Positions 1 through 64,000 of a stretch of 64,000 nucleotides of DNA are shown here, piece after piece (the stretch's first letter is position 1; every line of letters begins with the position of its first letter). The notes under the pieces are model-generated. The model was not told where the DNA came from, did no database searches, and was given only the letters and a program-made list of their open reading frames with translations. A program made the position numbers and the translations under genes. Origin of the DNA: Shinella kummerowiae (GTDB lineage Bacteria; Pseudomonadota; Alphaproteobacteria; Rhizobiales; Rhizobiaceae); assembly GCF_009827055.1 (NCBI RefSeq), contig NZ_WUMK01000001.1, positions 1 to 64,000 of the forward strand, written 5' to 3'.

Positions 1-294
1 TACCCCGCCAAGGGGATTAAATTTGCATGCCGAAACACAGCGTATCCGCCGCTTATGCCGGTGATACCGATCTGGCGTGGCGTCCCGGTGACACGCTGCC
101 ATGCCCTCGATAAACCAGCCGTAGCAGTTCCACGACAGGCCGCTTTGGCCGGCAGCGTTTTCACCGAGGGCGCGACCACTCTGGACGCGGATCATTGCAT
201 CAACGTTGCCGTGGTGCACAAACCATGGCTCAATTCTCAATGGAAATTATGCGCCTAACCGGCGCAGTTCTGCGTGGAAACCAACAATTAATAT

Positions 295-438
295 ACAAAC
301 GAGTGGTTCAAGATCCTCATACGACAACGCATTGCCTGCTCGATGAGTCGCTTTGGAAATGTCTGGGGCCACGCCGCATTGGAGAGCTACTGCTCATCAT
401 TGAAAATGATGAGAACTGCACGAAAGGTTAGCGCATGA
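295..438 (+). pseudogene. IS3-family transposase (OrfB) C-terminal remnant
   Basis: Read in the frame that ends at the TGA at 436-438, this stretch encodes a peptide containing CSMSRFGNVW, then AALESYCSSLK and RTARK. That is the pattern of the DDE-domain C-terminus of IS3-group OrfB transposases (typically CSMSRxGNxWDNAxxESFxxxLKxE). The invariant DNA of the usual DNA-ME segment reads GHAALE, and the catalytic Glu survives only as the E of LES. No upstream transposase, ORF or terminal inverted repeats are visible within the window, so it is a decayed fragment. It lies about 300 bp upstream of tRNA-Cys. The left boundary is approximate, and the element may have extended beyond position 1. Confidence 0.6.
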
Positions 439-736
439 AGAACGGCGCAAGAGCGGCATGACGGAGCTGGAGGAAGAGGGCCTGACAGGAGGTCAAGGCC
501 CGGCGCTTTCAAAGCACCGCACAGGCACCGCCTACAGGGGGCATGCCAAGGACACCGAGAAGCGCGTTTTGAGGCAACCAAGTGTCGGTTTAGCCTTCAA
601 GAGGGCGACGTAGGCGGAACTTCTTCGGAACAAGCGTTCAGAACAAAAAAAGGTTCGCCTTCAGAATGAAAGCTATTGCACACATCGTAGATTCGTTCTA
701 AACGCCCGGCACCACTCGCTTTATAGCAAGACGGAC
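439..736. other. Non-coding stretch between IS remnant and tRNA-Cys
   Basis: I see no convincing gene here. Short ORFs on both strands lack ribosome binding sites and do not resemble known proteins. It may contain further decayed mobile-element DNA. A TTATAG hexamer at about 720-725 could be the -10 element of the following tRNA gene, but no clear -35 was found. Confidence 0.3.
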
Positions 737-810
737 GGCCTCGTGGCGGAGTGGTTACGCAGAGGACTGCAAATCCTTGCACCCCGGTTCGATTCCGGGC
801 GAGGCCTCCA
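737..810 (+). tRNA. tRNA-Cys (GCA)
   Basis: A 74-nt cloverleaf with acceptor arms GGCCTCG (737-743) and CGAGGCC (800-806), a T-arm with GGTTCGATTCC, an anticodon loop CTGCAAA giving anticodon GCA, and an encoded CCA at 808-810. All arms pair well. Confidence 0.95.
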
Positions 811-1001
811 ACTCTCCAAATAGATCCATACATTACGGTCATTTGCTCCAGCTCTTGCCTTTACGGCAGGCGCTCCTCTTACACGCATTTACGCGCGGAC
901 GCCCTAGCCGCCGCAGGCTTGGGGCAAGCCGATGGCATCAGGATGATCCCCGCGCGACTTGCGCGAGTCTTGCCCTTCTCGATCTCTTGGAAAGCCATCC
1001 G

Positions 1002-1721
1002 ATGACCGAACCGAATACCGACCAACACGCTATGGCGCAGGCGCTGCTGTCTGCCGTCTATCAGGTCATTGCGCGCCCGCAAGGCGATGCGTTCAACCTT
1101 GATGTGATCGCCAAGCTCGCCGCCGGCATTTCATCCTCGCAATATCTCTACACCCGCATGATCGGCGCCAAGCGGACCGACAATGCGGGCGCGCTCATCG
1201 ACTATGCCTGCTCGCAGGCGACCGTCGAAGGCTTGGTCGTCGAGTTCGGCGTCTTCTCCGGCCGCTCGATCAACCGCATCGCCCAGAACAAGCCGGGTCC
1301 GGTCTATGGCTTCGACAGTTTCGAGGGCCTGCCGGAATATTGGCGCGACGGCTACCAGAAAGGCGCCTTCGCGCGCCAGGACCTGCCGGCCGTGGCAGCG
1401 AATGTGGAACTGATCGTCGGCTGGTTCGACAGAACCCTGCCCAAGTTCCTCGATGAACATCCGGGCCCGGCCTCGTTGATCCATGTCGACTGCGATCTCT
1501 ACAGCTCCACGCAGACGATTTTCACCCAGATGCGGGAGCGTATCGTGCCCGGCACGATCATCCTGTTCGACGAATATTTCAACTATCCGGGCTGGGAACT
1601 GCATGAGTTCAAAGCCTTCAAGGAGTTCGTCGAAAGCTGGGGCGTTCAGTACGAATATATCGGCCTGCACGCCAACCACCAGCAGGTCGCGGTGCGCGTG
1701 ACGGGCATGTACAATCGATAA
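1002..1721 (+). CDS. Class I SAM-dependent methyltransferase (Methyltransf_24 / TylF-like)
   Basis: A protein of 239 residues. It carries the SAM-binding motif I region VVEFGVFSGRS, followed by an acidic strand ending FDSFEG and a conserved HVDCDLYSST segment, then a late FDEYFNYPGW motif. This arrangement is typical of the TylF/MycF-related O-methyltransferase group, whose members often modify sugars or small molecules; the substrate cannot be read from the sequence. The frame is open back to 777, inside tRNA-Cys, but the ATG at 1002 follows the tRNA and matches the start of family-like sequence, so it was chosen. No clear Shine-Dalgarno is visible. The gene stands alone and ends in a hairpin at 1745-1763. 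Confidence 0.75.
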   Translation: MTEPNTDQHAMAQALLSAVYQVIARPQGDAFNLDVIAKLAAGISSSQYLYTRMIGAKRTDNAGALIDYACSQATVEGLVVEFGVFSGRSINRIAQNKPGPVYGFDSFEGLPEYWRDGYQKGAFARQDLPAVAANVELIVGWFDRTLPKFLDEHPGPASLIHVDCDLYSSTQTIFTQMRERIVPGTIILFDEYFNYPGWELHEFKAFKEFVESWGVQYEYIGLHANHQQVAVRVTGMYNR

Positions 1722-1743
1722 GGCAGCCATACTGCAAACAACA

Positions 1744-1764
1744 AGGCGGCCCGTCGGGCCGCCT
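1744..1764 (+). terminator. GC-rich hairpin after methyltransferase gene
   Basis: Perfect 8-bp stem GGCGGCCC/GGGCCGCC with a 3-nt loop, starting 24 nt after the stop codon. The following sequence is only weakly T-rich, so this is a probable but not ideal intrinsic terminator. Confidence 0.55.
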
Positions 1765-1882
1765 CTACATGCCTGGAGAGCCGATTTAACAGGCTGTTTT
1801 CATTACAAAAATGTAATCTCTTATTCAGTTTTGGTTCATCAGGGCGACCCTAGATTCCTTGCATCAACAACGAGGAACTGCC

Positions 1883-2203
1883 ATGAAACTCTTCACCAAA
1901 ACCCTTCTTGCAGCCGTCGCCCTCTCCTTCGCTGCGGCGCCTATGGCACAGGCCCAGACCTATGGTCATGACCGCAAACCCGGCTACTCTTCGTCGTGGA
2001 AGAAGCACGACGCAAACAAGCGCCATCACTGGCGTCAGGGCGAACGCTTCTCCGACTGGAAACGCCGGCCGGCGGTGCGCGACTATCACCGCTACGGCCT
2101 GCGCAAGCCGGCCCGCGGCCAGCAATGGGTCAAGGTCGACAACAGCTATCTTCTGATGAGTATCGCCACCGGCATCATTCTTGGCGTGAATGCGGCCCGA
2201 TAG
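1883..2203 (+). CDS. RcnB-family small periplasmic protein
   Basis: A protein of 106 residues with a signal peptide (Lys followed by a hydrophobic core and cleavage near AQA/QT at about residue 25). The mature part is rich in His, Arg, Lys and Trp and contains the W-(R/K)-x-G-(E/D)-R core and a DYHRYGLRKP segment, then a hydrophobic C-terminal stretch ending GVNAAR. This fits the RcnB (Ni/Co homeostasis) Pfam family, which is very common in rhizobia as short exported paralogues. Metal binding is inferred from the family and the His-rich character. The ATG at 1883 has a GAGGAA ribosome binding site 6 nt upstream. A strong terminator follows. Confidence 0.75.
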   Translation: MKLFTKTLLAAVALSFAAAPMAQAQTYGHDRKPGYSSSWKKHDANKRHHWRQGERFSDWKRRPAVRDYHRYGLRKPARGQQWVKVDNSYLLMSIATGIILGVNAAR

Positions 2204-2213
2204 AATGAATCGG

Positions 2214-2242
2214 ACGCCACCACCGTCCCGTGGTGGCGTTTT
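2214..2242 (+). terminator. Intrinsic terminator after the RcnB-like gene
   Basis: Perfect 10-bp stem ACGCCACCAC/GTGGTGGCGT with a 6-nt loop, followed by a short T run. It lies 11 nt after the stop, between convergent genes. Confidence 0.85.
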
Positions 2243-2254
2243 CGCCCCCGGCGA

Positions 2255-2731
2255 TCAGCGCATCAGCAAGGCCGTGCCGAAGAGGCCGAGCGCGAAGACC
2301 GTGTGCGAGACCAGGTTGAGAACACGCACCTTGTTGGCGTTCGGCAGTTTCGAGGCTGCCACACCGATGCCGAGGCCGGGCTGTAGCAGGAACCAGCCGG
2401 CGCCCACCGTGACGATGCCCAATATCCAGGCCGGCAGGAAGGTCGGCGCGGCAAACCAGCCGTCTCCCACGATCAGCGCCAGGATCACCCCATAGAGAAT
2501 GCCGACGGCATAGTGGCTGAGCCAGCCGAGCGCCAGTTCATGGGCATAGGGTTCGGCCTTGCCGATATCATCGTGAAAAACGACGCCGTTCTTCAAATGC
2601 CAGAACCAGCGGCCGACCGGCGCCCAGTTCGGCCGGGATTGACCGAATGCCTTCCACAGAAGGATCGCCCAGACATCCATCAGAACCGTGGCGCCGAACC
2701 CCACGACGACACCCTTCACCAAAAGCCCCAT
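2255..2731 (-). CDS. DUF2938-family membrane protein
   Basis: A 158-residue integral membrane protein with about four hydrophobic segments. It shows features of the DUF2938 family: an N-terminal GVVVGFGATVLMDVW helix, a GRWFWHL motif, HELALGWLSHYAVGI and a C-terminal SHTVFALGLFGTALL helix. The function of this family is unknown. It lies on the minus strand downstream of the small membrane gene at 2805-3089 and may be cotranscribed with it (73-nt gap). The ATG at 2731 is preceded by a GAGGGGAAAC Shine-Dalgarno region. Confidence 0.75.
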   Translation of the reverse strand: MGLLVKGVVVGFGATVLMDVWAILLWKAFGQSRPNWAPVGRWFWHLKNGVVFHDDIGKAEPYAHELALGWLSHYAVGILYGVILALIVGDGWFAAPTFLPAWILGIVTVGAGWFLLQPGLGIGVAASKLPNANKVRVLNLVSHTVFALGLFGTALLMR

Positions 2732-2804
2732 AGTTTCCCCTCGCCCGAAAACACTGCCGGGCGGTTAGATCAGGTCCTGGAAGTCCGTGCAAGAATGGCG
2801 GCGG

Positions 2805-3089
2805 TCAGCGCGCATCGCGGCGCGCCTTGCGCGTAGCCCACCAGACGGAGAAGCGCCGGCGCAGGCGGCGAACGACATGGGAATCGTGTGACAGAACGAG
2901 AAGCCCCAGCGGAACCATCCAGAATCCCAGAATTGGAAGGAAGCCGAGAATGCCGCCGCAGACGAGCAGCACGCCGATCGTGGTGCGCAGCCAGCGCGAT
3001 TCCGGCAGTTTCAAGCGGAAAGAGCCGATGACGATCTCCCGCGTACGAGGATCTATGCCGAAATGCATATTGTTTTTTCGCGTGGTCAT
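2805..3089 (-). CDS. Conserved small membrane protein, function unknown
   Basis: A 94-residue protein with a basic N-terminus, an NxxxxGIDPRTREIVIG-type lead-in, two closely spaced hydrophobic segments (about residues 34-48 and 52-68, joined by GFLPILGFW), then a strongly basic tail (RRLRRR and RKARRDAR). The layout suggests a two-helix hairpin inner-membrane protein with a cytoplasmic basic tail. I recognise it as a type conserved in rhizobia but cannot assign a function. An internal ATG at 3068 has no ribosome binding site, so the upstream ATG at 3089, preceded by a weak GAGCGG, was kept. Confidence 0.6.
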   Translation of the reverse strand: MTTRKNNMHFGIDPRTREIVIGSFRLKLPESRWLRTTIGVLLVCGGILGFLPILGFWMVPLGLLVLSHDSHVVRRLRRRFSVWWATRKARRDAR

Positions 3090-3198
3090 TCACCGCTCGT
3101 TCTACTGAAAAGCCTGACTTTCCAAGGCTTGCCTCCTGCCCAAGTGGAGACTTCTCCACAATCAATCAAGCTTTGTGCATTTTTTTGTCAAAAATCGC

Positions 3199-3227
3199 TT
3201 GGCAAATCGATCAGGCATTTGTATTAC
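3199..3227 (+). promoter_or_regulatory. Probable sigma-70-type promoter of tRNA-Asn
   Basis: TTGGCA at 3199-3204 and TATTAC at 3222-3227 are separated by exactly 17 nt, and transcription would start about 20 nt before the tRNA. This matches the rhizobial housekeeping promoter layout. Confidence 0.5.
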
Positions 3228-3253
3228 GCGCTCACTCCGCAGCGAGCGGATGA

Positions 3254-3328
3254 TCCCTGGTAGCTCAGCGGTAGAGCATTCGACTGTTAATCGACAGGTC
3301 GCCGGTTCGAATCCGGCCCGGGGAGCCA
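3254..3328 (+). tRNA. tRNA-Asn (GTT)
   Basis: 75-nt cloverleaf: acceptor TCCCTGG (3254-3260) pairs with CCGGGGA (3318-3324) including one G-U pair, the anticodon loop CTGTTAA gives GTT, the T-loop is GTTCGAATCC, and CCA is encoded at 3326-3328. Confidence 0.95.
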
Positions 3329-3359
3329 AATTCTTCAGCTAAGATGCTGATTTTATTTT

Positions 3360-3399
3360 AGGAGCCGGTTCTTGAATGAGCTGGCTCCTAATTTCTTTT
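3360..3399 (+). terminator. Terminator of tRNA-Asn
   Basis: 9-bp stem AGGAGCCGG/CTGGCTCCT (one G-T pair) with a 12-nt loop and a T-rich tail ending TTTCTTTT. Confidence 0.8.
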
Positions 3400-3466
3400 C
3401 CGGATCTGCTTTCAAAAACGGTCTCCCGCTGCCTCCCAAGGAGGCCGGCCGCCATCATTTTAGCCG

Positions 3467-3658
3467 TTACCGCAGATTTTGCGGCGGGCGCTTGGTGGTC
3501 ATCTGCAGCTCATGGCGGCTCGCGAAGCGACCGAACAGGAGAAGGAGCTTGCGCTCTTCCGCTTTGTCGAGCCCATTTTTGCGGCAGTGCTCGGCAACAT
3601 CAAGAACGGTGCGGGTGTCCCGAGGGTTAAGCTGGCGGTCATTGACGTGATGGGTCAT
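3467..3658 (-). CDS. Small conserved hypothetical protein (63 aa)
   Basis: A 63-residue soluble, basic protein of alternating charge; it begins MTHHVNDRQLNPRDTRTVLD and includes a helical KAEERKLLLLFGRFASRHEL segment. The frame stays open further upstream, but the ATG at 3658 has a near-perfect GGAGGAG ribosome binding site 6 nt upstream, which fixes the start. It contains no membrane segment or recognised domain. It sits in a short minus-strand pair with the 69-residue gene at 3726-3935, separated from it by a terminator hairpin. Function unknown. Confidence 0.65.
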   Translation of the reverse strand: MTHHVNDRQLNPRDTRTVLDVAEHCRKNGLDKAEERKLLLLFGRFASRHELQMTTKRPPQNLR

Positions 3659-3683
3659 GGCGGGCTCCTCCGTTGCGCATGAG

Positions 3684-3718
3684 GAAAACACGCCGGGCAG
3701 CACTTTGTTCCCGGCGTT
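3684..3718 (-). terminator. Minus-strand intrinsic terminator
   Basis: Stem ACGCCGGG/CCCGGCGT (3690-3697 with 3710-3717). Read on the minus strand it is followed by GTTTTCC, just after the 69-residue gene at 3726-3935. Confidence 0.7.
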
Positions 3719-3725
3719 TCGCCTG

Positions 3726-3935
3726 TCAGGGCACCATGCCGGCGCCTGCCTGGCCGGCGACGCGCACCGCACCGTAATCCCGGTCATATGCCGTGCGGCG
3801 GAAGGACTGGCTGCGATCGCGCGGGCGGGCTGAAGGATCGTTCGGCAGCGTGCCGACCACGCCGTCTGCATAGGTGCCGGTGGCAGTATCGTCATCGTCG
3901 GTCGGATTGGCGTGAAAAAGCCCGAAAAACATCAT
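3726..3935 (-). CDS. Small hypothetical protein (69 aa), acidic then basic
   Basis: A 69-residue protein starting MMFFGLFHANPTDDDDTATG, with an acidic Asp run, a middle part rich in Pro, Arg and Ser and a Gly/Ala-rich C-terminus. The start at 3935 is fixed by a GGAGGT ribosome binding site 5 nt upstream. There is no recognised domain, and composition suggests a mostly disordered protein. It is divergent from cfa (222-nt gap) and is followed by its own terminator. Function unknown. Confidence 0.55.
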   Translation of the reverse strand: MMFFGLFHANPTDDDDTATGTYADGVVGTLPNDPSARPRDRSQSFRRTAYDRDYGAVRVAGQAGAGMVP

Positions 3936-4157
3936 GGTACCTCCAGTTTCCGTCCAAACGGCCAGCGGAAACCTTCGTTCCCGGCACCGCGCGCATAGAC
4001 GCAAAATTAACCATGTTTGCTAACGCCGCGTTAAAGGCCGACCCTTTTGCAGCCGTCTCCCGCAAATTTCTAATCCCGACTGTCACGATTCACGTCTTGG
4101 CGTTCGAAACTATTGGCGTTAGCTTTCCGTTACGTCGGGTTGGCGCAGGGGCAATCG

Positions 4158-5423
4158 ATGACGACTGAAATGATTTCAGAAAAAACCTATTCGGACCGTG
4201 ACATCCTCACGGCAGGCAATTTCGCGGAGAGAACAAAGGGACTGCCGTTTCGCGCGCAGATGGTGTTGCGCGGCCTTCTCGGCCTCGAAATCGGTCTGCT
4301 GTCCCTGACCGTGCCAACGGGACAAACTTTCGTGATCGGCGGCAAGGCACCCGGCCCGCACGCTGTCGTAACCTTGCACAACTGGAGCCTGCTACATCGC
4401 GCCGTCAGCGAGGGGGCGCTCGGCGTGGGAGAGAGCTACATGGACGGCGACTGGGAAAGCCCGGATGCCGGCGCCTTCTTGGAACTCATCCTCGTCAACA
4501 CGAATGTCGTGCGTGACTATGCGAACGGTCCGCGCGGCCTTTTCCTCCTCTTCGAGAAATTCCGCCACTGGCTGAACGCCAACACGAAGCGTGGCGCCCA
4601 ACGCAACATTTCCGCCCATTACGATCTCGGAAACGCTTTCTATTCCGAATGGCTCGATCCAACGATGACCTATTCGTCGGCGCTCTATTCCCACGGTGCC
4701 AACGACCTCACCTCCGCGCAGGTGGCGAAATACCGCGCGCTCGCGGAAGCGACCGGAATCGGCCCCAACGATCATGTGCTGGAGATCGGCTGCGGCTGGG
4801 GTGGCTTTGCCGAATTTGCCGCAAGCGAGATCGGCTGCAAGGTCACAGGCCTGACGATCAGCCGCGAGCAATTGGCCTTTGCGCGCGAGCGCATGGCGAA
4901 AGCCAATCTCGCCGACCGCGTCGAACTGAAGTTCCAGGATTATCGCGACGAGACCGGCACCTATGACCGCATCGTCTCCATCGAGATGTTCGAAGCCGTG
5001 GGTGAAAAATATTGGCCGGCCTATTTTTCAAAGCTGCACGAATGTCTGAAACCCGGCGGGCGGGCGGGCCTGCAGGTCATCACCATCCTTCAGGAAGCCT
5101 ATGTCGAATACCGGGCCAACCCTGATTTCATCCAGAAATATGTCTTCCCAGGCGGCATGCTGCCGACGCGCGAACACCTCATGTCGCTCGGCCACCAGTT
5201 CGGCTTCTCGACGGCATCCGACATGGGGTTTGGCCACGACTACGCCCGCACCCTCGCCGAATGGCGTCATCGCTTCTGGGGCGCATGGGAGCGTATAGTC
5301 CCCCTCGGATTCGACGAGCGTTTTCGAAAGCTCTGGGAGTTTTATTTCTACTATTGCGAAGCCGGTTTTCGGGCAAAGAACATCGATGTGCGGCAGGTGG
5401 TTTATACGCGGCCCCTCGCTTGA
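4158..5423 (+). CDS. cfa: Cyclopropane-fatty-acyl-phospholipid synthase family protein
   Basis: 421 residues, normal for the family. These enzymes use SAM to add a methylene across the double bond of unsaturated acyl chains in membrane phospholipids. The SAM-binding motif VLEIGCGWGGFAE, the substrate-site segments AHYDLGNAFY and MTYSSALY, IEMFEAVGEKYW and the C-terminal FYFYYCEAGF segment are all present. The N-terminal domain (about residues 1-115) is the usual lipid-facing region. The ATG at 4158 has an AGGGG site 7 nt upstream; an in-frame ATG at 4113 has none. It is a lone gene with 124 nt before cysK. Rhizobia often carry more than one cfa paralogue, so which one this is cannot be told. 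Confidence 0.9.
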   Translation: MTTEMISEKTYSDRDILTAGNFAERTKGLPFRAQMVLRGLLGLEIGLLSLTVPTGQTFVIGGKAPGPHAVVTLHNWSLLHRAVSEGALGVGESYMDGDWESPDAGAFLELILVNTNVVRDYANGPRGLFLLFEKFRHWLNANTKRGAQRNISAHYDLGNAFYSEWLDPTMTYSSALYSHGANDLTSAQVAKYRALAEATGIGPNDHVLEIGCGWGGFAEFAASEIGCKVTGLTISREQLAFARERMAKANLADRVELKFQDYRDETGTYDRIVSIEMFEAVGEKYWPAYFSKLHECLKPGGRAGLQVITILQEAYVEYRANPDFIQKYVFPGGMLPTREHLMSLGHQFGFSTASDMGFGHDYARTLAEWRHRFWGAWERIVPLGFDERFRKLWEFYFYYCEAGFRAKNIDVRQVVYTRPLA

Positions 5424-5547
5424 CGTGCCATGGTAGAAAAAATCCCTCTGGAAGGCCTGTCTCGAGAAACAGCGTTTCTTGCAAAGCGACGCGTGCCGGC
5501 CGAAAAGACGCTTTCTACTCTAGGCACATAAAACGAGGCTCGTCCCC

Positions 5548-6588
5548 ATGTCCATTCTCCCGTCCGTTCTGGATGCAATCGGCAACACGCCGCTGATCCG
5601 CCTCAAGGGCGCCTCGGAGGCGACGGGCTGCGAGATCCTCGGCAAGGCGGAATTTTTGAACCCCGGCCAGTCGGTCAAGGATCGCGCGGCGCTCTTTATC
5701 ATCCGGGCGGCGGAACGCTCTGGCGCGCTCCGTCCCGGCGGCGTCATCGTCGAGGGCACGGCGGGCAACACCGGCATCGGCCTCGCGCTCGTCGCGCAGG
5801 CGCTCGGCTATCGCACCGTCATCGTCATCCCGGAAACCCAGAGCCAGGAAAAGAAGGACGCGCTGCGCCTGCTTGGCGCCGAGCTCGTCGAAGTGCCTGC
5901 CGTTCCCTACAAGAACCCGAACAACTACGTAAAACTCTCCGGCCGCCTTGCCGAACAGCTCGCCAAAACCGAGCCGAACGGCGCGATCTGGGCAAACCAG
6001 TTCGACAATGTCGCCAACCGCGATGCGCATATCGAGACCACCGCCCCGGAAATCTGGCGCGATACGGGCGGCAAGGTGGACGGCTTCGTCTCCGCCGTCG
6101 GTTCCGGCGGCACGCTGGCCGGCGTGGCAGCGGGCCTGCGCGCCAAAAATCCGAATATCAAGATCGCCCTTGCCGATCCGGATGGCGCAGCGCTCTACAA
6201 CTATTATGCTCATGGCGAACTGAAATCCTCGGGCGGGTCGATCACCGAAGGCATCGGCCAGGGCCGCATCACAGCGAACCTGGAAGGTTTTACGCCGGAC
6301 TACTCCTACAACATCCCGGATTCCGAAGCCGTTCCGCTGGTCTTCGACCTTATCGAGAACGAAGGCATCGCTGTCGGCGGCTCGTCGGGCATCAACATTG
6401 CCGGTGCAATCCGGCTGGCGAAGGACCTCGGCCCCGGCCACACGATCGTGACGATCCTCTGCGACTATGCTAACCGCTATCAGTCCAAACTCTTCAACGC
6501 GGACTTCCTCGATTCGAAGGGCCTGCCGGTTCCAGGCTGGCTGAAGGCGAAATCGGGGATCAAGGTCCCCTATCAGCCGGTCGAATAG
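5548..6588 (+). CDS. cysK: Cysteine synthase (O-acetylserine sulfhydrylase)
   Basis: A 346-residue fold-type II PLP enzyme that makes cysteine from O-acetylserine and sulfide. The PLP-lysine motif is PGQSVKDRAA, the substrate-binding loop EGTAGNTGIG, and the phosphate-binding glycine loop VGSGGTLAG; the C-terminal GGSSGIN loop is also present. It is somewhat longer than E. coli CysK (about 320), with an extra C-terminal tail of the kind seen in rhizobial forms. It has a GAGG site 9 nt before the ATG. It is the first gene of a tight run with alaX (5-nt gap), sseA and a GNAT gene, which points to a cysteine/sulfur operon. Confidence 0.9.
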   Translation: MSILPSVLDAIGNTPLIRLKGASEATGCEILGKAEFLNPGQSVKDRAALFIIRAAERSGALRPGGVIVEGTAGNTGIGLALVAQALGYRTVIVIPETQSQEKKDALRLLGAELVEVPAVPYKNPNNYVKLSGRLAEQLAKTEPNGAIWANQFDNVANRDAHIETTAPEIWRDTGGKVDGFVSAVGSGGTLAGVAAGLRAKNPNIKIALADPDGAALYNYYAHGELKSSGGSITEGIGQGRITANLEGFTPDYSYNIPDSEAVPLVFDLIENEGIAVGGSSGINIAGAIRLAKDLGPGHTIVTILCDYANRYQSKLFNADFLDSKGLPVPGWLKAKSGIKVPYQPVE

Positions 6589-6593
6589 GTCTC

Positions 6594-7337
6594 ATGTCCC
6601 TTCCCACCACTGCCCTCTTTCGCGACGATTTTTATCTTTCGACAAACGAGGCGGTGGTGACGGCGGTGCACGAAGACGGCGGCATCGAGCTCGACCAGAC
6701 CTGTTTCTACGCCACGTCCGGCGGCCAGCCAGGCGATACGGGCTTCCTCGAGCGTGCGGACGGCAGCCGTATCGCGCTTGGTCCGGCCGTAACGGGCGCG
6801 ACCAAAGAGATCGTCATTCACCGTCCGCTGGAGGGCGAGACCTCGCCGATCGTCGGCGAGACCGTCGTTGCCCATATCGACTGGGCGCGGCGCTACAAGC
6901 TGATGCGCATGCATACGGCCTGCCACCTGCTCTCCGTCGTCTGCCCCTTCCCGATCACAGGTGCTGCCGTCGGCGAAGACGACAGCCGCGTCGATTTCGA
7001 CATGACGGAGACCATCGACAAGGACGATGTGACGGCGAAGCTGATGAAGCTCGTTTCGGAAAACCATCCGATCTTCGTGCAGTGGATCACCGACGAAGAG
7101 CTTGCAGCCAACCCCGGCATCGTCAAATCGAAGAACGTGCGCCCGCCCATGGGGCTTGGTCGCGTCAGCCTCGTCTGCATCGGTGAGAACTCGTCGATCG
7201 ACAGCCAGCCCTGCGGCGGCACGCACGTCTCCGAAACGCAGGAAGTCGGCGCCATCCACATCGCCAAGATCGAGAAGAAGGGCAAAGAGAACCGCCGGTT
7301 CCGCATCCGTTTCGGTGCGCCGGGGTCGGAAGGCTGA
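6594..7337 (+). CDS. alaX: Alanyl-tRNA editing protein AlaX (trans-editing hydrolase)
   Basis: 247 residues, the size of AlaX-M. These free-standing homologues of the AlaRS editing domain hydrolyse Ser (and Gly) from mischarged tRNA-Ala. The N-terminal FYATSGGQPGD loop, the zinc-binding HTACH motif and the second half-site CGGTHVSET are all present, so the editing site appears intact. It begins 5 nt after cysK with only a weak ribosome binding site, so translation is probably coupled. The pairing with cysK is notable because O-acetylserine and serine pools link the two activities; that link is an inference. Confidence 0.88.
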   Translation: MSLPTTALFRDDFYLSTNEAVVTAVHEDGGIELDQTCFYATSGGQPGDTGFLERADGSRIALGPAVTGATKEIVIHRPLEGETSPIVGETVVAHIDWARRYKLMRMHTACHLLSVVCPFPITGAAVGEDDSRVDFDMTETIDKDDVTAKLMKLVSENHPIFVQWITDEELAANPGIVKSKNVRPPMGLGRVSLVCIGENSSIDSQPCGGTHVSETQEVGAIHIAKIEKKGKENRRFRIRFGAPGSEG

Positions 7338-7412
7338 AGCTGTTTTTATTGCGCGATTCGCGGCACGCAAACGGCTGCGCACGTTTGCCGGAATTGCTTT
7401 GAGGAGAATGTG

Positions 7413-8267
7413 ATGTCCAACGACAAGAGCAGGTTCGTCGTCTCGGCGGATTGGGTGGAAAAGCAGCTCGGCGCGCCGGCGTTCCGTATCGTCGATGCCT
7501 CCTGGTATCTCCCCGCGCAGAACCGCAACGGTGCGGCCGAATATGCGAGCGGTCACGTTCCCGGCGCGGTTTTCTTCGATCAGGACGTGATCGCCGATCA
7601 TTCAAGCGCGCTGCCGCACACCGTGCCCTCGCCGGCCTTCTTTGCCACGGAAGTCGGAAAGCTCGGCATTTCGGATACCGATACCATCGTCGTCTATGAC
7701 GGCCCCGGCATTTTCACGGCACCGCGCGTCTGGTGGCTGTTCCGCACGATGGGCGCGAAGAACGTCTATGTCATGGATGGCGGCATCGACGGCTGGAGGA
7801 AGGAGGGGCGACCGCTCCAGACCGACCTGCCCGAACCGGCACCGGCCGTCTTTCATACCAACTTCAATCCCTACGCCGTCACTTCGTTCGAAGAGATGCG
7901 CGGCATCGTCTCGACCAAGTCCAGGCAGATCGCCGACGCCCGGGGGGCAGGCCGCTTCACCGGCGAGGAAGCCGAACCGCGCGCAGGCATGCGCTCCGGC
8001 CATATGCCGGGTGCAAAAAGCATGCCCTCCGGCACCTTCTCCGTCGACGGCAAGTTCAAGGATCTCGCAAGTTTGCGCCAGCATTTCGAGGATTCGGACA
8101 TAGACCTTTCCAAGCCGGTCGTGACAAGCTGCGGCTCGGGTATCACGGCCGCGATCATCACGCTGGCGCTCGCGTCGCTCGGCCATGACAACAACACGCT
8201 CTATGACGGCTCCTGGTCGCAATGGGGTGGCCGGGACGATACGCCGGTCGTGACGGGAAAAGACTGA
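7413..8267 (+). CDS. sseA: 3-Mercaptopyruvate / thiosulfate sulfurtransferase
   Basis: 284 residues in two rhodanese domains: an inactive N-terminal domain (about residues 8-125, with ASGHVPGAVFFD and YDGPGIFTAPRVWW) and an active C-terminal domain (about 155-280). The catalytic loop SCGSGITA has the Cys and the Ser/Thr pattern typical of mercaptopyruvate sulfurtransferases. It moves sulfane sulfur from 3-mercaptopyruvate (a cysteine transamination product) to acceptors. The ATG at 7413 is favoured over the in-frame GTG at 7410 because the GAGGAG site is 6 nt upstream. It overlaps the next gene by 1 nt (TGATG). Confidence 0.9.
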   Translation: MSNDKSRFVVSADWVEKQLGAPAFRIVDASWYLPAQNRNGAAEYASGHVPGAVFFDQDVIADHSSALPHTVPSPAFFATEVGKLGISDTDTIVVYDGPGIFTAPRVWWLFRTMGAKNVYVMDGGIDGWRKEGRPLQTDLPEPAPAVFHTNFNPYAVTSFEEMRGIVSTKSRQIADARGAGRFTGEEAEPRAGMRSGHMPGAKSMPSGTFSVDGKFKDLASLRQHFEDSDIDLSKPVVTSCGSGITAAIITLALASLGHDNNTLYDGSWSQWGGRDDTPVVTGKD

Positions 8268-8857
8268 TGGCGAAAAAAGTCCAGCCGGCACCGATCAAGG
8301 TGCACATTACCGCGCTTGAAATGACGAGTGCGCCGAAACAGAGCCTGCCGGTGCCGGTGAACGTGCATACCGCCATCCTCAGCGCGCCGGATATCCCGCT
8401 CGCCTTCTACCGTTTCCTCTACCGGCAGGTCGGCAGCCGCTGGCACTGGGTCGACCGCTTGCGGATGAATGACGAGACATTGACGAAAACGCTCCACGAC
8501 AAGCGCAACAGCGTCACCGTGCTTTACGTCAACGGTGCTCCGGCGGGTTTCTTCGAACTGTTGCAGGTCGACGGGGATGTCATCGAGCTTTCCCATTTTG
8601 GCCTGCTCGAACGCGCCCTCGGCCTCGGCATCGGTAAATGGTTCCTGCTCCAGACCCTCTATGCCGCTTGGGCGCTCGGGCCGAAGCGTGTGACGGTCAC
8701 CACAAATGATCTCGATCATCCCCGCGCCCTCCAGCTCTACCAGATGTTCGGCTTCTCGCCCGTCGGCACATCGGATGCGGAGGTCGTTCCCCTCTCCGAC
8801 GCCGAATTGCTGGACCTAGCAAAGCGCGACTGCCTGATGCCCGTTGAGGGCCGTTAA
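8267..8857 (+). CDS. GNAT-family N-acetyltransferase
   Basis: 196 residues with a GNAT fold. After a 30-residue lead, the segment around FYRFLYRQVGSRWHW is followed by the strand pair VLYVNGAPAGFFEL and ELSHFGLL, the acetyl-CoA loop (GLGIGKWFL, a variant of Q/RxxGxG/A) and the C-terminal DHPRALQLYQMFGF motif. It starts in the stop codon of sseA (TGATG), so it is translationally coupled to the sulfur cluster. The acceptor substrate is unknown; an amino-acid or sulfur-metabolite acetyltransferase is possible but not shown. Confidence 0.8.
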   Translation: MAKKVQPAPIKVHITALEMTSAPKQSLPVPVNVHTAILSAPDIPLAFYRFLYRQVGSRWHWVDRLRMNDETLTKTLHDKRNSVTVLYVNGAPAGFFELLQVDGDVIELSHFGLLERALGLGIGKWFLLQTLYAAWALGPKRVTVTTNDLDHPRALQLYQMFGFSPVGTSDAEVVPLSDAELLDLAKRDCLMPVEGR

Positions 8858-8951
8858 ACAGTCTGAACGACGCCCAACGGCCGGTTCATGTTTCCTTCAG
8901 ATCGTTCGTGGCAGGTTCCGCACGAAAGACGAAACAGAAGGAAATATCGCC

Positions 8952-9512
8952 ATGCAACGCCGCGCCTTTCTGACCGCGTTTGCCGCTGCCCTCGCCACCC
9001 CGGCTCTTTCCGGCCTTGCGCTTGCGCAGGAAACGCCGTCCGAAGACATGATCCTGCGCCGCCTCGACGCCGCCCCCGCGCGCCGCATGCCGGAGAACGA
9101 ACGCGTGACGGTGCGCGAATTCAAGCGCCGCGCGGACCTGCGCCGCGCCGCGCCGTCGATCGACATCCAGTCGATCAACTTCGCCTTCGCCTCCGCTGAC
9201 ATCCCGCGCTCGGAATATCGCAAGGTGCGCCAGATCGCCCGCGCCATGGAGAGGATTCTCAGCCGTCGCCGCCGCGCCGTCTTCCTCATCGAGGGCCACA
9301 CGGATGCTGTAGGCTCCGCCGCCTCCAACCAGGTTCTGTCCGAACGGCGCGCCGCGTCGTTGAAATGGGTGCTCGTCCAGGAGTTCGGCATCCCGTCGCG
9401 CGCACTGGAAACGGTCGGCTACGGCGAGGAATACCTGCTGGTACCGACCCAGAACGAGGAATGGCGCAATCGCCGCGTCACGCTCCGCCGCATCGACGAA
9501 TTCGTGCGCTAG
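8952..9512 (+). CDS. Exported OmpA-family (peptidoglycan-binding) protein
   Basis: 186 residues. It has a signal peptide (about residues 1-26, an R-R pair then a hydrophobic core, cleavage after LAQ), a linker rich in Arg and Ala, and a C-terminal OmpA-like domain (about 75-186). The domain shows INFAFASADI, the EGHTDAVGSAASNQVLSERRAASL signature in two consecutive blocks, and the NRRVTLR end. Such domains bind the diaminopimelate of peptidoglycan non-covalently. The start was set at 8952 by the signal peptide and an AGAAGGAA site upstream. It is probably monocistronic. Confidence 0.82.
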   Translation: MQRRAFLTAFAAALATPALSGLALAQETPSEDMILRRLDAAPARRMPENERVTVREFKRRADLRRAAPSIDIQSINFAFASADIPRSEYRKVRQIARAMERILSRRRRAVFLIEGHTDAVGSAASNQVLSERRAASLKWVLVQEFGIPSRALETVGYGEEYLLVPTQNEEWRNRRVTLRRIDEFVR

Positions 9513-9635
9513 TCCCGCCAGCCAAGCCTTCGCCGCCGGCCTTGTGCCGGCGGTTTTGATTCGGGCGGCAAGAAACGGGTGTCGAAGACCGGCGAAATGA
9601 GGGATCGTCGCGGCATGACAAACGGAGCCAACGCC

Positions 9636-10103
9636 ATGTCCATCCGCTTCCTGCCCATACCGATGGAAACCGCCACCGCTTACTGGAGCGGCGGCAACGA
9701 TGCCTATGACATGACACCGGAGCGCCAAATCTCCGACGGCGACGGTGTGCCCTGCCGGCACTGCCTGCGGCTTGTCGGTGCGGGTGAGCCCTATTTCATC
9801 CTCGCCCATTGCCCCTTCCCGGCACTCCAGCCCTATGCGGAAACCGGACCGATCTTCCTCCATGCCGAGCCTTGTGACGCCCATCAGCCGTCAGAGGCCA
9901 TGCCGCCCATGCTGACCAGCCGCGACTATATCGTGCGCGGCTATTCCGAAGGAAACCGCATCCTCTACGGCACCGGCGCGGTGGTTGCGAACGCGGACAT
10001 TCCGGATTATGCGGCGAGCCTGCTGGCGCGTCCGGATGTCGCCTACCTGCACATCCGCTCCGCGCGCAACAACTGCTACCAGTGCCGCGTCGAGCGCGCA
10101 TGA
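9636..10103 (+). CDS. DUF1203 domain protein
   Basis: 155 residues. It contains the Cys pair of VPCRHCLRL, the ILAHCPFPA segment, a [10 protein letters not shown] motif and a late [12 protein letters not shown] end, which together match the DUF1203 family. The function is not known. Four paired cysteines could bind metal, but this is not demonstrated. Of three in-frame ATGs, the one at 9636 has a GGAG site 9 nt upstream and gives the family's usual start (SIRFLPIP). It converges with ald across a hairpin. Confidence 0.8.
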
Positions 10104-10130
10104 AAAAGGCCCGGATCGCTCCGGGTCCTT
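10103..10130 (-). terminator. Terminator between DUF1203 gene and ald
   Basis: Stem AAGGCCCGGA against TCCGGGTCCTT with one bulged T and a 4-nt loop. Read on the minus strand it is followed by TTTTT, so it serves ald best; it may work in both directions. Confidence 0.7.
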
Positions 10131-10149
10131 CCTGTCTGGTCCTGATCGA

Positions 10150-11268
10150 TCAGGCGACGTTCAGCACCGCCTCCGGCGCGTAGGACTCGTAGCCAAGCGC
10201 CTCGGCGACCGGCCGGTTCGTCACACGGCCCTTGTGCACGTTGAGGCCAGCCCGCAGATGGCGATCCTCGGCAATTGCCTTCAGACCCTTGTCGGCAAGC
10301 TGGAGGCCATAGTGCAGCGTCGCGTTGTTCAGCGCGTGGGCGGAAGTAACCGGCACGGCGCCCGGCATGTTGGCGACGCAATAGTGCACCACGCCATCGA
10401 CCTCGTAGGTCGGGTCGGAATGGGTGGTCGCATGCGAGGTCTCGAAGCAGCCGCCCTGGTCGATGGCAACGTCGACGATGACGGCGCCCTTCTTCATGCC
10501 GGAGAGCATTTCGCGGGTGACGAGCTTTGGTGCCGCAGCACCAGGGATCAGCACGGCGCCGATGACGAGATCGGCGGCAAAAACCTCCTCTTCCAGCGCA
10601 TCGATCGTCGAATACCGCGTGTGGATACGACCGCCAAAAATATCGTCAAGCTGGCGCAGACGGGGGATCGAGCGGTCGAGGATGCAGACATCCGCGCCAA
10701 GACCGGCGGCCATCTTCGCCGCATGCAGGCCGACGACACCGCCACCGATGATGGCAACCTTGGCCGGCAGAACGCCCGGTACACCGCCGAGCAGGATGCC
10801 ACGGCCGCCATTGGCCTTCTGGAGTGCGGTCGCACCGGCCTGAATGGAGAGACGACCGGCAACTTCGGACATCGGCGCCAGAAGCGGCAGGCCGCCGCGC
10901 TCGTCCGTCACCGTCTCATAAGCGATCGCCGTCACGCCGGAGGCGAGCAGGCCCTTGGTCTGCTCCGGATCGGGCGCCAGGTGCAGGTAGGTGTAAAGAA
11001 TCTGTCCGTCGCGCAGTTGCGCCCATTCGGAGGGCTGCGGCTCCTTGACCTTCACCACCATGTCGGACTTCTGGAAGACGTCGGCGGCAGTGGCGACGAT
11101 TTTTGCGCCAGCGGCGCGATAGCTGTCATCGTCCGCGCCGATGCCGGAACCGGCCTTGGTCTCGACGATGACCTCGTGGCCATGGGCCACATATTCCCGC
11201 ACGGCACCCGGCGTCAAACCCACCCGGTATTCGTGATTCTTGATTTCCTTCGGACAACCGACACGCAT
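10150..11268 (-). CDS. ald: Alanine dehydrogenase
   Basis: 372 residues, the normal length for Ald, which interconverts L-alanine and pyruvate plus ammonia with NAD. The N-terminal [18 protein letters not shown] motif, catalytic Lys and His regions (VKVKEPQ and LHLAPD), the nucleotide fold [12 protein letters not shown] and the DVAIDQGGC motif are present. The ATG at 11268 follows an AAGGAA site; an upstream extension to 11451 runs into the lrp promoter and is rejected. It is transcribed divergently from an Lrp/AsnC gene (164-nt spacer), the standard arrangement for an alanine-responsive regulator controlling ald. Confidence 0.93.
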
Positions 11269-11379
11269 TCGCGTTCCTTTCCCAGTGCTGTTCCCGTCTC
11301 TTTGCCGCCGCTCCCGGCGGGGAGCACCATGCAAGCAGAGGACACGTGCAATGTCCTTGCAAAGCCAGTTTGCGAAACG

Positions 11380-11432
11380 GGCGATTGTCGAATATTCTGC
11401 GAATATCAGCAGAAATTTCGAAGGAAATTCGA
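11380..11432. promoter_or_regulatory. Candidate Lrp-type operator region between ald and lrp
   Basis: An AT-rich stretch within otherwise GC-rich DNA holds two GAATAT repeats 11 nt apart and two TTCGAA palindromes about 11 nt apart, immediately upstream of the regulator's start codon. Phased AT-rich repeats are typical of Lrp-family binding; the exact sites are inferred. Confidence 0.4.
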
Positions 11433-11894
11433 ATGGGGCAAAGAGATGCAATCGATGCTGCGATCCTGAAGGCAGTTCAGCAGAACGGCCGAATCTCCAA
11501 TGCGGACCTTGCCGAACGGGTCGGCCTGTCGCCGTCCGCCTGTTCGCGACGGCTCGACATCCTCGAAAAAAGTGGCGTCATCAACGGCTATTACGCCCGC
11601 GTGTCGCCCAAGGCACTCGACTACAAGATGATCGCCATCGTGCACATCTCGCTCTCGGGCCAGTTCGCCAAGACGCTCAACGAGTTCGAGTCCGCGGTGA
11701 AACTCTGCCCCAATGTTCTGGTCTGCTACCTGATGTCGGGCGAATACGACTACATCTTGCGCGTCGCAGCCAAGGACCTCGAGGACTATGAGCGCATCCA
11801 CCGCGACTGGCTGTCGGCCCTGCCCCATGTGGTGAAGATCAATTCGAGTTTCGCACTGCGCGAAATCATCGATCGTCCGAATGTCGGCGTCTAG
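11433..11894 (+). CDS. Lrp/AsnC-family transcriptional regulator
   Basis: 153 residues: an N-terminal winged helix-turn-helix (about 5-60, with [20 protein letters not shown] and [19 protein letters not shown]) and a C-terminal RAM ligand-binding domain (about 65-150, with GEYDYILRV and the [14 protein letters not shown] end). Its divergent position to ald suggests it activates or represses alanine catabolism in response to alanine, as for AldR-type regulators. An AAGGAA site precedes the ATG at 11433. Its TAG stop overlaps the stop of the convergent zntB-like gene within CTAG. Confidence 0.88.
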
Positions 11895-12916
11895 AAACGA
11901 AGGCTGATGCCGGCCCGGCGCAACAGCCAGTAGAACAGCGCGGTGGCCGCGACACCGAGCATCACGGCCCAGCCGAAACCGGACTCGCCGCGACTGAACG
12001 GCAAACCCGCGGTGTTCATGCCGAAGACCCCGACGACCAACGTGCCGGGCAAAAGCAAGGCGCTCATCACAGCCATCGCTTTCAGGCTGCGGTTGGATTC
12101 GTCCGCCAGCTCCGCCGCCATTTCCTCCTGCAGCAGTCGCGCGCGGTCATTGAGCATGACGATCTCGCGATCCAGCCTTTCGAGCCGTGTCGACAGGCGT
12201 TGCAGCGTGGCATGCGCCGTTTCCGACAGCATCCAGCCGTCGCGATCCTCTTCCTCGAACAGCGCCACCATTCCGCCAACGGGCCGGTGCAGCGAAACGG
12301 CCAGCCGCCGGATTTCCTTGAGGCTGCGGCGTTCGTCGCTCAACCGCTCGGTGACGAGGCGATCCTCCACCGCATCGAGAAGTGCCGCCGCCTCCTTGAG
12401 GCGCAGATTGGTGTTCTTGCAGAACGCCGCGACAATCGCCTCGAAAAGCTCGTAGGCCGTCGCCGGGCAGAAACCTTCCCCAAAGGATCGCCGCACCCTG
12501 TCCACGGCCGCCAGCGGATGCCGCCGGGCGGTGACGAGAAGCCGGTCGGTCACCGCGAAATGCAGCCGGCCGACCGCGGTGGACGTGCGCTCCATATCCT
12601 GCTGCAAATCGACGACGACGCCATGCGTCGTGCCGGCTTCATGGCCGAGAACAAGGCTTTCGTCATGCCCGTCAAGCACAGCGCGCGCAGCGACAGGAAG
12701 CGTGCACCGGCCGGTCAACCAGCCCTGCATGCGTTGATCGACCAGATCGACATGCAGCCAGACCCAGCCGTCTTCAGCCGCAAGGGCCTCGTCGATCTGC
12801 GCCGGTGGAACAAGTTTTACCCGCCCATCGGCAGTGCCCCGCCAGGCGCCGACGAGGCCTGGCGGATGTTCCCTGTCCAATTGCTCCAGCAGATTCAAAT
12901 GCGCGACCAGCGTCAA
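11891..12916 (-). CDS. zntB: CorA/ZntB-family divalent cation transporter
   Basis: 341 residues. A large N-terminal cytoplasmic domain with a long helical region (about 150-275) leads to two C-terminal membrane helices (about 280-300 and 312-333) joined by the signature loop GMNTAGLPF. This is the ZntB-type GMN loop rather than the YGMNF(E)xMPE loop of CorA, so zinc export or proton-coupled zinc uptake is more likely than Mg transport. It uses a TTG start that overlaps the TGA stop of ppk2 (TTGA), which implies translational coupling. Confidence 0.8.
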   Translation of the reverse strand: MTLVAHLNLLEQLDREHPPGLVGAWRGTADGRVKLVPPAQIDEALAAEDGWVWLHVDLVDQRMQGWLTGRCTLPVAARAVLDGHDESLVLGHEAGTTHGVVVDLQQDMERTSTAVGRLHFAVTDRLLVTARRHPLAAVDRVRRSFGEGFCPATAYELFEAIVAAFCKNTNLRLKEAAALLDAVEDRLVTERLSDERRSLKEIRRLAVSLHRPVGGMVALFEEEDRDGWMLSETAHATLQRLSTRLERLDREIVMLNDRARLLQEEMAAELADESNRSLKAMAVMSALLLPGTLVVGVFGMNTAGLPFSRGESGFGWAVMLGVAATALFYWLLRRAGISLRF

Positions 12917-13821
12917 TAGACGTCCGGCACGTACATTTCATCCGGCGGCTCGTGGCGGATATAGTCGTCATTGCGAACACGCTGCGGCAGCTCGATCGGC
13001 GACTTCGGCACGTCCTCGTACGGCACCTGCGCCAGGAGATGGGCGATGCAGTTCAGCCGCGCCCTCTTCTTGTCGACGGCCTCGACGATCCACCATGGCG
13101 CCTCGGGAATATGAGTGCGCGCCAGCATCTCTTCCTTGGCCTTGGTATAGTCTTCCCAGTGAACGCGGCTTTCCAGGTCCATCGGCGAGAGCTTCCACTG
13201 CTTCAGCGGGTCGTGGATGCGCATGCGGAAGCGGAATTCCTGCTCGTCGTCGGTGATCGAGAACCAGTATTTGACGAGGATGATACCCGAGCGCACCAGC
13301 ATGCGTTCAAATTCCGGCACCGAGCGGAAGAACTCTTCCAGTTCGTCCGGCGTGCAGAAACCCATGACGCGCTCCACGCCCGCCCGGTTATACCAGGAGC
13401 GATCGAACAGCACCATTTCGCCGGCCGTCGGGAGCTGCGATACGTAGCGCTGGAAATACCATTGATTGCGCTCGCGCTCGGTCGGTGCCGGAAGGGCGAC
13501 GACGCGGCAGACGCGCGGATTGAGGCGCTGGGTCACGCGCTTGATAGCGCCGCCCTTGCCCGCGGAATCGCGCCCCTCGAACAGCACGACCATCTTGAGC
13601 TTCTTGTGCTGCACCCAGTCCTGCAGCTTCACCAGCTCATGCTGGAGACGGAACAGTTCGCGGAAATAGACCCGGCGCTCCAGCGTCTGCGGCGCAGGTT
13701 CCGACATGCCCTCTGCAACGAGGTCGTCGAGCCGCTCCTCTTCGATCTGCATTTCCAGCTCCTCGTCGAAGCTGTCGGCAATTTCCGCCTTGATGCGGTT
13801 CAGATGGGTGTCTTCGAACAT
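12913..13821 (-). CDS. ppk2: Polyphosphate kinase 2 family protein
   Basis: 302 residues, the size of single-domain class I PPK2, which uses polyphosphate to phosphorylate ADP or GDP. The Walker A motif EGRDSAGKGG, the lid segment PTERERNQWYFQRY and the Walker B-like FDRSWYNRAG are intact. A charged N-terminal extension of about 45 residues precedes the domain. The start at 13821 (MFEDTHLNRIK) was chosen over the upstream in-frame codon because family similarity begins there; the ribosome binding site is weak (GGAT). The downstream overlap with zntB ties polyphosphate chemistry to divalent cations, which polyphosphate chelates (inference). Confidence 0.9.
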   Translation of the reverse strand: MFEDTHLNRIKAEIADSFDEELEMQIEEERLDDLVAEGMSEPAPQTLERRVYFRELFRLQHELVKLQDWVQHKKLKMVVLFEGRDSAGKGGAIKRVTQRLNPRVCRVVALPAPTERERNQWYFQRYVSQLPTAGEMVLFDRSWYNRAGVERVMGFCTPDELEEFFRSVPEFERMLVRSGIILVKYWFSITDDEQEFRFRMRIHDPLKQWKLSPMDLESRVHWEDYTKAKEEMLARTHIPEAPWWIVEAVDKKRARLNCIAHLLAQVPYEDVPKSPIELPQRVRNDDYIRHEPPDEMYVPDVY

Positions 13822-14190
13822 GATCGATATCCGTCGATGGTGAGGATTGTACCCTGGCGATCTGTGCACCACCGGGCCCGTTGAATGCGTTCTCGCGCGT
13901 CAGGATGTCTGACACAGGATTGCGGGAAGGATGAGGCTGACGATATGCGCCGGCGTATCGGGAAGTACAGCGCGCCAGAGACAATGACAGCAGACGCGGA
14001 AGATGCGCGTTTCGGCGAAGAATAGCTCGTACGGCGGCGAGGTCGCTTGTAGCCTCTCCCATCGCACCACTCCTCATCGACTGTCTGCTAGATTGCCGGG
14101 ACCGCCCTCGGATTCGTATAGGAAGCGCACATGAAACTTTTGTGACGGCTCGAATATAGACCGCGCATTTGGCAGCGGACGGCAGCAGGA
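13822..14190. other. Intergenic region upstream of ppk2 and downstream of the diguanylate cyclase
   Basis: No supported gene. One minus-strand ORF starts at an ATG near 14062 with a fair GAGGAG site, but its product is Arg-rich and runs far into ppk2 in another frame. The ppk2 promoter should lie here; no clear consensus promoter was recognised. Confidence 0.3.
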
Positions 14191-15438
14191 CTAGTCGAAA
14201 ATCACGCGGTTGCGGCCGGCGTTCTTGGCGGCGTAGAGCCGGGCGTCGGCGGCCGACAGCAGGGCATTCAGCGTCGTGCCGTCGCTGTAACTGTTCGCAA
14301 CGCCGATGCTGACCGTGACCGGCGCACTGTCTGGCCGCCGGATCTCCGCCTCCACGGTGCGGCGCAGCGCCTCCGCCCGCCCGGCACCGACCTCAGGAGC
14401 GATATCCTCGCAGATCACCACGAACTCCTCGCCACCGAAGCGAAAGACCTTGTCGTTGCCGCGGACGGACCGTTGCAGGCAGGCGGCGATGTCCTTGAGT
14501 ACGCCATCGCCCGCCAGATGCCCGAAACGGTCATTGACGTCCTTGAAGTGATCCGCGTCAAGGATCATGAGAGCCAGCGGCTTGCCGTCCACCAGCATCG
14601 CCGACAGCATGCGCGGCGCCTCGAATTCCAGGCGGCTGCGATCGTAGACGCCGGTCAGTGCATCCCTGCCCGAGCGGTCGAGCAGGTCCTCGTAGCGTTC
14701 CCGGAAGGTGAGATCGGCAAAGATGTCCGAAATCGGCCGCGGCGAGACCGGAATGGCCGAGATGCGCGAATAGGAGAGATAGATCGTGATCAGCACCGCG
14801 TAGGCGCAGGCCGCCATCATCTTGGCAAGCCAGCCACCCCAGAAGACCGCGGTGGGCGCGCCGTTCAGGAAGTGCAGAGCGGCAAAGAAACCAATCTGGT
14901 CGAAGGTGAGGACCACGACCCCGGACACAAAGAAGCGCATGGCCGTGCTGTGTTTGAAGACCCGGCCGAGGCGTTCGTAGAGCAGGATGATCGCCAGCGA
15001 ATCGATGTAGAGCAACGTCGTGCCCCACAGCATCAGCCAGCCCATCTCGTCGATGAAAGCGAGATCGGCAAGACGGCCGGGCACGGCGCTGACGGTCTGG
15101 TGGTGCCGCAGGAGAAAACCGAGGCCCACGGTCAGAAAATTACCGGCAAGCAGCCCGTAGATCGGCGCCCGCACAACCGCCGCATCCTCCTTCACGTAAA
15201 GGAGGAGGATCATCATCAGCTTGCCGGAAAAAAGCACGGACGAGCCCGGCGAAATGACGCCGAAGGGCAACTCGATGTAAAAAACCGCCGCCAGATAGGT
15301 CTCAAGGAAGTGCATCACCCCGAGTGCTGCGACGAAGACACCGATGCCCAATTGATGGCGAAGGTGCAGGATGCCCACCATGAAGACGAAATAGAATCCC
15401 GCCTCGACGAGGAGCAGGATCAGATTTTCAGTACCCAT
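14191..15438 (-). CDS. Membrane-bound diguanylate cyclase (GGDEF)
   Basis: 415 residues. The N-terminal half (about 1-235) has roughly seven hydrophobic helices, a membrane sensor. The GGDEF domain (about 255-415) has LDADHFKDVNDRFGH, an active-site GGEEF and a product-inhibition I-site RGND placed five residues before it, so it should synthesise cyclic di-GMP under feedback control. The ATG at 15438 gives a first helix directly after the start. The membrane domain resembles MASE-type sensors but the ligand is unknown. Confidence 0.85.
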   Translation of the reverse strand: MGTENLILLLVEAGFYFVFMVGILHLRHQLGIGVFVAALGVMHFLETYLAAVFYIELPFGVISPGSSVLFSGKLMMILLLYVKEDAAVVRAPIYGLLAGNFLTVGLGFLLRHHQTVSAVPGRLADLAFIDEMGWLMLWGTTLLYIDSLAIILLYERLGRVFKHSTAMRFFVSGVVVLTFDQIGFFAALHFLNGAPTAVFWGGWLAKMMAACAYAVLITIYLSYSRISAIPVSPRPISDIFADLTFRERYEDLLDRSGRDALTGVYDRSRLEFEAPRMLSAMLVDGKPLALMILDADHFKDVNDRFGHLAGDGVLKDIAACLQRSVRGNDKVFRFGGEEFVVICEDIAPEVGAGRAEALRRTVEAEIRRPDSAPVTVSIGVANSYSDGTTLNALLSAADARLYAAKNAGRNRVIFD

Positions 15439-15599
15439 GATCGGTCCGCAGATTCTTCGACGTGCCGCCAGCTAACAATACCGGCACGGTCGCAACAAGT
15501 CGTTTCCTGCGGATACAGGCAAATGCGCCGGTTCTCCAGCGCCTTCATACGGTTTGTATGACTTTTCACAAAGCGAAGCGGCTTTTGCTTCGCTTCGCC

Positions 15600-15914
15600 T
15601 CAGACCTGCCGGCTCTCCACGCCGTCGCTGAAAAGCGACGCGCCATGCTGGTCCGCGATCTGCTTGGCTTTGCGGAAGGTCGAGGCAACGGTGTCGTCCC
15701 GCGAAGAAAAGAGATCGGCGCGGATGAAGCTGCGGGTCAATACCCGCTCGCCGTCCCGTTTCTCGATCCGCCCGGCAAGGCGGTACTGGCCGCCTTCCGC
15801 CATGGGGGCTGCCACCAGGGTAAGATCGTTATAGGCCTCGGTTTCCTCCGCGACTTTCGCCGGAGTTGCCGAGCCGCCGCTGCGACCGAAGAGTTTTGAA
15901 AAGAACGATGCCAT
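15600..15914 (-). CDS. HlyU-family protein
   Basis: 104 residues. After a short hydrophobic start (ASFFSKLFG) and a variable linker, the segments YNDLTLVAAPMAEGGQYRLAGR in two blocks, LTRSFIRADLF and the C-terminal AKQIADQHG match the HlyU Pfam family. HlyU was named for a Vibrio hemolysin activator, but that protein is an ArsR-type regulator; proteins of this Pfam family in rhizobia are short and uncharacterised, so a regulatory role should not be assumed. It follows a 161-nt gap and lies before ilvA on the same strand. Confidence 0.7.
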   Translation of the reverse strand: MASFFSKLFGRSGGSATPAKVAEETEAYNDLTLVAAPMAEGGQYRLAGRIEKRDGERVLTRSFIRADLFSSRDDTVASTFRKAKQIADQHGASLFSDGVESRQV

Positions 15915-15975
15915 GGCCGATTGCTAACACAGGCCGCCGCACCCTCCAAGAGGAGAGCGCGCGGCCCGGTTCTCC

Positions 15976-17238
15976 CTAGATGATGAGGTTTGCGAGAATT
16001 TCGTTCTCGGTGATGTCCTGATAGCGCATGCCGGCGCCGTCGAAGGCCTTCTTAAGGGCTGCAAAATTCTCCGGCGCCTTTGTTTCGATGCCGATGAGGA
16101 TCGAGCCGAAGTTGCGGGCGGATTTTTTCAGATATTCGAAACGGGCGATGTCGTCGTCCGGGCCGAGCATGTTCAGGAAATCACGCAGCGCACCGGGGCG
16201 CTGGGCGAGGCGCAGGATGAAATATTTCTTCAAGCCGGCATGACGCATGGCGCGTTCCTTGACGTCCGGCAGGCGTTCGAAATCGAAATTGCCGCCGGAG
16301 ACGACGGCGACCACCGTCTTGCCCTCTAGTGCCTCGCGGCCGAGCGCATCCAGCGCCGTGAGCGACAGCGCACCGGCCGGCTCCAGCACCACGCCCTCGA
16401 CATTCAGCATATCGATCATCGTCACGCAGATCGCGTTTTCCGAAAGCAGCATGACCTGGTCGGCGGAAAACCGGCTGAGCGCTGCGAAATTCAGCGCGCC
16501 GATCTGCCCGACCGCGGCACCGTCGACAAAGTTGTCGACCTGGTCGAGCGTCACCACGGCGCCGCTTTCCAGGCTGCGCTTGAGGCTTGGTGCACCCGCC
16601 GGCTCGCAGAACAGGAAGCTGGACGGCCCCATCTTGTCGGCCAGATAGCCGGTCACGCCCGAGGCAAGGCCGCCACCGCCAACGGGGAGCACGACGAGGT
16701 CCGGCAGCTTGCCGTCGCCAAGTTGCTCGACGATTTCCGCCGCTACCGTCGCCTGTCCTTCGATGATGTCTTGGTGATCGAAGGGCGGCACCATCAGCGC
16801 ACCGGTCGCCTCCGCGTGGTCGCGGGCCGCCTTGTAGCATTGGTCGAAGAAGTCGCCGACAAGCTTGATCGTCACGAATTCGCCGCCGAAAATACGCGTC
16901 TTGTCGATTTTCTGCTGCGGCGTCGTCACCGGCATGAACACCACGCCCGGCACGCCGAAATGGCGGCAGACGAAGGCGAAGCCTTGCGCATGGTTGCCTG
17001 CCGACGCGCAGACGAAGCTGCGCGCCCCGTCTTCTTTCGCGAGCACCTTGCGGAAGAAGTTGAACGCGCCCCTGATCTTGTAGGAGCGCACCGGCGAGAG
17101 ATCCTCGCGCTTCAGGTAAATATCCGCGCCATAGCGGGCGGACAAATGTTCGTTGAGCTGGAGGGGTGTTTCGGGAAAAAGCCCGCGCAATGCGTCACGG
17201 GCTGCGTCGACGTCCGGTTTCATGCCGTTCGATGCCAT
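15976..17238 (-). CDS. ilvA: Threonine ammonia-lyase (threonine dehydratase), biosynthetic type
   Basis: About 420 residues. The fold-type II PLP domain (about 1-325) has the PLP-lysine motif VRSYKIRGA, the SAGNHAQG loop and the glycine-rich VLPVGGGGLASG phosphate loop. A single ACT-like regulatory domain (about 335-415) begins with KYFILRLAQRPGALRDFL. The enzyme converts threonine to 2-oxobutyrate, the first step to isoleucine, normally with feedback by isoleucine through the ACT part. The start is uncertain: ATG at 17238 (chosen), ATG at 17223 or TTG at 17259; none has an ideal ribosome binding site. It is divergent from trkH (121-nt spacer). Confidence 0.88.
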   Translation of the reverse strand: MASNGMKPDVDAARDALRGLFPETPLQLNEHLSARYGADIYLKREDLSPVRSYKIRGAFNFFRKVLAKEDGARSFVCASAGNHAQGFAFVCRHFGVPGVVFMPVTTPQQKIDKTRIFGGEFVTIKLVGDFFDQCYKAARDHAEATGALMVPPFDHQDIIEGQATVAAEIVEQLGDGKLPDLVVLPVGGGGLASGVTGYLADKMGPSSFLFCEPAGAPSLKRSLESGAVVTLDQVDNFVDGAAVGQIGALNFAALSRFSADQVMLLSENAICVTMIDMLNVEGVVLEPAGALSLTALDALGREALEGKTVVAVVSGGNFDFERLPDVKERAMRHAGLKKYFILRLAQRPGALRDFLNMLGPDDDIARFEYLKKSARNFGSILIGIETKAPENFAALKKAFDGAGMRYQDITENEILANLII

Positions 17239-17359
17239 CCTTGAGTTTGGACAATGCAAAGGCTATTGCATATCGCAGTGGCGGACACCACCCGTCCCGG
17301 CCGCGCGGCCTTTCGAGACTTGACCTTAGCCTACAGCGCCGCATCAGGACAGATTTCCC

Positions 17360-18814
17360 TTGAACGCCACGATCTACCGCTCAGCCATCAACATCGCAGC
17401 CACATGCGGGATGTATCTCGCAGCCGCCATGCTCGTGCCTGCCTTCGTCGATGTTTATTACGGGCACAAGGACTGGCAGGTCTTCCTCCTGTCATCGGCG
17501 CTCGTCGGGGGCCTGTCGATGATTACCGCAGCGGCGACCCGCGCCGGCCCGCCGCCGTTCAACAAGAAGATGGGCTTCCTGCTCGTCAACCTGCTGTGGC
17601 TGGTCTTCTCGCTGGTCGGCGCCGTGCCTTTCATGATGTCGTCGCTCGACATGGATTTTGCCAAGGCGCTGTTCGAATCGGTTTCGGCGATCACCACGAC
17701 CGGCTCGACTGTCATTTCAGGATTGGACAACGCGCCGCCGGGCATTCTCCTCTGGCGTTCGCTGCTGCACTGGCTCGGCGGTATCGGCATCGTGGCGCTT
17801 GGTCTTTTCGTCATGCCCTACCTGCGCGTCGGCGGCATGTCCTTCTTCAAGATGGAATCTTCCGATACCAACGACAAGCCGTTTGCCCGCATCGCCAGCT
17901 TCACGCGCGCCTTCGTCCTGGTTTATGTCGGGATCACGGTGGTCTGCGCTATCACCTATGCCGCCCTCGGCATGAGTCGCTTCGACGCGGTCAACCATGC
18001 CATGGCGACGGTAGCGACCGGTGGCTTTTCGACTCATGATGCATCTTTCGGCTATTTCAACAGCCTTTCGCTGCTGTGGGCTGGCACCTTCTTCATGACG
18101 CTGTGCAGCCTGCCGTTCTCTATCCTGATCGTCTTCCTGGTGCGCGGCCGGTTGGACGCCCTGCGCGATCCGCAGATCGGCGTTTTCCTCAGCTATCTTG
18201 TGCTGTTTTCGATCGCGATGGCCATCTACCATCGTATGCAGAACGGCGTGCCGTTCCACGAGGCGCTCGCCCACGCATTCTTCACGGTTTCGACGATCCT
18301 CTCGACCACCGGCTTTGCCAGCGAAGACTATACGCTGTGGGGGCCGTTTGTCGTCGCCATGGCCTTCTTCATGACCTTCATGGGCGGGTGTTCGGGCTCG
18401 ACGGCGGGCGGCATGAAGGCCTATCGTTTCATCATCATCTTCAATTCCATTCGCACCGGCCTTTACAAGCTCATCTATCCGAACGGCATTCACACCGTGC
18501 GCTACGGCCGGATGACCGTCGATCCGGACGTGCAGCGCACCGTCTTCCTGTTCTTCGCGACCTACCTCATGCTCTGGGTCTTCGGCAGCGTGGCGATGGC
18601 CGCCATGGGCTACGATCTTGTCACCTCGGTCTCGGCCGTCATCACGGCGCTCTCCAACGTCGGCCCAGGCGTGGGTCCCATCGTCGGCCCTGCCGGTAAT
18701 TTCTCGACGATCTCCGATCCGGCGCTCTATCTTCTGTCGCTGATGATGCTGCTCGGCCGTCTCGAAGTGCTGACCGTGCTGGTGATCCTGACACCACTCT
18801 TCTGGAAGAGCTGA
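17360..18814 (+). CDS. trkH: Trk-type potassium uptake protein TrkH
   Basis: 484 residues and about ten transmembrane helices, with the repeated K-filter segments of the SKT superfamily: ITTTGSTVISG, MATVATGGFST, STILSTTGFAS and a final ALSNVGPGVGP. TrkH forms the K-conducting subunit and needs a cytoplasmic TrkA partner, which is not encoded nearby. The start appears to be TTG at 17360 (NATIYRSAIN); the first internal ATG at 17411 would cut into the first helix. Confidence 0.9.
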   Translation: MNATIYRSAINIAATCGMYLAAAMLVPAFVDVYYGHKDWQVFLLSSALVGGLSMITAAATRAGPPPFNKKMGFLLVNLLWLVFSLVGAVPFMMSSLDMDFAKALFESVSAITTTGSTVISGLDNAPPGILLWRSLLHWLGGIGIVALGLFVMPYLRVGGMSFFKMESSDTNDKPFARIASFTRAFVLVYVGITVVCAITYAALGMSRFDAVNHAMATVATGGFSTHDASFGYFNSLSLLWAGTFFMTLCSLPFSILIVFLVRGRLDALRDPQIGVFLSYLVLFSIAMAIYHRMQNGVPFHEALAHAFFTVSTILSTTGFASEDYTLWGPFVVAMAFFMTFMGGCSGSTAGGMKAYRFIIIFNSIRTGLYKLIYPNGIHTVRYGRMTVDPDVQRTVFLFFATYLMLWVFGSVAMAAMGYDLVTSVSAVITALSNVGPGVGPIVGPAGNFSTISDPALYLLSLMMLLGRLEVLTVLVILTPLFWKS

Positions 18815-18880
18815 TCCATCATCCTTGACTGTTGTCCCGCTTCTTCGCATCCTGCCGCCACCCGGCTGGAGGAAGACTGA

Positions 18881-19459
18881 ATGTTCGTGTCGAAGTCCCT
18901 GTTGCGTTTGAGCTTTATCGGCGCGCTTCTGCCAACGCTCGCCTTCGCCGGTCCACTTCAGGACGCGGCAAAAAAGGCGGAAGAGCAGGCCGCCGCCGGC
19001 GACACGGTCGGCGCGCATAACACGATCCGCGATGCCTATGGTGCCTTCGCCGCCACCCTGCCCTTTTCCATCGGCAAATCCGTCTTCGTCTCCGCCCCGC
19101 CGGAAGGCTACGGCATGTACACGGCGCGGCCGGAATCAAGTTTCAAGGCTGGCGAGGCGCTGATCTCCTATGTCGAGCCGGTCGGCCTCACCTGGCGATC
19201 CTCTGACGGGGGGCTGCTGGAATCGCATTTCACGGTCGATCTCGAACTGCTCGATCCCAAGGGCACCAAGCTGGCGGAACAGAAGGCCTTCGGCTCCTTC
19301 GACTTCAAGGGCAGCGTGCGCAACCAGGAAGTCTTCGCAAAGCTGACGCTGAACCTCACCAGTCCGCCGCCGGGCGACTATGTGCTGCGCTATCGTTTCC
19401 GCGATGCGGCAAGCGGCGCCGTCGCCGTCAGCGAGCAGCCATTCAAGATCGTACCCTGA
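18881..19459 (+). CDS. Exported protein of unknown function
   Basis: 192 residues with a signal peptide (cleavage near AFA/GP, about residue 23), an early helical region rich in Ala and Glu, then beta-rich sequence with repeated patterns such as FTVDLELLDPKG and YVLRYRFRDAASG. It has no membrane helix after the signal peptide, so it is probably a soluble periplasmic protein with an immunoglobulin-like C-terminal half. An AGGAAGA site precedes the ATG. No recognised family; it lies between trkH and the phosphate operon but there is no evidence that it belongs to either. Confidence 0.65.
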   Translation: MFVSKSLLRLSFIGALLPTLAFAGPLQDAAKKAEEQAAAGDTVGAHNTIRDAYGAFAATLPFSIGKSVFVSAPPEGYGMYTARPESSFKAGEALISYVEPVGLTWRSSDGGLLESHFTVDLELLDPKGTKLAEQKAFGSFDFKGSVRNQEVFAKLTLNLTSPPPGDYVLRYRFRDAASGAVAVSEQPFKIVP

Positions 19460-19541
19460 TCCGCCACGGAGCTTATCCACAGGCCGGCAGAGAATTGTGA
19501 CAAGCCGGAATCCGCGCTTTCCAGCGCGTTGACGGTCAATT

Positions 19542-19559
19542 ATGACAGCCGCATGACAA
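19542..19559 (+). promoter_or_regulatory. Pho box (PhoB site) upstream of orfA-pit
   Basis: ATGACAG, four bases, ATGACAA: two 7-mers in the exact 7-4-7 spacing of the Pho box (complement of CTGTCAT-N4-CTGTCAT), matching 13 of 14 repeat positions. It lies 24 nt before the DUF47 start codon. In Sinorhizobium meliloti the orthologous orfA-pit operon is repressed by PhoB, and a site this close to the start fits repression. Confidence 0.75.
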
Positions 19560-19582
19560 CCCCAGCCATGTAAGGGGCATCC

Positions 19583-20226
19583 ATGCTCTCGCTGTTTCGC
19601 AAACTTATGCCGCGTGAAGATCGCTTCTTCGATTATTTCGAACAGCATTCCCGCACTGTCGTCGGCGCCGCCGAAGCCCTCCAGCAGGTACTCGCCGGCG
19701 GGCCGGACATGGACAAACACTGCGACCGCATCGTCGCGCTGGAAGACCAGGCCGACGACATCACCCGCGAAGTCCTGCTTGCCGTGCGCCGCAGTTTCAT
19801 CACCCCCTTCGATCGCGGTGACATCAAGGATCTGATCCAGTCGATGGACGATGCCATCGACATGATGCACAAGACGGTGAAAACCATCCGCCTCTACGAG
19901 CAGACGAGCTTCGAGCCCGGCATGCGGGAAATGGGCGACGTCGTCGTCAAGGCTGCCCACCTCATCGCCGAAGCCATCCCGCTGCTCGACAAGGTGGGCG
20001 TGCATGCCGGTCGCCTCAGCGCCATCACCGAAGAGGTCACCCGCGTCGAGGGGCGTTCCGACGAACTGCATGACCAGGGCCTGAAAAACCTTTTCACGCA
20101 ATATGGCAAGACCGACCCGATGGCCTACATCATCGGCAGCGAGATCTACGGCGAACTGGAAAAGGTGGTCGACCGCTTCGAGGACGTGGCGAATGAGATC
20201 AGCGGTATCGTGATCGAGAACGTCTG

Positions 20227-20227
<1 letters not shown>
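19583..20227 (+). CDS. DUF47 (PhoU-like) pit accessory protein
   Basis: 214 residues, almost entirely helical, of the DUF47/PhoU-like family (OrfA of the rhizobial orfA-pit operon). It has the FDYFEQHSRTV start, the metal-binding-type acidic motifs CDRIVALEDQADDITRE in its first bundle and VEGRSDELHDQ in the second, the SFITPFDRGDIKDLI motif, and a C-terminal YGELEKVVDRFEDVANEI. It probably regulates the PiT transporter, as PhoU does for PstSCAB. Its stop overlaps the pit start by 1 nt (TGATG). Confidence 0.88.
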
Positions 20228-21234
<1,007 letters not shown>

Positions 21235-21345
21235 ACCTGTCACTGCGACGGACCGGTCAGAAGAAGGCAAACGATTGACGAACCGGCGCATTGGGGTAAA
21301 TGAGGTCTGGCTAACCCGTATGTTTCAGAATTGGCAGCGAACCCT

Positions 21346-21651
21346 ATGAACAACAAAGTTTTTGACGCTTTGACCGGAATGTACTTCACCGTCGACGATC
21401 CCGATGGAAGTTACGGCACCGGCCAGGTTGTTCGCCTTGCGGCCGAGGGGGTCTATTTCATACGCTTCGACGGCAACGAAGTGACGCTGCCGCTCGAACT
21501 CGTCTCCATCGGCGAGATGCTGGAGACCACCGACGAGGAGTTCAAGCTCTGGCGCTTCTTCGACACGATCGAGGAGCGGGACAAGTGGATCGAATGGCTG
21601 GACGCGCCCTCCAAGCCGCGCGTCATCTCGCTCGTGCGGCCAACAAAGTAG
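21346..21651 (+). CDS. Conserved hypothetical protein (101 aa)
   Basis: 101 residues, acidic and beta-rich at the N-terminus (KVFDALTGMYFTVDDPDG, VYFIRFDGNEVTLPLELV) with a helical Trp-rich C-terminus (KLWRFFDTIEERDKWIEWLD). The ATG at 21346 was chosen; a TTG at 21331 is possible, and neither has a good ribosome binding site. Codon use matches the neighbours. It appears to be a rhizobial conserved protein of unknown function. Confidence 0.65.
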   Translation: MNNKVFDALTGMYFTVDDPDGSYGTGQVVRLAAEGVYFIRFDGNEVTLPLELVSIGEMLETTDEEFKLWRFFDTIEERDKWIEWLDAPSKPRVISLVRPTK

Positions 21652-21714
21652 GCCGGCCGCCCCTACCGAACAGAACGCAAACTGCGGGGAAGCAAGGTTT
21701 CACAAAACGCCGCC

Positions 21715-21743
21715 TTGACGAAACGGACTAACTCCCTGAAAAG
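21715..21743 (+). promoter_or_regulatory. Possible promoter of tRNA-Leu
   Basis: TTGACG at 21715-21720 lies at the right distance upstream of the tRNA; the -10 region 17 nt later (GAAAAG) is poor. The -35 element is convincing, the rest inferred. Confidence 0.3.
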
Positions 21744-21752
21744 CAAAGCCAT

Positions 21753-21837
21753 GCGGGCGTGGCGAAACTGGTAGACGCAAGAGACTTAAAATCTCTCGGC
21801 CTTGGCTGTGCGGGTTCGATCCCCGCCGCCCGCACCA
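21753..21837 (+). tRNA. tRNA-Leu (TAA)
   Basis: 85-nt class II tRNA: acceptor GCGGGCG (21753-21759) pairs with CGCCCGC (21827-21833), the anticodon loop CTTAAAA gives TAA, there is a long variable arm, a GGTTCGATCC T-arm and an encoded CCA at 21835-21837. Confidence 0.95.
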
Positions 21838-21863
21838 CCTTCTTCAGACCTGGAAAAACAAAA

Positions 21864-21898
21864 GGGTGCGGCCCCGGACGGGACCGCACCCTCTTTTT
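21864..21898 (+). terminator. Strong terminator after tRNA-Leu
   Basis: Stem GGGTGCGG/CCGCACCC extended by an inner CCC/GGG, followed by TCTTTTT. It separates tRNA-Leu from the convergent wrbA. Confidence 0.85.
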
Positions 21899-21919
21899 CA
21901 GCAACGCTTCAGGAGAGCG

Positions 21920-22519
21920 TCAGGCCGAAAGCTTTCCGGCGATCTTGGCGACGTGGGCGCCCTGGAAGCGGGCGGCCTCCAGTTCGACTTCGGAAGGCTG
22001 GCGCGAGCCGTCACCGTCGGTGATGGTGGAGGCGCCATAGGGCGAGCCGCCCTTGACGGCTTCAACGCCCATCTGGCCCTGGAAGGCGTAAGGCAGGCCG
22101 GCGACGACGAGGCCGTGGTGGAGGAGCGTCGGGATGAAGCCGAGGATGGTCGATTCCTGACCGCCGTGCTGGGTTGCCGAAGACGTGAAGACCGAGCCGA
22201 CCTTGCCGACCAGCTTGCCGCCGGCCCACAGGCCGCCCGTCTGATCCCAGAAATTGCGCATCTGCGAGGCGACCGTGCCGAAGCGCGTGCCGGCGCCGAC
22301 GATGATCGCGTCGTAGTCGGCAAGTTCGCCGACGGTGGCGATTTCGGCCTTCTGGTCGAGCTTGAAGTGCGAGGACTTCGCGACCTCTTCCGGCACCAGT
22401 TCCGGTACCCGCTTCACGGTCACTTCGGCGCCGGCCGATTTCGCGCCTTCCGCCACGGCATAGGCCATGGCTTCGATGTGGCCGTAGGCCGAGTAGTAAA
22501 GAACCAGAACTTTTGCCAT
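21920..22519 (-). CDS. wrbA: NAD(P)H:quinone oxidoreductase, WrbA type
   Basis: 199 residues, the usual WrbA length. The flavodoxin-like FMN phosphate loop is [12 protein letters not shown], and the [25 protein letters not shown] segment, [12 protein letters not shown] and SPYGASTI motifs are present (quoted in short parts). WrbA reduces quinones by two electrons with FMN, limiting redox cycling. The ATG at 22519 has an AGGAG site 7 nt upstream; upstream in-frame codons to 22642 are not used. It is divergent from the molybdopterin-binding gene. Confidence 0.92.
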
Positions 22520-22635
22520 CGTCGTCTCCTGTGTGTCGAAGGGACCTTTCCGCTTGATCGCGGCGTCGGCTTGGATGTAGCACTTTGTGATGACGGCGAC
22601 ATGAGCCGCCCGGTCGACAGACTGTTCACCCGCCA

Positions 22636-22666
22636 TTGACAATGCCGCACCTTCGGTCGGTATTTC
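22636..22666 (+). promoter_or_regulatory. Possible promoter of the molybdopterin-binding gene
   Basis: A perfect TTGACA at 22636-22641 is followed 17-19 nt later by GTATTT/TATTTC, which is a weak -10. It lies about 30 nt before the start codon at 22690. Confidence 0.35.
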
Positions 22667-22689
22667 TGTCCGAACTTCAGAGAGCGCCC

Positions 22690-23445
22690 ATGAGTACCCG
22701 TCCCATCGCCACCGCCGCCATGCTCGCCATCGGCGACGAACTTCTGTCAGGGCGCACCAAGGACAAGAACATCGGCCAGCTCGCCGACGTGCTCTTCCTC
22801 GCCGGCATCGACCTCAAGGAGGTGCGCATCGTCGGCGATGACGAAGAGGCGATCGTCGAGGCGCTGAACGCGCTGCGCTCGCGCTACACCTACGTTTTCA
22901 CCTCCGGCGGCATCGGCCCGACGCATGACGATATCACGGCGGATGCCATCTCCAAGGCATTCGGCGTTCCCTGTCTCCACGATCCGCTCGCCATGCAACT
23001 GCTTGGTGCCATGTACGAAAAGCGCGGCGTGGAGTTCAACGACGCCCGCAAGCGCATGGCCCGCATGCCCAAGGGTGCGGTGCATATCGAGAATGCCGTC
23101 TCCACCGCGCCGGGTTTCAACATCGGCAATGTCTATGTCATGGCCGGCGTGCCGCAGGTCTTCACCGCCATGCTGAGCACCGTGGTGCCGAAACTTGAAG
23201 GTGGCGTGCCGATGCTCTCGCGCTCCGTCGCCTCGCCCTTCGGCGAAGGCGATATCGGCAGCGCATTGGCCGAAATCCAGAAGAACCACCCTGAGACCAG
23301 CATCGGCTCCTATCCGCGCTTCAGCGAGAACCGGTTCTCGACGGAAATCGTCATCCGCAGCCGCGAGGATGCCCCGGCGGAAGCGGCAGAACGTGATATA
23401 ATGGCGATGATCGCAGAAATCGCCGCGAGCAAGGCTGCGTCTTGA
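22690..23445 (+). CDS. Molybdopterin-binding domain protein (CinA N-terminal type)
   Basis: 251 residues made of a single MoaB/Mog-like domain: [17 protein letters not shown], then the [17 protein letters not shown] signature, [10 protein letters not shown] and a MAGVPQVF motif. It corresponds to the N-terminal (pyrophosphatase/COG1058) half of CinA, without the C-terminal nicotinamide-nucleotide deamidase domain. COG1058-type domains hydrolyse ADP-ribose or related pyrophosphates in some CinA proteins; the substrate here is unknown. The ATG at 22690 has an AGAGAG site. An unrelated Usp gene follows after 64 nt. Confidence 0.85.
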
Positions 23446-23509
23446 TCCGGATCAAGGTTTTGGCGGCACGACGGGTAGATGTTTCGCGTAACGGAAACAG
23501 GAGGCCGAA

Positions 23510-24352
23510 ATGACCTACAAGACCATCGTGGCGGTGTTGAGCGCCGCCGAGGACGCCGGAAAAGTGACGGACCATGCGCTCGTGCTTGCCCGCAAGACGG
23601 GCGGCCATGTCGTCGGCATTCATGCGGAATCGCCGGTCGTGGTCACGCTCATCGCGCCGATGGAATATCCCGATCCGAATGCCGTGCTGGATCTGCAGGA
23701 GCGCGCCCAGCGCCAGTCCCGCGAGGTTGAGCAGGCTTTCAAGAGCCGCTGCGAGCGCGATGACATCTCCTATGAATGGCGCCTCTTCACCGGCACGGCC
23801 GGCTACGCCTCGGCGGGCATCATCGACAGCGCCCGTGGGGCCGATCTCGTGCTTGCCGGCCAGTTCGATCCCTATCTCGACGGTCCCGCGAGGGAGGATA
23901 TCGAGGACCTGCTCTACGAGAGCGGCCGGCCGGTCTATCTCGTCTCCAATGCACCGGCAGGCCCCGAACCGATCGAGCGGGTGCTGCTGGCCTGGAACGG
24001 CTCGCGCGAGTCGGCGCGCGCGGCCTTCGACGCCCTGCCCTTCCTGACGGCTGCGAAGGAGGTCGAGATCTACACCGTCGACCCGCCGGAAAATGCCATG
24101 CAATCGCGCGATTTCTGCGGCGCGGAGCTTGCGGCCACCCTCGCCCGCCACGGCATCAAGACGACGGTCGCCTCCGGCGCCTCGGATGGCCGTTCGGTGG
24201 CCGACGCTTTGAACCGCCGCGCGACCGAAATCGATGCCGGGCTCATCGTCATGGGCGCCTACAGCCATTCGCGGCTGCGCCAGCGCCTGTTCGGCGGCGT
24301 CACCAGCGCCATGATGCGCGGCGCAAGGGTGCCCGTGCTGATGTCACGCTAG
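23510..24352 (+). CDS. Universal stress protein, tandem Usp domains
   Basis: 280 residues, two Usp folds in one chain. The first (about 1-145) is degenerate; the second (about 150-280) has [14 protein letters not shown] at its start and the ATP-binding loop [21 protein letters not shown] (G-2x-G-9x-G-S/T type, split here). An AGGAGG site lies 6 nt before the ATG. A palindromic GC hairpin follows the stop. Probably induced under growth arrest or stress, by family. Confidence 0.85.
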
Positions 24353-24370
24353 GGCTCAGAGGTCTGTGGA

Positions 24371-24403
24371 TCGCCCGGGCTGCGTGACCGGGCGACGATT
24401 TCC
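24371..24403 (+). terminator. Probable terminator after usp
   Basis: Stem TCGCCCGG/CCGGGCGA with a 9-nt loop, followed by a modest T/C-rich stretch, 18 nt after the usp stop. Confidence 0.5.
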
Positions 24404-24464
24404 TTGGGCGGCAAACTGCATTAGAGAGAAGGAATCTGCTTTTTCCGCCTATCAGGAGCCCGTC

Positions 24465-24962
24465 ATGTCGCTGCCCGACAAAGCCTTCCCCGTATCCTGG
24501 GACCAGTTCCACCGCGACGCACGCGCGCTTGCCTGGCGGCTGGCGGATGGCGGGCGTGAATGGCGCGCCATCGTCTGCATCACCCGCGGCGGCCTCGTGC
24601 CCGCCGCCATCGTGTCGCGCGAGCTCAACATCCGCGTCATCGAGACGGTCTGCGTCGCCTCCTATCACGACTATGTCTCGCAGGGCGAAATGCATGTGCT
24701 GAAGGGCATCTCGCCCGAACTGTCGCAAGAAGGCGGTGAAGGCATTCTCATCATCGACGACCTGACCGACACCGGCAAGACCGCGGCGGAAGTCCGCGCC
24801 ATGCTGCCGAAGGCGCATTTCGCCGCCGTCTATGCCAAGCCGAAGGGCCGCCCGCTGGTCGACACCTTCGTCACCGAAGTCAGTCAGGACACCTGGATCT
24901 ATTTCCCCTGGGACATGGGCTTCACCTACCAGGAGCCGATCGCCAAGGGCACGCAAGGCTAA
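24465..24962 (+). CDS. gpt: Xanthine phosphoribosyltransferase
   Basis: 165 residues, close to E. coli Gpt (152). The PRPP-binding motif [14 protein letters not shown], the early [16 protein letters not shown] loop and the C-terminal YFPWDMGF are present. It salvages xanthine (and guanine) to the nucleotide with PRPP. The ATG at 24465 has a CAGGAG site 8 nt upstream; in-frame codons back to 24366 have none. It stands alone between usp and a hypothetical exported protein. Confidence 0.9.
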
Positions 24963-25108
24963 GCCACACCACATTGATTTGACGGTTTCATCGTCCCAAG
25001 CCCGCGGATGCAAAATACGCCTCCGCGGGCTTAATCTTTCCGCAATTCCTGCAAAAGATAATGCTCATATTCACTGTATGACACCGGTGAAGGGAGGCAA
25101 TGGCATTC

Positions 25109-25690
25109 ATGCGTTCTGCAAGCCCGGCATTCGCGGCAACCCTCGTCGGCGCTCTGCTCTTCTGGATCCCGGCCAACGCGCAACCGGACATCCGCATCAT
25201 GGCCGTCACGGAATTCATTGACGACAATGTTCGCCCGTGGCTGGCCGAACCGGTCATCCTCAACGCCATCATCGCGCAGAACGCAGCCCACGCCCAACTC
25301 AGCCAGGCCGCGATCGACGACCTCGACGCCCGCTGGCGCACGGAACTGACCCGCGCCGAAAGGTCGATGATCGAGGCACAGCTATCCAATCCCCTGTCGC
25401 TCTACCTCAAGGGCCAGCAGCGCGCGGCGGGAGGGCTGATCACCGAAATTTTCGTCATGGACAATCGCGGCCTCAATGTCGGCCAGAGCGACATCACCTC
25501 CGACTACTGGCAGGGCGACGAGACCAAGTGGCAGGCAAGCTTTCGTGAGGGCGTGCTTCATATCGAGGAGGCGGAGCGGGACGAATCCACGCAGCTCATG
25601 CAGACGCAGGCAAGCCTTCCGATCAGGGATCCGCGGAGCGGCGCCGTCATTGGCACGATCACCTTCGGCGTCAATCTCGACGCGCTTTGA
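25109..25690 (+). CDS. Exported protein, possible periplasmic sensor-like domain
   Basis: 193 residues with a signal peptide (cleavage after ANA, about residue 25). A helical central region (about 30-105) precedes a segment IFVMDNRGLNVGQSD, DYWQGDE and SFREG that resembles the ligand-binding half of CACHE-type domains, and a final GTITFGVNLDAL strand. There is no transmembrane segment after the signal, so it is a soluble periplasmic protein. A GGAGG site is 11 nt before 25109 and only 2 nt before the alternative ATG at 25100, which favours 25109. The CACHE link is a weak inference; function unknown. Confidence 0.6.
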   Translation: MRSASPAFAATLVGALLFWIPANAQPDIRIMAVTEFIDDNVRPWLAEPVILNAIIAQNAAHAQLSQAAIDDLDARWRTELTRAERSMIEAQLSNPLSLYLKGQQRAAGGLITEIFVMDNRGLNVGQSDITSDYWQGDETKWQASFREGVLHIEEAERDESTQLMQTQASLPIRDPRSGAVIGTITFGVNLDAL

Positions 25691-25710
25691 CGCTACGTCA
25701 GAGAATCACT

Positions 25711-25888
25711 TTATCCACGGATCACAAGTCGCCGCCGCTGGCTATTGGTTGATGTCGGGGTGCAAAAAAACTCCGTCTTTTCACCCGTGATTTTTTTCGT
25801 TTTTCCACAGCGACGCGCCACGCCACCTCACCTTTCGGCGCGAAGCCGCTGATTCTTCAGGCGTCCGGCGCTGTCCCCATTTTCCACA
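25711..25888 (+). promoter_or_regulatory. Three DnaA-box-like nonamers upstream of nrdJ
   Basis: TTATCCACG at 25711-25719, TTTTCCACA at 25801-25809 and TTTTCCACA at 25880-25888 all differ by one base from TTATCCACA and share the same orientation. In E. coli DnaA directly regulates nrdAB, so control of nrdJ by DnaA is a reasonable hypothesis. Confidence 0.4.
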
Positions 25889-26142
25889 GGCAGCAGCCAC
25901 AAGATATGGGGTTCAAACTTCGTTCACAAACCAGCCCTTGACGGGAATCGCCCGGATGAGGTTAATGAAATCCAAGTTGCGGCGGCGGCTGAACCGTATT
26001 GTTACGAGGTCGGTTCTCATCACGAAATCGCGTTCTCATGCGCATGTGGCCGGGTGGATGATCCGCTCGCCGCACGAGGGTATTTGCGCAGGATTTCGTG
26101 AATGGTCGCCACGATCATGGGGCTGGAAAAAAGAAGCTGTTG

Positions 26143-26158
26143 ATACTATATTTAGTGT
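26143..26158 (+). promoter_or_regulatory. NrdR-box-like palindrome
   Basis: ATACTATATTTAGTGT closely matches the NrdR consensus acaCwAtATaTwGtgt. It lies 157 nt before the nrdJ start. NrdR is the dATP/ATP-sensing repressor of ribonucleotide reductase genes; tandem boxes are usual, but only this one was found. Confidence 0.6.
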
Positions 26159-26314
26159 TTGCAGCTAAACTCCTCACAAGATACAGGATCCCGAGGTCAA
26201 TCGGGTTTCCCGCACGAACTGAAGATTTGGGCTGGCTGCAAGGGCTTTGCGGCTGGACGGGAATAATTGCGCCCTGTTTTCAAGGCAGGTTGCGGCAGCA
26301 GAGGACAACGGACA

Positions 26315-29300
26315 ATGCGCATAGAACGTCGCTTCACCAAACCCGGCCAGTCGGCCTATGCGGAGATCGAGTTCCGCAAGGCCATCAGCGAGATCAAGAA
26401 CCCGGACGGCTCGATCGTCTTCCGGCTCGCCGACATTGACGTGCCGGCGCAGTTCTCCCAGGTCGCCGCCGACATCCTTGCCCAGAAATATTTCCGCAAG
26501 GCCGGCGTGCCCGCGCGCCTGAAGAAGGTCGAAGAGAACGACGTCCCCTCCTTCCTGTGGCGCTCCGTGCCCGATACCGACGCCCTGAAGGCGCTGCCGG
26601 AAAATGAGCGCTACGGCTCGGAAACCGATGCCCGCCAGGTCTTTGACCGCCTCGCCGGCACCTGGACCTACTGGGGCTGGAAGGGCAAGTATTTCGCTTC
26701 CGAAGAAGACGCTGCCGCCTTCAAGGACGAGCTTGCCTATATGCTAGCCACGCAGCGCGTTGCGCCCAACAGCCCGCAGTGGTTCAACACCGGCCTGCAC
26801 TGGGCCTATGGCATCGACGGCCCCGGCCAGGGCCACTTCTATGTCGACCCCTTCACCGGCAAGCTGACCAAGTCCAAATCGTCCTACGAACATCCCCAGC
26901 CACATGCCTGCTTCATCCAGTCGGTCGAAGACGATCTCGTTAACGAGAACGGCATCATGGACCTGTGGGTGCGTGAAGCCCGCCTGTTCAAGTACGGTTC
27001 GGGCACCGGCTCCAACTTCTCCTATCTGCGCGGCGAAGGCGAAAAGCTTTCGGGCGGCGGCCGCTCCTCCGGCCTGATGAGCTTCCTGAAGATCGGTGAC
27101 CGCGCCGCCGGCGCCATCAAGTCGGGCGGCACGACGCGCCGTGCGGCTAAGATGGTCGTGGTCGATATCGACCATCCGGATATCGAGGCCTACATCAACT
27201 GGAAGGTCAAGGAAGAGCAGAAAGTGGCGGCGCTTGTCACCGGCTCGAAGATCGTCGCCAACCACCTCAAGGCCATTATGAAGGCCTGCGTGAATTGCTC
27301 GGCCGACGGCGACAAGTGCTACGATCCGGCAGAAAACCCGGCCCTCAAGCGCGAAATCCGCGCTGCCAAGAAGAGCCAGGTTCCGGAAAACTACATCAAG
27401 CGCGTCATCCAGTTCGCCAAGCAGGGCTACAAGGACCTCGAGTTCAAGACCTACGACACGGACTGGGATTCGGAAGCCTACCTCACCGTCTCTGGCCAGA
27501 ACTCCAACAACTCCGTCTCGCTGAAGGACGATTTCCTGCGCGCTGTCGAGAATGACGGCGACTGGAACCTGACCGCCCGCAAGGACGGCAAGGTCATGAA
27601 GACGCTGAAGGCCCGCGACCTCTGGGAGCAGATCTCCTATGCCGCCTGGGCATCGGCCGATCCGGGCCTGCACTTCAACACCACGATGAACGACTGGCAC
27701 ACCTCGCCGGCCGCGGGCCCGATCCGCGCCTCGAACCCGTGCTCGGAATACATGTTCCTCGACGACACGGCCTGCAACCTCGCCTCGCTGAACCTGCTTC
27801 AGTTCAAGGATGCGGCCACCAAGAACATCAACATCGCCGACTACGAACATGCCGTCCGCTTGTGGACAATCGTGCTCGAAGTCTCAGTGATGATGGCACA
27901 GTTCCCGTCGCGCCAGATTGCCGAGCGCTCCTACGAGTACCGCACGCTCGGTCTCGGCTACGCCAATATCGGCGGCCTGCTGATGTCGTCCGGCATCCCC
28001 TATGACTCGACGGAAGGCCGCGCCATCGCCGGCGCGCTGACCGCCATCATGACCGGCGTTTCCTACGCCACCTCGGCCGAAATGGCGGGCGAACTCGGTA
28101 CGTTCCCGGGCTTTGGACCGAATCGCGACAACATGCTGCGCGTCATGCGCAACCATCGCCGCGCCGCCTATGGCGAAACCACCGGCTATGAAGCCCTCTC
28201 GGTCAACCCGGTTGCCCTCGTCCATGACGAATGCCCGGACCAGACGCTGATCGTCCATGCCAAGGCCGCCTGGGACAAGGCCGTCGCACTCGGCGAGAAA
28301 CACGGCTACCGCAACGCCCAGACGACCGTCATCGCGCCGACCGGCACGATCGGCCTCGTCATGGACTGCGACACGACCGGCATCGAACCCGACTTCGCTC
28401 TGGTGAAGTTCAAGAAGCTCGCCGGCGGCGGCTACTTCAAGATCATCAACCGCGCAGTACCGGAAGCCCTTCGCACGCTCGGCTATTCGGAAAGCCAGAT
28501 CGCCGAGATCGAGGCCTATGCCGTCGGCCACGGTAACTTCAACCAGGCGCCGGCCGTCAACCCCGGCTCGCTGAAGGCCAAGGGTTTTCCGGACGACAAG
28601 ATCGAAGCCGTCAATGCCGGCCTGAAGTCCGCCTTCGACATCAAGTTCGCCTTCAACCAGTGGACGCTCGGCGCCGACTTCCTGAAGGACGTGCTGAAGG
28701 TCTCGGATGCGCAGCTCTCCGACATGTCCTTCAACCTGCTGGAGCATATCGGCTTCTCGAAGAAGGACATCGAGGCCGCCAACATCCACGTCTGCGGTGC
28801 GATGACGCTGGAAGGCGCGCCTTTCCTCAAGGCCGAACACCTGGCAGTGTTCGATTGCGCCAATCCCTGCGGCAAGATCGGCAAGCGCTACCTCTCGGTC
28901 GAAAGCCACATCCGCATGATGGCGGCCGCCCAGCCGTTCATCTCGGGCGCCATTTCCAAGACGATCAACATGCCAAACGAGGCGACCGTCGAGGATTGCA
29001 AGAACGCCTACATGCTCTCCTGGAAGCTCGCGCTGAAGGCCAACGCGCTTTACCGCGATGGCTCCAAGCTCTCCCAGCCGCTCAACGCCTCGCTGATCGA
29101 GGACGAAGAGGACGAGGATGATGCGATCGAAGCCCTGGTCGCAGCCCCCGCTGCCGCCCAGGCCGTCACGGTCACCGAAAAGATCGTCGAGCGCATCATC
29201 GAGCGTGTCATCCGCGACCGCGAAAAGCTGCCGAACCGCCGCCAGGGCTACACCCAGAAGGCCGTCGTCGGCGGGCACAAGGTGTATCTGCGCACCGGCG

Positions 29301-30145
29301 AATTCGGTGACGGCCGCCTCGGCGAGATCTTCATCGACATGCACAAGGAAGGCGCTGCCTTCCGTGCGATGATGAACAACTTCGCCATCGCCATCTCGCT
29401 CGGCCTGCAGTACGGCGTGCCGCTCGAAGAATATGTGGAGGCCTTCACCTTCACCAAGTTCGAGCCGGCCGGCATGGTCCAGGGCAACGACGCGATCAAG
29501 AACGCGACGTCGATCCTCGACTACGTCTTCCGCGAACTCGCCGTCTCCTATCTCGGCCGCCATGACCTCGCGCATGTCGACCAGTCGGACTTCTCCAACA
29601 CGGCCCTCGGCAAGGGCATCCAGGAAGGCAAGACCAACCCGTTCTCGACCGGCTGGACGCGCGGCCACAAGCCGACGCTCATCCAGGGCGGCCAGGCCGG
29701 CGATCGCCAGCTCGGCGAGCCGAAGGGTGCGGCAACCGCCGCCCCCGCCAAGGCCTCGTCGACCGGCAACGTCACCTCCTTTGCCGGCAACGCTGCCCGC
29801 AAGCTGGAGCCGGCGACCGCCATCTCCACCCACGAAATCGTCGCCTTCAAGCGCGATTACGAGGAGCGCGCCGCCGAGCTTGCCGAGGAAATCGCTGACG
29901 AAGTGGCCGAGGACATTGCGGACGAAGGCGCCCAGAGCGTCACCGCCCTCTTCTCCGACAAGGCCGCCGCCGAAGCCGCCAGCGCCAAGGCAGATGCCAA
30001 GAAGCTCGAAGCCGAACGCCGCATGCGCTCGATCGCCCAGGGCTATACGGGCAACATGTGCTCCGAGTGCCAGAACTTCACGATGGTGCGCAACGGCACC
30101 TGCGAGAAGTGCGACACCTGCGGCGCCACGAGCGGGTGCAGCTAA
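26315..30145 (+). CDS. nrdJ: Adenosylcobalamin-dependent (class II) ribonucleotide reductase
   Basis: 1276 residues, the long alphaproteobacterial NrdJ type. It makes deoxyribonucleotides using adenosylcobalamin. Visible features: [17 protein letters not shown] near residue 150; the catalytic-barrel motifs SNPCSEYMF (active-site Cys) and [15 protein letters not shown]; the CNPCGKIG-like block near 850; a late domain with [18 protein letters not shown]; and a C-terminal cysteine cluster ([21 protein letters not shown]) for reduction by thioredoxin or glutaredoxin. An Ala/Glu-rich linker (about 1130-1240) separates the last parts. The ATG at 26315 was chosen because family sequence ([11 protein letters not shown]) begins there with a GAGGAC site upstream. 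It is monocistronic with its own terminator. Confidence 0.95.
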
Positions 30146-30179
30146 GTCCTGACAACACTGTTTCGTGCTGAAACATGGA

Positions 30180-30217
30180 TCCCGCCGATGTCCCAGACGT
30201 TGGCGGGATTTTCTTTT
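30180..30217 (+). terminator. Terminator of nrdJ
   Basis: Stem TCCCGCC/GGCGGGA with a 15-nt loop, followed by TTTTCTTTT, 35 nt after the stop. Confidence 0.8.
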
Positions 30218-30318
30218 GACAGATGCTGGGGGGAATCATGCAAGTGAGGGCGGTCGGCCGAGTCGAGCGGTCTACCCTCTAGCCGACAAAAGAACCTGGA
30301 TGCGGGAACGCTACGTTG

Positions 30319-30801
30319 TCACGTAGCTGGCGTGCGAAGGTTGGCGGCGGCCCGGGCGATCGTGTCTGCCAGTTCGTTGCCTTCGATGCCATCGTGCCCT
30401 CGGCACCATTCAACGCGAAGGCCGGGGTTGGCGCTGAGCTGGCGGTCGAGCTCCTGCCATAGGGCTACGTCCGGTATCGTCCGCTTCCTCTTCCGGAAAT
30501 TCGGCTCGATCCGTCGCCAATCATTGTTTCGCCAGATCGGCCGGAAACGCCGACAGCCTTCTTCTGCCCGGCTGGAGTCGGTCCATATCGTGGCTGCTGC
30601 GCCACGCCACTCCGTGTTGATCCAGATCGCCGCGTTCAAAATGGCCAGCACTTCGAACGTGTTGTTCGAGCTTCCCGGCGCAGAGCCATGGGCGCGATGG
30701 ACCTCCCGCCCTGCCTGAAACACCACGAAAGCCCATCCTCCGGCCAACCGTCGGGGGTTGAAAGAGCCATCGGCGAAGACCTCGATCAAATCTCGTTCCA
30801 T
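30319..30801 (-). CDS. RNase H family protein (RNase HI-like)
   Basis: 160 residues with all four RNase H acidic residues in order: Asp in FADGSF (about 10), Glu in NNTFEVLAIL (about 50), Asp in WTDSS (about 75) and Asp in the GIEGNELADTIA motif (about 148), plus the RVEWCRGHDG histidine loop. The rest of the sequence is atypical: a Trp/Arg-rich stretch RFRPIWRNNDWRR in the middle and no KTADGKPVKN-type basic protrusion. It is therefore a divergent RNase HI, possibly an extra copy beside a housekeeping rnhA elsewhere. It lies just downstream of cckA's 3' end region with a 75-nt gap and has a terminator-free 3' side. Confidence 0.8.
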   Translation of the reverse strand: MERDLIEVFADGSFNPRRLAGGWAFVVFQAGREVHRAHGSAPGSSNNTFEVLAILNAAIWINTEWRGAAATIWTDSSRAEEGCRRFRPIWRNNDWRRIEPNFRKRKRTIPDVALWQELDRQLSANPGLRVEWCRGHDGIEGNELADTIARAAANLRTPAT

Positions 30802-30876
30802 GAGAGACTCAGTCCGACAGACGAGGATTGAGACAAAGCCTAGATCGGCTTGGATACGCCCGAGCTACACATCGCC

Positions 30877-33474
30877 TCAAGCGTCCAGCATCTCCCGCAC
30901 CGCCTCGGCAAGCTGCTTCAGCGAGAACGGTTTCGGCAGGAAGCCGAATTTGGCGTCTGCGGGGAGGTTGCGGGCGAAGGCGTCTTCGGCATAGCCGGAG
31001 ACGAAGATGAACTTCATATCGGGATAGGTTTTGCGCAGTTCGCGCAAGAGCGACGGGCCATCCATTTCGGGCATGACGACGTCGGAGACGACGATGTCGA
31101 CGGCGCCATTCAGCTCTTCCATGATCTCGAGCGCTTCGACGCCGGAGCCGGCCTCGTGCACCGTGTAGCCGCGGGTCTCCAGCATGCGCTTGCCACCGCG
31201 GCGCACGGCCTCCTCGTCCTCGACAAGGAGCACCACGGCCGAGCCGCCGGTGAGGTCGCGCGGTTCCTTTTCCACGATCTGCGCGGCCGGCTGCTGCGTC
31301 GTATCGGCAACGGCTGCGACATCCACCGGCACGACGTCTTCGATATGCCGTGGCATGAGGATGCGGAATGTCGTGCCCTTGCCGACTTCGGAATCGAGAT
31401 AGATATAGCCGCCGGTCTGCTTGACGATGCCATAGACCATGGAGAGGCCGAGGCCGGTGCCCTTGCCGACTTCCTTGGTCGTGAAGAACGGCTCAAAGAT
31501 CTTGTCGATGATTTCCGGCGGGATGCCGGTGCCCTGGTCGGCGACTTCGATTTCCACATAGTCGCCCGGCGGCAGGTCGCGCAGGTTGCGCGCGGCCGCC
31601 TCCTCCGCTTCGACATTGCGGGTGCGGAAGGTTATGGTGCCGCCATCCGGCATGGCGTCGCGGGCATTGACGGCGAGGTTGATCAGCACCTGCTCGAACT
31701 GGCCGAGATCGGTCTTCACCGGCCACAGATCCCGGCCATAGGCGACATCGATCTTGACGTTGGTGCCCGTCATGCGGTCGACGAGCATGCGCAGGTCGCC
31801 GATGACATCGGTCATGTTCAGCACCGTCGGGCGCATGGTCTGCTTGCGCGAGAAGGCGAGCAATTGGCGCACCAGCACGGCTGCACGGTTGGCGTTGCGC
31901 TTGATCTCCATGAGATCGGCAAAACTTGCATCGGCAGGACGCGCCGACAACAGCAGATGGTCGGAGGACAGCAGGATCGCCGTCAGCACGTTGTTGAAGT
32001 CGTGCGCGATGCCCCCGGCGAGCGTGCCGACCGCATTCATCTTCTGCGTCTGCGCCATCTGCGTCTCGAGCGCCCGCTGCTCGGTTATCTCGACGGCGTA
32101 GACGATGGCAGCCTCTTCCGGCGCTTCGTCGCTCTGGTCGATGACAGCGTTCACGTAGAAGCGGAAATGCCGGCCGTCATCGGCCGGATGCAGTGAATCG
32201 AGCGGTGGAATATCGCCCTGGCGATCCTTGGCCGCATCGAGCGCGGATTGCAGGCGCAGGCGATCCGTGTCGTGCACGATGGTTTCGAGTTTCGCGCCGC
32301 GGTCGATGTCGTCGCGCGACACGACCCCGGAAAACAGCTTCAGGAAGGGCGCATTGGTGCGCAGGATACGGCCGTTGCCGTCGACGGAAGCGATCGCCAT
32401 CGGCGTGTTGTTGAAGAAGCGCGTGAAACGCATGGAGGCGATCGACGCGGACTGATCGCTGTCGCCACCCTCCTCCCGCGCCAGAACGATGGTGCGGCTT
32501 TCGCCGGGCGCCCCGTCGCGCATGGAAGAGACGCGGTGCACCATGCGCACCGGCAGGCTCTGGCCGTTCGTCTTGCGCAGGTCAAGATCCAGCGTCTCGG
32601 TGCGCTTCTGCCCCGGCTCCGCCTGGACAGACTGGATGAGGGAAAGCCCCTCGCCCGCCACGACATCGGCAATCGACAGCGACCCAGGCTGGAACTTGGC
32701 GAGATCGATGCCGAGCCATTCGGCGAGCGTGGCGTTGAGATAGACGATCTCGCCCTTGCGGCCGGCGGAAAAGAAGCCGGCCGGCGCGTGGTCGAGATAG
32801 TCGATCGCGTTCTGCAGCTCCTTGAAGAAGCGCTCCTGGTCGTCCCGTTCGGAGGTGATGTTGGAAATCTGCCAGATATAGAGCGGCTGCTTGGCGTTCT
32901 CGCGGTTCGGTAGAATGCGCGCCTTGAGGCGATACCACTGGGCGCCCGAGCCGTTGGCGCCGGATGCGTTGAGCGGCTTCTGGACCCGGAATTCCTCCGC
33001 CCCTTCCTTGCCCTCGTGCAGGCCGTTCGTCAGGCGATAGACCGATTCGGTGGCGTCGCGGTTGCGCGAGAGCAATGTCTCCAGCGTCTGCACTTCCGCA
33101 TTGCCTTGTGCGCCCGTCAGCGCCCCGTAGGCGGTGTTGGCATAGACGATGCGGCCCTTGCGGTCCGTCACGACGGTTCCATCCGGGTGGGAATCGAGAA
33201 ACGAACGCGCGAGATCGTCGGATCCCGTCGCCTGCGGCATGAATTCGACGAGGCCGATGAGTGCGGACACGACGAAGAAGATACCGGCCATGGCCAGCAC
33301 GCCGAGCACGCCGAGCACGAGTTCGTTGTCGAGCTGGTTCTTGAAGACGATGAAGGCACCTGCAGAGGCCGCAAGCACAACGGCAAGCAGCACGACGCGA
33401 AACGCGACCGCCGGCCGCACGCCACGCTCCACGATCGGCCCATTGTCCTCGCCCGGTCGCTTCATCGTCGTCAT
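30877..33474 (-). CDS. cckA: Hybrid histidine kinase CckA (cell-cycle phosphorelay)
   Basis: 865 residues. Two membrane helices (about 23-44 and 52-76) are followed by PAS domains (about 85-210, 215-335 and a third-like segment 345-470), a DHp domain with the phospho-acceptor His in [12 protein letters not shown] (about residue 491), an ATPase domain ([28 protein letters not shown]) and a C-terminal receiver with [12 protein letters not shown]. CckA feeds the ChpT-CtrA and CpdR relay controlling the alphaproteobacterial cell cycle. The ATG at 33474 has a GAGGGA site; in-frame codons further upstream are rejected. It is divergent from the FliO-like gene. Confidence 0.93.
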
Positions 33475-33770
33475 CAATCCCTCATCTGCAACGGTCCGGC
33501 CTTGCGCTTCGCCCGCACCCGATGCCAGAATCATGTTTATCCGCCCGAGGGAAGCGCAGAAAGCCATCGAGGGAAAGCAAGATCGCGAATTCACAGGGAA
33601 TATTCCGCCTGAACCATCGCAATTTCCATAGGCTGCCATAGTTAGGCGACGATGACGGCGGCAATAGGTGCTGGACAAGCGCGGCAAAGCGCTTGTACCA
33701 CCCCAGGAAAAGCCGTCAAATGCAGCCGGCTTGGCGAAAAGCCAATCTGCAGAAAAGGAGTGAGCGCGCC

Positions 33771-34754
33771 ATGTTCCAGGAGATTCTCACGGAGAACGGC
33801 ACGAAGTTCGTCATCGCCGCGGTGGTGGTGCTGCTCGGTCTTCTCTGCCTCGCGCTGGTACTCTGGATCATCCGCGGCCGCCCCTCCTCGCCATTCATTC
33901 GCGGCGGGAGAAACCGCGCACCGCGCCTTGCCGTGCTTGATGCGGCCGCCATCGACACCCGCCGCCGGCTCGTGCTGGTGCGCCGGGACGATGTCGAACA
34001 CCTCATCATGATCGGCGGCCCGACCGACATCGTCATCGAGACCCGCATCGCCATCCCCTCGGCAGAAAACGCCCAGCCCGCCGAAAAACCCGTCCAGAAG
34101 GTGGAGCGGGCCGAGCCGACGCCTGCGCTGCAGGAAACGCCTGCCAAAGTGGCAGCGGAAGCGGTTTCAGCAGCACGCCCGGCGACCGTGACCGTGACCG
34201 CCACGGAGCGTCGCCCGACCACCACGCAGGAAGGGGTCTCCGCCATGGCGAAGGTGCTCTATGCCGGCGACGATGGCGGCACCGCCGCACGCGCCGTGCC
34301 GACGCGCACCGCCACGCAGCCCGTCGTGACAAACCAGCAGCCCCAGACGAGCGTCCAGCAACGCACGCCCGAACACCGTATCGAGGATGTTCTGGAGCAA
34401 AGCCGTCAGCGTGTGCTGACACAACAGCCGGCAGCAACGACAACGCAGGCAGCGATCGGGCAGACCGTACAGCGCCCGGTGACGGCACAACCCCTCGCCA
34501 AACCGGTTGCCGCAGTCGACAATCCGGCGCTCGTCAGCGAATTCGAGAAGATTCTCGAAGCGGAAATCACCGGCGGCGGTGCCACGCCCGCCAGCCGTAC
34601 GACCGCGCAGGCGACGTCAGGGCAGACGACCACCAATCCCACCCAGACTGCCAGTACGCTCGGGCAGGCACAGCCTGTTGCCAAGAGCCGTGAAGAAACC
34701 GAAGCGGAAATGGCCCGCCTGCTTGGCGAGATTGCGGCGAGCAGGAAAGCATAG
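33771..34754 (+). CDS. FliO-like membrane protein with long Thr/Gln-rich tail
   Basis: 327 residues. A single membrane helix (about 13-34) is followed by a FliO-type domain (about 45-95: RAPRLAVLDAAAIDTRRRLVLVRRDD and IMIGGPTDIVIE, quoted in parts). FliO assists assembly of the flagellar type III export gate. The remaining 230 residues are low-complexity (Thr, Gln, Ala, Pro) with two short conserved-looking blocks (EHRIEDVLEQSRQRVL and NPALVSEFEKILEAEI). No other flagellar genes are nearby, so the flagellar role is uncertain; in rhizobia this protein sits beside cckA rather than fliPQR. AAGGAG lies 11 nt before the ATG. A strong terminator follows. Confidence 0.65.
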   Translation: MFQEILTENGTKFVIAAVVVLLGLLCLALVLWIIRGRPSSPFIRGGRNRAPRLAVLDAAAIDTRRRLVLVRRDDVEHLIMIGGPTDIVIETRIAIPSAENAQPAEKPVQKVERAEPTPALQETPAKVAAEAVSAARPATVTVTATERRPTTTQEGVSAMAKVLYAGDDGGTAARAVPTRTATQPVVTNQQPQTSVQQRTPEHRIEDVLEQSRQRVLTQQPAATTTQAAIGQTVQRPVTAQPLAKPVAAVDNPALVSEFEKILEAEITGGGATPASRTTAQATSGQTTTNPTQTASTLGQAQPVAKSREETEAEMARLLGEIAASRKA

Positions 34755-34837
34755 CGCCAGACGCGCCGAGACGGGCGCGGACTTGCCCGTCCTTTGCGAA
34801 CGGCTCAATGACCTCACAAAAGCGTAGAAACCCCATA

Positions 34838-34873
34838 AAAAAGCCGCCGGAAACATCGTTCCGGCGGCTTTAG
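34838..34873 (+). terminator. Strong bidirectional terminator
   Basis: Perfect 13-bp stem (34840-34852 with 34859-34871) of A-rich then GC-rich sequence, flanked by A and T runs, between the convergent FliO-like gene and dksA. Confidence 0.88.
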
Positions 34874-34980
34874 CTGCTCAAGTCTCTGCGTCTCGTATTC
34901 CGCAACCGGCCGGCACCGGGATATCCGATGCTGGAGATCACGTCCTTTTCTGCCGGCCCTCTTCAAACCGGCAGAAACGG

Positions 34981-35400
34981 CTACTCGTCGCGATACACCT
35001 TTTCCCGACGCTCGTGGCGCTCCTGCGCCTCGATCGAAAGCGTTGCGATCGGGCGGGCGTCGAGACGCTTGAGACCGATCGGTTCACCTGTTTCCTCGCA
35101 GTAGCCGTAGGTGCCTTCGTCGAGACGCTGCAACGCCGCATCGATCTTGGAGATCAGCTTGCGTTGACGGTCACGTGCCCGAAGTTCGATGGCACGGTCG
35201 GTTTCGGAAGAAGCCCGGTCCGCGAGGTCCGGATGGTTAGCGCTTTCTTCCGCGAGATGGCCAAGGGTTTCACGCGCTTCGCGCAGAATGTCGTTTTTCC
35301 AGGCGTTCAACTTCGCTCGAAAGTAAGCCCGCTGGTTTGCACTCATGAATTCATCGCCCTCATCGAGGACGAAATTGCTAAGATCGATCTTCTCACTCAA
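34981..35400 (-). CDS. dksA: DksA-type RNA polymerase-binding regulator
   Basis: 139 residues. DksA binds the RNA polymerase secondary channel and acts with ppGpp. The coiled-coil region begins with QRAYFRAKLNAWKND, carries the DxADxA-type tip as DLADRASSETDRA, and a C-terminal zinc-like domain has GYCEETGEPIGLKRLDARP. This domain retains one Cys only instead of the four of E. coli DksA, as in other alphaproteobacterial DksA proteins that can work without zinc. The start is a TTG at 35400, fixed by an AGGAG site 7 nt upstream and by the expected SEKIDLSNF start; the ATG at 35421 has no site. Confidence 0.9.
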   Translation of the reverse strand: MSEKIDLSNFVLDEGDEFMSANQRAYFRAKLNAWKNDILREARETLGHLAEESANHPDLADRASSETDRAIELRARDRQRKLISKIDAALQRLDEGTYGYCEETGEPIGLKRLDARPIATLSIEAQERHERREKVYRDE

Positions 35401-35761
35401 CGCGATTCTCCTGAAGAACATCTCAAGGCGCGCTGTATATCCCTACAGGTAAGCTGATTCAAGCCTGTTGGAACTTACCCACGGTTTTCGCGTCTGCCTC
35501 TATTTTGAACCATGCCAGACTAATATTTCATCAAGATTACAACGGGATGGAGAAACCTGCCTGCGGGCACCCCATCGCACACCACCCGCCGCCGGGCCCT
35601 GTGCCTGTCCGCCGTGTCGCTCTGCCCCAAATATAGGCACCGAGATTCCCGACTGTAATGGACGCTAAACCGATTTTCTTTCGCGAAACTGTCCCATCGG
35701 GCGATTCAGACTTATTTTAGCAACTCGTGCTTCTCTTCCTCCAGGCAGGAGCGCGCATTGA
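35401..35761. other. Divergent intergenic region between dksA and GGDEF-EAL gene
   Basis: 361 nt without a supported gene. It must hold the dksA promoter on the minus strand and the GGDEF-EAL promoter on the plus strand. No clear consensus promoter, operator or riboswitch was recognised. Confidence 0.3.
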
Positions 35762-37732
35762 ATGTTCAGCAGGGCGAAAGCTATTCTCACGATCGAATCC
35801 GGTAATCCGGAGCTCGTCCAGGCGCAGCTTGCCGCTTTTACCAAGCAGGTGCCGCTGCTCTACTTCATGCTGGTAACGAATACGGTTGCCCTCACCGTCA
35901 CGCATTTCAACGCCGCTCCCCTCTATCTGACGCTGTACATTCCTTCGGCGCTCTATGCCGTCAGCCTTACCCGGCTGGTCCATTGGTGGTTCAGCCGCAA
36001 CCGGCGCTACACGCATGACGAGGCGGTCGGCCGGCTTCGCTCGACCTATCGCCTGACGGCTCTCCTCGGCGCTGGCTTCTGCGCCTGGTCGCTCAGCCTG
36101 TTCTCCTACGGCGACGCCTACCAGCAGTCCCATGTCGCCTTCTACATTGCCAATACGGTGATCGGCTGCATCTTCTGCCTCATGCATCTGCGCGCTGCCG
36201 CCCTGGCGCTGACCGCAATCGTGCTTGGACCGTTCACCGTGTTCTTTGCCGCATCGGGCAACCCGGTCTTCACGGCACTCGCGCTCAATGTCGCGCTCGT
36301 GACCATGGCCATGGTCTTCATCCTGCTCACCTACTACCGGGATTTCGGCGCCCTGATACAATCGCAGAAGGAACTGACCGTCCGCCAGGCGGAAACCCAG
36401 CGACTGAGTGACGAGAACCATCGTCTCGCCAATCTCGACAGCCTCACCAACCTGCCGAACCGCCGCCAGTTCCGCGCCGAACTCGAAAGGCACATCATCG
36501 AGGCGGAGAAGAACGGAACCGGCCTGGCCCTCGGCCTCATCGATCTCGACGGCTTCAAGCCGGTGAACGACACCTTCGGTCACGGCATCGGCGACAAGTT
36601 GCTCATCGAGGTCGGCGAACGGCTCTCCGCCTTTGCCGGCCGGGGCCTGTTCCCGGCGCGTCTCGGCGGCGACGAGTTCGGCATCGTTTTCGAAGGCACG
36701 CCCTGCCCGGACAGGCTGCGGCTGCTCGGTGAGGAAATCTGCACCGCACTCCAGGAGCCTTACATCTTCAACGGGCAGACACCACGTGTTTCCGGCTCGC
36801 TCGGCATCTCCATCCTTGGCGATGCCGGCACGACCGCCGACCGGCTGTTCGACCGGGCCGATTTCGCGCTCTATCTTGCCAAGCAGAATTTCCGCGGCAC
36901 GACGGTCGTCTTCTCCGCCGAACACGAGGCCGAGATCAACGAACAGGGGCGTATCCAGCAGGCCTTGCTGGGGGCCGATTTCGAAAGCGAAATGCATCTC
37001 GTCTTCCAGCCGATGGTCGACGCGGACACCAATGGCATTTCGGCCTATGAGGCGCTCGCTCGCTGGGAAAGCCCTACCCTCGGCCCCGTTCCGCCCGGCA
37101 TATTCATCCGTGCTGCCGAACGCGCGGGCATCATCGGGCGGCTGACCGAAGTGCTGATGCGCAAGGCGCTGGAAGCGGCGCAGACCTGGCCCGCCCATAT
37201 CCGTCTTTCCATCAATCTCTCGACCCGTGATGTGGTCTCCAACAAGACCGTCGATGCGCTTCTCGACATCATCGCCGGCAGCGGTGTCGACCCCAAACGC
37301 CTCGATGTCGAGGTGACGGAAACGGCGGTCATGCGCAACTTCGCGCTCGCCGCCGACAATATCCGCCGTTTCGCAGACCACGGCATCGGCATTGCCCTCG
37401 ACGATTTCGGCACGGGCCATTCCAGCCTCAGCTACGTGCACAAGCTGCCGCTCACCAAGATCAAGATCGACCGCGGTTTCATCGTCGACATCACGACGAA
37501 CGACCTCAGCCGCAGCATCGTCAAGACGATCGTCGACCTGTCGCGCAATATCGGCTGCGTCTGCGTGGTCGAGGGCATGGAAACGCAGGAGCAGGTGGTG
37601 GCGCTGCGCGCGCTCGGCTGCCGCATGATGCAGGGCTACTATTTCGCGCGGCCTCAGAAGCTCGAGGATACGCTCGCCTATCAGGTGGTATCCGACAGCA
37701 TCGTGAACGCGCCCATTCGCAAAACCGGTTGA
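35762..37732 (+). CDS. Membrane GGDEF-EAL cyclic di-GMP enzyme
   Basis: 656 residues. The N-terminal half-dozen hydrophobic segments (about 28-200) form a membrane sensor. A GGDEF domain (about 225-385) has LIDLDGFKPVNDTFGHGIGDKL (in parts) and an intact RLGGDEF site but no RxxD inhibition site. An EAL domain (about 400-645) has YEALARW, the INLSTRD segment, a VTETAVM glutamate, LDDFGTGHSSLSY and KIDRGFI, and EGMETQEQ, so all catalytic residues for cyclic di-GMP hydrolysis are present. Net activity cannot be told; such tandem proteins are often mainly phosphodiesterases with a regulatory GGDEF domain. Confidence 0.88.
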   Translation: MFSRAKAILTIESGNPELVQAQLAAFTKQVPLLYFMLVTNTVALTVTHFNAAPLYLTLYIPSALYAVSLTRLVHWWFSRNRRYTHDEAVGRLRSTYRLTALLGAGFCAWSLSLFSYGDAYQQSHVAFYIANTVIGCIFCLMHLRAAALALTAIVLGPFTVFFAASGNPVFTALALNVALVTMAMVFILLTYYRDFGALIQSQKELTVRQAETQRLSDENHRLANLDSLTNLPNRRQFRAELERHIIEAEKNGTGLALGLIDLDGFKPVNDTFGHGIGDKLLIEVGERLSAFAGRGLFPARLGGDEFGIVFEGTPCPDRLRLLGEEICTALQEPYIFNGQTPRVSGSLGISILGDAGTTADRLFDRADFALYLAKQNFRGTTVVFSAEHEAEINEQGRIQQALLGADFESEMHLVFQPMVDADTNGISAYEALARWESPTLGPVPPGIFIRAAERAGIIGRLTEVLMRKALEAAQTWPAHIRLSINLSTRDVVSNKTVDALLDIIAGSGVDPKRLDVEVTETAVMRNFALAADNIRRFADHGIGIALDDFGTGHSSLSYVHKLPLTKIKIDRGFIVDITTNDLSRSIVKTIVDLSRNIGCVCVVEGMETQEQVVALRALGCRMMQGYYFARPQKLEDTLAYQVVSDSIVNAPIRKTG

Positions 37733-37802
37733 TCTTTCCGGCAAGGAAAGACATGACAGGGGCAGCGGCAGATTTGCGGCCGCAGGCGAATGGAGGACAG
37801 AC

Positions 37803-38327
37803 TTGGCATCTCTCGGCACGCCGGCCTTCCGGCTTTACATCCTTCGCCACGCCCGCGCCGCCTGGGCCCAGCCCGGCCAGTCTGACTTCGATCGCGCCCT
37901 CGATGACGACGGTTTTGCCGAAGCTGAGGTCATCGCCGAGGAAGCAGCCGACCAGGGCTACAAGCCGGCGCTCATCATTTCATCGACGGCCGTGCGCTGC
38001 CGACAGACGGCTGAACCGTTCCACCGCACCGTCAGCCAGGAATTGGCGATCGACTATGTCGATTCCCTTTATTCCGGCACCATCGACACCTACGCAGAAC
38101 TGGCCTTCGCGAACCGGGCGGAAACCTCCGTGATGATCGTCGGTCACAACCCGATGATCGAGGAGTTCTTTCACCGCCTCGTCGGCAAGGAAATCGCCGA
38201 AACGGCCGTGCCTTTCGGCTTCCCGACGGCAGGTCTTGCCATCCTCGATTTCGACGAGCGTCCGACGCAGGAGAATTACGGCGGTGCCTGCCTGGCCGGC
38301 TTCATAGCGCCGCGCCCGGCCCACTGA
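37803..38327 (+). CDS. SixA-like histidine phosphatase
   Basis: 174 residues of the histidine-phosphatase (phosphoglycerate mutase-like) superfamily: the RHG-type active site here reads ILRHARAAW, with SSTAVRCRQTAEPF and the second catalytic His in MIVGHNPMIEEF. The size and RHA (instead of RHG) motif match the SixA subfamily, which dephosphorylates phosphohistidine in phosphotransfer proteins. The start is TTG at 37803 with a GGAGG site 7 nt upstream; no ATG is available. It precedes the ycjX-ycjF pair by about 70 nt. Confidence 0.8.
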   Translation: MASLGTPAFRLYILRHARAAWAQPGQSDFDRALDDDGFAEAEVIAEEAADQGYKPALIISSTAVRCRQTAEPFHRTVSQELAIDYVDSLYSGTIDTYAELAFANRAETSVMIVGHNPMIEEFFHRLVGKEIAETAVPFGFPTAGLAILDFDERPTQENYGGACLAGFIAPRPAH

Positions 38328-38396
38328 GGAAACGGCAGCGCTCTTTTCTTGCCGGATTTCGTTTCCTATATCGTCATCGACGCTGGAAAGAGACCC

Positions 38397-39860
38397 TTGC
38401 CGCCTAGCCTGACCACCCTCACCGATGAAGCCCTGCTCGCGCTCGACGCGTTGACCGGCCGTGCCACCAATCTCGTCAATCCGTCGATCCGCCTCGGCGT
38501 GACGGGCCTGTCGCGCGCCGGCAAGACGGTTTTCATCTCCTCGCTGGTGCACAACCTGCTGAATGGCGGCCGCCTGCCCCTGTTCGAGGCCGGCCGCTCC
38601 GGCCGCGTCTCGAAAATCCGGCTGGAACCACAGCCGGACGACGCCGTGCCACGCTTCCAATACGAGGACCATATCCGCGCGCTCGTCGCCGATCGCCTCT
38701 GGCCGGATTCGACACGCGCCATCTCGCAGCTGCGCATCACGCTCGACTATGAAAGCGCGTCCGGCTGGGGCCGCCTGTTTTCGCCAGGGAAACTCGCAAT
38801 CGACATCGTCGATTATCCCGGCGAATGGCTGCTCGACCTGCCGCTGCTCGCGCAGGATTTCCGAACCTTCAGCGCAAATACCGTGGCACTCGCCCAATCG
38901 GGCATCCGCGCCGAACTTGCGCGGGAATGGCTGGCATTGTCCAACACGGTCGATCCCGCCGCGACAGCGCAGGAGGCGACCGCCCGTTCGCTCGCCGACG
39001 CCTTCACCGCCTACCTCAAGGCCTGCAAGTCCGACGAACGTTCGCTTTCCACCCTGCCGCCCGGCCGTTTCCTCATGCCCGGTGACCTTGAAGGTTCGCC
39101 CGCGTTGACCTTCGCCCCCCTGCCGAACCTGCGCGACGGGCGCCCGGAACGAGGCTCGCTGCATGCGATGATGGAGCGGCGCTACGAGGCCTACAAGAGC
39201 CATGTGGTGCGCCCCTTCTTCCGCGAGCACTTCGCCCGCCTCGATCGGCAGATCGTGCTCATCGACGCGTTGCAGGCCATCAATCGCGGCGCCGAGGCGG
39301 TGCATGACCTCGAACGCGCCCTCGGCGACGTGCTCGATTGTTTCCGCGCCGGCCAGAACAGTTTTCTCTCCTCCTTCGTGACGCGCCGCATCGACCGCAT
39401 CGTGATTGCCGCCACCAAGGCCGATCACCTGCACCACGAGAGCCACCCCCGCCTGGAGGCCGTCACCCGCCGGCTCGTCGAGCGCGCCATCGAGCGCATC
39501 GGCATGAGCGGCGCGGGCATCGAGGTGATGGCGCTCGCCTCCGTGCGCGCCACCCGCGAGGCTACCGTCAAACACGACGGCGAGGACCTGCCGGTCATCG
39601 TCGGAGTGCCGATGGCTGGCGAGAAGATCAATGGCGAGGTCTTTGACGGCGAACGGAAAACAGCGATATTTCCCGGGGACTTGCCAGCAAACCCGGATTC
39701 ACTTTTCGAAGCGCTTGAATCGCATTCCGAAGGCCTGCTCAATTTCGTGCGCTTCCGTCCGCCGCATATTGAGGAGACCGGCGGCGGCCTGAAACTGTCC
39801 GTGCCGCACATCCGTCTCGACCGCGCGCTGCAATATCTGATTGGAGACCGGCTGGCATGA
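38397..39860 (+). CDS. ycjX: YcjX-like P-loop NTPase (DUF463)
   Basis: 487 residues. The Walker A motif GVTGLSRAGKT is near residue 35, a Walker B-like AIDIVDYPGEWLLDL near 145, and a C-terminal region has IVIAATKADHLHH (G4-like TKAD). This fits DUF463/YcjX, a heat-shock-associated GTPase-like family; the exact function is unknown. A start at TTG 38397 (LPPSLTTLTDEA) is supported by an AAAGAG site and typical family starts; an in-frame TTG at 38349 is the alternative. It overlaps ycjF by 4 nt (ATGA). Confidence 0.83.
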   Translation: MPPSLTTLTDEALLALDALTGRATNLVNPSIRLGVTGLSRAGKTVFISSLVHNLLNGGRLPLFEAGRSGRVSKIRLEPQPDDAVPRFQYEDHIRALVADRLWPDSTRAISQLRITLDYESASGWGRLFSPGKLAIDIVDYPGEWLLDLPLLAQDFRTFSANTVALAQSGIRAELAREWLALSNTVDPAATAQEATARSLADAFTAYLKACKSDERSLSTLPPGRFLMPGDLEGSPALTFAPLPNLRDGRPERGSLHAMMERRYEAYKSHVVRPFFREHFARLDRQIVLIDALQAINRGAEAVHDLERALGDVLDCFRAGQNSFLSSFVTRRIDRIVIAATKADHLHHESHPRLEAVTRRLVERAIERIGMSGAGIEVMALASVRATREATVKHDGEDLPVIVGVPMAGEKINGEVFDGERKTAIFPGDLPANPDSLFEALESHSEGLLNFVRFRPPHIEETGGGLKLSVPHIRLDRALQYLIGDRLA

Positions 39861-40921
39861 CCGACCGTCCGCGCAAACCCGCCGCCTTCTCGCTCCCCCC
39901 GGATCCGGCCGCAAAACAGCCCGAGCGCGCCGCGCCACGCGCACCCGCCGCCTTCGATGATGCGATCACGCTGACGCCCGACGCCGACGATCCCTTCATC
40001 GCCACGACAGCCGACCTACCGGACCTCCTGCCGCCGGTCGCAACACCCCGACCGCGCCGCATCACGCTCGGCCGCATCGCCTTCGGCGCGCTCGGCCTGC
40101 TCCTGTCGCTCGCCATCGGCCTGTGGGTCGATGCCTTGATCCGCGACCTCTTCAACCGCAACGACTGGCTCGGTTATCTCGCCATCGCCGCCGCGGGTAT
40201 CGCCGTGCTCGCCCTCCTCGGCATGGTCCTGCGCGAACTGATCGGCCTTCGCCGGCTCGCCGCCGTTCAGGATATCAAACACGACGTTGCCGAAGCCGCT
40301 CTATCGCCGACACCGGCGGTTGGCCGGAGTATTGTCGCCCGCCTCATGCACCTGCTCACCGCCCGGCCCCAGACGGCGCGCGGGCGGGCACGGCTCGCTG
40401 AAACCGAGGGCGAAATCATCGACGCCGCCCATCTCATCGACCTTGCCGAGCGGGAGCTTATGGCACCGCTCGACCGCGAGGCGCGCGCCCTCATTCTCGG
40501 CGCCGCCAAGCGCGTCTCCATCGTCACGGCGGTCAGCCCGCGCGCCTTGGTCGATCTCGGCTATGTCATCTATGAAAGCAGCCGGCTGGTGCGCAGCATG
40601 GCGGAACTCTATGGCGGCCGTCCGGGCAAGATCGGCATGCTGCGCCTGATGCGGGACGTCATCGCCCATCTCGCCGTCACCGGCTCGATTGCCATGGGCG
40701 ACAGTCTCGTGCAGCAGGTGCTCGGCCACGGGCTTGCGTCCAAACTCTCCGCACGGCTGGGCGAAGGCGTCATCAACGGCCTGATGACGGCTCGAATCGG
40801 TATCGCCGCCATGGACCTGTGCCGCCCCATGCCTTTCCGTTCGCTGAAGCGGCCCGGCATCGGCGATTTCATCAGCGACCTGACACCCGGCACCTCGGGA
40901 CGTCGCCGCGACGAAGCGTGA
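39857..40921 (+). CDS. ycjF: YcjF-like DUF697 membrane protein
   Basis: 354 residues. After a Pro/Ala-rich N-terminus (about 1-70) come two membrane helices (about 72-92 and 104-126), then a helical cytoplasmic domain and a DUF697 region (about 215-340) with SIVTAVSPRALVDLGYVIYE and VLGHGLASKLSARLGEGVINGLMTAR (in parts). It is coupled to ycjX by an ATGA overlap, the arrangement seen in E. coli phage-shock/heat-shock ycjXF. A role in envelope stress is likely by family but not shown. Confidence 0.83.
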   Translation: MTDRPRKPAAFSLPPDPAAKQPERAAPRAPAAFDDAITLTPDADDPFIATTADLPDLLPPVATPRPRRITLGRIAFGALGLLLSLAIGLWVDALIRDLFNRNDWLGYLAIAAAGIAVLALLGMVLRELIGLRRLAAVQDIKHDVAEAALSPTPAVGRSIVARLMHLLTARPQTARGRARLAETEGEIIDAAHLIDLAERELMAPLDREARALILGAAKRVSIVTAVSPRALVDLGYVIYESSRLVRSMAELYGGRPGKIGMLRLMRDVIAHLAVTGSIAMGDSLVQQVLGHGLASKLSARLGEGVINGLMTARIGIAAMDLCRPMPFRSLKRPGIGDFISDLTPGTSGRRRDEA

Positions 40922-41068
40922 CCGGCAAGCAACACCCCGGTTTCCCGGATGGACAAACCTGTCAAATGATAGGGGGCAAGGCCCCTGGAAACCGTCCATT
41001 AACCATTTTCGCGCAAATCTCGTGACACCAAAGCAGGCCAAAAGGCCGTCGCCTATCAAGGATCGTTC

Positions 41069-41617
41069 ATGTACTCGCGCACCTCTTTGATCGCCCGCGC
41101 CTCCGTAGCGGCCTTTCTCGCAGCCACCACCCTCGCCTTGCCAGCCTCCGCCGGATCGCGCGACAAGGCATTTTTCGAGCAGGTCACCGGCAACTGGCAG
41201 GGCAAGGGCGAAATCGTCGCCGGCAAGTACAAGGGGACGAAATTCTCCTGCGACCTGACGGGTGATACCGCGCCGGCCAAGAGCGCCGGTATCCAGCTCG
41301 ACGGCTTCTGCCGTGTCGGCGTCTTCAAGCAGCCGATGTCGGCGCTCATCACCAAGACGGGCAGCAGCTATACTGGAAAGTTTCTGGATGGCGCCTCCGG
41401 CAAGGGCCTCGACATCACCTCCGGCCAGGTCAATGGCAACAAGGTCGTCGTCGGCATCAACCGCCAGAAGCTGAACGGCGCGATGATCGCCCGCCTCGAG
41501 AGCGACAACAAGCTCAACATCACCATTTCGGTGAAGGTCGAGAACAGGATGATCCCAGTCATCGGCGTATCGCTCGACCGCAATCTCGACGACATCGCCG
41601 TCGGCTCGATCAAATAG
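41069..41617 (+). CDS. Exported protein of unknown function, beta-rich
   Basis: 182 residues with a signal peptide (cleavage near ASA/GS, about residue 28) and a beta-rich mature part containing FEQVTGNWQGKGEIVAGKY, a Cys pair (FSCDLTG and DGFCRVG) that could form a disulfide, and repeated GK/SG turns. The pattern suggests a small periplasmic beta-barrel or lipocalin-like protein. I do not recognise the family. Its stop overlaps folK (8 nt, convergent). A plausible ribosome binding site AAGGA lies 6 nt upstream. Confidence 0.65.
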   Translation: MYSRTSLIARASVAAFLAATTLALPASAGSRDKAFFEQVTGNWQGKGEIVAGKYKGTKFSCDLTGDTAPAKSAGIQLDGFCRVGVFKQPMSALITKTGSSYTGKFLDGASGKGLDITSGQVNGNKVVVGINRQKLNGAMIARLESDNKLNITISVKVENRMIPVIGVSLDRNLDDIAVGSIK

Positions 41618-42131
41618 CCATCTTCCACCATTCCGAGCCGGCGCTCGCCGGCTCAATGCCGGCAATATCAGCGTCTCCCAGCCAGGACTCCACGGTGCGT
41701 CCCAGCACGTCCAGTGTCGGCGCCATGTCGGCGAGCGGCATCAGCACGAAGCCGCGCCCCGTCATGCGCGGATGCGGCAATTCCAGCCGTCCGCCAGCCT
41801 GTTCCACACCCTCATAGGTCAACACATCGATATCGATGGTGCGCGGCCCCCAGCGCTCCTTGCGTTCACGCTTCATGTTGCGCTCGATGGCAAGGCAGGT
41901 GTCCAGCAGCGGCTCTGGCCCGAGCGCCGTTTCAATCAGCGCACAGGCGTTGAAAAACCATTCCTGGTCCGTCTTGCCCCATGGCGGCGTCCGATAGAGC
42001 CGCGATACGGCGACGACCCGGCAATCCGGCCGCGCGTCGAGCGCCCGCAAAGCCTCGGCCATTGCGCGGACGGGATCACCGATATTGCCGCCGAGGCCGA
42101 GCGTGGCCCGACGGAAAGTCTCAGACGACAT
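41610..42131 (-). CDS. folK: 2-Amino-4-hydroxy-6-hydroxymethyldihydropteridine pyrophosphokinase
   Basis: 173 residues, normal for HPPK, which transfers pyrophosphate from ATP to the pterin before FolP. The GLGGNIGDP start, YRTPPWGKTDQEWFFNACA, the ERKERWGPRTIDIDVLTYEG catalytic and metal block, and LPHPRMTGRGFVLMPL are present. It overlaps folB by 11 nt, and the ATG at 42131 was chosen over three upstream in-frame codons. It is the last gene of folP-folB-folK. Confidence 0.93.
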   Translation of the reverse strand: MSSETFRRATLGLGGNIGDPVRAMAEALRALDARPDCRVVAVSRLYRTPPWGKTDQEWFFNACALIETALGPEPLLDTCLAIERNMKRERKERWGPRTIDIDVLTYEGVEQAGGRLELPHPRMTGRGFVLMPLADMAPTLDVLGRTVESWLGDADIAGIEPASAGSEWWKMAI

Positions 42132-42489
42132 GATCGACCGTGACCTGGACATAATCGAGCACGCCGGGCACCGGTGCATTCGGCTTTCTGACGGTGATCC
42201 GCGCGCGGGAAATCTGCGGGAAGCGGGCACAGAGAACGGTGGCGATCTCCTGGGCTAACGCCTCGATGAGATAACGGCGCTGGCCGGTGACGATCTTTTC
42301 GATCTCCTGGAACGCGACGCCATAATCGACGGTCGATTCGATCGCATCGTCCGAAAGCGGCTGCAGCGGCCGTACGTCGAGTTCGGCATCGACGAAGAAG
42401 CGTTGGCCGAGAAACTCCTCCGCGTCGTGCAGGCCGTGACGGGCGAAGAAGGCGCAGTTCTTGAGCGTGATCGTGTAGCTGGTGGTCAT
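42121..42489 (-). CDS. folB: Dihydroneopterin aldolase
   Basis: 122 residues, the FolB size. YTITLKNCAFFARHG with the active-site-type H-G-x2-E/D pattern, GQRFFVDAELD, STVDYGVAFQEI and RARITVRKPNAP match the family. It converts dihydroneopterin to the hydroxymethyl pterin used by FolK. It lies 24 nt after folP and overlaps folK. Confidence 0.92.
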   Translation of the reverse strand: MTTSYTITLKNCAFFARHGLHDAEEFLGQRFFVDAELDVRPLQPLSDDAIESTVDYGVAFQEIEKIVTGQRRYLIEALAQEIATVLCARFPQISRARITVRKPNAPVPGVLDYVQVTVDHVV

Positions 42490-42513
42490 GATTTCATCCT
42501 GTCTGGCCGGGTA

Positions 42514-43386
42514 TCAGGCGCGCTCCTCGCGCGCCCTCACCCTGCGCTCCGCGGCAAGCATAGCATCCGCCATGACAAGCGCATCCCTGTTGATTGCGAC
42601 ATCATGCACCCTGAACACCGCCGCGCCGGCGATACGCAAAAGCGCCGTCGTCGCGGCGGTGCCGACGTCGCGGTCCGCCGCCTCCCGCCCTGTGACGGCG
42701 CCGACGAAACGCTTGCGCGAGGTGCCGGCGAGAATGGGCAATTCGAAACCGTAAAGCTCGCCGAAGCGCGCCATCAGCTCGAGATTTTCATCGGTATCCT
42801 TGGCAAAGCCGAATCCCGGATCGAGCACCATGGCAGCGCGGGCAACGCCCGCCTCGCCGGCGATCTCAAGCGAGCGGCCGAGGAAGAGATACTGGTCTTC
42901 CACCACGTCCGGCCGTTTCTCACGGTCACGCCCCGTATGCATGATGCAAAGTCCCGCCCCCGTCTCCGCGGCAACGCGGGCGATAGCCGGCTCGCGTTGC
43001 AGACCGTGCACGTCGTTGACGATATGAGCGCCGGCGGCAACGGCAAGCCGGGCGGTTTCGGCACGATAGGTATCGACGGAGATGATGGCGTCGGTCGTGC
43101 CGACTAGCGCCTCGATGACGGGAAGGATGCGGTCCTGCTCCTCGGCCGCCGTCACGGATGCGGCACCCGGACGGGTCGATTCCCCGCCGATATCGACGAT
43201 CTCCGCGCCCTGTTCCAGACAGAGGATCGCCTGCGCCACCGCCGCGTCAGCGCTGTCGAACCGGCCGCCATCGGAAAAGGAATCGGGCGTCACATTGACG
43301 ATCGCCATGAGGATGCCGCGCGGTCCGAGCTCCAGATGCCGGCCATGGGCAAGCGCCCAGCGGAAGGGATCGAACGGCGAGAACAT
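42514..43386 (-). CDS. folP: Dihydropteroate synthase
   Basis: 290 residues. The two FolP signatures are present: MAIVNVTPDSFSDGGR and GAEIVDIGGESTRPGA, as well as ISVDTYRAETA, NDVHG, VLDPGFGFAKD, AGTSRKRFVG. It joins the pterin to p-aminobenzoate and is the sulfonamide target. The ATG at 43386 follows an AGGAAA site. It is the first gene of the folate operon and is divergent from the DUF922 gene. Confidence 0.94.
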   Translation of the reverse strand: MFSPFDPFRWALAHGRHLELGPRGILMAIVNVTPDSFSDGGRFDSADAAVAQAILCLEQGAEIVDIGGESTRPGAASVTAAEEQDRILPVIEALVGTTDAIISVDTYRAETARLAVAAGAHIVNDVHGLQREPAIARVAAETGAGLCIMHTGRDREKRPDVVEDQYLFLGRSLEIAGEAGVARAAMVLDPGFGFAKDTDENLELMARFGELYGFELPILAGTSRKRFVGAVTGREAADRDVGTAATTALLRIAGAAVFRVHDVAINRDALVMADAMLAAERRVRAREERA

Positions 43387-43622
43387 GGCGGTTTCCTCGG
43401 CAGTTAAGAAGCGCGCGGACGTGCGAAAAACGCCGTAGCACCTTGAATCTGGTGAGCAACCTTAGTTCTTAATCAACCGATCTGAAACTAGGGTTCCCCA
43501 GCGGCGCCCGGAAAGGGTGTTGCGCTTGCGGAGCCTATGCCCCAAGCTTAGAGGAAGTTCAACCGGTCCTTTGGCTGGCACACCATCGGGGAAACCCGAT
43601 GGCGAAAGGAATGCTGATCCGA

Positions 43623-44234
43623 ATGAAGACCATCGCCCGCCTGATGGCCCTTGCCGCCGTCGTCTGCCTCTCTGTCCAGCCGGCCGGCGCCGAGACGATC
43701 ACATCGAAAACCTTCGCATATTTCTCCGTCGGCGGACGCACGGCAGCCGAACTCGACGAAGAACTGTCCAAGCGCGGCCCGATGATGAAACACAGCGGCT
43801 CACGCCACCCCGGTGCGACAAAGATCAAGTGGGGCGGCTCGGTCACCTATGTGCGCCGTGGCGACCGCTGCGCCGTCGGCGAGGCGAAAGTGACGCTGTC
43901 GACCCAGATCATCCTTCCCCGCTGGAAGAACCGCAAGCGCGCCACCGCATCGCTCGCCCTGATCTGGGACACGCTGGCGAGCGACATCAAGCGCCATGAG
44001 GAACGCCACGCCGAAATCGCCCGCACCCATGCCCGCACCCTGCAACGCACCTTGAAAACCCTGCGCCCGGAGGCCGACTGCGAACGCATGCAGGCCCGCG
44101 TCGATCGCGTGACGGCCGACGCCGTTTCCAAGCACGACGCCGACCAGGCCCGCTTCGACCGCGTCGAGTCCAAGAACTTCAACGACCGCATGATGCGGCT
44201 TTTGACGCATCGCCTGAAGAGCAGACTTCAGTAA
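43623..44234 (+). CDS. Exported DUF922 protein (putative zinc protease-like)
   Basis: About 203 residues. A signal peptide (cleavage near AGA/ET) precedes a DUF922 domain with TFAYFSVGGRTAAELDEEL, TKIKWGGSVTY, and a helical part carrying IKRHEERHAEIARTHA. HEERH fits the HExxH zinc-binding pattern, and a peptidase role has been suggested for the family. Two cysteines (DRCAVGE and ADCERMQ) may pair. Three in-frame ATGs (43599, 43611, 43623) are possible; 43623 gives a typical signal peptide, but an AAAGGA sits directly before 43611. Confidence 0.75.
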   Translation: MKTIARLMALAAVVCLSVQPAGAETITSKTFAYFSVGGRTAAELDEELSKRGPMMKHSGSRHPGATKIKWGGSVTYVRRGDRCAVGEAKVTLSTQIILPRWKNRKRATASLALIWDTLASDIKRHEERHAEIARTHARTLQRTLKTLRPEADCERMQARVDRVTADAVSKHDADQARFDRVESKNFNDRMMRLLTHRLKSRLQ

Positions 44235-44463
44235 AGGCCAAGCGGCCATTCATGTATTTCTGGAAAGAGCTTCAGTGCTTTCGGACCGGCGCAAGGCCTG
44301 GGCCTTCTGTATCCATGAAATGACTGGTTAGTTTTAGCGATAGCGCAATTCCGCAAATCACCGTATCTTCATTTCAACAGTGAACGGGAAGAGGGTTTTT
44401 CCTTCCCGCAGTAGCATGAAACAGTTTGTAACAGGTTCTCCTGGCGCGTCCCATTGAAGCAGC
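44235..44463. other. Intergenic region before the candidate sRNA
   Basis: No gene seen. It is locally AT-richer than the flanks around 44320-44400, as expected for a promoter, but no sigma-70 or perfect sigma-54 promoter was recognised. Confidence 0.3.
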
Positions 44464-44541
44464 AGGTGTCTCCTCCCTCTCCTGTTGCGATGCGCCCTAC
44501 TGGCCTCGCTCGTCCTGATCGACCGGCGAGGCTCTTTTTTT
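44464..44541 (+). ncRNA. Candidate trans-acting sRNA with anti-Shine-Dalgarno loop
   Basis: An intergenic segment ends in a textbook intrinsic terminator (GCCTCGC at 44503-44509 paired with GCGAGGC at 44526-44532, then TCTTTTTTT). Just upstream, AGCAGG (44461-44466) and CCTGTT (44481-44486) close a hairpin whose loop displays CTCCTCCCT, complementary to a Shine-Dalgarno sequence. Neither flanking gene needs this terminator: the upstream plus-strand gene ends 230 nt earlier. The layout resembles the rhizobial alpha-r8/MmgR sRNA family, recalled from memory. The 5' end is a guess; the RNA may start 20-60 nt earlier. Confidence 0.5.
44503..44541 (+). terminator. Intrinsic terminator (sRNA end)
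   Basis: 7-bp stem GCCTCGC/GCGAGGC with a 16-nt loop followed by TCTTTTTTT, on the plus strand opposite the end of the flavoprotein gene. Confidence 0.8.
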
Positions 44542-44547
44542 CCCCAT

Positions 44548-45231
44548 CTATTCTTTGGCGGAACTTGCGCCTTCAATTCTCTTCTTCAGGCGTGAAGACG
44601 AGGTCGTGTATTCCAGCGTCGAGCGTCCGCCCGGTAAGCAGATGCGTCGCACCGCCTGCGTCATCAGCGCCACCTCGTGAAAGCCGGACAGGATAAGCCG
44701 CAGCTTCCCCGGATAATGGCAGGCATCACCGATGGCGAAGACACCCGGCTGCGATGTCTCGAAACGCTCCGGATCCACGATGAAGGCATCGCCCGAGCGT
44801 TCCAGCGGCCAGGCCGGCGCCGGGCCGGCCTCCAGCGACGGTTCCCCCGCACCGGGCACGAAGGTGCCAAGACCGGTGGCGACGACCACGACCCTGGCAC
44901 CAAGCGACGCACCGTCGTTCAAAGCGACCTGAAAGCGCCCATCCGGCTGCTGCGCGAAACCGACAACGGTTGATGCAAACTGAAACCGGGGCGAAAAAGG
45001 CGCGATCTGCGCAAGCAGGCGATCGGTCAGCTCCAGCCCGTCGATCTTCGGGAAACCCGGCACGTCATAGATCGGCTTGTCTGGATACAGTACGGCGCAC
45101 TGGCCGCCGGCGCGGTCGAGGCTATCGACCAGCGTGCATGTCAGCCCGTACAGCCCGAGCTGGAAGACGGCGAAAAGCGCGACGGGGCCGGCGCCGACCA
45201 CAACCACATCGGTATCGGCGGCGAGCTCCAT
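44548..45231 (-). CDS. Short ferredoxin-NADP reductase-like flavoprotein lacking the NADPH domain
   Basis: 227 residues. The FAD-binding domain of thioredoxin-reductase-like ferredoxin reductases is complete in its N-terminal part (VVVVGAGPVALFAVFQLG, then AGGQCAVLYPDKPIYDVPGFP) and C-terminal part (PGVFAIGDACHYPGKLRLI, then GFHEVALMTQAVRR). Between VVVVATGLGTFVPGAG and the GVFAIGD motif only about 50 residues remain, whereas YumC-type reductases (about 330) carry an NADPH domain of roughly 110 residues there with its own GGGxSA motif. There is no CxxC redox pair. The frame is intact, with a GGAG site before the ATG, so this is a compact protein rather than a frameshift. It follows the ferredoxin gene by 24 nt in one operon. 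Confidence 0.78.
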   Translation of the reverse strand: MELAADTDVVVVGAGPVALFAVFQLGLYGLTCTLVDSLDRAGGQCAVLYPDKPIYDVPGFPKIDGLELTDRLLAQIAPFSPRFQFASTVVGFAQQPDGRFQVALNDGASLGARVVVVATGLGTFVPGAGEPSLEAGPAPAWPLERSGDAFIVDPERFETSQPGVFAIGDACHYPGKLRLILSGFHEVALMTQAVRRICLPGGRSTLEYTTSSSRLKKRIEGASSAKE

Positions 45232-45255
45232 TCAACGCTCCGAAAAAGGATGATG

Positions 45256-45576
45256 TCAGGCCTGACGTTCCGGCACGTGAACCACGAGCCCGTCGAGCGC
45301 ATCCGACATCTTGATCTGACAGGAAAGCCGCGAGGTCGGGCGGACGTCATAGGCGAAGTCCAGCATGTCCTCTTCCATCGCTTCCGGCGGGCCGACCGTC
45401 GCGCTCCAGGCATCGTCGACATAGACGTGGCAGGTCGCGCAGGCACAGGCACCGCCGCATTCCGCCTCGATGCCGGGCACGGAATTGCGCACGGCGTTTT
45501 CCATGACCGTGGAGCCGTTGGCGACATCCAGTTCGTGGCGTGTGCCATCGAAGGCGACGATGGTGAGTTTGCTCAT
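45256..45576 (-). CDS. 2Fe-2S ferredoxin, adrenodoxin type
   Basis: 106 residues. The cluster ligands follow the adrenodoxin pattern: Cys40-x5-Cys46-x2-Cys49 in [14 protein letters not shown] and a distal Cys86 in RLSCQI. The [19 protein letters not shown] start and the acidic patch [12 protein letters not shown] (a partner-binding surface in this class) are present. An in-frame upstream stretch to 45690 is Pro-rich and not needed; the ATG at 45576 begins family sequence. It is the first gene of a two-gene operon with the flavoprotein; it might also serve other partners such as cytochrome P450 or Fe-S assembly. Confidence 0.9.
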
Positions 45577-45776
45577 GATGGGTTCCGGATCCTCAAGGCT
45601 GCCCGGAGCGGGCGAATGGCTGGCCGGCGGAGGGACGATACCGCCGGCTTTCGGCGGACGTTTCCAACAAAACCCATCCCCAGTCAACATCGCCCGCCCG
45701 CCCGGCTCTTCACTGGTCCGGGCGCGGCATCGGCTTTTCCCGCCGCGCCAGTCGATTGGCGGCGGGCCTGCGACGA

Positions 45777-46145
45777 TCAGCGGCAGAGCTTGAGGATGAA
45801 GTTTTCCGCCTCGACGACGGCCGCAGTCACGCTGGCAAGGGCAATGGCATTGGCGGGGTTCTGCTCCAGCGCCTCGGCTGCCTTGCTGACGGCCGTGGCG
45901 CCGACGGATTGGGCCGAGCCCTTCAGCCGATGCGCGACGGCCGCGCGGGCAGCCCCTTCAGAGCCTACGATTTCCTTCATGCTTTCACGGGCCTGCCGCG
46001 CAAACATCTGCAGCACTTCCAGTTCCAGCGCCTTGTCGCCCATGGTCTGGCGGGCAAGGTGTATCAGATCGATCGGTCGTCCATTTGAGGGACACATGCC
46101 GCCTGCATTGTCGGGCGCCTCGAATGCGATGTTGAGCGCTGCCAT
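45777..46145 (-). CDS. Histidine phosphotransfer (Hpt) domain protein
   Basis: 122 residues, a single Hpt four-helix bundle. The phospho-accepting motif is [13 protein letters not shown] (His near residue 72), preceded by [24 protein letters not shown] (in parts) and followed by helix [14 protein letters not shown]. It should relay phosphate between a hybrid kinase and a response regulator; no cognate kinase is adjacent, although cckA is in the same window. It is not ChpT, which is a degenerate dimeric kinase-like protein of about 210 residues. Confidence 0.85.
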
Positions 46146-46673
46146 TTGCCAATATCCTTATATACGCTACGTACGCTTGTTTCATTGTGATGCACGCAGA
46201 TGCCGATGCGGGCCCGGTGTTTTCACCACGCTTCCGCAAGGACATGGGACAGCCATTCTGCGTCGCCGGCGCGCCTATCCGATTAAAAGACGGCGCAAAA
46301 TGGGCATGAATCGCAAACTATGGTTAACGGCTGAAAATTCGCCATTTTCGCAAGTTTTCCATTGCGATACAGATTCGCCGAATCTTAACTTCCTGTTAAG
46401 TTTCGGGCGAAGGGAGATGGCAATGAATTGTGTGATACAGGCTAATGTGTCACTACGATACGACCGGATAATCCCGGTGGATAAACCGTGGGCGGAGTAC
46501 ACCATTTCGTCCTTCGGGGTTATCGAGCGAATTTGAAATGAACGGGGGCCTGGACGCTGCTTGCCATGAGGGTATGCAGCAAGACCGGCCACCAACCGGA
46601 CGGTTCGAATGCGCCTGAGCAGCGGCAGCGCGCATGAAGCCCAATCCTGGACATGGTAACGAGGCGTATCCGC
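46146..46673. other. 528-nt divergent control region, Hpt / gpr-like gene
   Basis: No credible gene. It has a locally AT-rich core around 46310-46440 with the CtrA and GANTC sites described separately. Confidence 0.5.
46371..46400 (+). promoter_or_regulatory. CtrA box with two adjoining GANTC sites upstream of the gpr-like gene
   Basis: TTAA-CTTCCTG-TTAA at 46385-46399 is a full TTAA-N7-TTAA CtrA box within a 6-bp inverted repeat (CTTAAC/GTTAAG). GATTC and GAATC, both CcrM (GANTC) methylation sites, lie directly before it (about 46372-46384). A further TTAAC half-site lies near 46324. The box is 275 nt before the gpr start and 240 nt before the divergent Hpt gene, so it may control either. 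Confidence 0.6.
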
Positions 46674-49600
46674 ATGGCGACGAACAAGTCTATCGAGTCG
46701 ATCGACGAAAAGGCCTTCCAGGCGCTCGAAGAAGCACTGAAAATCGACTTTGACGATCTCACGCCCGAGACACCTTCGAAGCAGGACGCTTCGGAGACCC
46801 ATGCGTCTGAGCCAGCAAGCCGCACCGCGAACAAGATCCAGGACAAGACTGCAAGCCGCCCCACATCGGGCGAGACAGCGCGCAACCTGAGCCCCGAGCC
46901 CGCCCCGAAGGCACCGGCCTTCACCCCCGCCAATGACGGCTCGCGCAAGACGCCTGCTGCCATCCTGAAATCGCTCGACGTACGCTCGGGCCGCGCACCG
47001 ATCCGCATGGCGGTCCTCGCCTCCATCCTCTGGGTCATCGGCGGCATTGGCGTCGCGAACCTGCTTTATGCACCGCAGATCTGGCAGATCCGGTCCATCG
47101 CCGATCTCGTGGCGCTGCCCGGCGCCATTGGCATGGTCGTCGCCATCGTCATGCCGATCATGCTGTTCTTCGCTTTCGCGATCATGATCGCGCGTGCCCA
47201 CGAACTGCGCAACGCCGCCCGCTCGATGGCCGAAGTTGCCCTGCGCCTCTCCGATCCGGAAACGGTCGCATCCGACCGCATCATGTCGGTCGGCCAGGCC
47301 GTTCGCCGCGAAGTGTCGGCGATGAACGAAGGCATCGAGCGCACGATCGCCCGCGCGACCGAGCTCGAAACCCTCGTTCATTCCGAGGTCAACGCGCTCG
47401 AACGCAGCTATTCCGACAATGAAATGCGCGTGCGCACGCTTGTGCAGGAACTCGGCTCGGAACGCGAGGCGATCGTCAGCCACGCCGAGCGTGTCCGCTC
47501 CTCGATTTCCGGTGCGCACGAACAGCTCAAGGACGAGCTGGCGAGCGCCGGCGAGAGCATCACGCAGCGCCTTGCCACCTCGGGTGAGGCTTTCGCCTCC
47601 ATGCTCGACACCCGCGCGGCGATGCTGATGGAAAAATCCGACAGCGCCACGCAGACGATCGGCGCCATGCTGTCGGCCCGCACGGACAGCCTGCTGTCGA
47701 CGCTCAGCTCGTCAGGCCTCGCTCTCGCCAATGAATTCGACACCCGCCTCGACCAGCTCACCAAGAACCTCGATTCGCGCGGTCGCGATCTGCTTCAGCA
47801 GTTCGAAACCCGCGCAAGCTCGCTCGATACCAACACGGAAAAGCTGAACGCCGCGCTCAACGACCGCGCCAAGCAGCTCAACGAGACGCTGATCGCCCGC
47901 ACCCGCGAGATCAGCGAAAGCCTGTCCGTTGGTCAGCACGCCGTCACCAGCGGGCTCGATCATGTCATCCAGTCGATGAACGCCGCGCTTGACGAAAAGG
48001 GCGCGCAGTTCCGCCAAAGCCTGAAGAACGCAGCCGACGACACCGTCATGGATCTCGACCTGCGCACGGGCTTCTTCGACGAGCGCATGCAGGCGACGGT
48101 CGGCCAGATCGCCGGCTCCTTCGACCAGCGCGTGGAAGAATTCACCCAGGCGTTCGACCAGCGTGCCGGTTCACTCGATTCCAAGCTGATGGAGAGCCTT
48201 GCCCGCATCAACGAGACGGTGGCAAGCGGCCGCGACTCGATCGATGGCATCCTGACCTCCAGCATCGAGCGTCTCGACAACACGCTGACCGACCAGTCCT
48301 TCGCGCTCGCCACCAGCCTCGGCACCAGCCAGGAGCTGTTCGAGAGCGCCGTCACCGGCCATGCCGACGCGATCAGCAATGCGGCAAGCAGCGCCCATGA
48401 GCGCATGACGTCCATTCTCTCGGAAAAGTCCTCGACGCTTCTCGGCGGTCTCGCCGACGTCCAGAACCGCATCGAAAGCGGTTTTGGCGTCCGCGCCGAT
48501 GCGCTGGCTGAGAGCATTTCGGGCAGCGAACGCCGCCTGACGGAAGCGCTCGATTCCCGCGGCACGGCCATCGCCACCGATATCGAATCCGCACAGGCGC
48601 GCATGGAAGAGGCGCTTGGCGCCCGCAGCCAGGCCTTGGTCGAAAGCATCTCCGGCAGCGAACGCCGCCTGACGCAGGCGCTGGATTCCCGCGGTGCGAC
48701 GATCGCCGACGATATCCAGGCCGCACAGGCCCGCATGGAAGAGACGCTCGGCGCGCGCGCCGACGAGATCACCTCGACGATTGCCGCAAGCCACAACCGC
48801 ATCGACAGCGCGCTGTCCGAACGCACCGCGGCCCTGTCGTCGATGCTGAACGAGACCGGCAGCCAGTTGGAACAGTCGGTCGGCTCGGCCGCGAACCGCG
48901 TCGAGACCGCGCTGACTGGCGCTGCCCGCCAGATCGACGAAGTCATCACCGGCCGCACGGCAAACCTCGCCTCGGTGCTCTCCAACAGCGCCGGCTCCAT
49001 GCAGTCGGCCATCGACACCGCAGCGGACCGTGTCGAAAACGTGCTTACCGAAGGCAGCCAGCAGCTCGGTGGCGTCCTGCACGGTCAGGCCACGGAATTC
49101 GCCGATGCGTTCTCCGGCCGCGCCGCCGAGATCGCCGAAGCCCTGTCCGGCCGCGCCTCGGAACTCGCCGGCTCGCTCGTCTCCACCCACGAGCAGATCC
49201 GCGCCACGCTCGACGACCGCATCAACGCCATCAACCTGGCGATCACCGACGGCCGCAACCAGCTGACCGAAACGCTCAACGATCAGGCGACCAATATCGG
49301 CACGTCGATCGCCACCAGCGCCGGCATGCTGGAATTGACGCTGGAGCAGCATGAAGAAACGCTGCGCCGCACGATCGACGGCAGTGCTGCCCTGCTCGAC
49401 CACCGCGTGCGGGAAAGCGCCGGTGCCGTGGCCGAACGTCTCGGCGAGACCACCTCCAAGATCGCCGAGGCTGCCAATGCCTTCGGCGCACGCATGGAAC
49501 AGACGGTCGACAGTGTTGCGACCCGCTTCGACACGACGGGCAGCAAGCTCGAAGAAAACCTCGGCAAGCTGGAAGCCCGCATCGAACACAGTGTCGAGAA

Positions 49601-52600
49601 CGTTTCCGGTATCGTCGACACCGCCGCCGCCCGCATCTCCGACACCCTGGCCGACCGGCTTGCCGACCTTGATCGCGTAGGCAGCGACGTGTCGCTGCGC
49701 GTCTCCGACGCCCTCTCCCGCCCGATCGCCGAAGTCGACCGTATCGGTGACGAGACGACGGCCCGTATCGCTGCAACGCTTGCCGGCCGTGTCGGCGACA
49801 TCGAGCGTGTCAGCGCGGATGCGGCCGAACGTATCGAAGGCGCGCTTTCCGGCCGCGTCTCGGATATCGAGCGCGTCAGCACCAGCGCCGCGGACCGCAT
49901 CGAGGGCGCCCTCTCCGGCCGCCTCGACGATATCGAGCGGGTGACGGGCGAAGCCGCCCAGCGCATCGATGGTACGCTCGCCGAACGCGCCACGCAGATC
50001 GAACGCATTGCCAGCGAGGCTGCCGAACGCATCGACGGCACGCTCGCCAAGCGCGCCGGCCAGATCGCCCGTGTTACCGGTGAAGCCGCAGAACGCATCG
50101 ACGGCACCCTCACGGAGCATGCCGGCCAGATTACCCGCATCTCCGGCGAAGCCGCTGAGCGTATCGGTGGCACCCTCTCGGAGCACGCCGGCCAGTTCGC
50201 CCGTATCTCCGGCGAAGCCGCGGAACGCATCGACACCACCCTTACCGAACACGCGAGCCACATCACCCGCGTCACCGGTGAGGCCGCAGACCGCATCGAT
50301 GGAACGCTTGTCAGCCGGGCCAGCGATATCGAGCGCATTTCCGGCGAAGCCGCCGACCGCATCGCCACGACCATCGACGAGAAGACCGGTCGCATCGAGG
50401 AACGCCTCGGCACCATGGACCGGGCGCTCACCATCGGCCTCGACAGCGTCAACCGCACCATCGACGGCAAGGCTGCCGGGCTCGCCCAGACGCTGCGCGA
50501 TGCCGTCACGCAGGCCGCCCAGGACATGGACGCCGAAGCAATCCGCTCGGCCCAGTCGCTCGCCAAGACCGGCGAGGAATTCGCCCATCTCAGCGCGTCG
50601 CTCCGGGGCGCCGTTTCCCGTGCGGCACAGGACATGGGTGCGGAAGCCCAGCGTACCGCCGACAACATCGCCCGCACCGGCGAGGAGTTCGCCGATAACC
50701 TGTCCGCCCGCAACGAAGCCTTTGCCCGCGCCGTCGAGGAAACCACCACCTCCGCCGTCGCCCGCTTCGCGGAAACGGAAGACCGTATTGCCAACCAGGC
50801 GCAGTCGCTGCGCGCGGGCCTGGGCGATGTCGAAAAGGCTCTGGAAACGCGTGGCGCCTCCATCCGCTCGACGCTCGACGATCGTACCCGCGAACTCAAC
50901 TCCATGCTGGCCAGCCGCACGGAGGAACTGTCGCGCCTGATCAACGAGGAAGCCCGCCCGGTCATCGACGACTATGCGGCTGCCGGACGCGAAGCTGCCG
51001 AGCGCATCAGCGGCGTCGCCCGCGAAAGCGCCGATCGCCTGCGCAACGAGAACGCGGCATTGATCAATGCGATCTCGGCCCGCACCTCCGATACGCTCGC
51101 TGCAATCTCCGCCCGCACGGAAGAAGCCGCTGGCTCGATGCGCGCAATCGAAGACGGCCTTCAGGCAAATGTCGAAAGCCTGATCGCTCGCCTTTCGGAA
51201 AGCAACGGTGCAATCTCCGGCCTGGTCGATGCCGCCAGCCAGACGCTCGGCGCCATCGACGGGCGCCTGACGAACACGGCCGAACGCTTCAATGCCTCCG
51301 CCGAGCGCGCCTCCGACATGGTCTCCACTACGTCTCGCCTGCTGGAAGGCAAGGTCGATCGCCTCTCCGATATTTCGGCCGGCACGCTCTCGCAGATCGG
51401 CGGCATCGTCGGGCGCTTCGAGGATCATTCGAAGATCCTGTCCCAGGCCTCCGACCTGCTCGCCGCCGCCCAGTCGAACCTCGTCTCGACGCTGGAAGAG
51501 CGCCAGGATGCGCTGCGCTCGCTGTCCATCGGCCTGGTGCAGCGTTCGGAAGAGATCGAGAAGACGATGCAGTCGCTTGAAGGCATGGTCGAGGGCGCCT
51601 TCGGCCGCGCCGAAGAGCGCGCGAACCTGATCGCCGGCAATCTGCGCGGCGGCATCCAGACCTCGTTCGCGGAAGTCGGCCGCATCCTCGGTGAGACTGA
51701 AAAGCGCGCCGAATCCGCCGCGAACACGCTGCGCGACTCTCTGGTCAAGGCCGGTGAAGAAGCGGGCCAGTCCGTCGAAGGCGCCTTCGTACGCGCCGAG
51801 GAGCGGACGAAGGAAGTGGCAAACCGCCTGCGCGGTAGCGTCGGCGCCTCGCTCTCCGATGTCGATCGCCTGCTTACCGAATCCGGCAAGAAGTCCGAGA
51901 CCGCCACGGCCGTCATGCGTGATGCGATGCGCGAAGCGGTCGAGGAAGCCGTCGGAAAGTTCTCCGGGGCGACCGAGGAGATCCGTCGCGCCGCCACCGA
52001 AATCCGCAAGGAACTCGACCAGACCCGCGGCGAACTGAAGCGCGGTGCCTTCGACCTTCCGGAAGAAGCCAAGGAAAACGCCGCCCAGATGCGCCGCGCC
52101 GTCAGCGAGCAGATCAAGGCCCTGCAGGATCTGTCCGACATCATCGGCAAGTCCTCCTCTGCGCTGGAAGTCTCCCGCCCGGCCGTGCAGGCAACCGTTG
52201 TCCAGCAGCCGGTGCAGCAGGCCCGCGTAGAGCCTGTCCGCGAAGAAGCGACGCCGCCGCTGCGTGGCAGCCTCGGCCTGGAGCGCGCGGCAACAGCAAC
52301 TGTGCCGCAGCGCGCACAGCCCGTGCCCGCCGAAGCCGACAGCAAGGCGGCCGGCGAAGGCGGCTGGATGCGCGACCTCCTGCGCGGCGCCGTCTCGCGT
52401 GAGGAAGCCCAATTCGCCCAGCCGCGCGGCGACGGCCAGGCAGCCCGCCCGGCCGACAACCGCAATCCGCGTCACGTCGTCGAATCGCTGAACTCGCTCT
52501 CGGTCGATATCGCCCGCGCCATCGATCACGATGCTTCCGTCGACCTGTGGCGGCGCTATCAGCGCGGCGAGCGCGACGTCTTCACCCGCCGCCTCTACAC

Positions 52601-52817
52601 GCTGAAGGGCCAGCAGACGTTTGACGAGATCAAGCGCAAGTACGAACGCGAGCCGGAATTCCGGACCGCCGTCGACCGCTACATTTCGGACTTCGAAAAG
52701 CTGCTCGCCGACGTTGCCCGCAACGACCGCGACAAGGCGATGACGCAGACCTACCTCACCTCGGATACCGGCAAGGTCTACACCATGCTGGCCCATGCCG
52801 CGGGCCGCTTCAGCTAA
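46674..52817 (+). CDS. GPR/RgsE-like giant coiled-coil polar growth protein
   Basis: 2047 residues. A short, acidic, disordered N-terminus (1-105) is followed by two membrane helices (about 112-133 and 148-172), then about 1700 residues of almost unbroken helical, apolipoprotein-like sequence, and a conserved globular C-terminus (about 1935-2047, with NPRHVVESLNSLSVDIARAI and YTMLAHAAGRF). Two periodicities are clear: a 44-residue unit repeated at residues 614 and 658, and ten consecutive 22-residue units (1023-1242). Size, topology and apolipoprotein-like repeats match the growth pole ring protein GPR of Agrobacterium (about 2115 residues) and RgsE of Sinorhizobium, needed for unipolar growth and rod shape. 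The ATG at 46674 has a GAGG site 8 nt upstream. Confidence 0.85.
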   Translation: MATNKSIESIDEKAFQALEEALKIDFDDLTPETPSKQDASETHASEPASRTANKIQDKTASRPTSGETARNLSPEPAPKAPAFTPANDGSRKTPAAILKSLDVRSGRAPIRMAVLASILWVIGGIGVANLLYAPQIWQIRSIADLVALPGAIGMVVAIVMPIMLFFAFAIMIARAHELRNAARSMAEVALRLSDPETVASDRIMSVGQAVRREVSAMNEGIERTIARATELETLVHSEVNALERSYSDNEMRVRTLVQELGSEREAIVSHAERVRSSISGAHEQLKDELASAGESITQRLATSGEAFASMLDTRAAMLMEKSDSATQTIGAMLSARTDSLLSTLSSSGLALANEFDTRLDQLTKNLDSRGRDLLQQFETRASSLDTNTEKLNAALNDRAKQLNETLIARTREISESLSVGQHAVTSGLDHVIQSMNAALDEKGAQFRQSLKNAADDTVMDLDLRTGFFDERMQATVGQIAGSFDQRVEEFTQAFDQRAGSLDSKLMESLARINETVASGRDSIDGILTSSIERLDNTLTDQSFALATSLGTSQELFESAVTGHADAISNAASSAHERMTSILSEKSSTLLGGLADVQNRIESGFGVRADALAESISGSERRLTEALDSRGTAIATDIESAQARMEEALGARSQALVESISGSERRLTQALDSRGATIADDIQAAQARMEETLGARADEITSTIAASHNRIDSALSERTAALSSMLNETGSQLEQSVGSAANRVETALTGAARQIDEVITGRTANLASVLSNSAGSMQSAIDTAADRVENVLTEGSQQLGGVLHGQATEFADAFSGRAAEIAEALSGRASELAGSLVSTHEQIRATLDDRINAINLAITDGRNQLTETLNDQATNIGTSIATSAGMLELTLEQHEETLRRTIDGSAALLDHRVRESAGAVAERLGETTSKIAEAANAFGARMEQTVDSVATRFDTTGSKLEENLGKLEARIEHSVENVSGIVDTAAARISDTLADRLADLDRVGSDVSLRVSDALSRPIAEVDRIGDETTARIAATLAGRVGDIERVSADAAERIEGALSGRVSDIERVSTSAADRIEGALSGRLDDIERVTGEAAQRIDGTLAERATQIERIASEAAERIDGTLAKRAGQIARVTGEAAERIDGTLTEHAGQITRISGEAAERIGGTLSEHAGQFARISGEAAERIDTTLTEHASHITRVTGEAADRIDGTLVSRASDIERISGEAADRIATTIDEKTGRIEERLGTMDRALTIGLDSVNRTIDGKAAGLAQTLRDAVTQAAQDMDAEAIRSAQSLAKTGEEFAHLSASLRGAVSRAAQDMGAEAQRTADNIARTGEEFADNLSARNEAFARAVEETTTSAVARFAETEDRIANQAQSLRAGLGDVEKALETRGASIRSTLDDRTRELNSMLASRTEELSRLINEEARPVIDDYAAAGREAAERISGVARESADRLRNENAALINAISARTSDTLAAISARTEEAAGSMRAIEDGLQANVESLIARLSESNGAISGLVDAASQTLGAIDGRLTNTAERFNASAERASDMVSTTSRLLEGKVDRLSDISAGTLSQIGGIVGRFEDHSKILSQASDLLAAAQSNLVSTLEERQDALRSLSIGLVQRSEEIEKTMQSLEGMVEGAFGRAEERANLIAGNLRGGIQTSFAEVGRILGETEKRAESAANTLRDSLVKAGEEAGQSVEGAFVRAEERTKEVANRLRGSVGASLSDVDRLLTESGKKSETATAVMRDAMREAVEEAVGKFSGATEEIRRAATEIRKELDQTRGELKRGAFDLPEEAKENAAQMRRAVSEQIKALQDLSDIIGKSSSALEVSRPAVQATVVQQPVQQARVEPVREEATPPLRGSLGLERAATATVPQRAQPVPAEADSKAAGEGGWMRDLLRGAVSREEAQFAQPRGDGQAARPADNRNPRHVVESLNSLSVDIARAIDHDASVDLWRRYQRGERDVFTRRLYTLKGQQTFDEIKRKYEREPEFRTAVDRYISDFEKLLADVARNDRDKAMTQTYLTSDTGKVYTMLAHAAGRFS
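48513..48776 (+). repeat. Two 132-bp tandem units inside the gpr-like gene
   Basis: The segment encoding SISGSERRLTxALDSRG is repeated 132 bp later (48513 and 48645). Each unit encodes 44 residues (2 x 22), and the DNA is nearly identical at the start of both, indicating a fairly recent duplication. Confidence 0.8.
49740..50399 (+). repeat. Ten 66-bp tandem units (22-residue repeats) inside the gpr-like gene
   Basis: Ten in-frame units fit the pattern RxxxEAAxRIxGTLxxRAxxIE, residues 1023-1242. The DNA has diverged more than the protein, so the array is old except for local similarities. Twenty-two-residue periodicity is the hallmark of apolipoprotein-like amphipathic helices. Confidence 0.85.
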
Positions 52818-52840
52818 GCGGACCTGAAATCGAACAGAAG

Positions 52841-52870
52841 ACGGCCGCCGACGAGGCGGCCGTTTTGTTT
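52841..52870 (+). terminator. Terminator of the gpr-like gene
   Basis: 9-bp stem ACGGCCGCC/GGCGGCCGT with a 5-nt loop, followed by TTTGTTT, 24 nt after the stop. Confidence 0.85.
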
Positions 52871-53034
52871 ATGGGTTTGCCAGCGAACCGCGCCGTTGCG
52901 GGGCCAATCCCGCCGGGACGTGGCGCACATTGTCCCACTTTCCTCTTTTCCACGACGCAAACCTTATAATCCGCCCCCTCACCCTCTATATGCGGTTCGA
53001 TATGCCGGAACGCGCATGGGAGAGAGTGAAGAAA

Positions 53035-54009
53035 ATGATGTTGATACAGGGATTTGGACGCGGGCTGGCAATGCTGGCAATGGCGCTGATGGTGATGATG
53101 ACGCTGGTGGACGTGGCCGAAGCCCGCCGCGCCGGCAGTGGTTTCGGCAGCCGGGGAACCCGCACCTTCTCCACGCCGTCGACCACCCGCACCTCGCCGA
53201 CCGACGCCCAGCCGATCGACCGTACGATGACGCGCCAGCAGTCGGCTCAGCCTTCCGCAGGCCGCAACACCACTGCCACCAATCCGCGTCCGGGAATGTT
53301 CAGCGGCTTCGGCGGCAGGCTTCTCGGCGGCCTGATGCTCGGCGGCCTCGTCGGCATGCTGCTCGGCTCCGGTCTCGGCGGCGGTATCGGCTTCCTCGGC
53401 CTGATCCTGCAGGTCCTGCTGATCGCCGGCGCCTTCCTGTTCCTGCGCCGCATGTTCGCGCAGAGAAACGCGCCCGCCTATGCCGGCGCCGGCGCCCAGC
53501 GCAACGTCCATCCGCAGAATGGTGGTCCGGGCTTCGAAATCCCGCGCATCGGCGGCGGCAGCCGGCAGGCTGCGCCGCAGCCAAAGGCCGGTGACGAGAT
53601 CGGCGTCAAGCAGGCCGATCTCGAGCAGTTCGAAAGCATGCTCAGGGAAGTGCAGGCAGCCTATGCGGCGGAAGATTTTGCGACGCTGCGCCAGATCACC
53701 ACGCCGGAGGCCATGTCCTATCTCGCAGAAGAGATCGGCGACAACGCCACGCAGGGCCTGCGCAACGACGTGCGCGACATTCACCTCGTGCAGGGTGACG
53801 TCGCCGAGGCCTGGCGCGAGGGTGCCGACGAATACGCCACCGTCGCCATGCGCTACGAAAGCATCGACGTGATGCGCGACCGTGCCACCGGCCAGGTCGT
53901 TTCCGGCGACCCGGACAATCTCACGGAAGCCGTCGAAATCTGGACCTTCGTGCGCCGAGACGGCGGCCAATGGAAGGTTTCGGCCATCCAGGGCGTACAG
54001 AACGCCTGA
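53035..54009 (+). CDS. Exported Tim44-domain protein
   Basis: About 324 residues. A signal peptide or first helix (about 8-28, ending VAEA) is followed by a Ser/Thr/Arg-rich region, a Gly-rich pair of membrane helices (about 85-140, FGGRLLGGLMLGGLVGMLLG then LILQVLLIAGAFLFL) and a C-terminal Tim44/TIM44-like domain (about 195-324: LEQFESMLREVQAAYAAED, MSYLAEEI, ATVAMRYESIDVM, EIWTFVRRDGGQWKVSAIQ). Such proteins in alphaproteobacteria are membrane-linked and of unclear role. Of several in-frame starts (52930, 52990, 53002, 53035), the last has a GAGAG site and gives a proper signal sequence. Confidence 0.8.
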   Translation: MMLIQGFGRGLAMLAMALMVMMTLVDVAEARRAGSGFGSRGTRTFSTPSTTRTSPTDAQPIDRTMTRQQSAQPSAGRNTTATNPRPGMFSGFGGRLLGGLMLGGLVGMLLGSGLGGGIGFLGLILQVLLIAGAFLFLRRMFAQRNAPAYAGAGAQRNVHPQNGGPGFEIPRIGGGSRQAAPQPKAGDEIGVKQADLEQFESMLREVQAAYAAEDFATLRQITTPEAMSYLAEEIGDNATQGLRNDVRDIHLVQGDVAEAWREGADEYATVAMRYESIDVMRDRATGQVVSGDPDNLTEAVEIWTFVRRDGGQWKVSAIQGVQNA

Positions 54010-54015
54010 TACGAC

Positions 54016-54049
54016 AAGGCCGTGCGCTGCAACAGCGGCGCACGGCCTT
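54016..54049. terminator. Bidirectional hairpin between the Tim44 gene and the Mla operon
   Basis: Perfect 12-bp stem AAGGCCGTGCGC/GCGCACGGCCTT with a 10-nt loop, 6 nt after the Tim44-gene stop; the tail is only weakly T-rich. Confidence 0.65.
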
Positions 54050-54118
54050 AGAGCATTTCCAGCCGAAGCGGCATGGCTTCGGCGTAGAACAATGCAGCTA
54101 AAACAAAAAACCTGAGCT
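54050..54118. repeat. Probable rhizobial intergenic repeat remnant
   Basis: The segment begins AGAGCATTTCCAGC, contains a hairpin GCCGAAGC/GCTTCGGC and ends with an A-rich AAACAAAAAACCTGAGC. This layout recalls the short palindromic repeats (AGAGCATTTCC... GGAATTGCG... AAAACAA... AGAGC) scattered between genes in Rhizobium and Agrobacterium. Only this copy is in the window, so the call rests on memory of the family. Confidence 0.4.
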
Positions 54119-54126
54119 TTGCTTGA

Positions 54127-54744
54127 TCAGATCGAGCTCAGCGTCCAGCCGACGATATCGGCCGTGACGGCGGCAAAGGCCGCATCCAGCCCCTTCACAA
54201 ATGCCGTACTGCCGGATCCATTCACCGGCACCGTCGCGCGAAACACCTTTTGCGCCCGCACCGTGCCATTGCGGTCGTTCAGCAGCTTTGCGGAAATTTC
54301 CACCACGGCCGTATTTCCGCCGGAGGTCTGCACCTCGAAGGAACGGATGTCGGTGGCGATCTGGTAGTCGATCGCCAGCCCCTCACCCGGTCGTCCCACG
54401 CCGCCGACGCGCCCGGTATTCTCGAACGCTTGAACCAGCTTGGCCTGAACCATCTTGCTCAGGCTGTCGCTCCATTGCGCCTGGGCGAGATACTGAATCT
54501 CCGAAGGCGACGGACGGATGACGATCTGTTCGCTGTCGAGCGCCTTCAGCGCCGAGGGTTGCGGCACAAGGATCTGCCGGTTCTTGGCAGACGGTCCTTC
54601 GACGGACGCCACGGTCGACAGGCTGAACGTGTCATTCTTCGCCTGCGTGCTCCCGCATGCGGCAAGCGTTGCTGCCAGGACGGCAATGAACGCGGCACGC
54701 GCCGCAGTCCCGTTCCGCAACAACTCCATACCCGATACCGTCAT
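54127..54744 (-). CDS. ABC-type transport auxiliary lipoprotein (PqiC/DUF330 type)
   Basis: 205 residues. A lipoprotein signal ends in the lipobox LAAC (Cys near residue 31) followed by GSTQ. The rest matches the ABC-type transport auxiliary lipoprotein family: TFSLSTVAS, ILVPQPSALKALDSEQIVIRP (in parts), YLAQAQWSDSLSKMVQAKLVQAFENTG and a C-terminal GLDAAFAAVTADIVGW. It is the outer-membrane partner of MCE systems. The ATG at 54744 has a GAGGAC site; it is the last gene of mlaE-mlaF-mlaD-pqiC-like. Confidence 0.85.
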   Translation of the reverse strand: MTVSGMELLRNGTAARAAFIAVLAATLAACGSTQAKNDTFSLSTVASVEGPSAKNRQILVPQPSALKALDSEQIVIRPSPSEIQYLAQAQWSDSLSKMVQAKLVQAFENTGRVGGVGRPGEGLAIDYQIATDIRSFEVQTSGGNTAVVEISAKLLNDRNGTVRAQKVFRATVPVNGSGSTAFVKGLDAAFAAVTADIVGWTLSSI

Positions 54745-54878
54745 GTCGTCCTCAAACCCTTGTGCCCAGATGTGTAGCAGCGGCATGGCATGCTGTCACG
54801 GTTGCAGGATCGGACAAAGTCACGTCCGCCCATCAGCCGTTAACCATTGTGGAGATAGGGCCACACTTCCCGGCGCAA

Positions 54879-56249
54879 TCAGCGGCGGGTGCGGCCGTCA
54901 TACTGCTTGACCGTGTCGCCGCCGAACAGCAGACGTTGCGGATTGCGCTCGAAACCGGAGATCGCACTGTCGAGATTCTGGATCGTGCGGCGGGTATCGA
55001 GCACCAAGGCCTCGACATCCCGCAGGCCGGAGCCGGAGAATCGCTGAATCCCGTCGGCAATCGGTCCGATTCGGCCATTCAGCGTGTCGGCCGCTTGCTT
55101 GATCGATTGCAGCGTCGCCTTGGCCTCGGCGAACAGCGATTCGGAATCGCCCTCACCCAGGAAGCCATCGAGCTTTGCCAGTACGCCATCGACCCGCGAC
55201 GACGCAGCGTTCAGCTTGTTGCTCATCTGCTGCACGTCGGTGATGATCTGGTCGATATCCTCTTTGCGCTGGCCGATGCGATCGGCAACGCCGGTGACGG
55301 AGGCAATCGCCTTGCGCGCATCCGCCGTCGCCACGGAAATGTTGTCGATCGCTCCGCCCACCTTCTGCGTATCGACGGCCGCGACAAGGCTGTCCACCTT
55401 GTCGAGCGTTGCCGTTGCCCGCTTGCCGAAAGTGTCGAACGTCTCGGCTGTCTTGCGAAAGCCCTCGACGGTCGTCTTGATGTCGCCCGAGGCTGCAGCG
55501 ATGTCCTTGCTGACCTTGTCGACATTGCCGACGAAATCCTCGACCTTCTTCGGATCGACCGCCTTGATGAGATCATCGACTGACGCGAGCACCGTGTCCA
55601 GGCGGCTCGACAGATTCGTGAAGGTCTCAGACAGGCCGCCGACGCTTTGCAGGAATTCGTCGATTTTCTCGCCGTTGCGGGCAAGCGAACCGGAAAACTG
55701 ATCGGCGTTGCGGATCGTGTTGGTGAGCGGGCCGCGGGCGTCGGCGACAAAGCCCTGGATATCGGTGATCGCCGTGTCGGCCCGCTTCAAAATCTTGTCG
55801 GCGGTGGAAAGGATGTTCGTCACGCTGGACTGCTCGGCCTGAAGCACGGCCGGCGTTTCGGTATCGAAGGCCTGGCGCAGGATGTTCTGGTCGGCCGCCG
55901 TGCCACCGGAGAGCTCGATATAGGCAGCCCCTGTCAGGCCCTGCACTTCCAGTACCGCCTTGGTGGACTGCTTGACCGGAGCGGAGGTCGAAACCTCCGT
56001 CATGGCGACGGAGAAGAGCGGATCCTTGGCGTCAATGGCAAGGCTGCGCACCGAGCCAACGGGGATGCCGTTGAAGCGCACCGGCGAGCCGACGGAAAGG
56101 CCGTTCGCCGAACCGGGAATGCGGATGGCAAGCTGCGCCATCTCGCCGCCGCGGCCATATTGCGACATCCAGTAGACGAAGGCGAAGGCGGCGGCCATGA
56201 CCAGCACGGTGAAGAAACCGACGAGGGCGTAATTGGCTTTCGTTTCCAT
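54879..56249 (-). CDS. mlaD: MlaD-family MCE lipid-transport protein
   Basis: 456 residues. One N-terminal membrane helix (about 8-28), an MCE domain (about 38-115, with GSANGLSVGSPVRFNGIPVGSVRSL, in parts, and LTGAAYIELSGG), then a long helical tail (about 145-425) with repeated patterns such as DKVDSLVAAVDTQKVG, which should form a periplasm-spanning helical needle as in MlaD/PqiB-type hexamers. It is longer than E. coli MlaD (183) because of this tail. It binds lipids between the inner-membrane ABC complex and the outer membrane. Confidence 0.88.
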   Translation of the reverse strand: METKANYALVGFFTVLVMAAAFAFVYWMSQYGRGGEMAQLAIRIPGSANGLSVGSPVRFNGIPVGSVRSLAIDAKDPLFSVAMTEVSTSAPVKQSTKAVLEVQGLTGAAYIELSGGTAADQNILRQAFDTETPAVLQAEQSSVTNILSTADKILKRADTAITDIQGFVADARGPLTNTIRNADQFSGSLARNGEKIDEFLQSVGGLSETFTNLSSRLDTVLASVDDLIKAVDPKKVEDFVGNVDKVSKDIAAASGDIKTTVEGFRKTAETFDTFGKRATATLDKVDSLVAAVDTQKVGGAIDNISVATADARKAIASVTGVADRIGQRKEDIDQIITDVQQMSNKLNAASSRVDGVLAKLDGFLGEGDSESLFAEAKATLQSIKQAADTLNGRIGPIADGIQRFSGSGLRDVEALVLDTRRTIQNLDSAISGFERNPQRLLFGGDTVKQYDGRTRR

Positions 56250-56307
56250 GCTTCAGGCTATCCTGCTCGCAGTTCCATCCGCCGGGACCAAAAAGGCCCG
56301 GTGCTCC

Positions 56308-57093
56308 TTATGTCTTCCGCACGATCGACCGTGCACGCTTGCCCCGGAAATAGGACTGCACCCACGAATCGTCAAAGGCCAGCATGTCCTCGATCGTGCC
56401 TTCAACCAGAACCTTCTTCTGCCCGAGAACGGCGATGCGGTCGCATACCGAAAACAGGCTGTCGAGGTCGTGAGTCACCATATACACGGTCAGTCCAAGG
56501 GTGTCGCGCAGTTTGGCGATCAACTCATCGAATTCGGCCGCACCGATAGGGTCGAGACCCGAGGTCGGTTCGTCGAGGAAGACCAGCGCCGGATCCAGCG
56601 CCAGCGCGCGGGCCAGCGCCGCACGCTTGATCATGCCGCCCGAAAGTTCTGACGGAAACTTGTCCGCCGCTTCCGGCGCGAGGCCCACAAGCTCGATCTT
56701 CAGGCGGGCCAGTTCGTCCATCATCGCTTGCGGCAGGTCGAGATACTCGCGCATCGGCACCTGGATGTTTTCCTTGACCGTCAGCGCCGAAAACAGCGCG
56801 CCGTGCTGGAAAAGCACGCCGAGCTTCATGTCGAGCGCCAGGCGCTGCGCCTCGGTCGCCTTGTCGAAATCCGTGTCGAAGATGCGGATCGTGCCGGAGC
56901 GGCGCGACAGAAGCCGCAGCACCGTGCGCATCAGCACCGACTTGCCGGTGCCCGACGCGCCGACGAAGCCGAGGATCTCGCCGCGATAGATATCGAGGTT
57001 GAGCTTGTCGAGCACGATGTTGCTGCCGAAGCCGACGGTCAGATCCTTGACCGAGAGCACCACATTATCCTGTTTTGCCGAAGTCGAATCCAT
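56308..57093 (-). CDS. mlaF: MlaF-type ABC transporter ATP-binding protein
   Basis: 261 residues. Walker A GASGTGKSVLMR, signature ELSGGMIKRAALARAL, Walker B LVFLDEPTSGLDP and the switch VTHDLDSL are intact. It powers the MlaE permease in retrograde or anterograde phospholipid trafficking between the two membranes. The gap to mlaE is 8 nt, and 58 nt to mlaD. Confidence 0.93.
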   Translation of the reverse strand: MDSTSAKQDNVVLSVKDLTVGFGSNIVLDKLNLDIYRGEILGFVGASGTGKSVLMRTVLRLLSRRSGTIRIFDTDFDKATEAQRLALDMKLGVLFQHGALFSALTVKENIQVPMREYLDLPQAMMDELARLKIELVGLAPEAADKFPSELSGGMIKRAALARALALDPALVFLDEPTSGLDPIGAAEFDELIAKLRDTLGLTVYMVTHDLDSLFSVCDRIAVLGQKKVLVEGTIEDMLAFDDSWVQSYFRGKRARSIVRKT

Positions 57094-57101
57094 GAATGTC
57101 C

Positions 57102-58286
57102 CTAGAAGTCGATTGCGGCATAGAACATGGCGAAGAGACCATCGACGAGAATGACGACGAAGATCGACTTCACAACGGAGGCCGTAACGTGGCGGCCGAG
57201 TGATTCGGCGCTGCCGCCGACCTTCAGCCCCTCCACGGAGGCGACAATGCCGATGATCAGCGCCATGAACGGCGCCTTGATCATGCCCGAAACGATCGTC
57301 GACAGGTCGATCGCCTCGCGAAGCCGCGACAGGAACGTGTCGAAGGTGATGCCGGAATAGGACCAGGCAACGAAGGCCGCGCCGAACAGTGCTGCAAAGT
57401 TGGCAATGATCGTGAGCAGCGGCAGCGCCACGGTGAGCGCCACGAGGCGCGGAAACACCAGCACGCCGATCGGGCTCAACCCCATGACCTTCAGCGCGTC
57501 GATCTCCTCGCGCATCTTCATAGAGCCGATTTCGGCCGTGATTGCGCTGCCCGAGCGGCCGGCGATCATGATGGCGGTCAGGAGCACGCCGATTTCGCGG
57601 AGCTGGAGAATGCCGACGAGGTCGACGACAAAAACCTCGGCGCCGAAATAACGAAGCTGGAAGGCACCCTGCTGGGCGATGATTGCGCCGATCAGGAAGG
57701 ACATCAGAAGAATGATTGGCACGGCGCGCACGCCCATGCGGTCGATCTGGTGTACGATGGCTGCGGGCGAAAGGCCACTCTGGCGCCCGAGCTTCAGTTG
57801 AGCCCCGCGCACCGCCGAGCCGAGAATGAACATGGCGGCGACCGCGTCGTCCCAGACGTCCACCATAGCACGGCCGATCGGCGTGAAGATCCGCTCGAAG
57901 CGCGAGGCCGGCGGCCCCTTCTCCTCACGCGGTTCGGCAAGCTTTTCGGGCAGCGCGGAGATAAGGTCGGCATAGTGCGCGCCCTGGCGGTCGGTGACGC
58001 TTACCTCGCCACCGCCGGCCTGCCGCTCGGTGATCGCCCGGCGCAAAAGCCAGGCGCCGGCCGTATCCATTTCGGCGACACCGGTGAGGTCGATTTCGAG
58101 GGCTGATCCGGTTTTTCCGGCGATCTCGGCCAGCCGCTTGGCGGCGGCGACCGCGGTCATGTTCACCCAGTGGCCGGAGAGACGCCAGATCTCCCCGTCC
58201 TTGCCCGACAGGCTTTCGGTCACGATTTCGGCTGAGGGGCTGGCGGCGGTCAAATCTCTTGCATCTTCCCGTGCTTGGGACAACAT
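57102..58286 (-). CDS. mlaE: STAS-MlaE fusion permease
   Basis: 394 residues. The N-terminal 130 residues form a STAS-like domain (IWRLSGHWVNM, ALEIDLTGVAEMDTAGAWLLRRAI) equivalent to the separate MlaB protein of E. coli. The C-terminal part is the MlaE permease (about 140-394) with IGAIIAQQGAFQLRYFGAE, the conserved AIMIAGRSGSAITAEIGSMKMREEIDALKVMG block (in parts) and a final FAMFYAAIDF helix. MlaB is therefore built into the permease. First gene of the operon, ATG at 58286, divergent from dgcA by 94 nt. Confidence 0.9.
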   Translation of the reverse strand: MLSQAREDARDLTAASPSAEIVTESLSGKDGEIWRLSGHWVNMTAVAAAKRLAEIAGKTGSALEIDLTGVAEMDTAGAWLLRRAITERQAGGGEVSVTDRQGAHYADLISALPEKLAEPREEKGPPASRFERIFTPIGRAMVDVWDDAVAAMFILGSAVRGAQLKLGRQSGLSPAAIVHQIDRMGVRAVPIILLMSFLIGAIIAQQGAFQLRYFGAEVFVVDLVGILQLREIGVLLTAIMIAGRSGSAITAEIGSMKMREEIDALKVMGLSPIGVLVFPRLVALTVALPLLTIIANFAALFGAAFVAWSYSGITFDTFLSRLREAIDLSTIVSGMIKAPFMALIIGIVASVEGLKVGGSAESLGRHVTASVVKSIFVVILVDGLFAMFYAAIDF

Positions 58287-58380
58287 GCGCCTGTCTTACC
58301 GGCTCGCTGGCCATCTGTCACCGAACGAACCGGTAAAAGCCCCGTCCCGCCTCGATTTTTTCAGGCCCGCCAGGATCGAC

Positions 58381-59367
58381 ATGATGCACCGACGCCTTCT
58401 TGCCGCCACCGAGAGCTTCCCGATTGCCGGCGCTTTCACCATTTCACGCGGCGCGAAGACGACGGCCGAGGTGGTGACCTGCACAATCGGCGCTTCGGGC
58501 CTGACGGGACGCGGCGAATGCGTGCCCTACGGCCGTTACGGCGAATCGGTCGCCAGCGTGCTGGCCGCGATCGAGGAGATGCGCGGCGCCATCGAAGACG
58601 GCATGGGCCGTGAGGACCTTGCCAACGTGATGCCGGCCGGCGCGGCGCGCAACGCGCTCGATTGCGCGCTCTGGGATCTCGAAGCCAAACTCTCCGGCGT
58701 GCCGACCTGGCAGGTGATCAATACCGCCGCGCCGCAACAGCTCGTCACCGCCTACACGCTTTCGCTCGGCGAACCGGAGGCGATGCAGCGCCAGGCGACG
58801 GAGCATGCCTGGCGTCCGCTGCTGAAGGTCAAGGTCGGCACGACCGACGATGCCGAACGCATCCGTGCGGTTCGCGCCGGAGCGCCCGAAAGCGCCATCA
58901 TTCTTGATGCCAATGAGGGCTGGACGCCGGAAAACCTCGCCTACCATTTCTCGATCTGCGCCGAGGCGCGCATCGCGCTGGTGGAGCAACCGCTTCCGGC
59001 CGGCAATGATTCGGCGCTGCGCGATCACGCCCGCCCCATCCTTGTGTGCGCTGACGAGAGCGTGCACCGGACGGCGGATGTGGCAAAACTCGCCGACCGT
59101 TATGACGCGATCAACATCAAGCTCGACAAGGCAGGCGGCCTCACGGAAGCGCTGATGCTGCGCGAGATGGCCAAGGAGCACGACCTGAAGATCATGGTGG
59201 GCTGCATGGTCGGCACCTCGCTCGGCATGGCGCCGGCCGTGCTGCTCGCGCAGGGCGCCGATTTCGTCGATCTCGACGGGCCGCTGCTACTTGCCCGCGA
59301 CCGGGAGCCGGGCCTGCGCTACGACGGTTCGGACGTCTACCCGCCGGAAGCCGCCCTTTGGGGCTGA
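58381..59367 (+). CDS. dgcA: Enolase-superfamily racemase/epimerase (DgcA-like)
   Basis: 328 residues of the muconate-lactonizing subgroup. The catalytic K-x-K pair is in LLKVKVG, metal ligands in IILDANEGW, ALVEQPL and VCADES, and the second base in NIKLDKAGG; the C-terminal MVGCMVGTSLGMAPA is also present. These features match dipeptide (Ala-Glu) epimerases and the rhizobial N-acetyl-D-glutamate racemase DgcA; substrate assignment follows annotation practice and is not certain. The double ATG at 58381 has an AGGAT site. It converges with and overlaps the MFS gene by 31 nt. Confidence 0.78.
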   Translation: MMHRRLLAATESFPIAGAFTISRGAKTTAEVVTCTIGASGLTGRGECVPYGRYGESVASVLAAIEEMRGAIEDGMGREDLANVMPAGAARNALDCALWDLEAKLSGVPTWQVINTAAPQQLVTAYTLSLGEPEAMQRQATEHAWRPLLKVKVGTTDDAERIRAVRAGAPESAIILDANEGWTPENLAYHFSICAEARIALVEQPLPAGNDSALRDHARPILVCADESVHRTADVAKLADRYDAINIKLDKAGGLTEALMLREMAKEHDLKIMVGCMVGTSLGMAPAVLLAQGADFVDLDGPLLLARDREPGLRYDGSDVYPPEAALWG

Positions 59368-60554
59368 GCGCGGGGCGCGACAAGCCGGCCGGCAATGATG
59401 GCGACGAGGCCGGCCGCGGCGACGAGCGACATCAGGTAAAAACCCTGAACGCCGTACCAGCTGAACGTATAGCCGGAGACGAACGTCGCAATCGCGGTGA
59501 ACATGCCGGTGTAGAAGAAGTAGAGCCCCTGCGCGGCCGCCTCCTGCTCTTCTGCCACACGCTCCACGAGCCGGCTCTGCGCACTCATGTGGATGAGCGC
59601 GTAGGTGAAGGCATGCAGGCATTGCAGCACAAAGTAGCCAGCGAAAGACATCTCCATCGGGAAGAGGATCCAGCGCGCGACGGCCACCCCGCCACCGACG
59701 ATCATCATCGACCACAGATTGAAGCGCTGCCTCAACTGGACGGCAAAGAGGAAGAACACCACCTCCGCAAGCACGCCCGCACTCCACAGGATGCCGACAT
59801 CCACGCCGCTGAAACCCATCTTCTGCCAGTAGATCGCCGAGAAGGCGAAAAGCATGGCATGGCTGGCGTTGACGAGGGAGACACCGATCAGCATGAGCTG
59901 CACATCCCACTGGCGCAGCGTGCTTTTCGTTGGCATCGTCGCGATCGCCGATATCGGGGAAGGCCGGCGCGGCTTGCCGATCCGGGGCGCGATCATCGCG
60001 CCGAGCACCGTCAACACGAAGGCAGCCGCCATCGCCGGCAGCACCATGTCGCCGCCATAGAGGCCGGCAAGCCAGCCGCCGGTCATCGTCGCCAGAATGA
60101 AAGCGAGCGAGCCCCAGAGGCGCATCCTGCCATAATCGAAATTCCAGCGGCGCACACCGGAAAGCATAATCGCTTCGGTGATCGGGACGTAGGGCGAATA
60201 GACCGCACCCTGCAGGGTATAGAGCAGCAGAACGGGCCAGAAAGACCCCGTCGCAAACAGTGCCACCGCCGTCAGCAGAGACAGCAACCCCGACCAGATG
60301 AGCACGATCGACCGCTCGCCGATCCGGTCAGCCACCACGCCGGCAATGGGTGCGGTGAAGATGCGCACGAACATCGGCACGGCGAGCACGATACCGATCT
60401 GGAAATCGCTCATCTTCAGCGTTTCCAGCCAGATCGGGAAAAACGGCAGCGCAATGCCGTTGACCATCATCGGCGCGCAAAAAACGAGGGCAATGCGCGC
60501 GGCGAAGAACGGCGGCGCGCCGGTGGTCACGGAAAACCCGGAAGGGGCGGTCAT
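59337..60554 (-). CDS. MFS transporter (MFS_1-like / HcaT-type)
   Basis: 405 residues and about twelve transmembrane helices. It fits the MFS_1-like group to which HcaT (3-phenylpropionate permease) and nucleoside permeases belong: a PIWLETLKMSDFQIGIVLAVPMFVRIFTAP (in parts) motif between helices 1 and 2, RRWNFDYGRMRLWGSLAF in the middle and YALIHMSAQSRLVERV in the second half. The substrate is unknown. Its 3' end overlaps dgcA on the opposite strand by 31 nt. Confidence 0.82.
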   Translation of the reverse strand: MTAPSGFSVTTGAPPFFAARIALVFCAPMMVNGIALPFFPIWLETLKMSDFQIGIVLAVPMFVRIFTAPIAGVVADRIGERSIVLIWSGLLSLLTAVALFATGSFWPVLLLYTLQGAVYSPYVPITEAIMLSGVRRWNFDYGRMRLWGSLAFILATMTGGWLAGLYGGDMVLPAMAAAFVLTVLGAMIAPRIGKPRRPSPISAIATMPTKSTLRQWDVQLMLIGVSLVNASHAMLFAFSAIYWQKMGFSGVDVGILWSAGVLAEVVFFLFAVQLRQRFNLWSMMIVGGGVAVARWILFPMEMSFAGYFVLQCLHAFTYALIHMSAQSRLVERVAEEQEAAAQGLYFFYTGMFTAIATFVSGYTFSWYGVQGFYLMSLVAAAGLVAIIAGRLVAPRAQPQRAASGG

Positions 60555-60661
60555 TGGCGGGGAACCTGCGTTGGAACGCCCTCGGCTCTAGCACGCCGAT
60601 GTACGTACGCCAATCCGCTATTTCTGCCCTTTGCCGACAATGCCCAATTTGTGAAAGCCGG

Positions 60662-61498
60662 CTATGCGGCTTCCGACTCGCGGGCCCCGATGGCCAGCAT
60701 CTGACGCGACACCGGCACCACCTCCGCAGGCGTCGTCGCGAGCTTCTGCCAGGTGATCAGTTCCATCTCGCCGTCATGGTGCTCGGCAATCGCCGTGCAG
60801 CTCTCCACCCAATCGCCGCTGTTGATGTAGCGGATGCCGTCGATCTCGGTGATGATCGCGTGGTGGATATGGCCGCAGATGACACCGTCAGCCTCGTTGC
60901 GCCGCGCCTCTTCGACGACGACTTTCTGGAACTCGCCGATGAAGTTCACGGCCGATTTCACCTGCTGCTTGGCCCAGGACGAGAAGGACCAGTATGGCAG
61001 GCCGAGCCGGCGGCGGATGGCGGCGAAGACGACATTGATGGCGATCGCCGCATCATAGGCCCAGTCGCCGAGATAGGCGACGACGCGGGCATGGCGCACG
61101 ACGACGTCGAATTCGTCGCCATGCAGCACGAGGTAGCGCTTGCCGTCGGCCGCTTCATGGATGATGCGCTCCGCCACCTCGACACCACCGAAATGGGTGC
61201 CGGGAAACTCGCGCAGGAATTCGTCATGGTTGCCGGGAATGTAGATGATACGCGTGCCCTTGCGGGCCTTACGCAGCAGCTTCTGCGTCACGTCGTTGAA
61301 GGCCTGTGGCCAGTACCAGTTGCGCTTGAGGCGCCAGCCGTCGACGATGTCGCCGACGAGCACGATCGTCTCCGCTTCATGATGCCGCAGGAAGTCGATC
61401 AGGAAGTCCGCCTTGGCTGCCTTCGATCCCAGATGCACGTCCGAGATGAACAGCGTACGGAAGTAGCGAATGTTCGGGTCAGCGGGGGTCACAGTCAT
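60662..61498 (-). CDS. LpxH-like calcineurin-type phosphoesterase
   Basis: 278 residues with the five metallophosphoesterase motifs: SDVHLGSK, LVGDIVDGWR, IPGNHDEF, VLHGDEFDVV and CGHIHHA. The order and the GDEFD motif match UDP-2,3-diacylglucosamine diphosphatase-like (LpxH) proteins. Most alphaproteobacteria use LpxI for that lipid A step, so this protein may act on another phospholipid-like substrate. It is divergent from the malic enzyme gene. Confidence 0.78.
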   Translation of the reverse strand: MTVTPADPNIRYFRTLFISDVHLGSKAAKADFLIDFLRHHEAETIVLVGDIVDGWRLKRNWYWPQAFNDVTQKLLRKARKGTRIIYIPGNHDEFLREFPGTHFGGVEVAERIIHEAADGKRYLVLHGDEFDVVVRHARVVAYLGDWAYDAAIAINVVFAAIRRRLGLPYWSFSSWAKQQVKSAVNFIGEFQKVVVEEARRNEADGVICGHIHHAIITEIDGIRYINSGDWVESCTAIAEHHDGEMELITWQKLATTPAEVVPVSRQMLAIGARESEAA

Positions 61499-61733
61499 GC
61501 GTGTTTCTCCGGGTGGCCGGCCGCCGCGAACATCGTCATAAAGGGCGGCTTTGATACTGTTGAAAACCAGACTCCTGTTTCAGATTGATGACACACCTAT
61601 GCCTTTTCGATGCACAAATAGGCATTGCACAGGTCGATGAATGCGGCTTTATGGAAGGTTCCGAAAACTTCACGTAGCGGCGGTTTCATGTCAGGAATGG
61701 CCGCAACGAAAACAGCATATGACAGGGAGCACC
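61499..61733. other. Divergent promoter region, phosphoesterase / malic enzyme
   Basis: 235 nt without a gene. An imperfect inverted repeat TATGCC...GGCAT (about 61598-61625) lies about 110 nt before the malic enzyme start and could be an operator. No firm promoter was recognised. Confidence 0.3.
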
Positions 61734-64000
61734 ATGAGCACGGGTGATAAATCGAGGACGCAGGACGGTCCGGTAAGCGGCGACATCGACCAACAGGCCC
61801 TCTTCTTCCACCGTTACCCCCGCCCCGGCAAGCTCGAGATCACCGCCACCAAGCCGCTCGGCAACCAGCGCGACCTGGCGCTTGCCTATTCGCCGGGCGT
61901 CGCCGCGCCGTGCCTTGCCATCCGCGACGATCCGAACACGGCCGCCGACTACACGGCGCGCGCCAATCTGGTTGCCGTCGTGTCGAACGGAACGGCCGTT
62001 CTCGGCCTCGGCAATATCGGCCCGCTGGCCTCCAAGCCGGTGATGGAAGGCAAGGCCGTCCTCTTCAAGAAATTTGCCGGCATCGATGTCTTCGACATCG
62101 AGATCGACGCGCCGACCGTCGACGAGATGGTCAACGTCGTCTCCGCGCTGGAGCCGACCTTTGGCGGCATCAACCTGGAAGACATCAAGGCGCCGGAATG
62201 TTTTGAAGTCGAACGCCAGCTGCGCGAGAAGATGGATATCCCCGTCTTCCACGACGACCAGCATGGCACGGCGATCATCGTCGCGGCGGCGGTGCTGAAC
62301 GGCCTGGAACTGGCTGGAAAGTCCCTGCATGAAGCCAAGATCGTCGCTTCGGGTGCCGGTGCCGCAGCGCTTGCCTGCCTCAACCAGCTCGTCTCACTCG
62401 GCGCAAAGGTCGAGAACATCTGGGTGCACGATCTCGAAGGCCTCGTCTACAAGGGCCGCAAAGTGCTGATGGACCGCTGGAAGGACGTCTATGCCCAGGA
62501 GACGGACAAGCGCCAGCTCTCTGAAAGCATCGACGGCGCCGACGTCTTCCTCGGCCTCTCGGCCGCCGGCGTGCTGAAGCCGGAACTGCTCGCCCGGATG
62601 GCGGAAAAGCCGTTGATCATGGCGCTCGCCAACCCGACGCCGGAAATCATGCCGGAAGAAGCGCGCGCCGCCCGCCCGGACGCAATGATCTGCACCGGCC
62701 GCTCGGATTTCCCCAACCAGGTCAACAACGTCCTCTGCTTCCCCTACATCTTCCGCGGCGCGCTCGATTGCGGCGCGCGCACGATCAACGAAGAGATGAA
62801 GATGGCTGCGGTCCGGGCGATCGCAGCGCTTGCCCGCGAGGAAGTGTCGGACGTTGCGGCCCGCGCCTATTCCGGCGACACGCCGAGTTTTGGCCCGAAC
62901 TACCTGATCCCCTCGCCCTTCGACCAGCGCCTCATCCTGCGCATTGCGCCGGCCGTCGCCCGCGCTGCGGCCGAGACCGGCGTGGCGCTGCGCCCGATCA
63001 CCGATTTCGACGCCTATCTCGACCAGCTCAACCGCTTCGTCTGGCGCTCCGGCTTCATCATGAAGCCGATCTTCGCCGCCGCGAAGAAGGCCGAGAAGAA
63101 GCGCGTGATCTTCGCCGAAGGTGAAGATGAGCGCGTGCTGCGCGCTGCCCAGATCCTGCTGGAGGAAAACACCGCCCTGCCGATCCTCATCGGCCGTCCG
63201 CAGATCATCGAAACGCGCCTCAAGCGTTATGGCCTGCGTGTGCGCCCGAATGTCGATTTCGAGGTGGTGAACCCGGAAGACGATCCGCGCTACCGCGACT
63301 ATGTCGAGGATTATCTGCGCTTCGTTGGCCGCAAGGGCGTCAACCCGGAAGCCGCCCGCACCATCGTGCGCACGAACCAGACCGTCATCGGCGCACTGGC
63401 CGTCAAGCGCGGCGATGCCGATGCCCTGATCTGCGGTGTCGAAGGCCGCTATGCACGTCATCTGCGCGATGTGAGCCAGATCATCGGCAAGAAGCCCGGC
63501 GTGCTCGATTTCTCCGGCCTCAGCCTGTTGATCTCGCAGCGCGGTGCGACCTTCTTCACCGACACCTACGTGACCATGGACCCGACGGCCGAGGAAGTGG
63601 CCGAGATGACCATCATGGCCGCACAGGAAATCCGCCGCTTCGGCATCACGCCGCGCGCCGCCCTGGTGTCCCATTCGAACTTCGGTTCGCGCGACAGTGA
63701 TAGCGCCCTCAAGATGCGCCGGGCGATGGAGCTTGTGCGCGAACAGGATCCGGATCTCGAAGCCGATGGCGAAATGCACGGCGACGCCGCGATTTCCGAG
63801 GCGCTGCGCCAGCGCGTCATGCCGGACTCCACGCTGACGGGCGAAGCGAACCTGCTCGTCTTCCCGAATCTCGACGCCGCCAACATCACGCTCGGCGTGG
63901 TCAAGACGATGACGGACAGCCTGCATGTCGGCCCGATCCTGCTCGGTGCTGCGCTCCCCGCCCACATCCTGTCGCCGTCCGCCACCTCGCGCGGCGTCGT
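61734..64000 (+). CDS. NAD(P)-dependent malic enzyme with phosphotransacetylase-like domain (3' end cut by window)
   Basis: The 755 codons present lack only the last few residues of the family's usual 760-770. The malic domain (about 1-430) has [29 protein letters not shown], the metal site [14 protein letters not shown], the NAD fold [12 protein letters not shown] and [11 protein letters not shown]. The C-terminal domain (about 440-755) is homologous to phosphotransacetylase ([34 protein letters not shown], in parts) but usually lacks that activity and serves oligomerisation and acetyl-CoA regulation. It decarboxylates malate to pyruvate; whether this is the NAD (Dme) or NADP (Tme) paralogue cannot be told. 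GGGAG lies 4 nt before the ATG. Confidence 0.93.

Follow-up and report, generated by a model that had tools for sequence, protein, structure and literature searches.

An FAD-domain-only short form of ferredoxin:NADP reductase encoded beside a ferredoxin gene in Shinella kummerowiae and related genera

Two-domain flavin reductases are usually viewed as one machine, in which electrons from NADPH enter by one domain and leave by the other. The closest described relatives of the protein reported here are the ferredoxin:NADP reductases (FNR) of the thioredoxin reductase type from R. palustris (5ygq), B. subtilis (3lzw, YumC) and C. tepidum (3ab1). For the B. subtilis enzyme, PMC10526003 assigns a si-face role to Tyr50, and the title of a reference given there assigns a re-face role to Tyr328 in the C-terminal extension of the R. 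palustris enzyme. Ferredoxin-dependent flavin thioredoxin reductases (FFTR) form another group; in PMC12796991 they are described with a second domain that resembles an NADPH domain and carries a CxxC motif. Fpr likewise serves ferredoxin, but belongs to an unrelated fold family (FAD_binding_6) and has kept its own NADPH module. A small relative by fold is the thioredoxin-reductase-related protein TTHA0370 of T. thermophilus (2cvj, 180 residues; Foldseek TM 0.62 by query and 0.76 by target length, 24% identity in the fold alignment), which was not among the best 60 of 76 profile-search matches. Rare cases of functional partial domains are described in general terms in PMC4432964. The open-access literature searched yielded no account of an NADPH-domain-less reductase of this type.

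The window, a stretch of 64,000 nucleotides from Shinella kummerowiae, contains two adjacent genes on the minus strand. The upstream gene (45256..45576) encodes a [2Fe-2S] ferredoxin of 106 amino acids and of the FdVI/putidaredoxin/adrenodoxin type (Fer2), with 3hui (E 4e-45) and ferredoxin VI, 1e9m (E 6e-36), as its best matches in the PDB. It ends 24 bp upstream of a gene for a 227-residue flavoprotein (44548..45231), which open reading frame, phmmer search and structure model identify as a short form of the FNR named above. The same strand and the narrow spacing bear out the single operon proposed in the first-pass annotation. Only one match to the short protein was found in this genome at E <= 0.001, and thus no full-length paralogue was seen.

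In a phmmer search of PDB sequences the best match of the flavoprotein was 5ygq (E 6.2e-57). Query residues 6-128 align to 5ygq 6-128 and query residues 132-219 to 5ygq 252-339, whereas 5ygq 129-251, the NADPH domain, has no counterpart; the loss is in frame. From this two-block register about 123 NADPH-domain residues have been replaced by three, at a junction covering codons 124-134 (44830..44862, minus strand), as seen by phmmer against 5ygq and in the alignment. The likeness to the full-length enzymes comprises both halves of the FAD domain with the Gly-rich FAD motif, GGQ, the si-face tyrosine and the Gly-Asp motif, as well as the C-terminal extension with its re-face residue. No NADPH-binding domain lies between the two halves. 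The protein scores above the Pfam cutoff for Pyr_redox_2, and its predicted single-chain structure is a complete FAD domain (pLDDT 87), so that sequence and model agree on an intact FAD domain. An affiliation to the YumC type with both FAD-domain halves kept had been claimed, and it stood, with R. palustris 5ygq as the nearest solved relative. The claim that only about 50 residues stand in place of an NADPH domain expected to take up about 110 more was right in substance and loose in wording, since the protein has 227 residues against 339-348 in full-length relatives. The reported lack of CxxC was also correct: the translation contains no such motif, and its cysteines are Cys 32, 45, 171 and 198. 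Neither CxxC nor an NADPH domain, the features of an NADPH thioredoxin reductase, is present, and the TIGR01292 score is 38.7 bits against a cutoff of 343. Judged by its domains, the short form is no longer an FNR, and the database name 'thioredoxin reductase (NADPH)' for such proteins is probably wrong. The parallel drawn earlier with flavin thioredoxin reductases proved inexact. According to PMC12796991, FFTR keep a second domain with CxxC, whereas the window protein has neither, and the short form is thus not an FFTR.

Both tyrosines that stack on the flavin are present in the window protein by alignment. Tyr49 (45085..45087, minus strand) is the counterpart of Tyr50 of the B. subtilis enzyme and is invariant in the alignment; Tyr208 (44608..44610, minus strand) corresponds in the phmmer register to Tyr328 of R. 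palustris FNR and is nearly invariant. Five short forms of genus g17 (196-205 amino acids) are without the C-terminal extension and its re-face tyrosine. Besides the missing domain, short and full-length forms differ at positions 24, 51, 170 and 171. Gln24 (45160..45162, minus strand) and Asp51 (45079..45081, minus strand) are each found in 25 of 25 short forms from the genomes, whereas 50 of 51 full-length proteins carry Glu at either position. In a wider signature alignment, 59 full-length rows were compared with 48 short rows, namely 21 from the ferredoxin locus, four from an fpr locus and 23 picked from 77 short database proteins (P0090 being the same as L120). Here, Asp51 occurs in 48/48 short rows and Gln24 in 43/48, and at each of these positions 97% of the full-length rows carry Glu; Glu24 is kept by five database short forms (P0055, P0059, P0097, P0127 and P0161). 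Directly after the Gly-Asp of the FAD motif follow Ala170 and Cys171 (44719..44724, minus strand), each present in 20 of the 21 ferredoxin-locus short forms, where the full-length rows have Ile (98%) and Asn (97%). Altogether, 39 residues, FAD motifs included, are conserved to >=95% in both forms.

Counting as short form any contiguous match without the NADPH domain, we detected it in 25 of the 394 genomes sampled from the window's family, distributed over ten genera; any match at E <= 0.001 was obtained in 230 of the 394. Carriers include Shinella, Mycoplana, Rhizobium and Sinorhizobium strains, Chelativorans, Ochrobactrum and Brucella cytisi, and 6 of 21 genomes of the window's own genus. 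These 25 genomes exclude that close homologues are always full length, and with open frames and an ordinary start in 24 loci an assembly or frameshift artefact could be ruled out. Among the matches listed for the 394 genomes, no genome had both forms. Of 193 database proteins listed as matches, 77 measured 190-250 amino acids, more than chance would give. The matches listed from an order-level search of 397 genomes included contiguous short forms in only two genomes, G000 and G054, which belong to the window's family. Short open frames were also seen for two listed matches outside this family (G751, 184 amino acids; G469, 269 amino acids). An apparent short form from outside the family, in a Gammaproteobacteria MAG (L036), was dropped because a run of N reads as X there.

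In 21 of the 25 short-form loci a ferredoxin gene lies upstream, at a distance of -23 to 153 bp. Full-length genes likewise belong to a ferredoxin operon, with a ferredoxin nearby in 49 of 51 loci fetched, and ferredoxin itself is present in 381 of the 394 family genomes. The 54 mapped loci share, with local gaps, the order large coiled-coil gene, Hpt, ferredoxin, reductase, DUF922, folP, folB and folK, and the reductase position of this one orthologous locus holds a full-length gene, a short gene or no gene in different genera. In the window's genus, 15 of 21 genomes are without the gene, the flanks being conserved and the ferredoxin retained; in six of them the downstream region is 82-87% identical over 233-331 bp. 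A tblastn search with the short protein in 15 ferredoxin-DUF922 gaps of gene-less genomes gave no remnant (best E 0.13). In genus g84 (all four short-form genomes) the gene occupies a different place, where its start shares one base with the stop of an fpr gene. The reductase encoded there (270-271 amino acids) matches PF00970 and the model NF008178, ferredoxin--NADP(+) reductase (E 2.7e-40; 138 bits, below the cutoff of 390). From both placements it follows that the short form travels with ferredoxin or with an enzyme able to reduce it. The g84 operon of fpr and the short form lies near cysG and a run resembling cobG-cobH-cobI (L132, 1888-3450 and 10221-12948).

An Fpr-like match was found in 25/25 short-form, 10/10 gene-less and 10/16 full-length genomes. 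Over the whole family sample, the 52 genomes without Fpr divide into 44 of full-length type, none with a short form and eight with neither, and the 342 with Fpr into 85, 25 and 232; the full-length type is assigned by score here and includes two listed frames that are broken or cut (G303 with 249 and G197 with 168 amino acids). For the association with Fpr presence, Fisher tests without correction for kinship gave p 1e-16 when full-length genomes were compared with the rest and p 1.5e-4 when short-form genomes were compared with full-length ones. Six of the eight genomes with neither reductase form nor Fpr are 61-81% complete and the other two, G065 and G150, are fragmented. These two (genus g66) have estimated completeness of 100% and 95%, and neither Fpr nor this reductase was found in them. 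In G303, a genome without Fpr, a broken full-length reductase (L145, ~7312-8325; open reading frame of 240 amino acids from the start, second half matched downstream) adjoins an intact ferredoxin gene.

The short form is under purifying selection. Pairwise YN00 analysis yielded dN/dS values of 0.067-0.189 at dS 0.4-2.7 for nine ferredoxin-locus short pairs and of 0.211 and 0.285 for two fpr-locus short pairs. From eight full-length pairs, six gave 0.016-0.044, one 0.162 and one no dS value. The short-form values are several times those of six of the seven measurable full-length pairs, which indicates a weaker constraint than on the parent enzyme.

We consider it somewhat better than an even chance (about 0.55) that the short form is a working single-domain flavoprotein, which arose from an FNR when the nested NADPH domain was lost in frame. 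The data suggest a small flavin enzyme with ferredoxin as its only source of electrons. Most likely Fpr took over the NADPH-to-ferredoxin duty, and the FAD domain persisted as a flavoprotein with ferredoxin as its presumed donor and a presumed acceptor further on. Fpr would supply electrons from NADPH to ferredoxin, and the reduced ferredoxin would pass them singly to the FAD, as in the reverse reaction of the parent enzyme. The flavin, its re-face no longer served by the NADPH domain, would then hand them to an acceptor. Since the parent dimerises through parts of the FAD domain, namely the si-face loop, helix 6 and the C-terminal extension, the short form is probably still a homodimer. No candidate gene for the acceptor was found, and the dispensability of the gene in the window's genus, its weaker constraint and the g17 forms without a C-terminal extension count against this explanation. 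That such an FAD-only form is under selection shows that a flavin module can persist alone when Fpr is able to feed ferredoxin. With full-length gene, short gene and no gene at one locus in close relatives, a natural series on the dismantling and reuse of an enzyme is available, which also bears on the question which cell process needs the ferredoxin branch.

The same three locus states, the 15 gene-less genomes of the genus, the 232 Fpr-bearing genomes with neither form and the dN/dS values above those of most full-length pairs would fit a slow decay, in which Fpr made the reductase redundant, the NADPH domain was lost first and the remnant, on its way out, contributes little although it binds both FAD and ferredoxin. 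We regard this as unlikely, since dN/dS remained at 0.07-0.19 over dS 0.4-2.7 in nine pairs, the 39 shared residues with the FAD motifs were maintained, substitutions recurred after the deletion and one genus relocated the gene into a tight fpr operon. Another reading of this gene company, with ferredoxin or fpr, is a ferredoxin oxidase or redox valve whose FAD passes ferredoxin electrons to oxygen or quinones and so averts over-reduction of ferredoxin. From the model the flavin is expected to be exposed once the NADPH domain is gone, but nothing in the data is specific to oxygen and the idea appears improbable. The parent enzymes are not known as physiological oxidases.

Cys171, common at the ferredoxin locus where full-length rows have Asn and placed immediately after the conserved Gly-Asp of the FAD site, could stand in for CxxC in a ferredoxin-fed thiol/disulfide reductase that reaches the function of flavin thioredoxin reductases by another route. 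However, it is missing in the four fpr-locus forms (Ala, Ile, Val, Ala), in L120 and in 12 of the 23 database (metagenome) short forms aligned, and no other conserved cysteine distinguishes the short form, which makes such chemistry very improbable. Least probable of all is a continued use of NADPH in the manner of p-hydroxybenzoate hydroxylases. Enzymes that depend on NADPH without a Rossmann NADPH domain do exist, as PMC6315137 describes, but the NADPH-binding segment of the parent is entirely missing here.

Concerning the number of origins, boundary analysis splits the linker in most rows, and therefore only rows with a single gap (P0079, P0161, P0126 and P0127) were used. P0161 is without full-length residues 130-250 and P0126 without 154-260; since each has residues that are deleted in the other, there were at least two independent deletions. 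The first-pass annotation had anticipated neither these separate deletions nor the three states of the locus, the link to Fpr and the signature residues of the short form. A flanking-gene tree of 79 loci, computed by a quick method and with 24 of its 76 inner branches open, places the ferredoxin-locus short forms in six positions. Well-supported branches set g17 and g29 apart from the main clade, and the forks leading to g101, g16 and g11 are open; the branch of g11 is long, and this row has 49% of the columns. FAD-domain trees, by contrast, unite the short forms with support of 99.8 (63 rows) and 80 (107 rows). A species-tree constraint on the FAD domain was rejected, the tree used for it being fully resolved with its weak nodes included. 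Looser constraints were rejected for g17 (dlnL 63.9, AU 4e-5), g29 (dlnL 53.2, AU 3e-4), g11 (dlnL 32.6, AU 0.006) and the three jointly (dlnL 138, AU 9e-7), all at 5000 replicates, too few according to the program. About ten sites carry most of this signal. In the 107-row tree the pairs P0079/P0161 and P0126/P0127 each combine one Glu24 and one Gln24 member, which means that Gln24 arose more than once on it. With few sites carrying the signal and a repeated origin of Gln24, convergence and horizontal transfer are both possible, and the conflict between the trees could reflect either changes that ran in parallel once the domain was gone or a transfer to that same locus. A tentative and rather doubtful extension is that the NADPH domain was excised repeatedly, perhaps at least six times at one orthologous locus, and that the remnants were remade in parallel (Asp51 and Gln24, then Ala170-Cys171) into the same one-domain ferredoxin:acceptor oxidoreductase, which would be a class not described before.

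Two further elements were observed around the gene pair. On the plus strand at 44393-44537 lies a match to the Rhizobiales sRNA Atu_C7 (Rfam RF02501; 51.8 bits, gathering threshold 45), which runs towards the flavoprotein gene's 3' end; this region is still conserved where the gene is lost. On the other side, a 2054-amino-acid open reading frame of long repeats (46653-52817, plus strand) runs divergently from the Hpt gene and keeps its place in most of the loci fetched.
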